From positions 1 through 53,940 of the forward strand of contig CACLFQ010000004.1 of assembly GCA_902606255.1 (NCBI GenBank): 53,940 nucleotides of DNA. Direction: 5' to 3'. The notes beneath the pieces were generated by a model. That model saw nothing but the letters and a program-made list of their open reading frames with translations. It searched no databases and was not told where the DNA came from. Below, one piece after another: positions 1 through 53,940 of this stretch (its first letter is position 1; every line of letters begins with the position of its first letter). A program made the translations under genes and the position numbers. The DNA comes from an uncultured Prochlorococcus sp. (GTDB lineage: Bacteria > Cyanobacteriota > Cyanobacteriia > PCC-6307 > Cyanobiaceae).

Positions 1-2
1 TG

Positions 3-80
3 CATGAACTTGCTGCCTTAATCGCTCATAACGGTGCAAGTAATAAGCGATTCATCAATATCTTAAATCACATCTATTAG
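3..80 (+). CDS. 3' end of a gene entering from the left edge
   Basis: An open frame runs from the window edge to a TAG at 78-80 and encodes 25 residues ending in RFINILNHIY. It has no start in the window. It may be the C-terminus of a gene lying to the left, but the family cannot be recognised from so few residues and the frame could be chance. Confidence 0.3.
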   Translation, partial: HELAALIAHNGASNKRFINILNHIY

Positions 81-171
81 CGTAATTTTTGACTTCTCTT
101 TTAAGACTACTTGAAGTCATAAAATATATTTCAGGAGAATTAGCTGCAAATATTGCCATTGAAACCACAGT

Positions 172-330
172 TCAAGATATATCTTGATTACCCACATTAA
201 AATTAATATCGGCAGCACTCAGGCTTTTATTAGCATAACTATTTGCATTAAAATTAGTAGATAAAGCGAGGGCTGCTAGTAGTGGGAGTAGTAAGCTTTT
301 GTAATTAAAATGCGATCTTGTTAGTTTTTT
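172..330 (-). pseudogene. Decayed secreted-peptide gene (signal peptide remnant)
   Basis: On the minus strand an open frame with no ATG/GTG/TTG start reads KKLTRSHFNYKSLLLPLLAALA and continues through a small-residue AxA-like end (NANSYA). It stops at 172-174 after about 50 codons. The KSLLLPLLAALA core is the kind of signal peptide common on small secreted proteins of Prochlorococcus (recalled, not searched). With no usable start and almost no mature domain, it is best read as a broken copy. The rest of 81-381 shows nothing else I can support. Confidence 0.4.
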
Positions 331-381
331 TAAATATTTCTATAAAATTTATCTTAAAAAAATTATTTTATTTAGAACTTT

Positions 382-1392
382 TTAAGATAATTTTCTTAAT
401 TCACTCATCTTTGGTAACATTCTTTCAATATTCCTTATCCCCATTTTTCCTTTTTTGACAAAATCTGGATTTTTATTTATAAATCTATTTAGTAAAAAAT
501 AATATTCCAAATAAAGTTCTTTTAAATTTATTAAATCATTTTTAGAAATATATTTATTAAGTATTTTTTTCTCGGAATTAAAATTATAATTTTTTTGTGG
601 TACAGCATCAATTATCCTAATATTGCCTTCAAGTAAATCAAAATAACAGTTTCCTTTTAGTCTAGTAGGTAACTCATGATCCTTAAGATAACTATCTATT
701 GAATTAATTTTTCTATTTTTGTAATTAAAATCGCTAGCTATTATTCTTATTAATGTATCATTGATACTTCGCGCCATGAAATGGGCTAGATAAATATTAA
801 ATAATCTAGAATCTAATATTTGAGTCTTGGATATATTTTTTGAATTTGAATATTTATTACTGTTTATGTAGAGAAATTTATGCGGGCTACCAAAGCTAGT
901 TATTTTATCAGTCCTTCCCATCTGTTTTTTCCTGGCCCATTCAACTGCAAAAGATTTAGAGATTTTTAACGAGCTTGAGCAAGCAAATGCCCAATATAAA
1001 TCTATCCCGTCATTTTCATTCTCGTCTAAAAGTTCAGAAATAGGTTTTTGATATCTTTGAGATCCATTTTGAATTAAATACTCATCACAGTCTAAATGCA
1101 AGACAAATCTTTCTTTAATATTTAATTCTTTCATAGTTATTTTATGGAGTAATTCATCTGGATTGATTGCCGGTTTATTTATTACTTTTAAATAAGCTGA
1201 ACTTGCAAGCCTTGAATTTTTTTTAAAAATATCCTTTAGTAGATTCATATCATTGTTACTTTTAGTTAATCCTATAAATTCCACAACTCCCAATTTTTTA
1301 TAGTGCATTAAAAATGAATCTATATAGGGTATTTCTCCAAACCAAAATCTAAATACAATTGCAACACCTTTAAGGAAATTTTTTTTTGACAT
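382..1392 (-). CDS. Glycosyltransferase, family 2-like (Glyco_tranf_2_4 type)
   Basis: This 336-residue protein probably transfers a sugar from a nucleotide donor to a surface glycan at the cytoplasmic side of the membrane. The N-terminus has the strand-turn of this group, VFRFWFGEIPYIDSFLMHY at about residues 13-31. The acidic metal-binding motif DCDEYL lies at 101-106, in the order expected for Glyco_tranf_2_4 or GT92-like enzymes. There is no signal peptide or membrane segment. The C-terminal third is AT-rich, Lys/Asn-heavy and unassigned. It stands alone on the minus strand, divergent from a sulfotransferase. Donor and acceptor are unknown. Confidence 0.75.
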   Translation of the reverse strand: MSKKNFLKGVAIVFRFWFGEIPYIDSFLMHYKKLGVVEFIGLTKSNNDMNLLKDIFKKNSRLASSAYLKVINKPAINPDELLHKITMKELNIKERFVLHLDCDEYLIQNGSQRYQKPISELLDENENDGIDLYWAFACSSSLKISKSFAVEWARKKQMGRTDKITSFGSPHKFLYINSNKYSNSKNISKTQILDSRLFNIYLAHFMARSINDTLIRIIASDFNYKNRKINSIDSYLKDHELPTRLKGNCYFDLLEGNIRIIDAVPQKNYNFNSEKKILNKYISKNDLINLKELYLEYYFLLNRFINKNPDFVKKGKMGIRNIERMLPKMSELRKLS

Positions 1393-1458
1393 TTTGAAAA
1401 TTATAAAATATTTTTTTTACTTTTCATGTTTGCATTAAAATTTTTTTTTTTTATTATT

Positions 1459-1515
1459 ATACATTTTAGTGATATTGATGAAGTTGCTGCTCCTATTGAA
1501 GTAAAAGTATACTAG
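1459..1515 (+). pseudogene. Possible C-terminal gene fragment
   Basis: Between two divergent genes, a short open frame reads FSDIDEVAAPIEVKVY and stops at 1513-1515. Its codon use and composition look coding, unlike the poly-T tract just before it. No start precedes it. It is probably the tail of a deleted gene; the family is unknown and chance cannot be excluded. Confidence 0.2.
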
Positions 1516-1542
1516 TGTGCGAAGTTAAATTATTATTTACTA

Positions 1543-2298
1543 GTGACTTATCCTCTTAATAAAAAATTTGTATTTATTATTGGTCATCATCGAAGTGGAA
1601 CTTCTTTATTCCATAGAATAATTAGAGATCATCCAAGTATTAGCGGTTTTAAAAAAACAAATGTCCGTCGAGACGAAGGTCAACATCTCCAAAATTTATT
1701 TGAACCAGACTCTAGTTATGGTGGTCCTGGAAAGTATATTTTCAATAAAAGCTCTTACATGAATGAGAGAAATATACTTGCAAATGACGTCGTTGCAGGC
1801 AAATTATTTAATCAATGGTCAAAATATTGGGATATTAGTAAGGACTTTCTTTTAGAAAAAAGTCCACCCACTATTGTAAGAACAAGATTTATGCAAAAAC
1901 TATTTCCAAACAGTTTTTTTATTAAACTTTTCAGAAACCCTTTGGCAGTATCTTATGCAACTAGAAAATGGAGCAAAACTGATATCACTTCTTTATTAGA
2001 CCATACTTTATTAGGCTACGAAATTTTAGATAAAGATACTTTCCATTTAAAAAATCATTATTCTTTAAAATACGAAGATTTTGTTTCGAATCCAGAAATT
2101 GAGATTAATAAGATATTTAATTTCTTAGGATTACCAAAATCTAAAATTCATTATGAAGTAAAAACTGGAATTAATGAAAAATATTTTGAAGAGTGGGCCA
2201 AAGACTCTGAAGGCAAAAACATTATGAGTAATAAACTTATAAAAAATTTTGAAGATAGGATGTCCACTTTTGGCTATAGTTTATTTGATCGAAAATAA
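1543..2298 (+). CDS. PAPS-dependent sulfotransferase
   Basis: This 251-residue protein should move sulfate from PAPS to a hydroxyl, most likely on a surface sugar. The 5'-phosphosulfate loop is GHHRSGTS at residues 14-21. The 3'-phosphate motif is FRNPLAVSY at 130-138, with R131 and S137 as the usual binding residues. The start is GTG at 1543; no ATG lies close enough to keep the P-loop. There is no signal peptide. It is one of five sulfotransferase domains in the window. The region immediately downstream is decayed sequence and then a tRNA gene. The acceptor is unknown. Confidence 0.85.
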   Translation: MTYPLNKKFVFIIGHHRSGTSLFHRIIRDHPSISGFKKTNVRRDEGQHLQNLFEPDSSYGGPGKYIFNKSSYMNERNILANDVVAGKLFNQWSKYWDISKDFLLEKSPPTIVRTRFMQKLFPNSFFIKLFRNPLAVSYATRKWSKTDITSLLDHTLLGYEILDKDTFHLKNHYSLKYEDFVSNPEIEINKIFNFLGLPKSKIHYEVKTGINEKYFEEWAKDSEGKNIMSNKLIKNFEDRMSTFGYSLFDRK

Positions 2299-2310
2299 TG
2301 CACAATATAG

Positions 2311-2457
2311 CAATCTGATACTCAGGGAGAAGGTAAAGAGGCAGTCTGGGAAAATCTAGGTGGAGAAGGGTATAACGCTAGTTACGGAAGTTTAGGCAAT
2401 CAAAGCAATAACAATAGAACAGCTTTAGAAAGCATGCTACAACTTGTAAAACTCTAG
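2311..2457 (+). pseudogene. Decayed coding remnant upstream of tRNA-Ala
   Basis: A 48-codon open frame between stops has coding-like, Gly/Asn-rich and less AT-biased sequence: it includes EGKEAVWENLGGEGYNAS and ends in SMLQLVKL before a TAG at 2455-2457. There is no start codon, and the frame just downstream (GADFNNQTL, near 2470-2496) looks like a frameshifted continuation. I read this as the debris of a gene inactivated next to the tRNA. The family is not recognised. Confidence 0.35.
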
Positions 2458-2570
2458 GTGCATTTTAAGGCGCAGATTTCAATAATCAAACGCTTTAAAG
2501 TACTATAGGAATTACGGAAGTTACGAAAGAAATCTTTAGATTACTTGATATGACTTACGTTTTGAGATTT

Positions 2571-2643
2571 GGGGCCATAGCTCAGCTGGTAGAGCACCTG
2601 CATGGCATGCAGGGGGTCGGGCGTTCGAGTCGCCTTGGCTCCA
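2571..2643 (+). tRNA. tRNA-Ala (anticodon GGC)
   Basis: A complete 73-nt cloverleaf. The acceptor stem GGGGCCA/TGGCTCC includes the G3-U70 pair that is the alanine identity element. The D arm is GCTCAGCTGGTAGAGC, and the anticodon stem CCTGC/GCAGG encloses loop ATGGCAT, giving anticodon GGC. The variable loop is GGGTC. The T stem GGGCG/CGCCT closes with one G-U pair around TTCGAGT. CCA is not encoded beyond the discriminator A. Partial copies of its 3' half recur at 5333 and 8412, so the locus appears to be an integration site as well as a tRNA gene. Confidence 0.95.
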
Positions 2644-2770
2644 CTTAATTTTTTTAGTCATACCAAGACTTTTTAGGCAGCGTTTAGTAATAACATCACT
2701 TTTGTACGTACTTGTCCAAGCTTGTTTATGCAATTCTGCTCTCTAAAATGCTCTTAGAATTGTTTTTAAT
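2601..2770 (+). repeat. Direct repeat, copy 1 (tRNA-Ala 3' half plus downstream flank)
   Basis: From the anticodon loop of the intact tRNA to about 2770, this sequence recurs at 8412-8580. Shared blocks outside the tRNA include AGTAATAA, ACTTTTGTA, ACTTGTCCAAG and TTGTTTATGCAATTCTGC, in the same order and spacing. Such tRNA-plus-flank duplication is typical of att sites left by site-specific integration. Confidence 0.7.
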
Positions 2771-2971
2771 TTTTCCATATGGGAACAGCAATGTGAGTGC
2801 CCAACGTCAGAAAATTAATCAAATCTACTCTCTGCTTCGGGTGGTCAATTTCCTTCTAAGGAAAGAACAATCAAGTGGTAACTAAAATTTTTTATCGCTA
2901 TCCTTCAGGACAAAGAATATATATTGGATTGGTGCAATATTTCAAGCAAAGCATAAAGTGCCATAATTTTT

Positions 2972-3712
2972 TTAATTTTCTTTTAACTCAAAAAAGATTT
3001 CCATAATTTTTCGCGCATAATATTTATTCTTATGAATTAAATAAGCCCCCTCTTTTCTTTCAGAATTTTTGTTTCGAAAATTACCCAAGAAAATTGCATT
3101 CTTAGAAAATTCTGGCTTTGTAAAGAAACCATTTGTAAGCATATTATTTGATGGAAGAATAACTCTATTTAAATTCTTCTCTACTTCATTTTTAAGCAAA
3201 GTTAAAATATTTGAAATTTTATCAGATAATGATCTGTCGTTAGGGATCATCTTTATTGATTTAGGCAGAGTTAATAAAGGACGTGATATGAAAAATATTT
3301 GTTCTTTTTCAACACCCGCATTGATAAGTCTCTTTTGGAAATTTTGATTAATTATAAAATTCTTTTCCGAAAATTTTGTATGAACTATATCTAAAAATAA
3401 CTGATCTGAAATATATTTAATTTCATTGGGTGAGTTATTAGTATTAGGTTGAATCCAATCTAATAAATCTAGTGTTAAAGCTATATTAATTAAGAAATAA
3501 TCATAATCTGAAGTGCAATTAGATGCATTTCCTAATGAATTTTTAAAAAGATTTTTATTGAAATTATCACTTTTATTATTGATTGAGAAAGTTCCATTTT
3601 GAGAAAAAGTTAAGTTTTCATATAAAGACCCACCCTTACCTGCAACAATTGATATTTCTTCATCGCAAAAACAACTGCTGTGACTTGATCCAAACATTAA
3701 TATCTTTTTCAC
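2972..3712 (-). CDS. Hypothetical protein with N-terminal GSSH motif, partner of GSCFA gene
   Basis: This 246-residue protein begins MKKILMFGSSHSS, a beta-strand followed by G8-S9-S10-H11, which resembles the nucleophile block of SGNH-like hydrolases or polysaccharide-modification proteins. A later conserved-looking stretch, FISRPLLTLP, lies mid-protein. No signal peptide or membrane helix is visible. Its start overlaps the stop of the upstream GSCFA gene by 4 bases (ATGA type), so the two are almost certainly co-translated. The function is probably tied to glycan or acyl-group modification. This is inferred from the neighbour only; I do not recognise a specific family. Confidence 0.65.
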   Translation of the reverse strand: MKKILMFGSSHSSCFCDEEISIVAGKGGSLYENLTFSQNGTFSINNKSDNFNKNLFKNSLGNASNCTSDYDYFLINIALTLDLLDWIQPNTNNSPNEIKYISDQLFLDIVHTKFSEKNFIINQNFQKRLINAGVEKEQIFFISRPLLTLPKSIKMIPNDRSLSDKISNILTLLKNEVEKNLNRVILPSNNMLTNGFFTKPEFSKNAIFLGNFRNKNSERKEGAYLIHKNKYYARKIMEIFFELKEN

Positions 3713-4809
3713 TTACCAAATGCCTCTAATAAAGCTTCTTCACATTGAATATTTTCTTCACTTTTTAAATTCTCATTTACTATTTTTGGGTTAATTTTCT
3801 CTCGTTTTTTAATTGGTGGATGTTCACTTGAAAAATGCTTCATAACCATTTCCACTGTCTCATCTCTAACAGATCTCAAATTCTCCTTAAACGTTGTTGA
3901 GTGTAATCTTGGATTATTTACGATTTCATAAGAAGGAAAATAATCAATATACTCTTTGTTTGTACTTAATTGACCAGCAACTGCTCTAAGAATTGATTTT
4001 GAATGAACTGTAGAGACTAAAACGTGTTTTCCACTTGCAGTTGCTGTTAACGGTACGGGAGAAACTGTCAGGATAGTTTTAAATGATTTATTAGATCTTA
4101 ATCTTCTTAAAGTAGCTTGAAAATCTTTAAAATCTTTAATTATTTCTTTAAAAGATGCATTTTTGAATTCATAAATACTGTCATCAAATTCTCCACAGAT
4201 AGTTCCTGGTGCTGTTGGATATACCGTTCCAGATTCTTTATGGACCCACATTTCTGTAAGCCCTAATGTGAATATTAATAAATTCATTTTAGTAAAGACA
4301 TTTTTTACTTTTTCAATATGAAAATTACGATGTTCAATAACCTCTTGTTCTGAATCATGACCTTCAGGTTCAACAGCAGGTCTTAGAGCATCAAAATATT
4401 TTCCATTTTTTTTCCAAATATAATTTTCTGGTTTTCTTTCACCTGCAACTTCTTGTGCAAGTTGAAGTAATTGCTTAACTGTATAAATATTTCCATATCT
4501 TGCACTGTACATAGAAAAACCATATTTTTGATGTAAGTCATCAGGTAGTCCAGGTGGCGCTAGTTCTTCATCAATTACTTCATAACCATTCTTTTTAAGA
4601 TGTCTTGAAATATGCTGGGCAAAACAAGACCCAGCCGTTGCAATTTTAGTATTAGGTTTTATGTCAAACTTTTTCTTATAAATACTTTTAATAACATAAG
4701 GATTTTCCTGCGTCACTCCGGACTTCCAAAAAGCACTTGAAGGTAGTTCTGAATATGGATTCACGTTAATATTTTCTATAATTAAATCTTTTAATAGATT
4801 AATTATCAT
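3709..4809 (-). CDS. GSCFA domain protein
   Basis: This 366-residue protein carries the signature of the GSCFA family (PF08885), AGSCFAQHISRHL at residues 59-71, followed by conserved YSARYGNIYT and FTLGLTEMW blocks. The family is related to SGNH/GDSL-type hydrolases. It is widespread in bacterial polysaccharide clusters, but its substrate is undefined. No signal peptide is visible. It overlaps the next gene by 4 bases. The pair sits between the intact tRNA-Ala and the first tRNA remnant and so appears to be cargo of the first integrated block. Confidence 0.85.
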   Translation of the reverse strand: MIINLLKDLIIENINVNPYSELPSSAFWKSGVTQENPYVIKSIYKKKFDIKPNTKIATAGSCFAQHISRHLKKNGYEVIDEELAPPGLPDDLHQKYGFSMYSARYGNIYTVKQLLQLAQEVAGERKPENYIWKKNGKYFDALRPAVEPEGHDSEQEVIEHRNFHIEKVKNVFTKMNLLIFTLGLTEMWVHKESGTVYPTAPGTICGEFDDSIYEFKNASFKEIIKDFKDFQATLRRLRSNKSFKTILTVSPVPLTATASGKHVLVSTVHSKSILRAVAGQLSTNKEYIDYFPSYEIVNNPRLHSTTFKENLRSVRDETVEMVMKHFSSEHPPIKKREKINPKIVNENLKSEENIQCEEALLEAFGK

Positions 4810-5717
4810 AAACTCAAAAAATCAGTGAATGAGGTACAAAATTTACAATTTAATAAATTTTAATTAGGGGAACGAAAATAAGAAGAGCTCCCACACACAT
4901 AACCAAAATTGTGATCTGATATTTATGAATAAAGCATGATTTTCTTACCATTTAATGAAACGGATTTCAAGAAAAAGTTTATTGGAAAGAAAGGAAATTG
5001 CTCATCACATAAATACCTTTAAAAAAGTGTTTAAAAATTAGATTATTTAAATTATAAGATAATAATTTATACCTATCATATATACCCTATTTATAATATT
5101 TAGTACTATTTATTTCTTTGCCATAACTGAAATCTAGTAATTTAGAGGGGTTCAGGAAAGTCCCTATTTTTATGAAAAGTATCATTAAAAAAAAACTAAA
5201 AACTTTTTATACCTCTAGATTTAATACTTTCAATATGCTTGGAAAATTCTGCTCTTAGGTTTGTTCTCAGATATGTTTAAATACTGTCATAAACCCTTTA
5301 ATTGCTTCTATTTGCAGGGATTTTGGCTACTTCATCGCATGCAGGGAGCAGGGGTTCAAATCCCCTTGGTTACATTTAGTCTTATTTTTGATACCAATAG
5401 ATTAAAGGGATTCTCATAAATCTAATTATTTGACTAATGTAAGCTTTGCATCTAAAAATAGATAAATTTTGCAATAATTCTCTTAATGGGATTTTTAATT
5501 AAAGTTAACTAATGCCAAAAACTTGCTATGAAATTAAAGTTTAAGAGTCAATATTTATATCTATTACGAAATCTAGTAATAGAATCAAATCCAAATTGAG
5601 AAAATTAAATATATAGTAAGAATAAGAAATCTTATTCAAATAACTTATTTTTATAAAAAATTTAGGTAAGTTTTCTTTATATAAAAACTTATATTTATAG
5701 TATTACAAGATTACTTT
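4810..5717. other. Long non-coding, degraded stretch between GSCFA pair and GHKL gene
   Basis: About 900 bases have no gene I can support, in a genome where gaps are normally short. The only recognisable element is the tRNA-Ala 3' remnant at 5333-5374. Two short coding-like frames are too small to call. The stretch is consistent with debris between two successive insertions. Confidence 0.5.
5333..5374 (+). repeat. tRNA-Ala 3'-half remnant (putative att site B)
   Basis: This 42-base piece begins inside the anticodon loop (CATCGCATGCAGG) and continues through a perfect T arm, AGGGG-TTCAAAT-CCCCT, to TGGTTACA at the tRNA end. The 5' half of the tRNA is absent. It has the same strand and orientation as the intact gene at 2571. 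The T arm differs from the intact gene but resembles the remnant at 8412, so it is not a recent copy of the present tRNA. Confidence 0.75.
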
Positions 5718-7265
5718 ATGAAAGAAATAAATATAAAACCCGAAATGGGGATTTACAGAGTTTTTAAATATCTTAAATACTCGCCTTGGTTTGCGATATC
5801 GGAATTTATTGATAATAGTCTTCAAAGTTTTATAAATAAAAAAAATCTATCTGTCTTGAAAAGGGATAAGTGCATAGTGAATATTAAATATGAAGACAGA
5901 AAAATTATTATTACAGATAACGCTTTTGGTATTTCTGAAAGTGAACATTCAAGAGCTTTTACAGCGGGTATACCCCCTTCAAACAATAAAGGTCTTTCAG
6001 AATTTGGAGTTGGAATGAAATCTGCTGCAATTTGGTTTGCACCTAAATGGAAAGTTAAAACGCAACCTTATGAATCTAATTTAGAATTTGAATATATTTT
6101 TGATTTAGGTAAGATTATAAATTCAAATGGAAACGTTAAATGCTTAGTTTCAGAATCACTAAATAAAAAAGGTTATACATCAATAGAATTAATAGACATC
6201 TATAACAAGATAAACAAAAATCAATTGATTAAAATAAAAAGAAATTTAGAGTCTATATATAGACATTTTATTAGGGAAGAAACTTTAGAGGTAAACTTTA
6301 ATAATGAAAAATTAAGTTTTAAAGATCCTGAATTTCTAGAAGATTATTATTTTAAAAATTCTATTAAATTAAATAATAGTAAAATTCTATGGAAAAAGAA
6401 TGTTAGTTTTCAGCTAACTAATAATGCCTTAATTAGTGGATTTGTTGCATTAAGAAAAAAAGGATCTGTAGAAGAATCTGGGCTAAGCCTTTTTAGAAGA
6501 AAAAGATTAATTCTTGGAAATTATAAAAATCTTTATAAACCAAAAGAAATATTTGGCCTTCCAAATTCCATCCAATATCAAAGAATATATGGAGAATTAA
6601 ATATCACAGGGTTTGATGTATCTCATACTAAAGATGACTTCAACTTTGGAAGCTTTGAAGATGAGTTCATCCAAAAATTAAAAGATGAAATGATTAAAGA
6701 AGACTTTCCAATTTTAAGTCAGGCTATAAATTATAGACTAAAAGAATTTGATACCGAGTCACTTCAAAATCTTTTAAATGATTTAAATGAGCTAATAAAT
6801 AAGTTAAACAATACTATTCAGAATTTAATAGACAAAATTTCTTTAAGAAAAAAACTATTTTTCTTAAAATCAAAAAAATATTTTATTAATGAATTGTATG
6901 AAAAAGATTTATCAAAGGAATTTATTATTTCTAATAGACTACTTAAATTTAACTTAAAAGAAAAAATCTACACTATAAAATTTGCAATAGGAAAAACGAA
7001 TGAAAACCTAGGTTATAATATTTTTTTGTTACGTGATAAAGAAAAAAATAGAAATAATAATTTATCTTTTTTTATTTTATTCAACAAAAAATATAAACCA
7101 CTTTTAAATACTAATAAATTTGCTACTGATTCAAAAAATTATATACTATCGTATTTAATTGCATCTTCATTATCAGAAATAATATTGCTAAGCTTAAATA
7201 TTAACAATATTAAAAAAGATAGATTTCTTGAAAACGCTTTGTTGAATATTTTATTTAATAATTAA
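5718..7265 (+). CDS. GHKL (MORC/Hsp90-type) ATPase
   Basis: This 515-residue protein has an N-terminal GHKL ATP-binding fold. The N-box is E29-x-x-D32-N33. The adenine-contacting motif is D67-N-A-F-G71, a DxGxG variant with Ala in place of the first Gly. The lid motif GLSEFGVGMK lies at 92-101, the pattern of MORC-like ATPases rather than histidine kinases. A middle region (about 180-330) would correspond to an S5-like transducer. The C-terminal 170 residues are Lys/Asn-rich, with a likely coiled coil near 350-385. There is no nuclease or methylase domain and no signal peptide. MORC-like bacterial ATPases are known in restriction and other conflict systems. Here it lies between two tRNA remnants, 24 bases ahead of a methyltransferase gene. 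A defence role is inference. Confidence 0.8.
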   Translation: MKEINIKPEMGIYRVFKYLKYSPWFAISEFIDNSLQSFINKKNLSVLKRDKCIVNIKYEDRKIIITDNAFGISESEHSRAFTAGIPPSNNKGLSEFGVGMKSAAIWFAPKWKVKTQPYESNLEFEYIFDLGKIINSNGNVKCLVSESLNKKGYTSIELIDIYNKINKNQLIKIKRNLESIYRHFIREETLEVNFNNEKLSFKDPEFLEDYYFKNSIKLNNSKILWKKNVSFQLTNNALISGFVALRKKGSVEESGLSLFRRKRLILGNYKNLYKPKEIFGLPNSIQYQRIYGELNITGFDVSHTKDDFNFGSFEDEFIQKLKDEMIKEDFPILSQAINYRLKEFDTESLQNLLNDLNELINKLNNTIQNLIDKISLRKKLFFLKSKKYFINELYEKDLSKEFIISNRLLKFNLKEKIYTIKFAIGKTNENLGYNIFLLRDKEKNRNNNLSFFILFNKKYKPLLNTNKFATDSKNYILSYLIASSLSEIILLSLNINNIKKDRFLENALLNILFNN

Positions 7266-7289
7266 AAAAATTCATAAGAATTAATATAA

Positions 7290-8309
7290 ATGTTGAATAC
7301 CATGTTTTTAAATTTAAAAAAGAAGTTTAATCTTAAAGCTAAATTTAAGAAGAATCTTAAATTAAATTTTTTGCGTTTTCTTTATAAGTTTTTTTTATAT
7401 AGAAATCCTAATCAAGAAGATTTAGATAAATATCTTAATTTTTTAAAAAAGTCACGAATAAAGGATTATAAGAATGTTTTGATAAATTTTTTATATGCAG
7501 AAAGATTTATAAAAATTATAAATTTAGAGAAGTCAAAATTATTTAAATTTAATTCAATAAGTGAAAAACAGCTTTCTTTATTATTTGAAAAAACAGCATT
7601 TTATTGGAGAAATTCAGCTTCAGAAACAAAAAATATTTATTGGAGTGTTCTTACAAATAAAAAATACAAAAAGGATTTAAGTTCGAGTGAAATTAAGAAA
7701 TTTCTTGCTACAGGAAAAAGTACAGTTAACCAAATTAGAAAAATCTGCAAATTTATTGATTATGATTTAAATAACTGTAATAACTTTCTTGATTTTGGTT
7801 GTGGAGTTGGAAGAACATTAGTAAATTTACCTTCGAATATAAAAAAAGTTAATTTTGTAGATTTTAGTTATTCTCATCTTGAGGAAGCAGAAAAAAACAT
7901 TAAGAATCATAGCCAATTTAATAATTATTCTTCTTTTCTTATTTCGTCATTTTCCGAATTAAATAACTTGCCTTATAAACAAGATATTATTCACTCATTT
8001 ATTGTTTTACAGCATAATACACCTCCAATTATTGAAAAAATAGTTGAAAAACTTTTAGATATTTTATCCCCTTTTGGTATAGCAATTTTACATATACCTA
8101 TAACTAAGGCTAATTATAATTTTGATATTTTAGATTATTTAAATAGTGAAGAGTCTGGTAAAAGTATGGAGATGCATATTCTACCAAAGGCAAATCTATA
8201 CAAATTGGCCAAAAAAAATAACAGTAAAATTGTTTATTCTATTGCTGCTAATGCCTGTGGAGGTGATGTATATAGTGAATTCGTAGTATTTCAAAAAAAT
8301 GAGATGTAA
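7290..8309 (+). CDS. SAM-dependent methyltransferase with N-terminal DUF4214-like domain
   Basis: This protein has 339 residues. A DUF4214-like segment at about 28-75 (RFLYKFFLYRNP...LDKYLNFL...ERF) precedes a class I methyltransferase domain with SAM motif I LDFGCGVGR at 167-175 and an acidic strand NFVDFS at 188-193. No DNA-methylase catalytic motif (DPPY, NPPY) or Cys-type PC motif is visible, so a small-molecule, sugar or protein target is more likely than DNA. DUF4214 is often found with surface or secreted glycan functions. It follows the GHKL ATPase on the same strand with a 24-base gap, so co-transcription is likely. Its N-terminus is strongly basic. The substrate is unknown. Confidence 0.75.
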   Translation: MLNTMFLNLKKKFNLKAKFKKNLKLNFLRFLYKFFLYRNPNQEDLDKYLNFLKKSRIKDYKNVLINFLYAERFIKIINLEKSKLFKFNSISEKQLSLLFEKTAFYWRNSASETKNIYWSVLTNKKYKKDLSSSEIKKFLATGKSTVNQIRKICKFIDYDLNNCNNFLDFGCGVGRTLVNLPSNIKKVNFVDFSYSHLEEAEKNIKNHSQFNNYSSFLISSFSELNNLPYKQDIIHSFIVLQHNTPPIIEKIVEKLLDILSPFGIAILHIPITKANYNFDILDYLNSEESGKSMEMHILPKANLYKLAKKNNSKIVYSIAANACGGDVYSEFVVFQKNEM

Positions 8310-8411
8310 ATATTTAATTAATCAAAAAAGCGCTCAGTTGCGCGCCACAGTTTGTAATATTAGTACTCAAAACCTATTTATAATCATTCATATCAAGGCT
8401 TTTGGCTACTT

Positions 8412-8580
8412 CATGACATGCAGGGGGTCGTTGGTTCAAATCCCCTTGGCTACACTAAATTTCTTCAGTCATCCCAACAGTTTTCAGACGGCGTTAGTAA
8501 TAATATAACTTTTGTAGATACTTGTCCAAGGTTGTTTATGCAATTCTGCACCCAAAAATGCACTTATAAGTTTTTTATTT
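8412..8580 (+). repeat. Direct repeat, copy 2: tRNA-Ala 3' remnant (putative att site C) plus flank
   Basis: Positions 8412-8454 match the 3' half of tRNA-Ala from the anticodon loop (CATGACATGCAGGGGGTCG) to TTGGCTACA, with 35 of 43 positions equal to the intact gene by eye. The T stem (GTTGG against CCCCT) is broken, so it is not functional. The flank to 8580 aligns with 2644-2770 through ACTTGTCCAAG and TTGTTTATGCAATTCTGC. Just upstream, 8330-8343 is a GCGC-TCAGTT-GCGC inverted repeat, unusual in this AT-rich context. Confidence 0.75.
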
Positions 8581-8635
8581 TGCGAAGGATTTTATAAATT
8601 TCTGCGTTAATTATTTATAGATATTAAATGTTTTT

Positions 8636-8959
8636 ATGAAAAACTTTTCATTTTTAATTTTGGCATTGACATTCTTTATTGCATTGCCTTCTTATTCGAA
8701 TCCTACCTATGAGAAAGATAATTTTGGCAAAATGCGCAAACGTTTTGAAAGGATTGACATTAATGATGATGGACTTCTCTCAAAAGACGAAATGATTGAG
8801 GCTCACCGTAATCGAATAGACAAGATATTTTTGAAGTTTGATAAGGACGGTGATAGTAAATTATCAAAAAAAGAATTACGCTCCTTTAAGAAGGAAATGC
8901 AAAAAAAGATATACAAAACTAAAAAAAAGTTATATAAATTAGAGAATCTAGAATTTTAA
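8636..8959 (+). CDS. Secreted EF-hand calcium-binding protein
   Basis: This 107-residue protein has a cleavable-looking signal peptide (about 1-21, hydrophobic core FLILALTFFIALPSYS). Two canonical EF-hand loops follow: D41-I-N43-D-D45-G...E52 and D69-K-D71-G-D73-S...E80. The positively charged tail follows the second hand. It is thus a small exported calcium binder, probably periplasmic. It lies 9 bases ahead of an ECF sigma factor gene and is likely transcribed with it. That suggests it senses Ca2+ or another divalent metal for the sigma system. This role is inferred from synteny. Confidence 0.85.
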   Translation: MKNFSFLILALTFFIALPSYSNPTYEKDNFGKMRKRFERIDINDDGLLSKDEMIEAHRNRIDKIFLKFDKDGDSKLSKKELRSFKKEMQKKIYKTKKKLYKLENLEF

Positions 8960-8968
8960 GGAAAGTCC

Positions 8969-9517
8969 ATGGATTTAAGTTCCCACATGTGTAAAATTGC
9001 AGAGGGGGATAAAAAATCGTTCCGATTCATCGCTAAGGCTTTGGGTTGCAAAATGCATTCAACGGCAATTAAACTTTTAGGTTCATCTCATTTTGACGAT
9101 GCAGATGATGTTGTACAAATTTCTTTAATTAAACTTTGGCAATCAGCTCCTCGGTGGGTAAATAAAGGAAGTGTTGAAGGATATGTTTATAAGATCGTTT
9201 TTTCAACTTGCATGGATTTCATTAGAAGATACAAAAGTTCTGAGGAATTTAAAGATAACTATTCCAATCTAGAAATAACAAATAACAAATACAATAATAA
9301 TGAATTAAGAAAAATGCTTTTAAATAATATTCAAAAACTTCCTAAACATCAAAAAGAAGCTATTTTGCTACATTATTTTTGTGGTTATAAACAGAAGGAA
9401 GTTTCTAATATTTTAAACAAAACCGAAAAGGCTACTGAAAGCCTAATTATTCGGGCTCGCAAGAAGTTAAAAACTATTTTGTCAAAGGATTTATTGGAGG
9501 AATTATTTTATGTCTAA
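8969..9517 (+). CDS. ECF-type RNA polymerase sigma factor
   Basis: This 182-residue sigma-70 family protein contains only regions 2 and 4. Region 2 spans about 13-90, with the DDADDVVQISLIKLW core-binding block at 43-57 and the RRYK end of region 2.4. Region 4 spans about 115-170, with LPKHQKEAILLHYFCGYKQKEVS and an HTH recognition helix. Region 3 is missing, as in extracytoplasmic-function sigma factors. It probably directs RNA polymerase to a small regulon, perhaps its own operon. An AAGGAAAG ribosome-binding site lies just before the ATG. The next gene overlaps its end by 8 bases, the usual place for an anti-sigma gene. Confidence 0.9.
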   Translation: MDLSSHMCKIAEGDKKSFRFIAKALGCKMHSTAIKLLGSSHFDDADDVVQISLIKLWQSAPRWVNKGSVEGYVYKIVFSTCMDFIRRYKSSEEFKDNYSNLEITNNKYNNNELRKMLLNNIQKLPKHQKEAILLHYFCGYKQKEVSNILNKTEKATESLIIRARKKLKTILSKDLLEELFYV

Positions 9518-9770
9518 ACTAAAAAAGGAACGTCTTGATCAAATGATTGAGAATGCACTCTCTTATAAACAAGAATCAAGACGATTTAACACATATGTTT
9601 TATGTAAAAGTCTAAAAAGTTTTGTTTTAAAGCCAAATGTATATGGACTAACTTTTGCATCATTAATTATTGCTTGTGTTTTTATTCCTCCCGTGCTGAC
9701 ATCAAGGAATATCGTTGATGTAAATAAAATAAATGATTATGTGACTTTAAGTATTATTGATGATTTTTAA
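9510..9770 (+). CDS. Small single-pass membrane protein, putative anti-sigma partner
   Basis: This 86-residue protein has a charged cytoplasmic-looking N-terminus (1-43, Lys/Arg/Glu-rich), one membrane helix at about 44-63 (VYGLTFASLIIACVFIPPVL) and a 20-residue tail. It overlaps the sigma gene by 8 bases. A strong GGAGG at 9496-9500 sits 9 bases before its ATG, so translation is probably coupled. The topology and position fit an anti-sigma factor holding the ECF sigma at the membrane. No zinc-binding HxxxCxxC anti-sigma motif is present, so the role is an inference. Confidence 0.7.
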   Translation: MSKLKKERLDQMIENALSYKQESRRFNTYVLCKSLKSFVLKPNVYGLTFASLIIACVFIPPVLTSRNIVDVNKINDYVTLSIIDDF

Positions 9771-9907
9771 TGAAAAAAAGCAAAAGATTATAAAACCATT
9801 TATTGCGTAAAACATTAATAATTAATAGTCAAAAATTCTAAATTTTTTTTAGAAAATTTATATATAGCTAATAAGGTGATAAAGTTTACTATATTAATTT
9901 ATGTACA

Positions 9908-11344
9908 TTGATAAAAAAAGTTTGTTGTATCGGTGCAGGGTATGTCGGAGGACCAACTATGTCCGTTTTTGCCGATAAATGTAAAGATATTTCTTTTAAT
10001 GTTGTTGATGTTAATCCGGATAGAATTGCAGCTTGGAATAGCAAGGATTTATCAAAGCTTCCCATTTTTGAGCCTGGCTTAGATGAAATTGTAAAAAGAC
10101 GTCGCGGAAAGAATTTGACTTTTTCTACCGAAGTTCATAAGTGTATATCTGAAGCAGATATGATTTTTATTTCTGTTAATACCCCTACGAAAACTAGTGG
10201 TATTGGTGCAGGTCAAGCAAGTGATTTAAAGTGGGTAGAATCTTGTGCTAGGCAAATCTCAGAATATGCAAAAGGACACACTATTGTTGTTGAAAAAAGC
10301 ACTTTACCTGTAAGAACTGGTGAAGTAATAAAAGCTATTCTTGAGTCTTCACAATCATCTTTAAATTCTAAAAACAAAAATACATTTGATATTTTATCTA
10401 ATCCAGAATTTTTAGCAGAAGGAACAGCTATTAATGACCTTGAAAATCCTGATAGGGTTTTAATTGGAGGTTCTAATGAAAATGCAATCAATGCTCTTCA
10501 TGATCTATATAAAAAATGGGTAAATGAAGACAAAATTATTCATACCAATTTATGGAGTAGTGAGTTAGCGAAATTAACTGCTAATGCGTTTCTTGCTCAA
10601 AGGGTTAGTTCTATTAATTCAATTAGTGCTCTATGTGAAGTTACTGGTGCTGATGTTAGGGAGGTCTCACGCGCAATTGGTAAAGATAGTCGAATTGGAA
10701 GTAAATTCCTAAATGTTGGGCCAGGGTTTGGAGGCAGTTGCTTTAAAAAAGATATATTAAATCTTGTTTATTTAGCAAACCATTTTGGCCTGCCTCAAGT
10801 AGCTGATTTTTGGGAAAGTGTTGTTCATCTTAATAGTTGGAATCAAAACAGACTTACTAATATAATTTTGGAAAAACTATTTGGAACCTTAACTGAAAAA
10901 AAAATTGGTATTCTAGGTTTTTCTTTCAAGGCAAATACTAACGATACTAGGGAGTCACCAGCCGTTCAAATATGTAAGAACTTATTAAACGAAGGCGCGT
11001 ATTTGAAAATTCATGATCCCAAAGTTTCGAAGGAACAAATAGATTTAGATTTGGGCACACCACCAATTGAAGATTTAAAAAAAAATGAAGTATTAGTTAA
11101 AAAATATAAATATAAAAAATGGGAAAATTCACTTTTGGAAAATGATTTTTTTGAAAATTTAGATGCAGTTATTGTTTTAACAGAATGGGAAATTTACTCT
11201 AAAATAGAATGGGAAAAAGTATCAAAAAAAATGAGATCTCCAGGCTGGGTATTTGATTCAAGATTAATAGTAGATGAAGAAAGAGTAAAAAGTTCAGGGC
11301 TTAGTTTTTGGAGAGTAGGAGTGGGCACAGTAAGGAGAAATTAA
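9908..11344 (+). CDS. ugd: UDP-glucose 6-dehydrogenase
   Basis: This enzyme oxidises UDP-glucose to UDP-glucuronate with 2 NAD+ in the cytoplasm. The protein has 478 residues. The Rossmann motif GAGYVGGPT is at 9-17. The catalytic Cys278 lies in GFGGSCFKKDI, and the C-terminal UDP-binding domain contains GFSFKANTNDTRESP. The GGPT form, the length (bacterial enzymes are mostly 390-450) and the insert in the last third resemble the animal/plant-type subfamily, which also occurs in bacteria. The start is TTG at 9908; the ATG at 9901 is out of frame. The product can feed the UDP-glucuronate 4-epimerase at 50784. Confidence 0.95.
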   Translation: MIKKVCCIGAGYVGGPTMSVFADKCKDISFNVVDVNPDRIAAWNSKDLSKLPIFEPGLDEIVKRRRGKNLTFSTEVHKCISEADMIFISVNTPTKTSGIGAGQASDLKWVESCARQISEYAKGHTIVVEKSTLPVRTGEVIKAILESSQSSLNSKNKNTFDILSNPEFLAEGTAINDLENPDRVLIGGSNENAINALHDLYKKWVNEDKIIHTNLWSSELAKLTANAFLAQRVSSINSISALCEVTGADVREVSRAIGKDSRIGSKFLNVGPGFGGSCFKKDILNLVYLANHFGLPQVADFWESVVHLNSWNQNRLTNIILEKLFGTLTEKKIGILGFSFKANTNDTRESPAVQICKNLLNEGAYLKIHDPKVSKEQIDLDLGTPPIEDLKKNEVLVKKYKYKKWENSLLENDFFENLDAVIVLTEWEIYSKIEWEKVSKKMRSPGWVFDSRLIVDEERVKSSGLSFWRVGVGTVRRN

Positions 11345-11656
11345 GATTTCGAGTAAATTTTATTATAAATTTCTTATTTATGAATAGATGAATGTTAATT
11401 AATGAGTTTTTGTTTTAATTCTCAAAAAATTTAATAAAGATGAATTAATAATTATGATGAATCTTATAGAAAAATCAAAAAGTACAAACTTTGAGTAAAT
11501 ATCTGATTGATCAATATTGGCAAAACAAATTCTTGGATACAATAATTAATTAATAATTTTAAAAAGTTTTGAAGAAGGTTTAAATCTAACTATTTCAAAC
11601 TATAAATATTTAAAAAATAAAAATAAACTGAGGCAATAAGCTTAAATAATGGATTT
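11345..11656. other. Gap without a recognisable feature
   Basis: These 312 AT-rich bases lie between ugd and manC. I see no gene, RNA, repeat or clear promoter. It probably holds the manC promoter. Confidence 0.4.
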
Positions 11657-13105
11657 ATGAAAGATAAAAAAAAAAATCAATCTAAAATTATTCCAGTAAT
11701 ATTGTGCGGGGGAATAGGTACCAGACTATGGCCATTATCTAGGAAAAGTTTTCCTAAACAATTTTTATCTATAAGTAGCTTAAATGAGAAATCTTTACTT
11801 CAAAATACTCAAAAGAGGCTTGAAGGTATAGAGAACTTAATAGAACCAATATTAATTTGCAATAGAGAGCATAGATTTTTAGTAGCGGAACAAATGCGAG
11901 AGATAATGATAAATCCTAATTCTATTCTTCTAGAACCGTTTGGAAGGAACACTGCTCCAGCAATCCTTTTAGCTGCATTTAAGTCTTTGGAGATTGAGGA
12001 TAATCCACACTTATTAATACTTTCTGCTGATCATCAAATTAATAATGATAAAAAACTTAGAGATTTAATAGAAATTGGAATTTCATACTCTGAAAAAGAC
12101 AAATTAGTAACATTTGGGGTAATCCCAAAATCACCTGAAATAGGTTATGGCTATATAAAATCAGAAAAACCATTCAATTTAGAAAATGTTGAAGGGATCA
12201 ATATTTCAAAATTTATAGAAAAACCTAATCTTGAAACAGCAAAAGAACTTATAAAAGATAAATGTTTTACATGGAATAGTGGGATCTTCTTATTCAAAGC
12301 AAAAACAATAATTAACGAAATAAAGCATTTAAATCCAGATATTTATGCAGTATGCAAAAAAACTTTTGACAATAGTGTCATGGATCTAGATTTCCAAAGA
12401 CTTGATGAAGAATCATTTGAATTTTGTCCAAACATTTCTATTGATATCGCTGTTATGGAGAAAACTAGTAAAGGAATAGTTCTTCCTCTAGACACGCAAT
12501 GGAGTGATATTGGAAGTTGGAAATCAGTTTGGGAAAATTCAAGAAAAGATATTAATGGAAATGTTGAGAAAGGAAATGTATTTAACCATAATACAGAAAA
12601 TTGTTATTTACATTGTGAGAACAAGCTTTTGGTAACTCTAGGAATCAAAGACTTGGTAATCATCGATACTGATGATGCAACTTTAGTCGCTAACAAAAAT
12701 CAATCTGAAAATATAAAAGATATAGTGAGCGAATTACAAATTAGAAATATAAAACAGGCTATTTCACATAAAAAGGGATTTCGGCCGTGGGGTTTCTACA
12801 TATCTATTCTAGATGATGAAAGATGGCAGGTGAAAATTATACATGTGAATCCAGGAGCAAAGTTATCTCTTCAGATGCATCATCAAAGAGCTGAGCATTG
12901 GGTAGTTGTTAAAGGTACTGCAGAAGTAGAAATTGATGGCAAAACACTAATCTTAAGTGAAAATGAAAGTACCTATATACCTCAAGGTTCTAAGCATAGA
13001 TTATCAAATATTGGTAAGATTCCTCTAGAACTTATTGAAGTTCAGAGTGGATCTTATATTGGAGAAGACGATATTGTTAGGTTTGAAGACCTCTATGGTA
13101 GATAG
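11657..13105 (+). CDS. manC: Mannose-1-phosphate guanylyltransferase / mannose-6-phosphate isomerase
   Basis: This 482-residue bifunctional type II enzyme makes GDP-mannose from mannose-1-P and interconverts fructose-6-P and mannose-6-P. The nucleotidyltransferase signature CGGIGTRLWPLSR is at 17-29, with FPKQFL after it. Further blocks are FIEKP near the middle and WSDIGSW near 280. The C-terminal cupin isomerase domain keeps the metal-binding pattern HHQRAEHWVVV and YIPQGSKHRL. The length is normal for the family. No phosphomannomutase or GDP-mannose dehydratase is in the window, so the first must be encoded elsewhere. Confidence 0.95.
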   Translation: MKDKKKNQSKIIPVILCGGIGTRLWPLSRKSFPKQFLSISSLNEKSLLQNTQKRLEGIENLIEPILICNREHRFLVAEQMREIMINPNSILLEPFGRNTAPAILLAAFKSLEIEDNPHLLILSADHQINNDKKLRDLIEIGISYSEKDKLVTFGVIPKSPEIGYGYIKSEKPFNLENVEGINISKFIEKPNLETAKELIKDKCFTWNSGIFLFKAKTIINEIKHLNPDIYAVCKKTFDNSVMDLDFQRLDEESFEFCPNISIDIAVMEKTSKGIVLPLDTQWSDIGSWKSVWENSRKDINGNVEKGNVFNHNTENCYLHCENKLLVTLGIKDLVIIDTDDATLVANKNQSENIKDIVSELQIRNIKQAISHKKGFRPWGFYISILDDERWQVKIIHVNPGAKLSLQMHHQRAEHWVVVKGTAEVEIDGKTLILSENESTYIPQGSKHRLSNIGKIPLELIEVQSGSYIGEDDIVRFEDLYGR

Positions 13106-13251
13106 TATTTAAATTTTTTAATTTTAGATAAGCAGCCTTTAAATTAATCCATATAATCTAATGTATTGTTTTAAAAAATATAATAGAACAGCTGTAATAA
13201 CTTTAAAATAAATTAATTCTAACCAATATAGTATTAAACTATTTATCTTGT

Positions 13252-13272
13252 CTTACTTTTAGTGCAAGTAAG
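13252..13272 (+). terminator. Hairpin between convergent manC and protease genes
   Basis: CTTACTT and AAGTAAG pair around loop TTAGTGC, and one more T-A pair extends the stem outward. It lies in the gap between two converging genes, where a bidirectional terminator is expected. There is no long T-run on either side, so termination activity is uncertain. Confidence 0.3.
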
Positions 13273-13326
13273 ATTATTAACGCTGTTCTTAGTTATAAAT
13301 AGAAGTAGATTTTTACAGTTATCATT

Positions 13327-14667
13327 TTAACTAGATGATTGGCAATATCCACCTGCCTTCCAATTCGCATGATCCTTAGAACATGCAGTATCCATCAATG
13401 CTCCTATGTTGCCTGCTCCCCATTTTTTGCCAGTTGAGTCTTTGTATTGACTTTTTGGAAAATTAGGGGTTTTCCCAAATATACTTGCCCCAAGTACATG
13501 GGGAGCGAAAGCGCTTGAGCCATTGGCATAACCAAAACTGAGGGTTCCAACAAGGATATTGGCAGATCTCGCATTACCATAAGTAGCTTGCCACCTTACT
13601 TTTGGGTTCATGCCAAAATTAACAATAGCTGGGCCTCCAGAAGCACCAGGACTTTGCATTGATCCCCACACGTTTCTGTTTAAGGTCCCGGCTGTATATT
13701 CTCTAGCAAGAGAGTCAGTTCTAATCATTGCTCCACCGTAGTTAGATGTAGAATCACCAATAGCAGCTGGATACCCTAATTGGGTAATTTGGTTTGATTT
13801 TATACTTCCAAAAAGTCCGTTAGAAACGAAACCATAATTACCCGATCCATAACCAAAATAGCCAATACCATTATTCCAAGGTAGGGGTCTACTATTTTTT
13901 CTTTTTTTAAGTCTTATTAGGGCTATATCATTAGAGGTCCAACCACCGGTACAATTCCCTTTTACATAACATACAGGGAAAACATACCCATCCACCTGCC
14001 ATGCTCCGTAAGGACCTGTGGCACCCACAGCCGCTAATGATGCTGTACTGGTTGTTTTGTTTGCAGAAGGAACATAATACGTTCTATATGGTATAACACT
14101 AGTTCCTCTTTTATAATTTGGAGCTTCTCCATATGTAAATAAACAGTGTGCAGCTGTAAGGACTAATCCCCTTCCTATCATAGACGCAGAGCATCTACCC
14201 ATTCCGCTACCTGAAGTTTGTTGAATATATAGTTTTCCCGCTCTGTTGTAGGGAGAAGTAGTTGTAATTGAATCTTTTGATGTATTCTTCTTGGCAGGCT
14301 TGTAACCCCTTACTAATTGAGTAGTATGAGGGTATTTAGAAGTACCATATCTTAATGGTTCTATATTACTGAGACTAGATAAACTCCCTAGTTCTGGAGT
14401 GCCTTCTGGGGAAGCCCAACTTCTACCTTTAAAACTTGATGTTGATGTTAATGAACTATCTAACCTAAGTTGTCCCTCTGGGAGAAAAGGCATTGGGTAA
14501 ATAGGTGGCAGATTAGTTGGTGCTGTAAGTTCGGTTAATTCTTCAGAATCAACAACTTCGAATCCAACACCTTGATTTTTCTGTTTAGCTGAGAGGTAAG
14601 CTGTTGGCGAAAAAACTAAAGAAGATAATGTTAAAGCTGCTAAAGATTTGCGGAAAAAGATGGACAT
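13327..14667 (-). CDS. Secreted trypsin-like serine protease
   Basis: This 446-residue protein has a signal peptide at about 1-26 (SLAALTLSSLVFSPTAYLSA). A 120-residue low-complexity Ser/Thr/Pro-rich prodomain-like stretch follows, then a chymotrypsin-fold domain. The catalytic triad is visible: H174 in LTAAHC, D247 in SNDIALIRL and S343 in PGASGGPAI. Cysteines near the His loop (C155, C176) and at the C-terminus could form disulfides. It should act in the periplasm or at the cell surface; the substrate is unknown. The neighbouring minus-strand gene 14834-15430 is also secreted. Secreted S1-family proteases are uncommon in small picocyanobacterial genomes. Confidence 0.9.
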   Translation of the reverse strand: MSIFFRKSLAALTLSSLVFSPTAYLSAKQKNQGVGFEVVDSEELTELTAPTNLPPIYPMPFLPEGQLRLDSSLTSTSSFKGRSWASPEGTPELGSLSSLSNIEPLRYGTSKYPHTTQLVRGYKPAKKNTSKDSITTTSPYNRAGKLYIQQTSGSGMGRCSASMIGRGLVLTAAHCLFTYGEAPNYKRGTSVIPYRTYYVPSANKTTSTASLAAVGATGPYGAWQVDGYVFPVCYVKGNCTGGWTSNDIALIRLKKRKNSRPLPWNNGIGYFGYGSGNYGFVSNGLFGSIKSNQITQLGYPAAIGDSTSNYGGAMIRTDSLAREYTAGTLNRNVWGSMQSPGASGGPAIVNFGMNPKVRWQATYGNARSANILVGTLSFGYANGSSAFAPHVLGASIFGKTPNFPKSQYKDSTGKKWGAGNIGALMDTACSKDHANWKAGGYCQSSS

Positions 14668-14833
14668 AAATCAACCTACTGATTAGTTATCCAAAATAAT
14701 AATATAGAATTCTAAAATATAAATTTTTGAAACTTTATTTTTAATTATTTTAACAATTCTTTTGGAAAATCACTTTTAAACAAATCATAAATCACTGTAA
14801 AAGTAATCATTTAATTATTATTAAATAAAAAAA

Positions 14834-15430
14834 TTAGCCGCCATCAATTTGACATCCAATCAGGGCGCCTGCAGTACCTCCTGCGGGTACAGCCCACCAT
14901 CTGTCTTTACCCCTTGTAGCAGACATGGTTATACCTGCACCTAACAAACCTCCTATTATACTTCCTTCTTTGCAGCTATTATCATCACCTGGTGGGGGTT
15001 CAATAGGTTGAACTATTCTTGGCGATGGTTCCATGGGTCGAACTATTTTTGGCGATGGAGAATAATGCTTGTGACTTACACCTTTTACTGCAGATTTATG
15101 ATTACTAAATATTTTTTTTTGATTATAAAGTGAAACATCTGGACAAACTACTTTTCTTTTCACTCTTCTCTTGAGCAAGGTTCCATCCATAGCTTTTACT
15201 ATTCTCACTCTTTTGCAAAGTTTTACATAAGAAATTACTTTCTTTACTTTGCCGTTTGGTAAAACCTTCTCTTTAACAACTTTTGTTGTTCCTGTAGGTT
15301 TATATTTAACATTTACTATTTTTTTGACTTCGGCATGGGCAATTAAAATTTCATCAGCAAATATTGGTTTGCTTGTAGCGGATAGTAATCCTAAAGATGC
15401 AATTAAAAAAAGAATTTTTTTGATTCTCAT
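14834..15430 (-). CDS. Secreted Pro-repeat, glycine-zipper protein
   Basis: This 198-residue protein has a signal peptide (about 1-25, ILFLIASLGLLSATSKPIFA). A basic middle (35-100, many Lys/Val and two Cys) and a short tandem repeat (KIVRPMEPSP / RIVQPIEPPP) follow. The C-terminal Gly/Ala segment, SIIGGLLGAGITMSATRG...AGGTAGALIGCQ, has the GxxxG spacing of glycine-zipper 2TM domains. It is probably envelope-associated. It is transcribed in the same direction as the protease downstream (166-base gap). No enzymatic motif is visible and the function is unknown. Confidence 0.75.
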   Translation of the reverse strand: MRIKKILFLIASLGLLSATSKPIFADEILIAHAEVKKIVNVKYKPTGTTKVVKEKVLPNGKVKKVISYVKLCKRVRIVKAMDGTLLKRRVKRKVVCPDVSLYNQKKIFSNHKSAVKGVSHKHYSPSPKIVRPMEPSPRIVQPIEPPPGDDNSCKEGSIIGGLLGAGITMSATRGKDRWWAVPAGGTAGALIGCQIDGG

Positions 15431-15531
15431 ATCAATCTAAAATGTTTTCATAATTATAACGTCATAAAGATTTAAAATCCTTCGCATAAGATTTACAAAG
15501 TTTTGTCACTTCTTCAATTTTCTTATTAATG

Positions 15532-16593
15532 TTAATTATGTTCAGAATATCCTTTTGGATTTAGATTTTTCCATTTCCATCCATCTTTACACATTTCTTC
15601 GAGTGATTTAGTAGGAGACCAATTAAGTATTGATTTTAATTTGCTGTTATCTGCTACAAGCTTACAAACATCACCTTCTCTTCTTTTGTCGAATTCGAAG
15701 GGAACGGATATATTATTAACATTTTCAAAGGTTTTTATAAGCTCAATTACGCTAATTCCTCTACCCTTCCCAATATTAAGAGTCAATAATTGGGGATCGT
15801 TTTCAATAAGATAATTTAATGACTTTAGATGTCCTTCTGCTAAGTCCATTACATGAATATAGTCTCTTATACATGTTCCATCTTCGGTAGGCCAATCATT
15901 TCCAAAAACTTTTAATTTTTCTTTTGTGAAAGCTGAGTTAATAATTATCGGAAAAATGTTATTTGGCTTTTGCAGAGGGTTTTCTCCAATTAAGCCGGAT
16001 TTGTGAGCCCCAATAGGATTAAAATATCTTAAAATTGCTATTCTCCAATTTTTATTTTTACTTTGATTAATATCTTTTAATAAATTTTCTACAGAGAGTT
16101 TTGTTGTACCATAAGGATTCGTAGGAGCCAAAGTTGAATCTTCTCTAAGTAAATCTATTGATGAACTCCCATAAACCGTAGCACTACTACTAAAAACAAT
16201 AGTTCGGCAATCATTTTCCGACATACTTTTAATTAAGTTATAAGAGCCAATAACATTATTATCCCAATATAAAAGTGGCTGAGAAACAGATTCTCCAACT
16301 GCTTTTAGACCAGCGAAGTGTATTACCCCCTTTATAGGATTATTTTCTTTCTGAGCAACTTTAAAAACATTATTAATAAAATCTTTATCCTTCAAATCGC
16401 CTTTGAAAAATCTTAAATTATTTAATACTTTATTTTTTTCTTCTTTAAAAAATTTTTTAATTTGATTAATCGACTTTTCTGAACTATTTACCAACGAATC
16501 AATAACAAAGATATCATATCCTTCTGAAAGTAGATGTAAGCAAGTGTGAGATCCTATAAAACCACTACCACCAGTAATAAGTATTCTATTCAT
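15532..16593 (-). CDS. galE: UDP-glucose 4-epimerase
   Basis: This enzyme interconverts UDP-glucose and UDP-galactose (or the N-acetyl forms) via a 4-keto intermediate bound to NAD. The 353-residue SDR protein has the Rossmann motif TGGSGFIGSH at 7-16, the catalytic Ser/Tyr/Lys set in FSSSATVYG and NPYGTTKLS, and the GalE-specific blocks RYFNPIGAH and CIRDYIHVMDLAEGH. The length is normal. It is the sole gene of its transcript as far as the spacing shows. It provides the galactose donor for the glycan genes around it. Confidence 0.95.
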   Translation of the reverse strand: MNRILITGGSGFIGSHTCLHLLSEGYDIFVIDSLVNSSEKSINQIKKFFKEEKNKVLNNLRFFKGDLKDKDFINNVFKVAQKENNPIKGVIHFAGLKAVGESVSQPLLYWDNNVIGSYNLIKSMSENDCRTIVFSSSATVYGSSSIDLLREDSTLAPTNPYGTTKLSVENLLKDINQSKNKNWRIAILRYFNPIGAHKSGLIGENPLQKPNNIFPIIINSAFTKEKLKVFGNDWPTEDGTCIRDYIHVMDLAEGHLKSLNYLIENDPQLLTLNIGKGRGISVIELIKTFENVNNISVPFEFDKRREGDVCKLVADNSKLKSILNWSPTKSLEEMCKDGWKWKNLNPKGYSEHN

Positions 16594-16802
16594 TTTTTAA
16601 ATAAAGTATAATCAGTGTTGGAATTTTCTAATATAAAATGAATTATAAAGGGTTGATGGTTTTTAAAAATTTATAATTAAAAAAATAAATCTTAGACTAT
16701 AAATAATATTTATAAGAATTTTTTTAAATAGTATTCACAAATATTTTACTAATGATAGAATTCAAGCCTTATATTTCTAATGATTTATACCTTAGCATTT
16801 AA

Positions 16803-17486
16803 TCAGGATTGGTTTATAACCCTATTCAAGATAGATTTGTGATTTTCTTTACTTGAATCATAAGATTCCATTTTTAAAATTTGATTGTAGATATTTATAT
16901 CTAGAGAAATAAAAGGCTTAATTCTTTCTAAAGTTTCGCTAGATATTTCCAATTTTGATTTTGATAATTCAGGTGAGATGTTTTGCTTTGGCAATTCAAT
17001 TGTTCTATTCAATCTTTCAGATAAAAAATTAATAAAATTATCAATTTTTTCATAAGGAAAAATTCTATCAATTCCAATTCTATTTTTACTTATTAAAAAT
17101 TTACTTTGCCCATTTAAGGAAATTTCATTTCTCTTTCCCACTTCATTTTTATCGCACAACTTAAGTAAGTAATCATCAAAACTCATATCACCAGTATATC
17201 TTTTAGTTTTTTTAATTTCATCTCTAGTTCTGTAACGAAACCACGATGCGAGCCAATCAATAGGTTCTCTCATAACACAACAACTAACGAATTTTTGATT
17301 GGGGAATTCTTTTTTTAAAGCTTTATCCCATTTAATAAATCTTCTTGCACTTATATGCTTTAAACCTCTTGCCTTTGTACCTCTTAGTCTTATTTCAGCT
17401 TTACTCCCGATTGCAGAATCTATACTAGTAGTTCCTGTTTTTGGTACTGAATAAACTATTAAACCTGCATTAACAAAAATTAGCAT
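16803..17486 (-). CDS. Sulfotransferase family protein
   Basis: This 227-residue protein has the PAPS-binding loop PKTGTTS at 15-21 right after a beta strand (LIVYSV). A second motif CCVMREPIDWLASW, the 3'-phosphate site, lies about residue 90. It most resembles the short sulfotransferase family 2-like enzymes acting on carbohydrates. There is no signal peptide or membrane helix. It is flanked by galE and a sulfatase on the same strand, with wide gaps. The acceptor is not predictable. The gap to the sulfatase (17487-17868) contains nothing recognisable. Confidence 0.8.
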   Translation of the reverse strand: MLIFVNAGLIVYSVPKTGTTSIDSAIGSKAEIRLRGTKARGLKHISARRFIKWDKALKKEFPNQKFVSCCVMREPIDWLASWFRYRTRDEIKKTKRYTGDMSFDDYLLKLCDKNEVGKRNEISLNGQSKFLISKNRIGIDRIFPYEKIDNFINFLSERLNRTIELPKQNISPELSKSKLEISSETLERIKPFISLDINIYNQILKMESYDSSKENHKSILNRVINQS

Positions 17487-17868
17487 CCTATTAAAATTTT
17501 TATTAATTATAGACTACTAATAATAATAATATTAAATATCAAAATATTAGGTATTTTTGTGAAGTAAAAATTTTTTTAAGATATTTGTAGGTATGTAAAA
17601 AATTAAATAAGAAAATTAAAAAAATTTCATTTACTTAGTAGATTTTCTATTTTAAAAAATACAAAATATATTTAATTTAATAAGGTATAATAATTTAATT
17701 TTGAAGCTATTGATAAGGATATATATATATGCAATTTGTTTAGAGTTCTTTAGCTGAGTATATGGTTGATGTCATGTATTTATAAAGAATAGCAATTTTA
17801 AAAGCAGTTTATTATTTTAAAGACTTCATACTTATTAAGTAAAATTTAAGATAAATTTATTTTAAAAA
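17487..17868. other. Gap without a recognisable feature
   Basis: These 382 AT-rich bases include a TATATATATA run near 17721-17730. No gene, RNA or repeat can be supported. It may hold the promoter of the sulfotransferase on the minus strand. Confidence 0.35.
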
Positions 17869-19287
17869 CTACTTATAAGTCTTAATTATAAATTTTTGCA
17901 TTCTCTCATGAGATATTTTTCTTAGGAATTTTACTTCTTCGTTGTTTCTGAGTTTTTTGTTATCAATCAAATTTTTGTGCTCGTATTTATCTTCAGGATG
18001 CTTATAAAGTTCTTCTTCAAAAGTAGAATAAAGTATGTATCTAAAATTTCTTGTTCTAACTGAAACCCCTTTTATATTATCACGGTATCGCCTTTTCTTC
18101 CCTCCAAGAGTCCAGAGTGAAACTACAAATTTTCTTGTACTTTTATCGATTTCTTTTTTTAATTCTTTTTTAAATGATTTTCCATGAAATCTTGAAGGTA
18201 TTTCAATATTTAGTAAGTCTAAAATAGTGGGTGCTATGTCAATATTAGATATTGGAGTATTAATATCACATAATGGTATGGATGGACCGCTAATCATTAA
18301 AGGGACCCTTAAAGATCTTTCCCATAATGTAAATTTTTTAAAATTAAGCTTTTCTCCAAGTTGCCACCCATGATCAGACCATAAAACTATAAGTGTTTTT
18401 TCAATTTGTTTACATTCCTCAAGTCTATCTAATATTTTCCCAACTAAGTGATCTGCATAATTAATGCATGCTAAATAAGCTCTGACAAAATCTTTATATT
18501 CATTAAATTTATTTAATTTTCTCCCTTCGCTTTTGCCTTTCCAAAAAGCATTACCGGCAATCTTGGCAATATTTTTTTTTTCATTTTTATCAAAGGGATC
18601 AAAGTCTTTCAACTTAGAAAGCATTCCCAGAGGCAAACTTACATCTTCATCAATTGAGTCGAAAAATTCTTTTCTCGCTAAAAACGGTAAATGAGGTTTA
18701 AATATTCCACAAGCCCAGACATTCTTTTGACTATCTTCATTTATTTTTTTTAAAATAAATTCTACTGTATTATCATCAGCTGTTTTGTGATCAGAAGGAA
18801 TTACTCCGAAATCAAATTTTCCTCCCCCATAACTTTTACATGTATCTGAAACAGGTGCATATTTTACTTCTTTAGAGATCAAAAATTCTTCAAAATCTTT
18901 TTTTGGATATTCCCCATGAAATACTTTCCCAGCTCCAAAACATTTAAATCCAGCTTTTTTCAATTCTCCAAAAATGGAATCCGAAGAATTTTTCCCATGA
19001 AAATCGTACCATTTTTCATTATTAGTAAAAATACCAGTTGAGATAGGATCCTTTGAAAAAAGTGTGGCAGATCTTGAAGGAGAACATGCTGGAACGGGGG
19101 CAAATGCATTTTGGAAATTTGCAGAAATCTTAGACAGTCTATTTAGGTTTGGTGTAACTGTATTTGGGTGTCCTTTAAGTGGTTCAATCCAATCATTTAG
19201 ATCTTCTATCGAGAGTATTAAGACATTATCTATTTCTTTATTACTACCTACAGAAATTTTTTTGGTCAATTTATCACCTGAGTCCAT
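17869..19287 (-). CDS. Cys-type sulfatase (iduronate-2-sulfatase / choline-sulfatase like)
   Basis: This protein has 472 residues. The sulfatase signature CSPSRSATL is at 68-76; C68 is the residue that must be converted to formylglycine. An N-terminal metal site is near E28-D29 (SIEDLNDW, where most relatives have DD). The C-terminal metal and sulfate contacts appear in VLWSDHGWQLGEK and KPHLPF. The order and GKSFK end block match the iduronate-sulfatase-like group. No signal peptide is visible, so it may act in the cytoplasm, for example on an internal sulfate ester. No formylglycine-generating enzyme is in this window. It lies among sulfotransferases, so it probably edits or recycles the same sulfated product. 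Confidence 0.88.
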   Translation of the reverse strand: MDSGDKLTKKISVGSNKEIDNVLILSIEDLNDWIEPLKGHPNTVTPNLNRLSKISANFQNAFAPVPACSPSRSATLFSKDPISTGIFTNNEKWYDFHGKNSSDSIFGELKKAGFKCFGAGKVFHGEYPKKDFEEFLISKEVKYAPVSDTCKSYGGGKFDFGVIPSDHKTADDNTVEFILKKINEDSQKNVWACGIFKPHLPFLARKEFFDSIDEDVSLPLGMLSKLKDFDPFDKNEKKNIAKIAGNAFWKGKSEGRKLNKFNEYKDFVRAYLACINYADHLVGKILDRLEECKQIEKTLIVLWSDHGWQLGEKLNFKKFTLWERSLRVPLMISGPSIPLCDINTPISNIDIAPTILDLLNIEIPSRFHGKSFKKELKKEIDKSTRKFVVSLWTLGGKKRRYRDNIKGVSVRTRNFRYILYSTFEEELYKHPEDKYEHKNLIDNKKLRNNEEVKFLRKISHERMQKFIIKTYK

Positions 19288-19443
19288 CTTTCATCTACAA
19301 ACAATAATACTATAAGGTAAAACCATATAATTAAAAAAAAATTCTTGGATAAATTAATAATCCTACAATAATCAAACATTTCAAGTAATAAAAAAATTGT
19401 AAAAATTAACCTTGACATGTTATCTTAAAAAAAAAATTTATAG

Positions 19444-20307
19444 ATGAAGACTTTTATATTAGGAGTAGGAGCTCAAAAAGCAGGAACAACTTGGCTTTTT
19501 AAACAAATAAAAAATCATCCTAATTTCCAAATGGGTGTTAAAAAAGAAATGCGTGTTTTTAGTGGATACGAGCCTAAAAACCCAAATAAGCTTGAAGAAA
19601 GGCGAGTTAGAGCTGCTAAAGTAATAAAATCTTTAAGAGAAGATCATGAGAAATATTTTGAATATTTTGCAAAATTAGCTTCACCTAATGAAATTTCACA
19701 TGTTGGAGAAATTACTCCTATTTATTGTGATTTAGAGGAAAGTAAATTTGAGTTTATTCGAGACAATTTAGAAAAGAAAAATTTTGAGAAAAAAATTGTT
19801 TTTTTAATAAGGGATCCATATAAAAGAGTTTTATCTCAATTTCGTTTTAATTTAAAAAGAAGTTTTTTCCCATCAATGACTAGCAAAGAAAGAGATTCAA
19901 AAATTAAGGAAAATCCTAATTTGATAGCTGATAATTTTAAAGAAGAAAAAATTATTCAAGAATTAAGAAAATCATCTAAGCAAGAAAAATTTAGAAAAAG
20001 AACTCGGTATGAAATTATTATTCCTAAGTTATTGAAAGTCTTTAAAAAAGAAGAAGTTTTTATTGATTTTTTTGAAGACATGTTCAACGATGGGTTCCGC
20101 GACAGATTCATTAAATTTTCTAATTTGAAAGACCTATCTATGGATTTCGATACTCCTTCAAATATAAGTCCTAAATTAAATCCCCTCCCTAGTGAAGTTA
20201 AATCTGAAATAATAAATTTTTACAAAGATACTTATGATTACATAAGTTCTTTATATCCTGAGAAATCAAGTATTTTATGGAAAGATAGTTTATCCTATTT
20301 AAAATAA
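19444..20307 (+). CDS. PAPS-dependent sulfotransferase
   Basis: This 287-residue protein has a classic sulfotransferase-1/3 layout. The 5'-PSB loop GVGAQKAGTTW is at 7-17, with K12 as the probable catalytic Lys. The 3'-phosphate motif LIRDPYKRVLSQFRF is at 121-135, with R123 and S131. Between them, VGEITPIY (88-95) is the usual acceptor-side block. Heparan-type N/O-sulfotransferases and many bacterial carbohydrate sulfotransferases share this pattern. There is no N-terminal anchor. It is divergent from the sulfatase at 17869, with about 150 bases between their starts. The target is unknown. Confidence 0.9.
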   Translation: MKTFILGVGAQKAGTTWLFKQIKNHPNFQMGVKKEMRVFSGYEPKNPNKLEERRVRAAKVIKSLREDHEKYFEYFAKLASPNEISHVGEITPIYCDLEESKFEFIRDNLEKKNFEKKIVFLIRDPYKRVLSQFRFNLKRSFFPSMTSKERDSKIKENPNLIADNFKEEKIIQELRKSSKQEKFRKRTRYEIIIPKLLKVFKKEEVFIDFFEDMFNDGFRDRFIKFSNLKDLSMDFDTPSNISPKLNPLPSEVKSEIINFYKDTYDYISSLYPEKSSILWKDSLSYLK

Positions 20308-20561
20308 AAAAGTTGGAAACTAGCAAATAAAAATTTTTTTAAAGTTTTAATTTTTTTATAAATTAAATATAGAAGAAGCAAATATCTATAAAAGTCTTTT
20401 AATAATTTAAAAAAATATTTATGTTTTCAGAAAGTAGAGTGATAACTTTATTTTAAAATTTAATTTTTTATTCAATTTTTATTAATAATTTTGAAAGTTG
20501 CTATAAAGTGTTTAAATTAAAATATAAAATCAAAATTTAAACATCTAAAATATTTTAAAAA

Positions 20562-21980
20562 TTGGAATTACAAGAAATAATAAATAAATTTAGACAAAAT
20601 AATGGTGGTGCCTTCACACCCTCAAATGAAGGATTTAGGGTGCTTGATTTAAAGGGACAAACTTTTCAAATTAATCGTCCCATATATATACATAAAATGA
20701 ATAATGTTATTATTTCGAATTTTAGAATAAATATTTCGGAGAAATTTACACAAGAATCTAATTTAAATCTCAACGTACCAAAATTTACTGATAAATTTGC
20801 TCTTAATTTATATAAGGTAAAAAATATTTTATTGAAAGATGTTTATATTGATTGCATGAAAATTTGCTCTGGGATTTCAATATCAAAATTTCTAAGAGTA
20901 AAAATTGTTAGACAATTTGTTTTGCATCAGACTGAATATGGAATTTATTCGCCTAAATGTTCTAAAGAAAATGGAAATAACCATGAATTAGAAATTTTAG
21001 ATAGCAATATTATGGAATATGAGTTTGGAGATGGTTATGGGGAGAAAAAAGGTTATCTGCCAAAGTTCGACGAAGCAGTTAGTCGCAATTCTACTGGTAT
21101 ATTTCTTGGACAAGCTGATAATGTAATAGCTGACTGTAATATTCATCTCTGTAAGGTCGGCATCTTATCCAATATGAGAGCTAATAGAATTCAGGGGAAT
21201 CACATTACTGCAGGTGGAACAAAAGATAGAGAAATTTTTGATTGTATAGTTGTTAATAAAAACACAAGAGGAGCATGTTTGATTCACAATAATTACATTG
21301 ATAATGGGAGGTTATTAATAAAGACTTCAAATGTTGAAATGGCAGATAGAAATTATGTTCATGTTACAGATAATATTTTTTATAGAGGGTATAACCATCC
21401 TATTAATAAAGAATTTAATCATATTTATGTATTAGCCGAAAACAATAATTCTTCTTTTGCCAATGTAATTATAAATTCAAATATTTTTTATAATCAAGAT
21501 GCTAATCTGGATCCAAGTTCAGAGGAAAAAACATTTAATCCTGATTCAGGTTTAGAGAGAGTTATTAAGCCATTTCAAGTGGATACCAAAAATGGGAATT
21601 TAGATAATAAAAGATGCTGGGGATCCTCTATGGAAAAAAATACATTTACTAATTCTCAAGGATTATATGAAATTCCTCAGAGCACAAATTTTGTGGTCAA
21701 ACATAATTTTAAGGCATCTGAAAATGGTAATGAGAAAATTGAATTAAATAAATATGTACCTTTTGGTTTGATTGTAAAGGTATCAATTATAGGAATATAT
21801 TATTCAGAGAAATTAAAAGAATTAAATACAATTACAAACTCCATGAATAATGATATTCCAAAATTAACTGTTATTGATAAACAAATTTTTGTAACATATA
21901 AATCAAAGCTAGACTTCACTCTTCATATAGAAGTGTTGTCAGGTTCTTTTTATAAAAATCACAATATTATTAATCTTTAA
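20562..21980 (+). CDS. Right-handed parallel beta-helix protein
   Basis: This 472-residue protein opens with the pectate-lyase-like/tailspike N-terminal pattern (GFRVLDLKGQTFQINRPIYI). Many short Asn-rich strands follow, each ending in an N or I ladder (NNVIISNF, NRIQGNHITAGG, IHNNYIDNG). This indicates a beta-helix of perhaps 10 or more coils. Such proteins are polysaccharide lyases, hydrolases, epimerases or phage spikes. No catalytic set can be assigned. There is no signal peptide. The start is TTG at 20562, since a stop lies two codons upstream. It sits between a sulfotransferase and cysQ on the same strand, so an action on the sulfated glycan is plausible. Confidence 0.7.
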   Translation: MELQEIINKFRQNNGGAFTPSNEGFRVLDLKGQTFQINRPIYIHKMNNVIISNFRINISEKFTQESNLNLNVPKFTDKFALNLYKVKNILLKDVYIDCMKICSGISISKFLRVKIVRQFVLHQTEYGIYSPKCSKENGNNHELEILDSNIMEYEFGDGYGEKKGYLPKFDEAVSRNSTGIFLGQADNVIADCNIHLCKVGILSNMRANRIQGNHITAGGTKDREIFDCIVVNKNTRGACLIHNNYIDNGRLLIKTSNVEMADRNYVHVTDNIFYRGYNHPINKEFNHIYVLAENNNSSFANVIINSNIFYNQDANLDPSSEEKTFNPDSGLERVIKPFQVDTKNGNLDNKRCWGSSMEKNTFTNSQGLYEIPQSTNFVVKHNFKASENGNEKIELNKYVPFGLIVKVSIIGIYYSEKLKELNTITNSMNNDIPKLTVIDKQIFVTYKSKLDFTLHIEVLSGSFYKNHNIINL

Positions 21981-22046
21981 TCTAAAAATTGGAAATAATT
22001 CTTTATTTTTAACTAAAATGTTTAATTAATTTAATTTACTTAAAAT

Positions 22047-22832
22047 ATGAGTGTTGCAGATTTTATATTTAAATCCGAAGAGAAAAGAAAGTTTCTTATT
22101 AATCTTCTTTGGAAAGCAAATAGTGCAATAATGTCCATATATGATAGATATGATTTTGGTGTAACTTATAAAAACGACGATAGTCCCTTAACTAAGGCTG
22201 ATTTGGCTGCTAATAAAATATTAATTGATGGTTTATCTCTTTTTTCTCCACAATTACCTGTCGTAAGTGAAGAGGATAAAGATTCATTAAAGGTTCCTGA
22301 GAAAAATGATACTTTTTGGTTAATAGATCCTTTAGATGGAACAAAAGAATTTATTAAAAGAAATAATGAATTTACATGTAATCTAGCATTAATAGAAAAA
22401 AATAAAGTTACATATGGTTTTGTAGGAATACCTGCAAAGGGCCTTGTTTATGAAGGTGGTTATGGATTTGGATCAAGGAAACATTACTCAGATGCTAATT
22501 ATGAATCTATAAAATGTACAAATCAAAAAGAGGTTTTAAGAGTAGTTGCAAGTAAAAGTCATTTGAATCAGGAAACTATTGATTTTATTAAGAATCTTGG
22601 TAAAGAAACAGAACTAATTCAAGCAGGTTCAAGCCTTAAATTCATAAAAGTAGCTGAGGGTAATGCAGATTTATATCCAAGAATGGCCCCTACTTGTGAA
22701 TGGGATACAGCTGCAGCACACGCGATTGTTGAAGGAGCTGGTGGAAATGTTTCTGATCATAATGGAAAATCTTTAGTATATGGAAAAAAAAATATTCTTA
22801 ATCCATTTTTTGTAGTTAAGGGATTTAGTTAA
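22047..22832 (+). CDS. cysQ: 3'(2'),5'-bisphosphate nucleotidase CysQ
   Basis: This enzyme hydrolyses PAP, the by-product of PAPS sulfotransferases, to AMP. The 261-residue inositol-monophosphatase-fold protein has the metal site SEED at 74-77, DPLDGTKEF at 94-102 and CEWDTAAAHAI in the C-terminal half, all typical of CysQ. The length is normal. It ends 7 bases before a sulfotransferase gene, so the two are very probably co-transcribed. PAP removal would relieve product inhibition of the sulfotransferases here. The family can also act on inositol phosphates, but the KEF and C-EWD forms and the context favour PAP. Confidence 0.92.
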   Translation: MSVADFIFKSEEKRKFLINLLWKANSAIMSIYDRYDFGVTYKNDDSPLTKADLAANKILIDGLSLFSPQLPVVSEEDKDSLKVPEKNDTFWLIDPLDGTKEFIKRNNEFTCNLALIEKNKVTYGFVGIPAKGLVYEGGYGFGSRKHYSDANYESIKCTNQKEVLRVVASKSHLNQETIDFIKNLGKETELIQAGSSLKFIKVAEGNADLYPRMAPTCEWDTAAAHAIVEGAGGNVSDHNGKSLVYGKKNILNPFFVVKGFS

Positions 22833-22839
22833 TCAAAAC

Positions 22840-23745
22840 ATGTCTAGAATATGCATATTACATATTGGTGTTACTAAAACAGGTACAACTACCATTCAGC
22901 ATTCATTAGATTGTAATAGAAAAATTTTAAGCGCCACTGGATATCAAATGCTTCCAAATAAGCTTAGGAAGGGTAACTCTGATTATCTACTAGCTTTATC
23001 TCATTCAAAAAATAAATTAAATCAAGAAACCCAAGATGTATATAGTAAATTTTTTAATAATGATAAATCTAATATAATTCTTACTTCCGAACAATTCTCA
23101 GTAATCGGAGCAAATGATAGAGATTTTTTCAAAAGAACCTTTGATTTTTTATTTAGTTTTGATTTTAAGGTCTATGTGATTCTTTTTGTAAGAAATCAAA
23201 AAGAGTGGATTTTAAGTGATTATATTCAGGATGTAAAAGGCGGAGGTGTTTATAGTTTAGAGAAATATATTCAAATATCACTTGAAAATGAACCTGAAAA
23301 ATATGATCTCTATAAATTAATAAATTGCTTAAAAAATTCAGGAGTAAATCTAATTATTAGGCCATATTTGAGGGATATTAGAAAAAAATGGAAAGCGGAA
23401 ATGTGTTTTTATAGTTCCCTACCATATTTTCGACTGCCTTTGCAAAAACTTGTAGAAAAAATAAAGGATCAAAATACACTTAGACCTTCTAGGAGTGCCA
23501 TAGATGAAATAATTACTTTCAATAAAGTGTATAGAAGTAATTTCAATAAAGACATTGATTTATATAATAGTTTAAAAAAGTCTTTTAAAGAAGTAGTAAA
23601 TGCCCTTGCAGAAATTCATGCATCAAAAGAACCTTTAGCGCTTAGTAAGCACTGGGAGAATCAGATAGAGAAAGTTTATAGAAATGGAAATAATGAGCTT
23701 TGTAATGAGTTCAAAGATTTAAAAAGAGTACTGATTTTTGATTAA
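22840..23745 (+). CDS. Sulfotransferase-like protein
   Basis: This 301-residue protein has the P-loop HIGVTKTGTTTIQ at 8-20, with K13 in the catalytic position. A 3'-phosphate-like motif FVRNQKEWILSDY lies near 125-137; here RN replaces the common RDP, but R and the downstream Ser are kept. The TTIQ ending is typical of the sulfotransferase subgroup seen in cyanobacterial and proteobacterial glycan clusters. It is 7 bases downstream of cysQ. The acceptor is unknown. The C-terminal 80 residues are helical and charged, with no recognised domain. Confidence 0.8.
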   Translation: MSRICILHIGVTKTGTTTIQHSLDCNRKILSATGYQMLPNKLRKGNSDYLLALSHSKNKLNQETQDVYSKFFNNDKSNIILTSEQFSVIGANDRDFFKRTFDFLFSFDFKVYVILFVRNQKEWILSDYIQDVKGGGVYSLEKYIQISLENEPEKYDLYKLINCLKNSGVNLIIRPYLRDIRKKWKAEMCFYSSLPYFRLPLQKLVEKIKDQNTLRPSRSAIDEIITFNKVYRSNFNKDIDLYNSLKKSFKEVVNALAEIHASKEPLALSKHWENQIEKVYRNGNNELCNEFKDLKRVLIFD

Positions 23746-23764
23746 TAAATATTAAATATTTATT
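23744..23764 (+). terminator. A/T-only hairpin after the sulfotransferase gene
   Basis: AATAAATA and TATTTATT pair around loop TTAAA, at the stop codon end. The stem holds no G-C pair and only a short A-rich tail follows, so it may be a weak terminator or just AT-rich chance. Confidence 0.2.
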
Positions 23765-23812
23765 AAAATTTAGTTTTAAAATAATATTATTTAACCTAAC
23801 TAGTGCGGTTTC

Positions 23813-26677
23813 GTGAGCCTGAATAAGCCCTCAAAGGAAGAAGTTATACTAAGTATTGCAATTATCGCAGATACGTTCTCTGACACTTTGGAAAAGTGTA
23901 TTGATTCAATTTTAAATCAAAATTTGCAATCAATCGAAATTTTATTATTAAGCAATAGTTCAAATGCCGATTTTATAAAGATTCAAGAAAAAATTAAATC
24001 ATATAACAATAGAAAATTACAGATAATAAATTATCCTAGTAATCAGTGCGATTCCATAAAGAGAAATAAATCGCTTTTAGAAAGTAGAGGAAAATATATA
24101 TGGCATTTTGAGCAAGATAGCTACTTACCAAAGAATAATGTTGCTAGTGAACTCATTAAATTCCTAGAAGAAAATAATACTCCCGCAATTTGCTTTGATT
24201 ACATAATCGAATCTGATTATGAACAAGTAAAAGAGAGTATTTTTTCAAAATCTTTAAAATCAGAGATTGTATCTGCCACAGATATTTTAGAAAATAAAAA
24301 CATTAATTCAATATCCTCATTTATTTTTGAAAGAAATCTTGCTTTGGATTTAAATATTTATGAATTGGAATATGAATATTTAAAGATAAATCATATACTT
24401 AAATACCAAATCATCAAAGCTTTTCAAACAGTTAGCTACGTTGACTTACCTATTTTTATTAAGAGAGAAAGTAATCAACAAATATTAAAAAATAAATGGG
24501 ACTTTTTTGACTTTCTTTCAGATAGATTAAATATCTATTTTTTTAGTGAAACTTTTGGGAAATCAGAAAAATTAAATATTGCTCTATCTGCAAGAAAGAA
24601 ATTTATATCTAATATACTTTTACAAAAATTGGAAAAAGATTTACCCATAGAACTTGCTAACTTATTAGAAGATATATTTAAAATTGATCATAAAGTTTTA
24701 TCAGGCAACAATCTTAGATATAAAGATAATTTTTTATTAGATAAAAAATACGGAAAAGATAAAATAAATCAAATATTTGATTACCTCTTTAAAGATACTG
24801 AATTTGTTTTACATCTTGGAGCTCATAAAACTGCTACAACTTTTATTCAAAATATAATTAGTAAAAATAAATATGATTTAGCTCTTGAGGGAATTTCATT
24901 TATAGATTTAGATGTTTATAGAGAATATGTTAAGTTTTCGAGAAGTAATCATTTTGATTTAAAAGAATTTATTTTATTTGCCATATTACCCACATTATTT
25001 GTGAAGCCAAAAAGAGTAATTATTTCTGATGAAAATATATTAATAGGTACTGGTTCTTTTAAGAATGAACAACATCTTAATCCATATTTTTATTCTGGAT
25101 GTAGTCCTTCCGGATTCAATACTAAAAATCTTGAGCATATTTTAAATAACCTTGAAAATTGTAAAATATTTTTTGCATTTAGAGATTATGCTGAATATAT
25201 CATTTCAAGACACTCAGAAGCCTCAATATTTAGAGGTTATAGAAATATTGATGAGTTAACAAAAAATTGGAACTTTGAAAAAACTTGTAATTGGATTTAT
25301 ATCACTAATTATTTGAGATCAGTTGTTTCAAAATACGAGAATGTCTCTTTATATTTAACTCGTTATGAGGATTATCAAAATGACCCAATACAATTTGCTG
25401 AAATATTATGTGGTCAAAAAATTAATATAAGAGAACTAACAGAATCAGAATCAAGATCAATAAAGAGGAATAGAGCGACTAAAGAAATTATTGAATATAT
25501 AGAAGATTTTCAATCTCGAGAAAAAGATAGCATTAAAGTTAAGAGACTATACGGAAAGTTGTTAGATTATGGATATGGTTCAAATAAATATATTCCTAAC
25601 TTTATTAAAAATGATTTTTTTAAAGTAAAAGATAAAAATAGTTTAGTTTATGAAAAGCATTGCAGCCTTATTAATTTAATTGACTTAGATAAAGAAAACA
25701 AAAAAATAAAATTCGAAAATATTAAGAAGTCTTTTAATGAATGTTCAAAAATAAAGGATATTCAAAGGCATTTTAAAATAGAAACACAAGCAGAAATAGA
25801 TAATGATCCAATAAAAAAATTTATTAAATCTGTTGAGTTTAAGAATATTGAGAATAATGATAAATATAATTTTCTTAGAAGTAATTTCAATAAGAAAAAA
25901 GGCATAACAGCAATGCTAAGAATTAAAAATGAAGAAAAGAATATTAGAAGTGTTATTTTATCTATAAAAGATGTTTTTGATGAAATCGTAGTAGTTGATA
26001 ATGGGAGTACAGATAAAACAAAGGAAATTATCAATGAAATTTCAACTTTTAACCCCTTAATCCAAAAAAAAATAAAGATTTATGATTATCCATTTAATAT
26101 ATCTAGATGTGGTCTTGAAAATCTTAATACAGATGTAAATTCCTTAAAAAGTTTGGCTTATTTCTATAACTACGCATTATCTAAATGTAATTGTGAATAT
26201 GTTATGAAATGGGATGGGGATATGATTTTGCAAAAAACAATGATTAATGAAATGAGAGATTTCATTGATAATTTAATAACTTCTAAAAATTCTTTATTGG
26301 GAATTCCAAAAGGACTAACTGTTTTTAGAGGACTTAATGGCTTGTTTTATTATAAAAAGGATCAATATGAGGCTGAAACAAGAATTTTTAAAAATATAAC
26401 TCAAAACTATTTTGAAAAAGATATTCTCTGGGAAAGATTTCAATCAAATACTGATGCAAAATTTGTACTAAGTTCTAATCCGATTTATATTGAATACAAA
26501 GACCTTAATCAAAATGAATTCTCACATTGGAGTTTTGATTCTTTAGGAATGTCACCTCGCAAAAGAGAAGAATTATCTAACTTTAAAAGTTTAGCTGAGT
26601 TAACGAAAACTGAGAATTGTGATATTGAGGAACTCCATCAAAATCAATTTGAAATTTATCCATTCCAAATAATGTAA
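23813..26677 (+). CDS. Three-domain fusion: glycosyltransferase 2 - sulfotransferase - glycosyltransferase 2
   Basis: This protein has 954 residues. Residues about 10-220 form a GT2-like domain (LSIAIIADTFSDTLEKCIDSIL, with the acidic FEQDSY at 99-104). A sulfotransferase domain follows at about 328-540, with the P-loop LHLGAHKTATTFI at 333-345 and FAFRDYAEYIISR at 454-466 for the 3'-phosphate. A second GT2 domain covers about 697-950, with VVVDNGSTD at 726-734 and metal motif DGD at 801-803. It starts at GTG 23813. One polypeptide would thus transfer two sugars and sulfate a residue. The first GT domain is the weakest call. It lies 11 bases before another glycosyltransferase on the same strand. 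Confidence 0.8.
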   Translation: MSLNKPSKEEVILSIAIIADTFSDTLEKCIDSILNQNLQSIEILLLSNSSNADFIKIQEKIKSYNNRKLQIINYPSNQCDSIKRNKSLLESRGKYIWHFEQDSYLPKNNVASELIKFLEENNTPAICFDYIIESDYEQVKESIFSKSLKSEIVSATDILENKNINSISSFIFERNLALDLNIYELEYEYLKINHILKYQIIKAFQTVSYVDLPIFIKRESNQQILKNKWDFFDFLSDRLNIYFFSETFGKSEKLNIALSARKKFISNILLQKLEKDLPIELANLLEDIFKIDHKVLSGNNLRYKDNFLLDKKYGKDKINQIFDYLFKDTEFVLHLGAHKTATTFIQNIISKNKYDLALEGISFIDLDVYREYVKFSRSNHFDLKEFILFAILPTLFVKPKRVIISDENILIGTGSFKNEQHLNPYFYSGCSPSGFNTKNLEHILNNLENCKIFFAFRDYAEYIISRHSEASIFRGYRNIDELTKNWNFEKTCNWIYITNYLRSVVSKYENVSLYLTRYEDYQNDPIQFAEILCGQKINIRELTESESRSIKRNRATKEIIEYIEDFQSREKDSIKVKRLYGKLLDYGYGSNKYIPNFIKNDFFKVKDKNSLVYEKHCSLINLIDLDKENKKIKFENIKKSFNECSKIKDIQRHFKIETQAEIDNDPIKKFIKSVEFKNIENNDKYNFLRSNFNKKKGITAMLRIKNEEKNIRSVILSIKDVFDEIVVVDNGSTDKTKEIINEISTFNPLIQKKIKIYDYPFNISRCGLENLNTDVNSLKSLAYFYNYALSKCNCEYVMKWDGDMILQKTMINEMRDFIDNLITSKNSLLGIPKGLTVFRGLNGLFYYKKDQYEAETRIFKNITQNYFEKDILWERFQSNTDAKFVLSSNPIYIEYKDLNQNEFSHWSFDSLGMSPRKREELSNFKSLAELTKTENCDIEELHQNQFEIYPFQIM

Positions 26678-26688
26678 AAAATTATTCA

Positions 26689-27765
26689 ATGAACTCTGTT
26701 GGTATTGCTACAGCTTGTATGAATAGAGAGCTTAATTTAATTAAAGCTATTCCATCATGGTTAAAAAGTGGCGCAGATAAGATTCATATAATTGACTGGA
26801 GTTCTGATTTGAATTTGCAGGAATTTATAGAGGATAAATTAGGAGTGAACTCAAAAGTTAAGTTCTTTAGAATTAACAATAAAAAAAAATGGGTCTTGAC
26901 GCATGCTTTTAATTTAGCTTTGTCATCATTGGATACAAATTTCATTGCGAAATTTGATTGTGATCATATTTGTAAAAATAATTTTTTCAAAGAAATAGAT
27001 TTAAGAAAGGGAATCTTTTATAGATTTAATTGTAAGGATAATAAAATTGGTACTAATGGTGCATTTATTAGCGATAGAAATATTCTTGAAAAAGTAAATT
27101 TCTTTGATGAAAGAATTATTACCTATGGTTGGGACGAATCTGATTTATTTGAAAGAGTTCAAGAATTTGCGAAATCTATAGTTTTTCTTGATTCAGATTT
27201 AATAGATCATTTGCCGCATACTAATAAAAGTAGAACTGAAGAACAAAATCTTAGAATAGAGGAAAAGATATCTCATTATCTGAATATTAATCTACATGAA
27301 TTTAATACTAAATCTAACTTCTTTAAAAATGCCCTATCAAAACAATGGACAATCAATTCACAAAGTGGTTATTTAATAAAAAATAAAAAAAATTTTTTTA
27401 ATAATCAGGAATTTAGCCAAAAAGAGTACTTTCCGCCTGATGTAGTCAATTTATCATTTGTATTAACAATTGAATATTTTCAAAATAATAAATATAATAA
27501 TTTGAATAATAAAATTCAATCACTTGTAATTTTTAAAAAATTATTAGAGGAAATTGTTGAGCAAGATTTATTAGAATCTTTTTCTAAGCAATGGGAGTTA
27601 GTAAATGCTATTAAATTAATTTACTCCAGTGATGAACCTTTAAATAGGAAATTTATTACAGATAAATTGAAAAAAAATTTTATTAATTCCTCTATAATAG
27701 AAGAAGTTAGTGATGTTAGGATTGAATTTATTGAAAATTATTGTAGATATTTATTTTGCGACTAA
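26689..27765 (+). CDS. Glycosyltransferase (GT2-like with galactosyltransferase-type C-terminal motif)
   Basis: This 358-residue GT-A protein has the start pattern GIATACMNRELNLIKAIPSWL at 5-25, IIDWSSD at 34-40, the metal-binding DCD at 90-92 and a later YGWDESDLFERV block like the (E/D)D-type motif of Glyco_transf_7C enzymes. The last 120 residues are Lys/Asn-rich and unassigned. It is 11 bases downstream of the large fusion gene and probably in the same transcript. Donor and acceptor are unknown. Confidence 0.78.
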   Translation: MNSVGIATACMNRELNLIKAIPSWLKSGADKIHIIDWSSDLNLQEFIEDKLGVNSKVKFFRINNKKKWVLTHAFNLALSSLDTNFIAKFDCDHICKNNFFKEIDLRKGIFYRFNCKDNKIGTNGAFISDRNILEKVNFFDERIITYGWDESDLFERVQEFAKSIVFLDSDLIDHLPHTNKSRTEEQNLRIEEKISHYLNINLHEFNTKSNFFKNALSKQWTINSQSGYLIKNKKNFFNNQEFSQKEYFPPDVVNLSFVLTIEYFQNNKYNNLNNKIQSLVIFKKLLEEIVEQDLLESFSKQWELVNAIKLIYSSDEPLNRKFITDKLKKNFINSSIIEEVSDVRIEFIENYCRYLFCD

Positions 27766-27839
27766 AAGTTTTTATTCATTTAAAAAATTACTCTTTTTGT
27801 TTGAACAGAGCTAAAATTTAATTTAATTATTATTTATAA

Positions 27840-28220
27840 GTGAACAACAAATCCGAAAATAAAAATATCCCTGAAATTGATACAGATGATAATGATTTAT
27901 TTCTTCTGTTAGACTTTCTTCAAGAAAAACTAAAAAAATTAGATAAAAAAGAAAAAGAATTTGAAGAATTCAAAGAAAAAATTTATGATTATAATTTTGA
28001 GAAGCAATCAACTATAGATCTTTTTGAACAAATGAATCATGTTCAAAATTTGCTTCTTCTAAAAATCAAAGAATATGACAGTTTAAACTTTCAATATAAA
28101 AGCCTCATTAAAGAAGTTTCAATAATTTACGAGACTTTAGATAAATATAAAAAACTTACTATTGAGCAAAACAAAGAGATATTAAGAGCTATTCATTTAA
28201 TAAAAAAAAAAAGAACTTAA
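27840..28220 (+). CDS. Small coiled-coil protein
   Basis: This 126-residue protein is acidic at the N-terminus (DTDDNDLFLLLDF) and then predicted coiled coil for about 20-115, judged from heptad-like Leu/Ile and Lys/Glu runs. There is no signal or membrane segment. The start is GTG at 27840. It follows the glycosyltransferases on the same strand with a 74-base gap. It may be a scaffold or length-control partner for the glycan machinery, but there is no family recognition to support that. Confidence 0.55.
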   Translation: MNNKSENKNIPEIDTDDNDLFLLLDFLQEKLKKLDKKEKEFEEFKEKIYDYNFEKQSTIDLFEQMNHVQNLLLLKIKEYDSLNFQYKSLIKEVSIIYETLDKYKKLTIEQNKEILRAIHLIKKKRT

Positions 28221-28264
28221 ATTAATACTAAGCTAATTTTTTCTCTAAAAAAGTCAAGATATCT

Positions 28265-29065
28265 CTAAATTGAATCAAGTAAAGATGAAAATTCTTTTAG
28301 ATTATTTTTTAAAATAATTATCTCATCTTCATTATCGATTTCTTTATTTGGAGTTAAATTTAAGGAAATATTATTTTCTATTTTTGGAAGCTTTATTTGA
28401 TTTACCATACCGACTTGGTAAAAACCTTCTGCGTCAAAGGTGAAAAAAATTGACTTTTCTGATAATTCTTTAGGTAGATGATTTATATCTATTTCAAAGC
28501 TAGTTGAGCTTGAAATTTTATATGAGGAAAGATCATTTATCCATTTATCGCATTTTATTTCTATGGGACTTAATGATTGAGATTGAAGCCAAATACTTAT
28601 ATCTTTCTGGCCTTTTCCTCGAACTGCAGCCCAACCAGTAAGCAATCCTTGATCATCTAAATCATGAATTTCTCCATCAAAACCAAAATATCTTGAAAAA
28701 TTTTTATCAGTGTATTGTTCCTTGTTTAAATTTGATATAAGTTCTAATTCAAAGATTTGGTTGTTATTTTTATCTTCTACAATAAATTTTGGTTTGCCTT
28801 TATTTAAGTTACTTATATTATCTCTTTTGAAAAAAAGTTCAAATCCACAAAGATTTTTTGTTCTATATAAATTCATAATATCTTCTCTTTCTTGATTAAT
28901 TTTAGAAGTTTCGACTTTTTGTTTATCCAAATATAAGGAAACATGATCGAGGTCATGTTTTTCTGAAAATGCCCATCCTCTTGCTCTGCCATAAGAAAAA
29001 TAATCAATATAGCCAAAATTAAATTTTTTCTTATTTTTTAAAATTTTATTTAGTTTTTTTAACAA
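28265..29065 (-). CDS. Tandem GWA-motif beta-domain protein
   Basis: This 266-residue protein contains two copies of one beta-rich module, at about residues 17-105 and 125-215. Each has the outline G-x-I-D...G-W-A...hydrophobic strand...(G/S)FE(L/I): GYIDYFSYGRARGWAF and GLLTGWAAV are the visible cores. The same kind of module occurs appended to cyanobacterial glycosyltransferases (recalled, not searched), so it may bind glycan. There is no signal peptide or catalytic motif. The start is TTG at 29063-29065. It converges on the coiled-coil gene with a 44-base gap. Confidence 0.6.
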   Translation of the reverse strand: MLKKLNKILKNKKKFNFGYIDYFSYGRARGWAFSEKHDLDHVSLYLDKQKVETSKINQEREDIMNLYRTKNLCGFELFFKRDNISNLNKGKPKFIVEDKNNNQIFELELISNLNKEQYTDKNFSRYFGFDGEIHDLDDQGLLTGWAAVRGKGQKDISIWLQSQSLSPIEIKCDKWINDLSSYKISSSTSFEIDINHLPKELSEKSIFFTFDAEGFYQVGMVNQIKLPKIENNISLNLTPNKEIDNEDEIIILKNNLKEFSSLLDSI

Positions 29066-29241
29066 AACAATTTCTTTAAATTAACTTATATAATAATAAG
29101 TCTTTGTGATTTAAGAAAAATTTTTTTAAATAAATTTATAATAAATTATTAATAAATCCTTGATAAACTCAACCATTATTCTTTTCAGATTAATTTGAGG
29201 ATATGATTCTAATTAAGATTCGATAAAAAAAATAAGCTTAA

Positions 29242-31674
29242 ATGAAGAAAAGTGTTTGTGTTGTTTTAATTATTGGTGAAGATCATAATACCTTAATCAA
29301 AAAAAATATTGATAGTTTGAATGATATTGATTTTATTAATGAATTATTTATTATTAATAATTCTTCCATGAAGAAAATAAATAATCTTTTTGAAAAAAAA
29401 CTTGCATTTGAAATAAAATATATAAATTTACAGAATGATAGTAATGTTGTTGAGGGAATTAATAATGCTCTAAGAAATTCTAATTCCTCTTATTCATTAG
29501 TTTTAAATGATTCTCAAAATTTGGATTCGGAAGCATTATTAAATATAGTAAATATCTTTAATAGAAATAATAGTATAAAAATTATTTATACAAATTCAAT
29601 TTATACAGATATCAAAGGTAATTTTTTAAGTTTTTATCCTCTAGGCAATATAGAGAAATACTTAGACGAAAAAAATTATTTAAAACCTTTTAACAATTCA
29701 GCAGTTGTTTTTAGGAATAATATATTTCGTATAATTGGTGAATTTGATACTACTTTTTCATATCATTATATAAGTGAATATATAATGAGATGTTTGAAAT
29801 TTAATTCTAAATTTGTCAGATTTGAGAGCTGTATCTTATCAAAAAGTGCGGTAACTAATCATTCAACAATTGATGGTTTTATTGATTTGAAAAGCGCATT
29901 TGAGTTTCTTAGTATAAATAATAAATTTAAAAATAAAAAAACAAGTTATATAGAAAAGAAAATCGCTCAATTAATTTATAAAAAAGATTATGATGAAATT
30001 AATAAAATTATTAATAATAATCAACTATTAAATATCACGAGTGAGAAAATAGAGTCTCTTTTTAAGAGTGTTAATTCTGAATTTAAACATAGTAAAAAAT
30101 ACAATTCAATAGCAGATGATAAACCAAAACAATTAAAATTAATATTAAATTCAAGGTGGGACTTACAAAATAATAATTTGCATTTTAAGGATAACGAAAG
30201 AAAACTTTGTTGTTGGCTAATAAAGCATGGTTTTAAAGAGTATCCTGCTTTATTAAATAATGATGATAGTAAAGAAACAATTGATTGGCTTTATGAAAAA
30301 CACTCAAAAGATTCTATTTCGAGATTATATAGAGCAATTTGGGATTCAAGTAAATTTTTTAGAAATGTTTTTAGAACAAATAATTCTTTAAAATTATTTA
30401 ATTTATTTATTAAATTATTCTGGAATTTCTTACCATATAAATTACCAATCAAGGAGAAATACAAATTTTTTAGAAAAAGAAAGTTCTATAGTGGTAAATT
30501 TAAAAACTTTGAGCGACCCCAAAAAGGGGTTAATTTAATAGGCTATGCAAAACATGCCTTAGGGATAGGAGAAGACTTAAGAAGCACTGCCTTTGCTATT
30601 AAAAGCATGCAATTAGAAACTGCTATTATAAATTTTTCTCCGGGATCTTTTAAGGGGAGAGAAGAAAAAACTCTTAAGAAACTTATTCAAAAAAAACACT
30701 CATATAAAACTACAATTTTGTGCTTGACTGCTGAAGAAACTTTAAGATATGTAATGAGGGAAGGCTCTAAGAATTTAAAAGGGAAATATGTCATTGGTTA
30801 TTGGCCATGGGAACTACCAAAATGGCCTAAAAGTTGGCTTTTTGCCTTGGATTACGTAAATGAGATATGGGTTTCAAGTAAACATATAAGAGACGCTATA
30901 TCCATTGAGACAGATAAACCTATAAAAATCATGCCATTATGTGTAGATCAAGAAGGATTTCAAATTCGTCAGGAAAATAATAGGGAAAGGGAAGAAAATA
31001 GGAAAAAATTTAACTTAGATTTAAACTCGATTTATATCTGTTATAGTTTTGATCAGAATTCATATATAGATAGAAAAAATCCATTAGATGCATTTAGAAC
31101 TTTTCAAATTGCATTCCCTCCTCATCCCTCAAATTTGATGGACAAAAATGTGAAATTAATAATTAAAACTTTTCCAAATAAGAATATTTCCTGGGAATGG
31201 CAATACTTAAAGGAAATGGCGAAATTTGATGAAAGAGTTGAAATTGTTGAGATGAACATGAACAGGATTGAATTAATGCAGTTTTATGGTTGTTGTGATA
31301 TTTTTCTTTCTCTACATAGGGCAGAAGGATATGGCAGATGCTTAGCTGAAGCTCTTCAACTTGGATTAGATTTAATTGCCACAGACTGGAGTGGTAATAA
31401 GGATTTTTGTAAAGGTTCTCTTTATCATCCAGTCCCTTATGAATTAATGCCTGTAAAACCTTTAGAATATCCTTACTGGCAGGAACAATTTTGGGCAGAG
31501 CCTGACATAAAAGAAGCAGCAAAAATCCTAATCAAAGTTGTTTCCAGAAGAAAAAGAGAAGGAATTCCTAATCAAGAAATTAGCAAGGAATATCAAAGAT
31601 ACTTTTCTGCAATAACATGTGGGAAAAGATATAAAAAAAGATTAGAAGAATTAAATTTATTTAACGTAAATTAA
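29242..31674 (+). CDS. Two-domain glycosyltransferase: GT2-like N-terminus, GT4 C-terminus
   Basis: This protein has 810 residues. The first 250 residues resemble a GT2 domain (VVLIIGEDHNTLIKKNIDSL, ending in a FDTTFSYHYISEYIMRC block), but its DxD motif is unclear and it may be degenerate. From about residue 425 there is a GT-B fold: VNLIGYAKHALGIGEDLR, then the GT4 sugar-nucleotide site with E695-x7-E703 (AEGYGRCLAEAL). There is no membrane segment. Its last 14 bases overlap the end of the converging gene on the other strand. The donor is unknown. Confidence 0.8.
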   Translation: MKKSVCVVLIIGEDHNTLIKKNIDSLNDIDFINELFIINNSSMKKINNLFEKKLAFEIKYINLQNDSNVVEGINNALRNSNSSYSLVLNDSQNLDSEALLNIVNIFNRNNSIKIIYTNSIYTDIKGNFLSFYPLGNIEKYLDEKNYLKPFNNSAVVFRNNIFRIIGEFDTTFSYHYISEYIMRCLKFNSKFVRFESCILSKSAVTNHSTIDGFIDLKSAFEFLSINNKFKNKKTSYIEKKIAQLIYKKDYDEINKIINNNQLLNITSEKIESLFKSVNSEFKHSKKYNSIADDKPKQLKLILNSRWDLQNNNLHFKDNERKLCCWLIKHGFKEYPALLNNDDSKETIDWLYEKHSKDSISRLYRAIWDSSKFFRNVFRTNNSLKLFNLFIKLFWNFLPYKLPIKEKYKFFRKRKFYSGKFKNFERPQKGVNLIGYAKHALGIGEDLRSTAFAIKSMQLETAIINFSPGSFKGREEKTLKKLIQKKHSYKTTILCLTAEETLRYVMREGSKNLKGKYVIGYWPWELPKWPKSWLFALDYVNEIWVSSKHIRDAISIETDKPIKIMPLCVDQEGFQIRQENNREREENRKKFNLDLNSIYICYSFDQNSYIDRKNPLDAFRTFQIAFPPHPSNLMDKNVKLIIKTFPNKNISWEWQYLKEMAKFDERVEIVEMNMNRIELMQFYGCCDIFLSLHRAEGYGRCLAEALQLGLDLIATDWSGNKDFCKGSLYHPVPYELMPVKPLEYPYWQEQFWAEPDIKEAAKILIKVVSRRKREGIPNQEISKEYQRYFSAITCGKRYKKRLEELNLFNVN

Positions 31675-33736
31675 ATTTTGGTTTCGCAAGATTTAAAGAC
31701 CAGTCTTCTTCAATACGTGTTAAAGAAGGATTATAGTTTGGGTCTTCAATAATAATATGATTCCATTTTTTTTTGAAAAATTTATATTCTTTCTTCCATC
31801 TTTTGAATTCTTTCCCAATTGGTTTACCTCTGGATTTCGATTCAAAATGTATTGCCTCAATTTGAGGAAGATATATATTTTTTAATCCTAATTTATTTGC
31901 CCTTAAGCAGAAATCCACATCATTATAATTTACTGCGAAATTGTTCTCATCTAATCCTTCCAATTCAATCCAAACTTTTCTTTTAACGGCTAGAAATGCA
32001 CCAGTGACGGCCGAAATGTTTTGTGAATAATTTAATCTATTCGAATGACCTGAATCATTTCTCCCAAAATTTTTGTGACTATATCCTGCTGATCCATATA
32101 TACCTAATATTATTCCTGCATGTTGTATTTTATTATCTGGATAAACTAGTTTTACACCAACACATCCAATTTCTTCTCTTAGAGCATAAGAAGCAATTAA
32201 AGATGCCCAATTTTTCGTTAGTATTTTTAAATCATTATTTAATAAAATTACCACCTCTCCAGTTACATATTTAAAAGCATGGTTATTTATTGCAGAATAA
32301 TTAAATTCTCCAGGGAATTTAATTATTTTGTAATTAATCTTTTTAGATGATTCCTCTTTAAGATTATTTAAAAAATCATGGGTAGATTGTTCAATACTAT
32401 TATTGTCTACAATAATTATCTCTAAGTAGCATTCAAGTTCAGTTTTAATTATTGAGTTTATACATGTTCTTAATAATTCTACTTTATCTCTTATCGGAAT
32501 AATAATTGAAATCAAAGTATCTTTTGGAATTTCATATTTATATTCTAAAGATGAAAGTTTTTTATTTGTACTAATGGAAAATCCTCTAGGATAAATATTT
32601 TTAAATGTTTTAAGTATATTTTTGCGATATGATTCAAGATTTTCTATTTCATTTTTCTTATCATCTTTCATAAAGATCTTATGACCTAATATCAAAGGGA
32701 TATGACTAATTAAATTTTCTTTTTTTTCATTGATTAGATAACTTACAATATTTATTAATTTTTCTTTTTTATTAACTATGTCTTTTTGAAGAAATAAATT
32801 TATAAATTGACTATATAAACAAAAATCTATTATCCAAATTGAACTATAATTTGAATTTGAGAAAAATAGTTCTTTATTCCAGGCAGGTTTAAAATTTGGG
32901 AAACATCGTTCTCCATTGTGGTTCAATGAATCTTCATCTCCATAAAATAATAGTGTATTAGGAGAAGAATCTATGCCCCATATAATTGCTTTTACAGCAA
33001 TCTCACTTAATCTGATATCAGAACTTTTTAAAATTAAAAACTTTTTTTGATTCGTAACTAATAAATTTTCTTTTTCATTAAATAAATAGTTAATTTGTTT
33101 AGTTCTTTTTTGATGAGTAAGTTCTTTTTTAAATTCATTCTCGTATATTTCAATCCATTCTTGATAGTTTATTAAATTACCTTTAATAGGATTTGGATCA
33201 AATAATTTGTTATAAATTTCCCAATACTTAAAGAAATTCGGGCTATCTGATACTAGTAAAGGCGCATTATTATTTATTTTTCTAATAATCTTTCTTTTCG
33301 CAAACCAAAAAGGTATTTTGAATAAGTAAATATTTTTAAAAATTATAGGATAATCAATATTACTTAATAAGATCTTTAAGTTTACTTTCTTTGGTAAATA
33401 TATAATTCTCCATCTAATTCTTGTTGAAGGAATCTTTCTCCCTTGTCTTAATGATGAATTATTTGATTTAACATAACCAATTAGATTATTGTTATCTCCT
33501 AAATGACATATACCTAAAAAATACCAACCAGAAATAGAAAAATTCTTTAATTTTAGATAAATATATTTTTTATTAAAGTTATAAAGATTATCTTTTATTA
33601 ATTTACGATTATTTTTTGATTCTGATTCAAATGAAAATTCCCATGAATCAATAAAGTAGAATCTCAATAATTTGTAAAAGTATTTTAAAATTGAGCTTTT
33701 TTTTGTTTGAAATATGATTTTTTTATCAACCCTCAT
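31661..33736 (-). CDS. Glycosyltransferase family 2 (rhamnosyltransferase-like), last gene of capsule export operon
   Basis: This protein has 691 residues. The GT2 catalytic domain begins near 405 with TLISIIIPIRDKVELLRTC, followed by EIIIVDNNS, VILLNNDLKI (metal site) and NAVNYNDVDFCLRANKLG-like VNYNDVDFC. The pattern is that of large RfbN/WsaE-type glycosyltransferases that often add rhamnose. The N-terminal 400 residues form an accessory region related to those seen in the same group. It overlaps kpsE by 11 bases, so it belongs to the rml/kps operon and may be the dTDP-rhamnose user. This substrate link is inference. Confidence 0.82.
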   Translation of the reverse strand: MRVDKKIIFQTKKSSILKYFYKLLRFYFIDSWEFSFESESKNNRKLIKDNLYNFNKKYIYLKLKNFSISGWYFLGICHLGDNNNLIGYVKSNNSSLRQGRKIPSTRIRWRIIYLPKKVNLKILLSNIDYPIIFKNIYLFKIPFWFAKRKIIRKINNNAPLLVSDSPNFFKYWEIYNKLFDPNPIKGNLINYQEWIEIYENEFKKELTHQKRTKQINYLFNEKENLLVTNQKKFLILKSSDIRLSEIAVKAIIWGIDSSPNTLLFYGDEDSLNHNGERCFPNFKPAWNKELFFSNSNYSSIWIIDFCLYSQFINLFLQKDIVNKKEKLINIVSYLINEKKENLISHIPLILGHKIFMKDDKKNEIENLESYRKNILKTFKNIYPRGFSISTNKKLSSLEYKYEIPKDTLISIIIPIRDKVELLRTCINSIIKTELECYLEIIIVDNNSIEQSTHDFLNNLKEESSKKINYKIIKFPGEFNYSAINNHAFKYVTGEVVILLNNDLKILTKNWASLIASYALREEIGCVGVKLVYPDNKIQHAGIILGIYGSAGYSHKNFGRNDSGHSNRLNYSQNISAVTGAFLAVKRKVWIELEGLDENNFAVNYNDVDFCLRANKLGLKNIYLPQIEAIHFESKSRGKPIGKEFKRWKKEYKFFKKKWNHIIIEDPNYNPSLTRIEEDWSLNLAKPKFNLR

Positions 33737-34898
33737 CTAAATGATTTTCTGATAAACCTAATAAGAACTTTGATAAGAAATAAATAATTGTAATTATTAC
33801 AATAACAGTAAGAAATCCCTTATGCCTCCAATATAAGTATTGCTGCTCTGCTAGAACTGGCTTAGAGACAATCGCCAAAAATCTTTGTTGTTGCAAACTA
33901 TCTATCCTTGTAGATTCTGAAGTTGATAAAGCAGATTTATATAAATCCTCAGCAAATGCTAATTTTGATCTTAGGTTATTTAATTTTGCTACTTTTTTAT
34001 TTAAGTTCTTGCCTTCAGGACTGACAACTGCTCTACGCTCATTTTCAATCATTTTTTCTATTTCTTCAACAAGATTTAATACATCTAAAACTTCGGGAGC
34101 TTTGGGAGAAACAAACTTCTTTTTCATAGTTGCTAATTCTACTTTTTTTTGAGCTAAATTACTTTCTAAAGTAGCTATTAAATTATTTGTGGTTGCAGCA
34201 TCAAAAGACAAGTCTAAACTTTTGTTTTTTAGTTGAAAGCTTTGTAATTCATTTTGTGCAATTTCAAGTTTTTCAAGATTATCTGTTACTTGTTTTTTGG
34301 CAAAATCTAATTGTTTTTTATAAATATCTTGATTTAATTTATTGACAAAAAGTTCAGCTTGATTCAATAAAAAATTATTAATATTAAGAGAGGTTGAGGG
34401 CTCAAAACCAATAGTAGTTACTTTTAAAATTCCAGAAATTTCATCTAGAGTAACTGAAACTTGTTTTCTATAAAAGAAATATTTTTCTTCTCTAGAAATA
34501 TTAGTATTTAATCCTGCGAAAACATCTGGAAACTTCTTTTTATTAAGATTTACGAAAGGCATTTTTTCTTCTAAGTCTTCTAATACTTGAGTTGATAGCA
34601 AATAAGTTTTTAGATATCTTGCATCTTCTAATGAGCCTGTATTACCTGAACCAAGAAAGGCACCTAAAGAGAAAGTTGTGGAAGATTCATTTTGAGACTT
34701 TCTTACAACTACGTCTGCTGAGGTTATATATCTATTTCTTCCAATACCATAAAAATAGATGGTTGTTATTAATAATGATCCTGCAGCTACTAATAAATAA
34801 TTATTTCTATTTACCGATTTTTTCCTTTCTGATTTAGCTTTACTACCTTTCTTTAGAAAATAGTCAAAAAATCGAGCTAATCCAAATGATCCTTTCAC
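33726..34898 (-). CDS. kpsE: Capsule export inner-membrane protein, KpsE/CtrB/BexC family
   Basis: This 390-residue periplasmic adaptor links the KpsMT transporter to the outer-membrane exporter. It has a cytoplasmic basic N-terminus, TM1 at about 34-52 (LLVAAGSLLITTIYFYGIG), a Wzz-like periplasmic domain with Tyr-Ile-Thr-Ser-Ala start, a long coiled coil at about 195-335, and TM2 near 360-378 (LTVIVIITIIYFLSKFLL). No Pro-rich Wzz C-terminal motif is seen, consistent with the KpsE type. It lies between kpsT (30-base gap) and the last glycosyltransferase. Confidence 0.88.
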   Translation of the reverse strand: MKGSFGLARFFDYFLKKGSKAKSERKKSVNRNNYLLVAAGSLLITTIYFYGIGRNRYITSADVVVRKSQNESSTTFSLGAFLGSGNTGSLEDARYLKTYLLSTQVLEDLEEKMPFVNLNKKKFPDVFAGLNTNISREEKYFFYRKQVSVTLDEISGILKVTTIGFEPSTSLNINNFLLNQAELFVNKLNQDIYKKQLDFAKKQVTDNLEKLEIAQNELQSFQLKNKSLDLSFDAATTNNLIATLESNLAQKKVELATMKKKFVSPKAPEVLDVLNLVEEIEKMIENERRAVVSPEGKNLNKKVAKLNNLRSKLAFAEDLYKSALSTSESTRIDSLQQQRFLAIVSKPVLAEQQYLYWRHKGFLTVIVIITIIYFLSKFLLGLSENHLDEG

Positions 34899-34928
34899 AA
34901 TAAAAAAATAATATTTTGTGAAATTTAA

Positions 34929-35732
34929 TTACTTAATTTCACGCTTAATTCTATCAGATAACTGTATTTGATTTTTATTTAATTCCAACTTTTTACTACT
35001 ATAGATTGATCTTCTTGATTTTTTATTAGGATTATTCTGCTTTCTGGAAGACTGGTTTTTTTTATTTGATCTTAATAATTTTTTGTGTTCTTTAATTGCC
35101 TCCTGTATATTATCAAACTCAATAATTTTACCTTTGTTTAAAATAAATGCTTTCTGACATAAAGGCTTTAAACTCCAAAGATTGTGATTGACCATAAGAA
35201 AATCTGAGCTTGTCAGTTTCTTTTTTAGAATTTTTGCACATTTCTCTCTAAAAATAAAATCTCCAGCAGCACTAACCTCATCAATAAGATAAATATCGAA
35301 ATCAAATGCCATTGAGAGTGCAAAAGTAACTCTAGATCTCATCCCATCAGAATAATTTTTAAATGGTTTATCAAAATATTTCCCAATATCTGCAAAATCC
35401 TCTACAAAGTTTATCTTTTCTTGAATTTTTTCTTTTTCGTTACCATGAAATATCATTGATACAAATTTTGTATTTTCCCGAGCACTTAAACTTCCCTGAA
35501 AACCTCCTTTGAGACCAACTGGCCAACTAATTTTTTTATCTGTATATACTTTACCTGAGTCTGGGAAATCCATACCCCCAATTATCCTTAATAATGTACT
35601 TTTACCAGCACCGTTTCCACCTATTAAAGCTACTGATTCTCCAGTATTTATCTTAAATGATAAATCTTTAAAAACATAATTTCTCTTGCCATTATGAATA
35701 TAACTTTTGGTTAGATTTTTTACTTCAATCAT
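34929..35732 (-). CDS. kpsT: Capsular polysaccharide ABC transporter ATP-binding protein
   Basis: This protein powers export of lipid-linked capsule through KpsM. It has 267 residues. Walker A is IGGNGAGKST at 37-46, the ABC signature YSDGMRSRV is at 127-135, Walker B is IYLIDE at 147-152 and the H-loop is H183. KpsT proteins are normally about 215-225 residues. This one has an additional strongly basic tail (about 217-267, many Lys/Arg/Asn/Ser). It overlaps kpsM by 4 bases, so the two are translationally coupled. Confidence 0.93.
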   Translation of the reverse strand: MIEVKNLTKSYIHNGKRNYVFKDLSFKINTGESVALIGGNGAGKSTLLRIIGGMDFPDSGKVYTDKKISWPVGLKGGFQGSLSARENTKFVSMIFHGNEKEKIQEKINFVEDFADIGKYFDKPFKNYSDGMRSRVTFALSMAFDFDIYLIDEVSAAGDFIFREKCAKILKKKLTSSDFLMVNHNLWSLKPLCQKAFILNKGKIIEFDNIQEAIKEHKKLLRSNKKNQSSRKQNNPNKKSRRSIYSSKKLELNKNQIQLSDRIKREIK

Positions 35733-36550
35733 AAGGTTCTTAAAATCTTTTCATTATTTGAATAAACCCATAAGCCTAGAGTGCAAGAAACTATTGCAAA
35801 AGCTAAAGAATATGTAATTGAAATTTTATCTGGATTAATAATATAATCTTCATTAAAGCCATGACGTGTCATCTCAATAGCCTGCAAAATAGGATTCCAG
35901 CTTATAAAAGGTTGAAATCTTTGAGGGATATTTTCTAAAGAGAAAAATATCCCAGAAGTTAGAAATAATGGCCTTTGTATCAAGGTTACAAATAATTTTA
36001 TTAAAGGATATCTGTGTCCTGCAACCATAAAAAAAGTTCCTAATCCAAAGCTGGTCAATGCTAAAATTATGTAATTAGCAAATATCAAAGGAAGATCGTC
36101 AAGAGTAAAAATCTCAAATATTAGAAATATAGCGCAAGTTACAATAATAAATAAAAATGCAAAAAGACCTGTTTCTACATAAACCCTTGCAAGTATTGTG
36201 TCAATTGGTTTAACTTGCCGATAGAAAAATAAGGCTTTATTTGCTTCAATAGCATTAATGGACCTTATGATGATTTCAAAAAATAAAGTATAAAGAATAA
36301 TTCCACAGATCAAAAAAATAGGAACAAATGAAACATCAAGTCCACCAACACCTCTTTGACGAATAAATCCAAAAATTAAAAGAAATATTGTCAACGTACC
36401 TAAAGGCTGCAATAAGACTCCAAAGAAACCAAATCTGACTAAGCTTATTCTCGTTTTCAGTTCCCTATAAACTAATGCAGACACAACATTTTTTTGCTTA
36501 ATAAACCCTTTGATTATTGAATATACCTTTTTATTTTTAAGAATTTCCAT
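35729..36550 (-). CDS. kpsM: Capsular polysaccharide ABC transporter permease
   Basis: This 273-residue ABC-2 permease (CtrC/KpsM/Wzm type) has six predicted membrane helices, beginning with FFGVLLQPLGTLTIFLLIFGFI. The family motif near the C-terminus, FFSLENIPQRFQPFISWNPILQAIEMTRHG, is clear. Together with KpsT it moves the capsule polymer across the inner membrane. It overlaps kpsT by 4 bases and follows the outer-membrane exporter gene by 17 bases. Confidence 0.93.
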   Translation of the reverse strand: MEILKNKKVYSIIKGFIKQKNVVSALVYRELKTRISLVRFGFFGVLLQPLGTLTIFLLIFGFIRQRGVGGLDVSFVPIFLICGIILYTLFFEIIIRSINAIEANKALFFYRQVKPIDTILARVYVETGLFAFLFIIVTCAIFLIFEIFTLDDLPLIFANYIILALTSFGLGTFFMVAGHRYPLIKLFVTLIQRPLFLTSGIFFSLENIPQRFQPFISWNPILQAIEMTRHGFNEDYIINPDKISITYSLAFAIVSCTLGLWVYSNNEKILRTL

Positions 36551-36567
36551 TGATTTTAATTATTCTT

Positions 36568-37662
36568 TTAATCTCTATTCAAAATTTTGTAAAGCGAAGC
36601 GGCATTAATAATTGGCCTAATAGGCTCTACAGCAAATTTCAAAGTCGTTGTAGTTTTTGCTAATAAATTCTTAGGAACAATTATTACATCACCATCTATT
36701 AGTGCTGGATTAGAGTTTTTATTAATACCTGAAGAAGGATTAAAAACTATTTTTTTTTGAATTGTTGATCCATCATTTATTAATCTTATAAGTCTAATAT
36801 CGTTTCGCTTTGAATTTTCATTAAGCCCACCTGCTGAAAAAATTGCCAAGTTAAGTGGGCTGTTAGCTCTTATTTGCTGCAGACCAGGTTGTTTTACTTC
36901 CCCAATTACGTTTACAGTTATTGCGGCCGGAGAAAAACTAGATCCTGCTATTTTTAAAGATTCTTCTTCACCTCTAGATTTAGTCTTATTAATTTTTATA
37001 CTATCACCATCATATATGTAAGGGTTATTAACTGATATACCGTTACTTAATGCTTCCCAATAATTAAGAACAATCAGATCCTCATCATTATTACCTCTTC
37101 TTAATTCTATGTTTCTTAAATCTCCATTTGAAGTAATTCCGCCTGCTTTTTGAATTGCTTCTACGACTGTAGGCCAACCTTGTGATGTGACTACCGATGA
37201 CTCTCCTCCATCGGTATTAGATAATTTATTCATTGAGTTTAATCCAATACTATATATGCCTGGCCTTTGAACTTCGCCACTTACTAGTATCCTTACATCT
37301 CTGGTGGAAACTAAGTCGATATAAACTATGGGATTTCTTAGTATTTCTTTATATTTTCCCTGTATTTCCTTTTCAGTTTGATCAATAGTTAAACCCCAGA
37401 CTTTTAATGCACCTATTCTGGGTAGATTAATAGTGCCATCTGGTAGAACAGAAATAACTGTATTAAAACCTTCAGTTTGAAAAATTTTAAGTGAAATTTT
37501 ATCACCAGGTCCTAACTTGTATTTTGGGACTTTAAAGTTAATTTGATCTTTTATTAATGATGAATCTTTATTATTTTTATAATCAGAAGAGTTAATATTT
37601 TTAGTTTGAAATATAGAAAAAAATAAAAGAATTAGTAAAAAATTTTTTCCAAATATTTTCAT
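36568..37662 (-). CDS. kpsD: Polysaccharide export outer-membrane protein (KpsD/Wza/OPX family)
   Basis: This 364-residue protein has an N-terminal signal peptide (about 1-25, FLLILLFFSIF). The poly-export domain begins at YKLGPGDKISLKIFQTEGF (about 49-67). Two SLBB-type domains follow (VLVSGEVQRPGIYSIG near 130 and VNVIGEVKQPGLQQIRA near 250). It forms the outer-membrane channel of the ABC-dependent capsule system. The length is closer to Wza-like OPX proteins (about 380) than to E. coli KpsD (558), so the symbol is a functional label. It lies 89 bases after rmlB. Confidence 0.85.
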   Translation of the reverse strand: MKIFGKNFLLILLFFSIFQTKNINSSDYKNNKDSSLIKDQINFKVPKYKLGPGDKISLKIFQTEGFNTVISVLPDGTINLPRIGALKVWGLTIDQTEKEIQGKYKEILRNPIVYIDLVSTRDVRILVSGEVQRPGIYSIGLNSMNKLSNTDGGESSVVTSQGWPTVVEAIQKAGGITSNGDLRNIELRRGNNDEDLIVLNYWEALSNGISVNNPYIYDGDSIKINKTKSRGEEESLKIAGSSFSPAAITVNVIGEVKQPGLQQIRANSPLNLAIFSAGGLNENSKRNDIRLIRLINDGSTIQKKIVFNPSSGINKNSNPALIDGDVIIVPKNLLAKTTTTLKFAVEPIRPIINAASLYKILNRD

Positions 37663-37751
37663 AAAAAGCTATTTTTAATTAGATTATACTACTAAGGATA
37701 TTAAGATCAATATATTTAAAGCATGGGAAAAATAAAAATTTTAAATTTTCT

Positions 37752-38813
37752 TTATTTCATAAATTTAACATACCAATTTTTATTTTTTAAATACCACTTC
37801 ACAGTATCTTTAATCCCCTCTTCAAAACAATATATAGGATACCAATTCAACATTTTTTTGATTTTCTTGGACTCAATTGAATATCTAAAATCATGTCCTT
37901 TTCTATCTTCCACATAAGTAATTAAGCTACTATGCGAGAAAGTTTTTGGATTGATTTTATCAAGATAATTACAAATTAATTCAGCTATCTGGTTATTTGT
38001 TTTTTCCTCATTGCCCCCAATACAGTATCTTTCTCCAATTAGTCCATTTGTTAATACTTTGATAAGAGCATTAGCATGGTCTTCAACATGTAACCAATCT
38101 CTAATATTTTCTCCATTACCATAAATTGGTATTTTGGATTCGCATAGCGCATTTATTATAATTTTTGGTATTAATTTCTCAGGATATTGCCATGGTCCAT
38201 AATTGTTACAGCAATTAGTTATTAAGGTAGGAAGTGCGTATGTATGAAGCCATGAATTAACTAAATGATCACTAGAAGCCTTACTTGCTGAATAAGGACT
38301 TCTTGGCTTGTATTGAGATTCCTCATTAAATTTTCCTTTTTTACCCAAGGTCCCGAATACCTCATCAGTGCTTATGTGATGAAATTTGAAATTATTTTTT
38401 CTATCATTGGGAAGATTTTTATAATGTAGTCTCGATGACTCAAGTAGATTATATGTACCAATAATATTGCTTGTAATAAAATCTTTGGGATTTTCTATAG
38501 ATCTGTCTACGTGACTTTCCGCAGCGAGATGCATAACTAAATCTGGATCAGCAAAATCAACAGCGTTTGATGTATCTACTTGATTTTTAAGATCTACATT
38601 CATAAATCGATACCTTTCTGTATTTTTTAATCCTAAATTTAATAATTCTTTATTAACTGAGGTTAGATCGCTTGCATAACTCATTTTGTCGAGGTTAAAA
38701 ATAGTACATTCTGAATCTTTCAATAATTTTCGAATAACAGCACCACCAATGAAACCAGCACCTCCTGTTATTAATATCCTCGGTTTACGTTGAAAGTAAT
38801 GAAAAATATCCAT
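37752..38813 (-). CDS. rmlB: dTDP-glucose 4,6-dehydratase
   Basis: This is the second step of dTDP-L-rhamnose synthesis. The 353-residue SDR protein has the NAD motif TGGAGFIGG at 16-24, VMHLAAESHVDRS, the active-site block HISTDEVFG (Asp-Glu pair), and the catalytic Y and K in SPYSASKASSDH. The FCIGG-like end blocks RYCIGGNEEKTN and WYPIYCFEEGI are normal. Its start lies 3 bases after the rmlD stop, within the rml operon. The 3' end is AT-rich but in frame. Confidence 0.95.
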   Translation of the reverse strand: MDIFHYFQRKPRILITGGAGFIGGAVIRKLLKDSECTIFNLDKMSYASDLTSVNKELLNLGLKNTERYRFMNVDLKNQVDTSNAVDFADPDLVMHLAAESHVDRSIENPKDFITSNIIGTYNLLESSRLHYKNLPNDRKNNFKFHHISTDEVFGTLGKKGKFNEESQYKPRSPYSASKASSDHLVNSWLHTYALPTLITNCCNNYGPWQYPEKLIPKIIINALCESKIPIYGNGENIRDWLHVEDHANALIKVLTNGLIGERYCIGGNEEKTNNQIAELICNYLDKINPKTFSHSSLITYVEDRKGHDFRYSIESKKIKKMLNWYPIYCFEEGIKDTVKWYLKNKNWYVKFMK

Positions 38814-38816
38814 AGT

Positions 38817-39719
38817 TTAACTAAGAATAATATTCTTATTTTGTTGATACTCGATTAAGATTTTTCTTAAATTTTCTTTCCAGTTAATTGGTTTAATATC
38901 TAAAAGTTTAACAGTATTAAGGGTATCTAGAACAGAATACTTAGGTCTTTTTGCGAGGGTTAAATATTCTGTACTATTTATAGGATTAATCTTCGCTTTT
39001 TTTTCTATTATTTTTAATTCTTTAGCAATATCACCTATAGCATCTGCAATATCAAACCAGCTTGCCATTCCTTCATCACACCAATGCATAATGAAAGGTA
39101 AATTTTTTTTATGTTTAAATTTTATTATTTCCCAGCAAACCTTACCTAAATCAGCTGCACTAGTTGGAGATCCAATTTGGTCTGATACTACATCTATGTA
39201 TTTTCTTTCAGAGTGAAGTTTAAGCATCGTTAAAATAAAATTTTTTCCTCTTGGGCTTATTACCCAACTAGTTCTTAGGATAGTGGCATTTTTAATATTC
39301 TTAATATTCTTTTTAATTAGTTCTTCTCCAAGAGATTTTGATAAACCATATTTAGATAAGGGATTCTTTTTTTGGTTTTCCTTATATGGATAATTTTGTT
39401 TACCATCAAAAACGTAGTCAGTGCTTAGTTGTAATAAATTCCCATTAATTTCGTTAATTGCTTCTGTAAAAGCTTTAGGCGCATAACTATTGATTTTTTT
39501 ACAAATAGAAAATTCTTTCTCAGCATCATCAACTGCAGTATATGCACCACAATTAATTACCCAATCAGGTCTATTTTCTCGAAATATCTTTTTGCAAGAT
39601 TCATAATTAGCCAAATCTAATTGCTTTCTATCTGGATAAATTAAATCCACTTTTTTAGGCTTGAATTTTATAATTTCTTGACCCACTTGGCCAGATCCAC
39701 CAGTTAAGAGAACCTTCAT
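38817..39719 (-). CDS. rmlD: dTDP-4-dehydrorhamnose reductase
   Basis: This NAD(P)H-dependent last step makes dTDP-L-rhamnose. The 300-residue SDR protein has the motif LTGGSGQVGQEI at 5-16, PDWVINCGAYTAVDDAE, STDYVFDG, the catalytic Y in YGLSKSLGEE and LRTSWVI. All are standard for RmlD. It lies 8 bases after rmlC and 3 before rmlB. The length is normal. Confidence 0.95.
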   Translation of the reverse strand: MKVLLTGGSGQVGQEIIKFKPKKVDLIYPDRKQLDLANYESCKKIFRENRPDWVINCGAYTAVDDAEKEFSICKKINSYAPKAFTEAINEINGNLLQLSTDYVFDGKQNYPYKENQKKNPLSKYGLSKSLGEELIKKNIKNIKNATILRTSWVISPRGKNFILTMLKLHSERKYIDVVSDQIGSPTSAADLGKVCWEIIKFKHKKNLPFIMHWCDEGMASWFDIADAIGDIAKELKIIEKKAKINPINSTEYLTLAKRPKYSVLDTLNTVKLLDIKPINWKENLRKILIEYQQNKNIILS

Positions 39720-39727
39720 TTTAGATT

Positions 39728-40306
39728 TTAATTGAAAACCTCAGCATTTTTCAAAAAAGAAGCTTTTGAATCCTTTTCTGATAATTTTGGTTTTGAACAA
39801 TTTATTTCTATTAAAGGCCAATTAATATTTATATCTTTGTCATCCCATCTTATAGACCTGCCTTGCTCTTTTATCCATAACTCACTTGTTTTATAAAGAA
39901 CTTCTGAGTTTTCTTCTAGAGCTAAGAAACCATGTGCAAATCCAACTGGTATCCAAATCATTAGTTTGTCTATATTATCTAGTACTATGCTTGTCCACTC
40001 ACCGAAAGTTGAAGAACTTTTTCTTATATCTACGGCTACATCAAATACTGCACCTGAAACACATCTAACTAGCTTGCCTTGAGGTTTAGGCCCAATTTGA
40101 TAATGAAGGCCTCTGAGTACACCAATATTGGATGATGAGTGGTTATCCTGTAAGAATTTCACTTCTTCCCCAACTGCATTATTGAATATTTCTTGATTCC
40201 AACTTTCATAAAAGAAGCCTCTCTCATCTTCAAATACTCTTGGTTTAAGAATAAAAACTTCTTTAAGAATATTGCCCTTATTTGAGGATAAATTTTTAAT
40301 ATCCAT
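39728..40306 (-). CDS. rmlC: dTDP-4-dehydrorhamnose 3,5-epimerase
   Basis: This 192-residue cupin has the catalytic His in VLRGLHYQ, the partner blocks KLVRCVSGAVFDVAVDIRKSS, WIPVGFAHGFLAL, and a Tyr in VLYKTSELW. It epimerises the 4-keto-sugar at C3 and C5. It lies between rmlA (18-base gap) and rmlD (8-base gap). Nothing is unusual about it. Confidence 0.95.
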   Translation of the reverse strand: MDIKNLSSNKGNILKEVFILKPRVFEDERGFFYESWNQEIFNNAVGEEVKFLQDNHSSSNIGVLRGLHYQIGPKPQGKLVRCVSGAVFDVAVDIRKSSSTFGEWTSIVLDNIDKLMIWIPVGFAHGFLALEENSEVLYKTSELWIKEQGRSIRWDDKDININWPLIEINCSKPKLSEKDSKASFLKNAEVFN

Positions 40307-40324
40307 TTTCTAAATTAATTGTTT

Positions 40325-41221
40325 TTAAGCTCCTAAAGTTTTTTTATTTTCATAAAGAATTGATCTTAAATAATCTCCATATCCACTTTTAATTAAATTA
40401 GTTGATAATGAATAAAGTTGATCATCATTAATATAACCCATCCTCCATGCGACTTCTTCGGGACATCCAATTTTTAAACCTTGCCTTTTTTCTAATAATC
40501 TTATGTAAGATGAGGCTTCGTGAAGAGAATCCGTTGTTCCTGTATCTAGCCAGGTCATCCCTCTATTCATTTTCTCCACGATTAATTTACCTTCTTGAAT
40601 ATACATTTTGTTTATATCTGTTATTTCTAGCTCGCCTCTATTTGAGGGTTTAATTTTTTTTGCTTTTTCAACAACAGAGTTGTCATAGAAATATAAACCA
40701 GTTATGGCAAATTTACTCTTTGGATTCCTTGGCTTTTCCTCGATATTGTAAACTATTCCGTTGGAGTCAAATTCTAAAACACCATACCTCTCTGGATTAA
40801 CAACTGAGTAGGCAAATATTGAAGCTCCTTCATTTAAAAGATAGTTTTTTTGTAATTTATTAACAAAGAAATCTCCATGAAACAAATTATCCCCCAGTAT
40901 TAATGTAACGCTTGAATTATCAATGAATTTTTCCCCTATGAGAAATGCTTGCGCTATCCCCTCAGGTTTTTTCTGGATTTCGTAACTTATATTTATGCCA
41001 AACTGTGATCCATTTCCTAAAAGCTTTTTGAAAGATTCATTATCATGAGGGGTAGTAATAATTAATATATCTTTAATCCCCGAAAGCATAATTGTGGACA
41101 AGGGATAATAGATCATAGGCTTGTCATAAATTGGTATTAATTGTTTACTAATTACTTTTGTGATTGGATGCAATCTGCTCCCGTTACCACCCGCTAAAAT
41201 AATACCTTTTCTTTTTATCAT
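40325..41221 (-). CDS. rmlA: Glucose-1-phosphate thymidylyltransferase
   Basis: This enzyme makes dTDP-glucose from dTTP and glucose-1-P. The 298-residue protein has the nucleotidyltransferase signature LAGGNGSRLHPITKVISKQ at 9-27, then LILGDNLFHG, EEKPRNPKS and a GRGELEITDIN-like block. The Ser/Asn variation in GGNGSR (usual GGSGTR) is conservative. It is the first gene of the long minus-strand operon. Its ATG is at 41219-41221, facing kpsC across a 98-base divergent promoter region. Confidence 0.95.
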   Translation of the reverse strand: MIKRKGIILAGGNGSRLHPITKVISKQLIPIYDKPMIYYPLSTIMLSGIKDILIITTPHDNESFKKLLGNGSQFGINISYEIQKKPEGIAQAFLIGEKFIDNSSVTLILGDNLFHGDFFVNKLQKNYLLNEGASIFAYSVVNPERYGVLEFDSNGIVYNIEEKPRNPKSKFAITGLYFYDNSVVEKAKKIKPSNRGELEITDINKMYIQEGKLIVEKMNRGMTWLDTGTTDSLHEASSYIRLLEKRQGLKIGCPEEVAWRMGYINDDQLYSLSTNLIKSGYGDYLRSILYENKKTLGA

Positions 41222-41234
41222 TATATGAATTCTA

Positions 41235-41257
41235 TTTGATTATCAATTTTGATTATC
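41235..41257. promoter_or_regulatory. Tandem TTTGATTATC direct repeat in the rmlA/kpsC divergent promoter region
   Basis: TTTGATTATC occurs at 41235-41244 and again at 41248-41257, 13 bases apart. It lies between the two capsule operons, where a shared operator would sit. The period is not a full helical turn and the sequence is AT-rich, so this is suggestive only. Confidence 0.25.
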
Positions 41258-41282
41258 TATATTACTTGAAAGGAATACTTGT

Positions 41283-41312
41283 TTGATATGCAATAAAATT
41301 AAAAGTTATAAT
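41283..41312 (+). promoter_or_regulatory. Sigma-70 promoter for kpsC
   Basis: A -35 TTGATA (41283-41288) and a consensus -10 TATAAT (41307-41312) are separated by 18 bases. Transcription would begin about 7 bases later, at or next to the kpsC ATG (41320), which leaves almost no leader and no ribosome-binding site. Confidence 0.5.
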
Positions 41313-41319
41313 TCAGAAA

Positions 41320-43314
41320 ATGAAAACTAATATGTATAAAGATTTTTTTTATAAGTTTTTTTTAATGAAGTCAAGAACGAAAAAAATCATAAAAGAATTT
41401 CAATTAGATAATAAAATTCTCTATTCATGGGGGATGAAAAGATCAGGAGAATTCCATCGAAATAATACAAAAAATAAAAAATTAGTTTTTATTGAAGATG
41501 GATTTGTTCATTCATTTGGGATAAAAAAGAAGAAAATACCTTTTAGCATTTGTTACGATAATCGAGGAATATACTACGATTGCGATAGCGATAACGATTT
41601 GAAAAAGTATGTTAAAGAAAAACTAAGTAAAAAAAATATTACTAGAGCAAAAAAAATAATAGAATTATGGAAAAAATATTCGATTTCCAAATATAATTTC
41701 TCATCTTTTATAGAACCTCCCTCATTTCCTTACATACTTTTGGTAGATCAAACTTTTGGAGATCTTTCTATAGATTACGGAGATGCTGATGAGAATTCAT
41801 TCAAAAAGATGTTTGAATTCGCAGTCAATAATTGGCCTGAGCATAAGATTATTATAAAGTCACATCCAGACGTAATTAACTATAAAAAAAAAGGTTGCAT
41901 TGACATATCTAAGTATTCAAAAGATAGAATTATTATTCTGGGGGATATTGGGCAAATAAATAGATTAATAGAGTTTAGTTCAGCAGTATGCGTAGTAACT
42001 AGCCAAGTAGGGTTTGAAGCTTTAATTTATGGTAAGGACGTTCATGTCTTTGGTAAACCATTTTATTCAGGGTTAGGTCTAACAATTGATCATAATACAA
42101 ATAATAAGCAGGTTAATAATCAAATTAAACTTGAGCAGCTTGTATTTTCTTCTTTAGTAAAGTATCAAATTTGTTTAGATCCAAGAACAAAAAAAGAATG
42201 TGAAGTTGAAGAAATAATGCAATATATTCATTATTTAAGAAAAACTTCTAAATTTTTCCCAAAAGATTTAGAGGCTATGAATTTAACTCCTTGGAAAGCA
42301 AGGCAAATTAATCGTTTTGTTTATCCTGTTAATGGGAAAAAAGTAAAATTTTTGAAAAGATTCAAAAGTAAAATGAAAAATATTATTGTTTGGGGTAAAA
42401 ATACAAGAACTGAAGGCTATATTAATCAAGTCGATGATTTTATTTCAGTAGAAGATGGATTCATCAGATCTGTTGGTCTTGGTGGTGATCTATACCCTCC
42501 ATTAAGCCTTTTATTTGATAAAAGAGGCATACATTATGATGCCAGTAGGGTAAGTGATCTAGAGGATCAACTTCAAAATAGTAATGTAAACTATAATGAA
42601 AAGATGAGAGCAAGAAATCTTGTAGATTTAATAATTAAATTTAAAATTAGTAAGTATAACCTTAGAGTAACTGAAAAAATTAAGTTACCGAAAAATGCTA
42701 TTAATAAAGAGATAATTGGTGTCCTTGGCCAAGTGGAAAGTGATAATTCTATTATTTATGGTGTTCCTGAGAATAATATTCAAAGAACAAATTTTGCATT
42801 AGTTGAGCAGGTTAGGAAAGATTACCCAGATGCCTATATCATTTATAAACCACACCCTGATACTGAGTCTGGTCTAAGAATAAAAGGTAAAGAAGAAGAT
42901 TCTATTATTATTAACGCTGATCTTATCGCGCATAAAACTTCACTTGAAGATCTATTTAATAAAGTTGATAGGATAGCTGTTTTTACTTCCCTAGGTGGAT
43001 TTGAAGCCTTAATAAGGGGAATATCGGTGATTACATATGGTTTCCCATTTTATGCAGGCTGGGGGCTAACCCAAGACTATTTAGAACAACATGCATGGGC
43101 AAAAAGAAGAACTCGTAAATTGACGATAGAAGAATTAACTTTTATTAGCTTAATTAAATATCCTTTCTATTCAAGCATTAAGTTTAATTGCCTTACTGAA
43201 GTAGAGAATATTTTTGAAGAGATACTTGAAAGTAGTGGGGAAAGAAATTTGGAGCAAATTGTATTTAAGTATTGGGGTATTTTAAAAGACTACTTTTCAA
43301 GAATTAGTAAATAA
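41320..43314 (+). CDS. kpsC: Capsule beta-Kdo glycosyltransferase KpsC
   Basis: KpsC alternates two Kdo transfer activities to extend the poly-Kdo linker on which group-2 capsules are built. The 664-residue protein is an internal duplication. The N-half carries FIEDGFVHSFGI, IKSHPD and SSAVCVVTSQVGFEALIYG; the C-half carries VEDGFIRSVGLGG, YKPHPDTESG and FTSLGGFEALIRG. Both halves keep the GT-B pocket motifs. The length matches E. coli KpsC (675). The next gene, kpsS, starts right after its stop codon with no gap. Confidence 0.95.
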   Translation: MKTNMYKDFFYKFFLMKSRTKKIIKEFQLDNKILYSWGMKRSGEFHRNNTKNKKLVFIEDGFVHSFGIKKKKIPFSICYDNRGIYYDCDSDNDLKKYVKEKLSKKNITRAKKIIELWKKYSISKYNFSSFIEPPSFPYILLVDQTFGDLSIDYGDADENSFKKMFEFAVNNWPEHKIIIKSHPDVINYKKKGCIDISKYSKDRIIILGDIGQINRLIEFSSAVCVVTSQVGFEALIYGKDVHVFGKPFYSGLGLTIDHNTNNKQVNNQIKLEQLVFSSLVKYQICLDPRTKKECEVEEIMQYIHYLRKTSKFFPKDLEAMNLTPWKARQINRFVYPVNGKKVKFLKRFKSKMKNIIVWGKNTRTEGYINQVDDFISVEDGFIRSVGLGGDLYPPLSLLFDKRGIHYDASRVSDLEDQLQNSNVNYNEKMRARNLVDLIIKFKISKYNLRVTEKIKLPKNAINKEIIGVLGQVESDNSIIYGVPENNIQRTNFALVEQVRKDYPDAYIIYKPHPDTESGLRIKGKEEDSIIINADLIAHKTSLEDLFNKVDRIAVFTSLGGFEALIRGISVITYGFPFYAGWGLTQDYLEQHAWAKRRTRKLTIEELTFISLIKYPFYSSIKFNCLTEVENIFEEILESSGERNLEQIVFKYWGILKDYFSRISK

Positions 43315-44544
43315 ATGATTTCCAATTACAAAAGACCATTTTTTAGAAGAAAGGTTTTAATTGAAGGAAATTGTTTGTTTCTGATAGGTCCTATTGGAAC
43401 TTTTTTTGCAAGATTATCTAGGTATTTAGAAGATAATTATGTAAGAACTTATAAAATCTTATTTCCTTTACATGAGTATGGCTTTTCTAAATCATCAATA
43501 ATAAAATATGATCAGGATATAGATAAATTTAAGGAATTTTTAAGCACAACTATTATTAATTATGAAATAAAGCATATATTTATGTATGGGAACGTTCTGA
43601 TCCCTCATAAGCAGGCTTTAGAGTTAGTAAAAGAATTAAATGTAGAGGGTATAAATGTAAAAACTCATATTTTTGAACTTGGTTATTTAAGACCTAACTT
43701 TGTCACTCTAGAGAATGAGGGAATCAATTATAATAGCAGCCTTATTAGAAGCAGGGAATTTTATTTAAAGCAGGATCTATATTCAATCTTGCCGTTACCC
43801 AAAAAACATGCCCGCTTTAGAATAAGAAAGATATGGAAAACGATTTCGTTTATTAACCATAGCTTTAAAAATTATAAAATCGTTGAAAAGGAACACAAGC
43901 TTCAGCCAAAACCAATATATATTTGGTTCCAAATAAAGGGTTTCTTTTTAAAATACTTTTTCTTTTTTTCTGAATATAAAATAAAAAATTATTTATTGGC
44001 TAAAAATTACTTTTTAGTGATCCTACAAGTTTCTACGGACAGTCAATTAACAGAAGGGTCTGATTTTAAAGATAATATAAAATTTATCTATAAAGTAATA
44101 AAAGATTTTGCCGAAGCGTCCAGAAATGATGTAAATCTTGTCTTCAAACATCATCCTAGAGATAGAGGTTATACCAATTACTATTATGAGATAGAAAAAA
44201 TATCAAAAGAGTTTGGTGTTTATAAAAATGTATTTTATATTCATGATTATTATCTATCTAAGTTATTCCAAAACTCAAATTGTAAAGGTACAATACTTAT
44301 AAATAGTACTGTCGGATATCAATCTCTATATCATTCTGTTCCTGTTAAATCACTTGGGATTACCCCTTACAACATCAAAGGTCTTTCAGAACAAAAAGAT
44401 TTAGTTTCATTTTTTAAAAATCCTTCTCCTGTAGATAAATTATTATTCAATAAATTTTACAAATATATATTGGAGAATTCACAAATAAATGGAAATTTTG
44501 ATGGATTTTTTCCATTCAATAATGTATTTATTATTAAAAAGTGA
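43315..44544 (+). CDS. kpsS: Capsule Kdo transferase KpsS
   Basis: KpsS adds the first beta-Kdo to a lyso-phosphatidylglycerol anchor in group-2 capsule systems. The 409-residue protein has the family blocks LIGPIGTFFARLSRYLE near the start, FELGYLRPNFVTLENEGIN at about 121-139 and NLVFKHHPRDRGYTNYY near 275. No membrane helix is certain. It starts with ATG directly after the kpsC stop. Its last base pairs overlap the GTGA start of an acyltransferase gene, so the three are one transcript. Confidence 0.9.
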   Translation: MISNYKRPFFRRKVLIEGNCLFLIGPIGTFFARLSRYLEDNYVRTYKILFPLHEYGFSKSSIIKYDQDIDKFKEFLSTTIINYEIKHIFMYGNVLIPHKQALELVKELNVEGINVKTHIFELGYLRPNFVTLENEGINYNSSLIRSREFYLKQDLYSILPLPKKHARFRIRKIWKTISFINHSFKNYKIVEKEHKLQPKPIYIWFQIKGFFLKYFFFFSEYKIKNYLLAKNYFLVILQVSTDSQLTEGSDFKDNIKFIYKVIKDFAEASRNDVNLVFKHHPRDRGYTNYYYEIEKISKEFGVYKNVFYIHDYYLSKLFQNSNCKGTILINSTVGYQSLYHSVPVKSLGITPYNIKGLSEQKDLVSFFKNPSPVDKLLFNKFYKYILENSQINGNFDGFFPFNNVFIIKK

Positions 44545-45275
44545 GAGGATTAAGTATAAAGAAATTTTTAAAAATAATTTTTAGACTATGCATTTTTATT
44601 CTTTCATACCTCCTTTATTTAATTCAGTTAATACTTATTTTTTTAAATTTTAAGAACTTTGCAAAAAAAATATTTAGTTCTGCAGCCTACTTTTGTTCAA
44701 TTTCTTTAGGCATAAAATATAATATTGACCAAAATTTAAAAAAAAATCTTTTTAAGAAAGGAATACATATATCAAATCACGATAATCCACTAGATATATT
44801 TGTAGCGCAGAACTTTTTTAAAATTAAAACAATTACAACTGTCGATCAACATCTTAAGAATTTCCTTCCTTTTTTTGAGCTGTCATTAAAAAATTATGGA
44901 CATTATTGTTTTGATTATTTAAATTTTCATGATAGAAAATTAGCTTATTTATTTTTAGATAGAGTTTGCAAAAATGATAAAAATGTTCTTATTTATCCAA
45001 GTGGATCTATTTATACATCAGTTATAAAAAGATTCTCAAAAAGTGTATCTAAGTTATCAATGATTAATAAACTAAAAGTAATAGCTTGGAAATTTATTTT
45101 TAATGATCAGGCAAATATTGAATACGATAGAAATATTGGTAATTATATCTTAAAAAGGATATGTTCTGAAAAATTAATACTGCAAATAGCAAAAGTTAAA
45201 GTTTTCAATCCAAATGATTATAGAAGCGTTGAAGAATTACATACAGATCTTTGCTTATTTTATTTAGATTCTTAA
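44541..45275 (+). CDS. PlsC-like lysophospholipid acyltransferase
   Basis: This 244-residue protein has a hydrophobic N-terminal helix (about 14-34) and the HX4D acyltransferase motif ISNHDNPLD near residue 80. A VLIYPSGS block (the usual FPEGT site, here with Ser-Gly-Ser) lies near 155. It should transfer an acyl chain to a lysolipid at the inner membrane. The start is GTG, overlapping the kpsS stop (GTGA). Coupling to kpsC/kpsS suggests a part in making or remodelling the capsule lipid anchor. The function is inferred. Confidence 0.7.
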   Translation: MRGLSIKKFLKIIFRLCIFILSYLLYLIQLILIFLNFKNFAKKIFSSAAYFCSISLGIKYNIDQNLKKNLFKKGIHISNHDNPLDIFVAQNFFKIKTITTVDQHLKNFLPFFELSLKNYGHYCFDYLNFHDRKLAYLFLDRVCKNDKNVLIYPSGSIYTSVIKRFSKSVSKLSMINKLKVIAWKFIFNDQANIEYDRNIGNYILKRICSEKLILQIAKVKVFNPNDYRSVEELHTDLCLFYLDS

Positions 45276-45286
45276 AAAATCTTTAT

Positions 45287-46132
45287 TTAGCAAAAACTAT
45301 ATTTTTCAAGATATTTCCTTTGTTTATCTGATATATTTTCTGATCTACCTGAGAATAAAAGTTGTATTATTCCATTATAGTCTTTTGCTATAGAGTAATT
45401 TTCATAAGATACTTCGCAATACCGTAAATATGGCTTTAATACTTGAGGCATTTGAAAATTACTATCAAGTTTTTTTAATTCTTTTTCTATAAATTTTATA
45501 TTTTCCGATTTGAGCTTAAATTTTTCAGAGTCTATATCATAATCCATTTGATGCTCATATATATATTTCCCATTTGGCAAATTTAAAGGCCGCTTATTTG
45601 AGAGCTTCAAAATCTTTAAAAAAGCACTTATACAATCCTTATTAAGAGATCTATGATTAAAACTTATTAATCCAATACCTACATTCATTTTTTTTGACTC
45701 TGGGATTCTCACAAATCCTCTAATTAATTCTTTAAGTATCTTCTTATTTTGGAAATCTGGCATTACAAATGTTCTTCCTATTTCGCAAAAATTGTCATTT
45801 TTCAATTTCTCGAAAGTACCTGGATGGTAAGACTCTAAATAAGAATATTCTTTATTATTTTCAGAACCTTTTTCACTCAATAAAAATCTTTGGCCCCCAG
45901 CTAATTGCATTTTTTCTTTGTCCCAAATCATCATGTGCAGAAAGAAAAAATCTCTTTCTTCAATATCATTTTTAAATGGGTTTGTTTTTAATATATTAAA
46001 TGCTTCTGCTCTTTGCTCTCCATACCAATCAAATTGGCAAGCTAATTTTTCACCAGGTATTAGGTATATTAGATGTTCTTTAGAGTTCTCAATAATATAA
46101 CTACCGAAATTTTTAGTAAAAAATTCGTACAT
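45287..46132 (-). CDS. GNAT-type acyltransferase (OlsB / hemolysin-like, PF13444 type)
   Basis: This 281-residue protein has the layout of ornithine-acyl-ACP N-acyltransferase and autoinducer-synthase-like GNAT proteins: AGGQRFLL, then a YLESYHPGTF stretch, CEIGRTFVMPDFQNKKILKELIRGF and a GIGLISFNHRSL block near 168. In lipid biosynthesis such enzymes acylate an amino acid before a PlsC-type partner adds the second chain. The PlsC-like gene is right beside it, converging with an 11-base gap. The acceptor is unknown and no ornithine-lipid gene symbol can be assigned. Confidence 0.65.
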   Translation of the reverse strand: MYEFFTKNFGSYIIENSKEHLIYLIPGEKLACQFDWYGEQRAEAFNILKTNPFKNDIEERDFFFLHMMIWDKEKMQLAGGQRFLLSEKGSENNKEYSYLESYHPGTFEKLKNDNFCEIGRTFVMPDFQNKKILKELIRGFVRIPESKKMNVGIGLISFNHRSLNKDCISAFLKILKLSNKRPLNLPNGKYIYEHQMDYDIDSEKFKLKSENIKFIEKELKKLDSNFQMPQVLKPYLRYCEVSYENYSIAKDYNGIIQLLFSGRSENISDKQRKYLEKYSFC

Positions 46133-46274
46133 TTAATATTAAATTCGAAAGTGTATTTGTTTCTTAATTAAAGCTAATTTAATATAAAATGAAAAGGTCT
46201 ATTTATTTTCTTACATTATTAAATTTGTAAACTTTGATTTATTAAGTAAACCTATTGCGGTCATCTCTAGTGGG

Positions 46275-47180
46275 ATGACCCCAACTGTATTTTATTGGCT
46301 TAATATTTTGAATTCTAAGGTTATAAATCCTAGAAACGTAGATAAAAAATATTTAAATAAGTTTGAAACAATAATATTAGTTAGGTATATACCATTAAAT
46401 ATTTTTCTTGATCTTATCCTTTTAAAAAGGAAATCAAAAAAAATAATTTTACTTCTTGACGATAATTTACTTGATTTACATATCTTCTCAGAAATACCTT
46501 TTCTTTATAAGTTAAAAATCTTCATCAATATTTATTGTTATAAATATTTCTTTCATTTTTTTCTTAATGAAATTTGGGTAACAAATAAATTGCTAGCAGA
46601 AAAAGTAAAGCAAAAAATTCCAAAAAATAATATCAATATTAATTTGTTAGCTCTAAAGCATAATCAAAATATTCCATTAAGAAAAATTTATAAAATTGCA
46701 TATCTTGGGACTAGTTCGCACACTAAAGAGTTGCTTTGGTTGAAGAAACTTTTTGAGAAAATACAGCTACAAAGAAATGATTGTCTTATTGAAATTTATG
46801 TAAATAAAAAATGGAGAAATTATTTCAGATCAGTTCCAAGAATGAAAATGTCATATCCGTTGGATTGGGAGACATTTTTTTTTGATACCACGATAGGAAA
46901 GGTAGATATTGTCTTGAACCCAATTTTTGACTCAAATTTTAATAAATTTAGATCTCCAACTAAGTTTTTTGATATTACTAGACTTGAAGCTGTAGGAATT
47001 TATAGTAATTTAAAGCCATTTTGTGACTTTATCAATGATAATCATGACGGTATTTTATTAGATAATAATATTGATGATTGGATTGAGAAAATATCTTATC
47101 TTCTTGATAATTCAGATGTAAGGGAAAGGTTATTCTTAAATGCTTTAAAAAGATCAGAAAAGCCTTTTAATGCTTTTTAA
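46275..47180 (+). CDS. Glycosyltransferase, GT-B fold (GT1/GT4-like)
   Basis: This 301-residue protein has KIAYLGTSSHTKELLWLKKLF near the middle (start of the second Rossmann domain). C-terminal blocks follow: IVLNPIFDSNFNKFRSPTKFFDITRLEAVGIYS (donor-binding region) and DNHDGILLDNNIDDW. The in-frame sequence upstream of ATG 46275 also looks coding (NFDLLSKPIAVISSG) but has no ATG/GTG/TTG start. A short ATG frame beginning at 46189 enters it only after a frameshift. The gene may thus be longer and 5'-damaged, or use an odd start. The donor is unknown. Confidence 0.65.
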   Translation: MTPTVFYWLNILNSKVINPRNVDKKYLNKFETIILVRYIPLNIFLDLILLKRKSKKIILLLDDNLLDLHIFSEIPFLYKLKIFINIYCYKYFFHFFLNEIWVTNKLLAEKVKQKIPKNNININLLALKHNQNIPLRKIYKIAYLGTSSHTKELLWLKKLFEKIQLQRNDCLIEIYVNKKWRNYFRSVPRMKMSYPLDWETFFFDTTIGKVDIVLNPIFDSNFNKFRSPTKFFDITRLEAVGIYSNLKPFCDFINDNHDGILLDNNIDDWIEKISYLLDNSDVRERLFLNALKRSEKPFNAF

Positions 47181-47193
47181 ATTTTGTAAATGC

Positions 47194-48141
47194 TTATATG
47201 CATTGTGATAATCTGACCGAGCCTATAAGTGTTCCATAGTCATCGATAACTGGCAAAATTGATATCTTATTTGATTGCATTAAATCTAATGCTTCGGAAA
47301 CTTTTGCCCATGATTTAGTAGTTATAGGAAGTGAAAATTTAAGATCTCTTATATTAGCAGTTAATTTAATTCCGCTTTCAATACATCTTCTAAGATCCCC
47401 ATCAGTAAAGACCCATAAAAGTTTTTTATTTTCACAGACAAAAACGGCGCCTAGTTGTCCTTTAGATATTTCTATTATTACATCCTTTATAGAAGTATTT
47501 TTCGCACAAATTGGCAGGGATTCAGTATTCATAATATTATCAACTGTCTCAAAATTAAGCTTGTGAAGACTCCCTGACGGATGAAATCTTGCAAAGTCAA
47601 TTTCTTTGAAGCCCCTCTCCATTGCACAAATGCTGGCTAATGCATCTCCAAGTGCCATGGTCACTGAAGTGGAGCATGTGGGAGCTAAATTCAAAGGACA
47701 AGCTTCACTCTCGACAGATGAATTAAGGCTAATAGTGGCTTCCTTACTTATTGTTGAATTTACATTCCCTGTAATTGCTATGCTCTTGATATCATTTCTT
47801 TTGGCGTAGTTTAAAAGTCTTACTAATTCATCAGTTTCTCCACTATTTGAGATGCAAATTAAAAGGTCATCTCTTCTTAATATCCCAAGATCACCATGGA
47901 AAGCATCCGAAGTATGAAGAAAGATGGAAGGAGTCCCTAATGAGGCTAAAGTTGAGGTTATTTTTTTACCAATGTTTCCTGATTTTCCAATACCTGAAAT
48001 CACTACTGTCCCTTTGCAATCAATAATTAAGTCAATGCATTTAGAAAAATTTAAACTTATTTTTTTAGATGAAGCAAAAATTGCATTAGCCTCAGCTTCT
48101 AGGACCCTTTGTGCTTCTTTGATTCTTTCAGTAGGTCTCAT
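47194..48141 (-). CDS. kdsD: Arabinose-5-phosphate isomerase (KpsF/KdsD)
   Basis: This enzyme converts ribulose-5-P to arabinose-5-P, the first Kdo precursor. The 315-residue protein has a SIS domain at about 20-170 with VVISGIGKSGNIGKKI and HTSDAFHGDLGIL, followed by two CBS domains (about 190-315; DNIMNTESLPICA and SILPVIDDYG). The length is near the family norm of 320-330. It is divergent from kdsA, so both lie around one promoter region that also holds a gene fragment. Confidence 0.95.
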   Translation of the reverse strand: MRPTERIKEAQRVLEAEANAIFASSKKISLNFSKCIDLIIDCKGTVVISGIGKSGNIGKKITSTLASLGTPSIFLHTSDAFHGDLGILRRDDLLICISNSGETDELVRLLNYAKRNDIKSIAITGNVNSTISKEATISLNSSVESEACPLNLAPTCSTSVTMALGDALASICAMERGFKEIDFARFHPSGSLHKLNFETVDNIMNTESLPICAKNTSIKDVIIEISKGQLGAVFVCENKKLLWVFTDGDLRRCIESGIKLTANIRDLKFSLPITTKSWAKVSEALDLMQSNKISILPVIDDYGTLIGSVRLSQCI

Positions 48142-48220
48142 CTAATACAGACATAATTAATAATAATAAAGCCTAAGGCTCAAATTTTAAGTAGAAATTT
48201 GTAAATAACAAAGAATATAA

Positions 48221-48331
48221 ACAAGATTAAAATTTTATGGAACTAAATATATTCCTCTTAATGAAAAAAGATTAACAACTTTTCTTAAAGTACTTGGGCA
48301 TGAAAACTATATAGGATTAGGCAAATTATGA
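48221..48331 (+). pseudogene. C-terminal gene fragment between kdsD and kdsA
   Basis: An open frame of 36 codons without a usable start reads FYGTKYIPLNEKRLTTF and then KVLGHENYIGLGKL before TGA at 48329-48331. The composition is clearly coding-like compared with the gap around it. It is probably the end of a gene lost during island rearrangement. The family is not recognised. Confidence 0.4.
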
Positions 48332-48369
48332 TAGTTTAATATGATGAATTGATAGAGAATAACTTCACG

Positions 48370-49203
48370 ATGTATTTTTATCCGATAAATATAGGAGAGT
48401 CAAAAAAAATAACAATTATTGGTGGTTTAAATGTTTTAAATGATATTGATGAGGCTGTTGAAATTGGTATGAAATTTAAGGAATCTTGTGATAGGAACCA
48501 AATTTCCTATGTCTTTAAGGCAAGTTTTGATAAAGCTAATAGAACATCTTTTGATAGTTATAGAGGACCTGGATTTACTAAAGGTTTAGAGATGTTAAAA
48601 GAAATAAAAGAAATTTTGAAAGTTCCAATTCTCACAGATATTCATGAGACATTTCAGGCAAATAAAGCTGCAGAAGTTTGCGATATGCTACAACTTCCCG
48701 CTTTTTTAGCGCGTCAAACTGATCTTATTCAAGCCTTAGCTAATACAGGTAAACCTATAAATATTAAAAAACCTCAATTTATTTCACCAGAACAAATTAA
48801 GTTTATTGTTCAAAAGTTTTCAAAATTTGGATGTGAAGATGTTGTTATTTGTGAAAGGGGAAGTATGTATGGATATAACCAACAAATAGTTGATATTATT
48901 GGTCTGCAAGTCATTAAAGAACAAACTAATAAACCAGTTTGTGTTGATATTACTCACTCTTTACAATTTAGAAATGAAGGTAGCTCAGCATCAAGCGGGA
49001 GAAGAAAATATGCTTTAAATTTGGCTAAAGCAGTCACTGCTACATCTATTGATGCATTATTCGTTGAAGCACACCAAAACCCTGATTTTGCTAAATGTGA
49101 TGGCCCCTCAGCAATTCCATTAAATATGATTCCCGAATTTATAGATCAAGTGTGTGAGATAGATAACCTTGTAAAGAATCAGGATATTATTCAGATTGAG
49201 TAA
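48370..49203 (+). CDS. kdsA: 3-deoxy-8-phosphooctulonate synthase (Kdo-8-P synthase)
   Basis: This enzyme condenses arabinose-5-P with phosphoenolpyruvate. The protein has 277 residues when started at ATG 48370. An upstream TTG at 48349 would add 7 residues, but the family normally begins close to this ATG. Motifs are GGLNVLND, YVFKASFDKANRTSFDSYRGPG, PILTDIHE, DMLQLPAFLARQTDL, NIKKPQF and VDITHSLQ. The signature is metal-independent-like, with Asn in KKPQF (NIKKPQ) as in class I enzymes. It lies 62 bases before the kdsB-kdsC gene on the same strand. Confidence 0.95.
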   Translation: MYFYPINIGESKKITIIGGLNVLNDIDEAVEIGMKFKESCDRNQISYVFKASFDKANRTSFDSYRGPGFTKGLEMLKEIKEILKVPILTDIHETFQANKAAEVCDMLQLPAFLARQTDLIQALANTGKPINIKKPQFISPEQIKFIVQKFSKFGCEDVVICERGSMYGYNQQIVDIIGLQVIKEQTNKPVCVDITHSLQFRNEGSSASSGRRKYALNLAKAVTATSIDALFVEAHQNPDFAKCDGPSAIPLNMIPEFIDQVCEIDNLVKNQDIIQIE

Positions 49204-49265
49204 AATATTTATTGTTATTAACTTACCTAGTTAAATATAATGAACAAATTCAAAGTAATATTTCA

Positions 49266-50456
49266 ATGAAAGATAAGACTTGTACCATTGTGATTCCAGC
49301 GAGAATGGGATCCTCTAGATTACCTAATAAACCTTTAAAACAATTAGCGGGCAAACCACTGCTCAAATGGGTTATTGAATTGGCTGAAAATGCTAATTTT
49401 AATAAATCTTTAATTGTATTAACAGAGGATAAGATAATCTATGATTTTGTTGATGATTTAGGAGTTAAATGTTTTCTCACGGATAAAATTCATAAAAATG
49501 GAACTTCACGGATATTAGAAATTCTCGATCATATCGAATCTGATTTTATTATTAATTTACAAGGGGATGAACCCTTAGTTAATCCAACCGATTTAAGTGA
49601 TTTATATGAAAAAATAAAATCTAGTGATGTTGATATTGCTTCGATTTGTCATGAAGTTGATAGTTTAGAAGCTGAAGAACCCTCTAATGTAAAGGTGGTT
49701 TTTGATATCAATCAAAATGCTCTTTACTTTAGTAGATCAAAAATTCCATACGGAGCGAAAACCTTTTATATTCATAAGGGTATTTACGCATTTAAAAAAT
49801 CTGCTTTACAGAAGATCAAAGCTCTTAAATCTAGTTTTCTAGGCAATTTGGAAGATCTTGAACAACTGCAATGGTTAGAAAATGATATGTCATTAAAAAT
49901 GCTTATCACAAAACATAAGTCAATCGGAGTTGACACTCAAAATGATTTGATAAAAGCAGAAAATGCATTAATGTCTAATAATATTAAAGGGCTTATTTGT
50001 GATGTTGATGGAACATTAACCAACGGACTTGTATGTTATGGAAATGATGGAGAGCAGTTGAAATCTTTTAACATAAAAGATGGGTCTGCAATTAAGAAAC
50101 TCTTATCAAAAGGCTTCAAAGTTGGTCTCCTGAGTGGGAGAGATTCGGTTCCATTGCGTGTCAGGGCAAAAGAATTAGGTATTGAATTCTTAAGATTAGG
50201 CCAAGCTGATAAAAAGAAAGGTTGTTTAGAACTTATTAATGAAATGAAATTGGAAGCTATAAACTTAGCCTACATTGGAGATGATGAAAACGACATACCC
50301 TGCTGTACACTAATTCCCTTTTCATTTGCAGTAAAAGACTGTCATGAGGATTTAAAAAAAATATCAAGATTTCATTTGAAAGTAAAAGGTGGAGAAGGGG
50401 TTATAAATGGATTTATAGAAACTTTGAACTTATTAAGCACAAATCCAAAAATATAA
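49266..50456 (+). CDS. kdsB-kdsC: Fused CMP-Kdo synthetase and Kdo-8-P phosphatase (KdsB-KdsC)
   Basis: Residues about 1-238 are a complete CMP-Kdo synthetase: IPARMGSSRLPNKPL at 8-22, NLQGDEPLV near 93 and VDTQNDL at the end. Residues about 242-396 are a HAD-type Kdo-8-P phosphatase: DVDGTLTNG with nucleophile D246, LLSGRDSVP and AYIGDDENDIPC. Both are normally separate proteins of about 245 and 175 residues. The ATG at 49266 is preferred over the TTG at 49212, as the synthetase motif then lies at the usual distance. It would catalyse the last two steps to CMP-Kdo, which KpsC and KpsS use. Confidence 0.92.
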   Translation: MKDKTCTIVIPARMGSSRLPNKPLKQLAGKPLLKWVIELAENANFNKSLIVLTEDKIIYDFVDDLGVKCFLTDKIHKNGTSRILEILDHIESDFIINLQGDEPLVNPTDLSDLYEKIKSSDVDIASICHEVDSLEAEEPSNVKVVFDINQNALYFSRSKIPYGAKTFYIHKGIYAFKKSALQKIKALKSSFLGNLEDLEQLQWLENDMSLKMLITKHKSIGVDTQNDLIKAENALMSNNIKGLICDVDGTLTNGLVCYGNDGEQLKSFNIKDGSAIKKLLSKGFKVGLLSGRDSVPLRVRAKELGIEFLRLGQADKKKGCLELINEMKLEAINLAYIGDDENDIPCCTLIPFSFAVKDCHEDLKKISRFHLKVKGGEGVINGFIETLNLLSTNPKI

Positions 50457-50783
50457 TTTTCACAAAAGAAACCAAAGAGAGATAATGATATAAACAGTAA
50501 TCATAAAAAAATGTTTCTGACTATGGGGTAATTGTTTGTTTTAAAAGGTTTTGCTGAATGACTGATTGAATATGCAGTAATCAACTTAAAAGAAGATTAA
50601 AGAATTTGTTATCCCCAGAGTTAAAATTTAAATTAACAATCTTTGAAAAATTTTTTTTCCTTAAAAGAAGTTAGTTTGTACTTTCTTTAGGTTAAGAAGA
50701 TATTATTAGATGTGAAGATTAATATGGTAAAGAATTAAAATTTTTTTTAAAGTTCTCAGCTTCCTCTTTGATTTTGATTTCAT
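50457..50783. other. Gap without a recognisable feature
   Basis: These 327 AT-rich bases lie between kdsB-kdsC and the epimerase gene. No gene, RNA or clear hairpin can be supported. Confidence 0.35.
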
Positions 50784-51833
50784 ATGGTCTTATTTAAAAA
50801 GAAAATTCTTGTAACTGGGGCAGCAGGTTTTATAGGATCTGAAATTGCTAAAAAGCTTTTGTCGGAGAGTTTAGATGTTATCGGAATAGACAATTTAAAT
50901 GAATATTACAATCCTTTTTTAAAACAAAAAAGGATTAAAACTATAGAACAAACTGACCACAATAATTGTTGGCGATTTCTAAAGGTGAATATAGATGATG
51001 CAAAAAAAATAGATAAAATTTTTGACGAATATCAACCAAATATTGTCATAAATTTGGCTGCACAAGCAGGTGTTAGATATTCATTAGAGAATCCAATGAG
51101 CTACATAGAAAGCAATATTGTAGGTTTCTTGAATATTCTTGAGGGATGTAGAAACTATAATGTAGAACATTTGATTTATGCATCAAGTAGTTCAGTTTAT
51201 GGAGGTAATAAGATTACTCCTTTTAATGAATCCCACTCTGTTGATCATCCAATAAGTCTTTATGCCGCAACAAAAAAATCTAATGAAATGTTAGCGCATT
51301 CTTATAGCCATCTTTTTCAAATTCCCATGACAGGATTAAGATTTTTTACTGTTTATGGACCAATGGGTAGGCCAGATATGGCACCAATGATTTTTGCCGA
51401 TGCAATGCTGAGAGGAAAAGAAATTAATGTATTTAATAATGGAAATATGTCAAGGGATTTTACGTACATAGATGATGTGACAGAAGCTATTTTTAAGTGT
51501 TCTTTAAAAATTCCTTATCCGAATTTTAATTTTCTTGATAATCAACCAGACCCCTCAACATCCTTTGCTCCTCATAGAATCTTTAATGTAGGGAGTAATA
51601 ATCCAACAAATCTTTTAAATTTCATTCAATTATTGGAGTCCGCATTCGGAGTTAAAGCAATAAAGAACATGAAAGAAATGCAACTAGGAGATGTTGAAGC
51701 AACCTTTGCAGATATTGATTTGTTAAAAAGTTGGATTGATTATGAACCTAAGACTTCATTAGAAAAAGGCATAATAAATTTTGCTAAATGGTATACAGAT
51801 TATTTTGATTCTGATTATTACAGAAGTCCATAA
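50784..51833 (+). CDS. UDP-glucuronate 4-epimerase (CapI/LspL-like)
   Basis: This enzyme interconverts UDP-glucuronate and UDP-galacturonate. The 349-residue SDR protein has the NAD motif TGAAGFIGSEI at 11-21. The IDNLNEYYNPFLKQKRI block distinguishes the glucuronate epimerases from GalE. The catalytic Y and K are in SLYAATKKSNE, and LRFFTVYGPMGRPDMAP is also a family mark. It uses the product of ugd at 9908, although the two genes are 40 kb apart. It is the last island gene before the core tRNA-Arg. Confidence 0.9.
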   Translation: MVLFKKKILVTGAAGFIGSEIAKKLLSESLDVIGIDNLNEYYNPFLKQKRIKTIEQTDHNNCWRFLKVNIDDAKKIDKIFDEYQPNIVINLAAQAGVRYSLENPMSYIESNIVGFLNILEGCRNYNVEHLIYASSSSVYGGNKITPFNESHSVDHPISLYAATKKSNEMLAHSYSHLFQIPMTGLRFFTVYGPMGRPDMAPMIFADAMLRGKEINVFNNGNMSRDFTYIDDVTEAIFKCSLKIPYPNFNFLDNQPDPSTSFAPHRIFNVGSNNPTNLLNFIQLLESAFGVKAIKNMKEMQLGDVEATFADIDLLKSWIDYEPKTSLEKGIINFAKWYTDYFDSDYYRSP

Positions 51834-51979
51834 AAATGGGATTTTTTTAACTAGGAAATTTTTCATGTATTATCACAGTCATCAAGTAGAATCAATAAAT
51901 TCTGACCTGCATCTTTAACTTCTATAAGTTTACATTGGACTGAAATTTTAGATCTATGCGTATTTGTTCAGTAGAACTA

Positions 51980-52053
<74 letters not shown>

Positions 52054-52271
52054 TGGGGGTTTTCGCTAATTTCGTCACTCAAGTAACAAATATAGAAAAA
52101 AACAGCAATAAATCGCACTTTTAATAAGTCAATTTACAACTTTTATATTTTATATCAGCCAAGCACACCTAACCAGTAAATCTTTAAAAAATAATTTATT
52201 TAGAAAATAATTATTTTCTTATATTTGTTTAGGGTTTATTTTAGTATTGTAATTAATATCTTTTTTAAATT

Positions 52272-52937
52272 TTGGCAAAAAGACTTACAGAAGATCAAAA
52301 GAAAAAATTAATTAGTATCTTCAGAGAGGGGATTAAAATAGAAGAATTATCAAAAATATTTAATTGTAGTAAGTTGACAATAGTTAGGAATTTGAAAAAA
52401 ATTCTTGGGGAACCTAAATATAAAGAGATAATAACTATTAACAAAAATTTAATTACTGATCCTAGAAAATTAGAAAAATCAAATAAAATTAAATCTGATA
52501 TTGATTCCTCTGTTTCAGATAACACTTGTATTAATAATTTGAATAAAAATGCATCGGATTTTGCTCCAGAAGATTCTTTTTTTGAGATTGTTCCTTTAGA
52601 TTATGAAATAGAAAATTTACCTCGCAAAGAATTATCTTCAGTTCCTATATCTGAGGTTGATTTCCCTAAAGTTGTTTATATGATTGTGGATAAAAAAATT
52701 GAGTTAGAAATAAAATTATTAAAAGATTTTCCAGAATGGGACTTTCTACCTCTTAATGATTTGAATAGAAAAACAATAGAAATATTTTTTGATTTAAATC
52801 TTGCTAAAAGATCTTGTAATAAGGAGCAAAAGGTACTGAAAGTTCCTAATACTGATGTATTTAGAATTGCAGCACCTGTTCTAATTGAGAAAGGAATTTC
52901 AAGAATTGTTTGCGCTGAAAATTTAATAGCTCTATAG
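52272..52937 (+). CDS. Conserved hypothetical protein with N-terminal helix-turn-helix
   Basis: This 221-residue protein starts with a Trp-repressor/resolvase-like HTH segment at about 5-45 (LTEDQKKKLISIFREGIKIEELSKIFNCS), with a recognition helix in KLTIVRNL. The middle is acidic and low-complexity. The last 100 residues look conserved and globular (PKVVYMIVDKKIELEIK, FRIAAPVLIEKGISRIVCAENL). The start is TTG at 52272. It may be a DNA-binding regulator. It seems part of the core genome next to rsmI rather than of the island. I do not recognise the C-terminal family. Confidence 0.75.
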   Translation: MAKRLTEDQKKKLISIFREGIKIEELSKIFNCSKLTIVRNLKKILGEPKYKEIITINKNLITDPRKLEKSNKIKSDIDSSVSDNTCINNLNKNASDFAPEDSFFEIVPLDYEIENLPRKELSSVPISEVDFPKVVYMIVDKKIELEIKLLKDFPEWDFLPLNDLNRKTIEIFFDLNLAKRSCNKEQKVLKVPNTDVFRIAAPVLIEKGISRIVCAENLIAL

Positions 52938-52945
52938 TCAATTTT

Positions 52946-53164
52946 TTAATCATTATTTATATCTAGGACAAGTATGTTTCCTAAAATGGAACCTAATATA
53001 AAACTTGAGCCAACGATAAAACTTATTGGAAGCTCAATAGTTTCGTCTATTATCAAGTCCACTTTGCGTTTGTTTGAACTGTTTTGTATCGCAACAAATA
53101 AAATCACTAATAAACAAGAATTGAATATTACTGTAAAGAATAATTTTTTCCCTAAGGAGTTCAT
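52946..53164 (-). CDS. Small two-helix membrane protein (LapA-domain-like)
   Basis: This 72-residue protein has membrane helices at about 8-27 (LFFTVIFNSCLLVILFVAIQ) and 47-66 (ISFIVGSSFILGSILGNILV). The QNSSNKRKVDLIID strand-like linker between them and the G-rich second helix match the LapA/DUF1049 pattern of small inner-membrane proteins. The role of such proteins in cyanobacteria is unknown. It is the next gene upstream of the converging HTH gene end (9-base gap) and downstream of rsmI on the same strand. An opposite-strand frame over the same bases is not supported. Confidence 0.7.
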   Translation of the reverse strand: MNSLGKKLFFTVIFNSCLLVILFVAIQNSSNKRKVDLIIDETIELPISFIVGSSFILGSILGNILVLDINND

Positions 53165-53187
53165 ATAAATTGACCTTTAAATTAATG

Positions 53188-53940
53188 TTAAATCATATTA
53201 TAAATTTCGCTTTTTTTTAGACCATTTTTCTTGGCTAAGTATTTTGATGCTGCTGACAAACTTAGACCTGCACTTATTAAATCATTGAGATCTTTTTTTA
53301 TAATTAATTTATCAGGGACCAAATCTCTCTTAATACCTTTTACGACTATTGTTATTTCACCAAGTATATCTTTGTCGTTGAAGAAATTAATAACTTCATT
53401 AATATTGTTTCCAATATGTTCCTCAAATTTCTTTGTTAATTCCCTTGCGACCATAATCTCCCTATCACCTCCACAAAAATCATTTAATTCTTTCAATAAT
53501 TTCTTAAGTCGATGTGGAGACTCATATATTATTGTTGTTTTTTGATTTTTACTAATTTCTAAAAGAATTTTTTCTCTTTCAATTTGTTTTCTAGGGAGAA
53601 AGCCTTCAAAAACAAAACTTGAGGAGGGAAGCCCACTTGAAACAAGAGCTGTAATTGCGGCACATGCACCAGGAACGCATATTATATCAATTCCTTCTTT
53701 TCTAACACTTCTTGCAATTTCTTCGCCTGGATCACAAATTCCTGGTATCCCAGCATCACTAACAATTGCTACTGATTTCCCTTCTTTGAGATCTTTTATT
53801 ATTTTTGGGATTTTAATTGATGAATTATGTTTATTAAAACTTATAAGTTTGTTTGAAATATTGAACTTGCTCATAATTTTTTTTGTTTGTCTTGTATCTT
53901 CGCAAGCAATTAAAGAAACATTTTTAAGAATATTTAATGC
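53188..53940 (-). CDS. rsmI: 16S rRNA 2'-O-methyltransferase RsmI, 5' end outside the window
   Basis: RsmI methylates the ribose of C1402 in 16S rRNA. The visible 250 residues begin off the right edge: the frame stays open through ALNILKNVSLIACEDTRQTKKIM, which contains the family's AEDTR-like block (here CEDTR). The internal ATG at 53874 is therefore not the start. Later blocks are VSDAGIPGICDPGE, CVPGACAAITALVSSGLPSSSFVFEGFLPRK, YESPHRL and VARELTKKFEE. About 25-35 N-terminal residues are missing. It is a core gene and marks the end of the island. Confidence 0.92.
   Translation of the reverse strand, partial: ALNILKNVSLIACEDTRQTKKIMSKFNISNKLISFNKHNSSIKIPKIIKDLKEGKSVAIVSDAGIPGICDPGEEIARSVRKEGIDIICVPGACAAITALVSSGLPSSSFVFEGFLPRKQIEREKILLEISKNQKTTIIYESPHRLKKLLKELNDFCGGDREIMVARELTKKFEEHIGNNINEVINFFNDKDILGEITIVVKGIKRDLVPDKLIIKKDLNDLISAGLSLSAASKYLAKKNGLKKSEIYNMI

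Follow-up and report, generated by a model that had tools for sequence, protein, structure and literature searches.

The window, by which we mean the whole stretch of 53,940 nucleotides of Prochlorococcus DNA that was analysed, contains an intact tRNA-Ala(GGC) followed by two blocks of 2.7 kb (block 1) and 3.0 kb (block 2), two copies of the 3′ half of the tRNA and a third element end, as shown in Table 1. The intact gene proposed in an earlier sequence-only reading was recovered by ARAGORN, and both copies lie on the same strand as the tRNA, start in the anticodon stem-loop and stop at the acceptor end, as that reading had it, except that their starts (5330 and 8409) differ by three bases. 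E-values of 5e-12 and 1e-13 were obtained for copies 1 and 2 with a 3′-half profile whose seed contained both of them, and of 2e-9 and 3e-11 with the rebuilt profile (hits in 72 loci, the window included). The likeness of copy 2 to the tRNA region is longer, with positions 2598-2684 and 2684-2766 matching 8409-8576 at 79% and 86%, so that about 120 bp downstream of the tRNA belong to the duplication as well.

Table 1. Features at the tRNA-Ala(GGC) locus of the window.
Feature	Position	Strand	Basis
5′-side element end, class I, apparent integrase-proximal arm read away from tRNA	2417-2569	-	model built without window, E 5e-47
Intact tRNA-Ala(GGC), attachment gene	2571-2644	+	ARAGORN
Anticodon stem-loop palindrome CCTGCATGGCATGCAGG, where crossover is inferred	2597-2613	+	read from sequence
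Block 1, type A left end, with TGCTCT arm-type repeats at 2737-2742 and 2749-2754	2644-2775	+	model built without window, E 8e-36; repeats read from sequence
Broken N-terminal tyrosine recombinase fragment with in-frame stops	2764-2931	+	48% across 56 aa (tblastn, G092 integrase as query), E 1.2e-9
Cargo ORF, 246 aa, no Pfam family	2972-3712	-	ORF list and Pfam
GSCFA-family cargo gene	3709-4809	-	Pfam PF08885, E 1e-51
Block 1, type A right end, with repeats at 5250-5255 (TGCTCT) and 5262-5267 (TGTTCT)	5224-5329	+	model built without window, E 4e-21
tRNA-Ala 3′-half copy 1	5330-5374	+	3′-half profiles
Block 2, type B left end	5380-5523	+	model from three sequences (G025, G032, G178), E 9e-15
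GHKL-ATPase-domain cargo gene	5718-7265	+	Pfam PF13589 (HATPase_c_3), E 5e-12
Methyltransferase cargo gene	7290-8309	+	Pfam PF13649, E 3e-9
Core-proximal part of block 2 right end; outer part without match to type A model	8394-8408	+	88% over 8394-8425, E 5e-5
tRNA-Ala 3′-half copy 2, where homology with the tRNA of G145 and G071 begins	8409-8455	+	3′-half profiles and alignment
Left end of older third element, type A, TGCACC/TGCACT variant	8455-8588	+	E 3e-29
EF-hand gene	8636-8959	+	follows intact tRNA in G145 and G071
Sigma factor gene	8969-9517	+	follows intact tRNA in G145 and G071

Block 1 carries a GSCFA-family gene, whilst the ORF with which it had been read as a GSCFA pair matches no Pfam family. 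The earlier statement that no integrase is visible is wrong for this block, in which a broken N-terminal tyrosine recombinase fragment sits where the intact relatives begin. In block 2, the proposed GHKL ATPase and methyltransferase were both recognized by Pfam. The right-end models gave no match at the right end of block 2 and no integrase trace was found in it, so the case for block 2 as a single element is weaker than that for block 1. No protein of the replication or packaging kind, a hallmark of tycheposons, was seen among the four cargo proteins of the two blocks. For the third element no right end was detected in the window, which the right A model matches only at 5224-5329.

A total of 152 loci, the window included, were compared, comprising 26 tRNA loci from ranked DNA hits, two contigs with copies, three others, 40 loci chosen mostly for a known right end or copy, and 80 other listed tRNAs with room on the contig, and they constitute a non-random sample. 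Among them were 138 oriented tRNA loci, with G126 left out (unoriented by pattern, with a single hit at its tRNA position). Same-strand 3′-half copies were detected in 37 of the 138 loci, 44 of them downstream of the tRNA versus none upstream, and 17 further copies were found in 13 loci without the tRNA. Two 3′-half copies, in G159 and G272, lie on the strand opposite to the tRNA and were counted against a stacking of elements. With the whole tRNA as the query, 5′-half copies stop at query base 42-43 (G073, G188 and G180) and two 3′-half copies start at query bases 23 and 27, with the palindrome covering bases 28-44.

An empty site was observed in two relatives, G145 and G071, which lack both blocks and in which the DNA that follows copy 2 in the window stands directly after the intact tRNA. 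The homology starts at base 8409, so the breakpoint falls on the tRNA-like core, as the sequence-only reading had hoped to see in an alignment of relatives. From the tRNA 3′ half on, window positions 8409-9823 match G145 at 93.4% (1416 columns) and 8409-11576 match G071 at 93.3% (3170 columns), and the tRNA together with its flanks in these two relatives is matched by positions 2415-2773 and 2416-2751. The EF-hand and sigma factor genes show 91-95% protein identity and 93% DNA identity with these relatives. That reading held that blocks present in all close relatives, or breakpoints away from the tRNA-like sequences, would speak against integration; the four cargo genes were detected in none of the 151 other loci (tblastn, E 1e-5), and the conserved ends adjoin tRNA-like sequences. 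Relatives of the GSCFA gene were obtained from six of 266 genomes (E 1e-30) and those of the GHKL gene from seven (E 1e-15), the present genome counted, and at the 11 loci elsewhere neither a tRNA nor a tRNA-Ala half was found within short flanks. No intermediate with one block alone was found in the loci examined, and the presence and absence between species fits a gain here or a loss in G145 and G071 alike.

The block ends are conserved and bear arm-type repeats, which are putative arm sites. End models built without the window match it where expected, i.e., left A twice, left B, right A and 5′ class I. Identities from global alignments in which end gaps were free were tried and abandoned as non-discriminating (shuffles reached 86-100%), and profile E-values were used instead. 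The 41 blocks considered were 400 bp or longer, and in 21 of them an end could not be read; both ends could be typed in the other 20, and the types agreed in all 20 (shuffle p 1.5e-5), with the same variant at both ends in 17 of 19 blocks (shuffle p 0.0013), one block with mixed repeats, and ends of differing variants in G162 and G077, where both p-values ignore the relatedness of the loci. In these 20 of 41 blocks with both ends readable, arm motifs recur at either end and correspond within the element, which is the layout of a lambda-type site at the level of sequence. Type A ends adjoining copies are not tRNA-like (20 right ends inspected). Type C left ends were observed at 30 of the 138 tRNAs, and no full-length integrase directly follows any of these 30, whilst 15 of the 21 type C right-end blocks, which measure 0.1-3.8 kb in all, contain just one ORF of 60 aa or more. 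By eye, type C right ends show a D-arm likeness just before the core.

A full-length integrase directly 3′ of the tRNA was observed in four of the 138 loci (G092, G129, G162 and G128), all with a type A left end. N-terminal integrase pieces were found in ten, the window included, within 800 bp of the tRNA, a limit that favours such pieces; in G235, a C-terminal piece lies some 7 kb downstream. In G128, one 5′-side integrase piece is cut by the locus end. The intact gene was thus found in longer versions, where the earlier reading had proposed to look for a tyrosine recombinase, and since it is broken in block 1, decay is shown for that block, one of the two fates (mobilisation in trans or decay) that had been suggested. 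Own-protein searches were substituted for the Pfam PF00589 scan of 61 genomes, which missed the tRNA-Ala integrase of G073; the G092 integrase falls below the Pfam cut-off and that of G180 is unmatched by Pfam.

Elements sit on both sides of tRNA-Ala(GGC). The 5′ flank (2417-2569), which from its sequence looks like an inverted element end, is also matched by the 3′-side left-end model on the minus strand (2555-2438, E 2.4e-8), and in G163 and G188 it runs into a full-length integrase; no integrase match was found beyond it in the window. A conserved upstream coding gene was tested as the identity of this flank and rejected. Most of the integrases, whichever their orientation, fall into one clade of the tree, which omits five short sequences. 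Zhao and Williams (2002) reportedly described elements using the 5′ part of a tRNA gene. Such elements are considerably less frequent, according to the part of the source used here (PMC6563490); the 5′-side elements at the present locus resemble them in leaving 5′-half copies, but differ in that both sides of one tRNA gene are in use, for the most part by integrases of a single clade.

Four IMG/VR phage contigs (L300, L303, L304 and L305) carry the same 3′ half without a whole tRNA, followed by an integrase-like ORF, and these halves are putative independent attP sites. Only the L303 and L304 ORFs match a PHROG integrase family, and those of L300 and L305 were obtained by tblastn only, with a best E of about 1e-5. 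The L300 ORF starts inside the tRNA half. In the viral contigs, no relative of the G092 integrase was found, and two right-end patterns (one of type A, one of type C) had no exact match. The phage collection gave no protein match, and the L300 3′-half stretch matched mainly the tRNA-Ala of cyanophages in it.

Tycheposons of Prochlorococcus were reportedly described by Hackl et al. 2023 (Cell). The present system shares with them the genus, the tRNA target, the insertion at a tRNA gene with a part-copy of the tRNA at the far end, the adjacent tyrosine recombinase in intact relatives, and the flexible-island cargo. It differs in that an own recombinase beside the tRNA was found in G092, G129, G162 and G128 but is broken in block 1 and without a match in block 2, and in block size, which is given as 4-200 kb for tycheposons in the portion of the source relied on (PMC10872708). 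The stacked system works like a tycheposon, and block 1 is a decayed relative of one, not an intact one. A putative site at tRNA-Met is given for the siphovirus P-SS2 in Prochlorococcus MIT9313 (PMC2784084); both have partial copies of the tRNA next to it as well as a phage match linked to an integrase, whereas the tRNA is another one, and the arm pairs found here have no described counterpart for P-SS2 in the part of that article used. Among the papers retrieved, none dealt with tRNA-Ala and Prochlorococcus islands, judged by title and start of abstract.

With a probability of roughly 0.9, we consider tRNA-Ala(GGC) to be the attachment site of tycheposon-type tyrosine-recombinase elements, three starts of which are stacked here, with the integrase of block 1 mostly lost. 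Such an element would bear a tRNA 3′ half between two arms, and recombination, probably within the palindromic anticodon stem-loop, would join this half to the chromosomal 5′ half, so that the tRNA remains whole and the old 3′ half is displaced to the far end of the element. The three stacked starts would be the orphan older end at 8455-8588, block 2 and block 1 with its GSCFA cargo, the newest presumably adjoining the tRNA. Block 1 would afterwards have lost most of its integrase except for the piece adjoining the tRNA, and the blocks are probably no longer self-mobile. The successive tRNA-targeted integration suggested by the sequence-only reading is supported by the empty site in G145 and G071.

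It is possible, though rather unlikely in our view, that the small blocks are not just relics but cassettes, each made of ends plus one cargo gene or two, which integrases encoded elsewhere mobilise in trans. The mostly single-ORF type C blocks, the type C left ends without a following full-length integrase, and the end variants that still match within blocks agree with this, as does G176, where a type C left end and an 82-aa integrase stub face an intact integrase across the tRNA. However, the G176 block also contains another integrase (30% identical), none of the cassettes turned up at two sites or in two states, elements that had decayed recently would have the same appearance, and the kept N-terminal pieces agree with simple erosion that stops at an essential tRNA. 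Searched at >50% identity against 190 of the 266 genomes, the stub retrieved only G176 itself, a pseudogene in G279 and a full-length gene in G078, and no full-length type C integrase at tRNA-Ala. By eye, the G078 gene is preceded by sequence resembling the 5′ half of tRNA-Arg. Placement of the blocks by homologous recombination of flexible islands between strains, with the tRNA copies as hitch-hiking relics without a role, is very improbable: the tRNA does lie in a variable region, where 10 of 12 surrounding window genes lack a relative in 28 loci of the genus and sugar-nucleotide genes are among the neighbours, but the homology with G145 and G071 that begins at the tRNA core already weakens this explanation, and the strand and side bias of the copies and the matched ends also stand against it. 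That the 3′-half copies are complete tRNA genes decayed in place, and no attachment sites, is hardly credible, as the D-arm likeness of type C right ends is opposed by the conserved non-tRNA-like type A ends that adjoin copies and by the copies inspected with the whole-tRNA query, which match the 3′ part only or the 5′ part only.

Returning to stacked integration at the tRNA, short cargo units with sites present and no integrase also occur in CALIN, i.e., integron cassette arrays without integrase (PMC11389934, in the part consulted), but the sites here are tRNA halves with arm repeats versus attC, and the likeness to an integron is one of layout only. A still more tentative idea than that of cassettes moved in trans is that the anticodon palindrome may act as a two-sided docking hub, at which one integrase clade would have switched the tRNA half it carries, with 5′ stacks bringing the 5′ half and the upstream region and 3′ stacks bringing the 3′ half, whilst short one-cargo cassettes with matched arms would be moved in trans by integrases of either side, as in a tRNA-based counterpart of an integron array.

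Prochlorococcus is one of the most abundant photosynthetic genera, and one of its genes, followed over 138 loci, displays the empty site, the intact relatives and the decay products of tRNA-targeted islands. With both sides of the tRNA used by one integrase clade, the question of how an integrase changes its target orientation can be put directly to the test, and the matched arm variants hint at the blocks that a particular integrase might still mobilise.

The window, which constitutes the whole contig C4 of its source genome (886 kb, 56% complete), carries an intact tRNA-Ala(GGC) and, downstream of it, two 3′-half copies in the same orientation, which confirms the arrangement described in the sequence-only reading. 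Block 1, between the tRNA and copy 1, harbors a GSCFA gene together with an ORF that belongs to no Pfam family, and block 2, between copies 1 and 2, encodes a GHKL-type ATPase and a methyltransferase. Relatives of the GSCFA gene were obtained from five other genomes and those of the GHKL gene from six (266 searched), with none lying inside any fetched tRNA-Ala locus. The window also contains a tRNA-Arg(TCT) at 51980-52053, seemingly the target of an island in the relative G078. In that genome, a 453-aa integrase follows a stretch resembling the 5′ half of tRNA-Arg(TCT) (contig C7, positions 5600-7325 of locus L085), and the intact tRNA-Arg lies some 9 kb away; this might be an element at another tRNA with its integrase at the displaced half.

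Features of the tRNA-Ala(GGC) region in the window
Feature	Position	Strand	Evidence
Class I 5′ flank	2417-2569		model E 5e-47
Intact tRNA-Ala(GGC)	2571-2644	+	tRNA search
Left end, type A	2644-2775		model E 8e-36
Integrase N-terminal piece	2764-2931		in-frame stops; 48% over 56 residues to G092 protein, E 1.2e-9
Right end, type A	5224-5329		model E 4e-21
tRNA-Ala 3′-half copy 1	5330-5374	same as tRNA	
Left end, type B	5380-5523		model from three sequences, E 9e-15
tRNA-Ala 3′-half copy 2	8409-8455	same as tRNA	
Left end, type A	8455-8588		model E 3e-29

A total of 152 loci were fetched around tRNA-Ala or its copies, 138 of which have the intact gene. The EF-hand and sigma-factor genes 3′ of copy 2 also occur in two others of the 152 loci, from the relatives G145 and G071, where they come directly after the intact tRNA with its type A left end. 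DNA homology to the window runs from base 8409 over 1416 columns in G145 (93.4%) and 3170 columns in G071 (93.3%), with separate homology across the tRNA (window 2415-2773 and 2416-2751, respectively), and the 5.8-kb segment that comprises both blocks is absent from the two genomes. The homology edge falls inside the anticodon stem. The comparison of related genomes proposed earlier gave a positive outcome, with the breakpoint at the tRNA core. The 5.8-kb difference would be either a gain in the window or a precise loss in G145 and G071, and the same kind of recombination would be needed for either. Successive integration at this tRNA, as suggested earlier, is supported with corrections.

In alignments around the copies and tRNAs, the ends lying 3′ of a tRNA or copy (left ends) fell into three kinds and those lying 5′ of a copy (right ends) into at least two, with paired short repeats at both ends in type A (TGCTCT or TGCACT/TGCACC) and type C (TGCGACC or TGCGAGC). 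Both ends were typable in 20 of 41 blocks ≥400 bp, and the end type agreed in all 20 (shuffle p 1.5e-5), while the repeat variant agreed in 17 of 19 (p 0.0013), with G162 and G077 as exceptions. Block 1 carries A/TGCTCT at both ends, and neither end of block 2 was typable in this repeat comparison. The end models applied to the window were built without its sequences; those of type C gave no match there and none found the right end of block 2, which is of type A in its last bases only. About 25 bases 5′ of the core in type C right ends look like the D arm of a tRNA (ATAGCTTAGTTGGT), a likeness that might mean that the element core derives from a fuller tRNA copy.

A full-length tyrosine recombinase gene was located directly 3′ of tRNA-Ala, on the same strand, in four genomes (G092, G129, G162 and G128), and the left end is of type A in all four. 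PHROGs assigns the G092-type family to integrase, and its Pfam score is below the Pfam cut-off. Within 800 bp of the tRNA, ten loci keep only N-terminal integrase pieces on the 3′ side, including the window, where the sequence-only reading had seen no integrase and a broken piece is present. These pieces are the tRNA-proximal part of the gene, which would fit erosion halting at the essential tRNA gene; in G235, a C-terminal piece is retained at a distance of about 7 kb.

On the 5′ side, a full-length integrase directed away from the tRNA was found in seven of the 138 loci, and integrase pieces in 32. Three classes of tRNA-proximal 5′ flank were recognised at 91 of the 138 tRNAs (I, 71; II, 8; III, 12), where the abundance of class I may partly reflect descent and not fresh insertions; a 3′-side left end directly follows the tRNA at 63 (C, 30; A, 24; B, 9), with both present at 43 and neither at 27. 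The left-A model matches the minus strand of the window's 5′ flank (E 2.4e-8), which gives the two sides the look of relatives in inverted orientation. A displaced 5′-half copy was located upstream of the tRNA in G073 (at 31 kb), G188 (13 kb) and G180 (6.3 kb), and G176 has one on a different contig. The search covered 29 genomes, and no such copy reached E 0.1 in the remaining 25; among these are G163, G162 and G171, which have 5′-side integrases and whose contigs may end first. With the whole tRNA as query, the copies of G073, G188 and G180 stop at base 42-43, within the anticodon stem-loop palindrome (28-44), which makes them half copies rather than complete tRNA genes. The 31-kb stretch of the one-contig genome G073 (G073:C1:1276366-1307823) is bounded by the displaced half; the match to this far copy extends along the class I flank, and the flank of the tRNA itself is of class II, a pattern that 5′-side stacking would give. 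In a midpoint-rooted FastTree phylogeny of 32 proteins, the ten integrases of classes 5′ I, 5′ II and 3′ fall into a single clade (support 1.0) and those of class 3′ into one group (0.993). The placement of the class III protein with them is weakly supported (0.308), and the order of the side switch is poorly supported (0.479).

Same-strand 3′-half copies number 44 downstream (1413 kb) versus none upstream (298 kb), in a locus sample enriched for copy-bearing loci and a genome set with one genome per species, and two further copies, a few kb downstream of the tRNA in L161 (G159) and L276 (G272), lie on the strand opposite the tRNA. A type C right end was seen in 21 blocks (0.1-3.8 kb in all), and 15 of them contain one ORF ≥60 aa; mobilisation of such blocks in trans would be a possibility. 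Locus L027 (G021:C8, 3085-8351) harbors one tRNA and then three 3′-half copies; the starts of the last two are separated by 126 bp, and no ORF lies between these copies. The tRNA-Ala genes show 17 sequence types in their last 29 bases versus seven in the first 35, which would be in keeping with 3′-half replacement, and the 3′ type is associated with the end type (p 0.002, uncorrected for descent).

Four IMG/VR contigs (L300, L303, L304 and L305) carry the same tRNA-Ala(GGC) 3′ half as these elements, and no whole tRNA was found on them. A same-strand ORF of 389-437 residues (start uncertain in L300) follows in the integrase place; two of the four match a PHROG integrase, and the other two show tblastn likeness to tRNA-island integrases (best E ~1e-5). 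Endolysin (L300, L303 and L304), ribonucleotide reductase (L300 and L305) and a virion gene (L300) were also detected. Phages thus appear to use this half of tRNA-Ala(GGC) as well, and these contigs are possibly temperate cyanophages with that half as their site.

The elements at tRNA-Ala(GGC) work like tycheposons, the tRNA-targeting tyrosine-recombinase islands of Prochlorococcus. Block 1 is a decayed tycheposon relative, not an intact tycheposon, and the membership of block 2 is less certain. The portions of the literature on such elements that were available to us contain no description of two-sided tRNA use or of matched arms, and a new variant is claimed for this reason only; the two-sided use and the matched arms are what would be new here.
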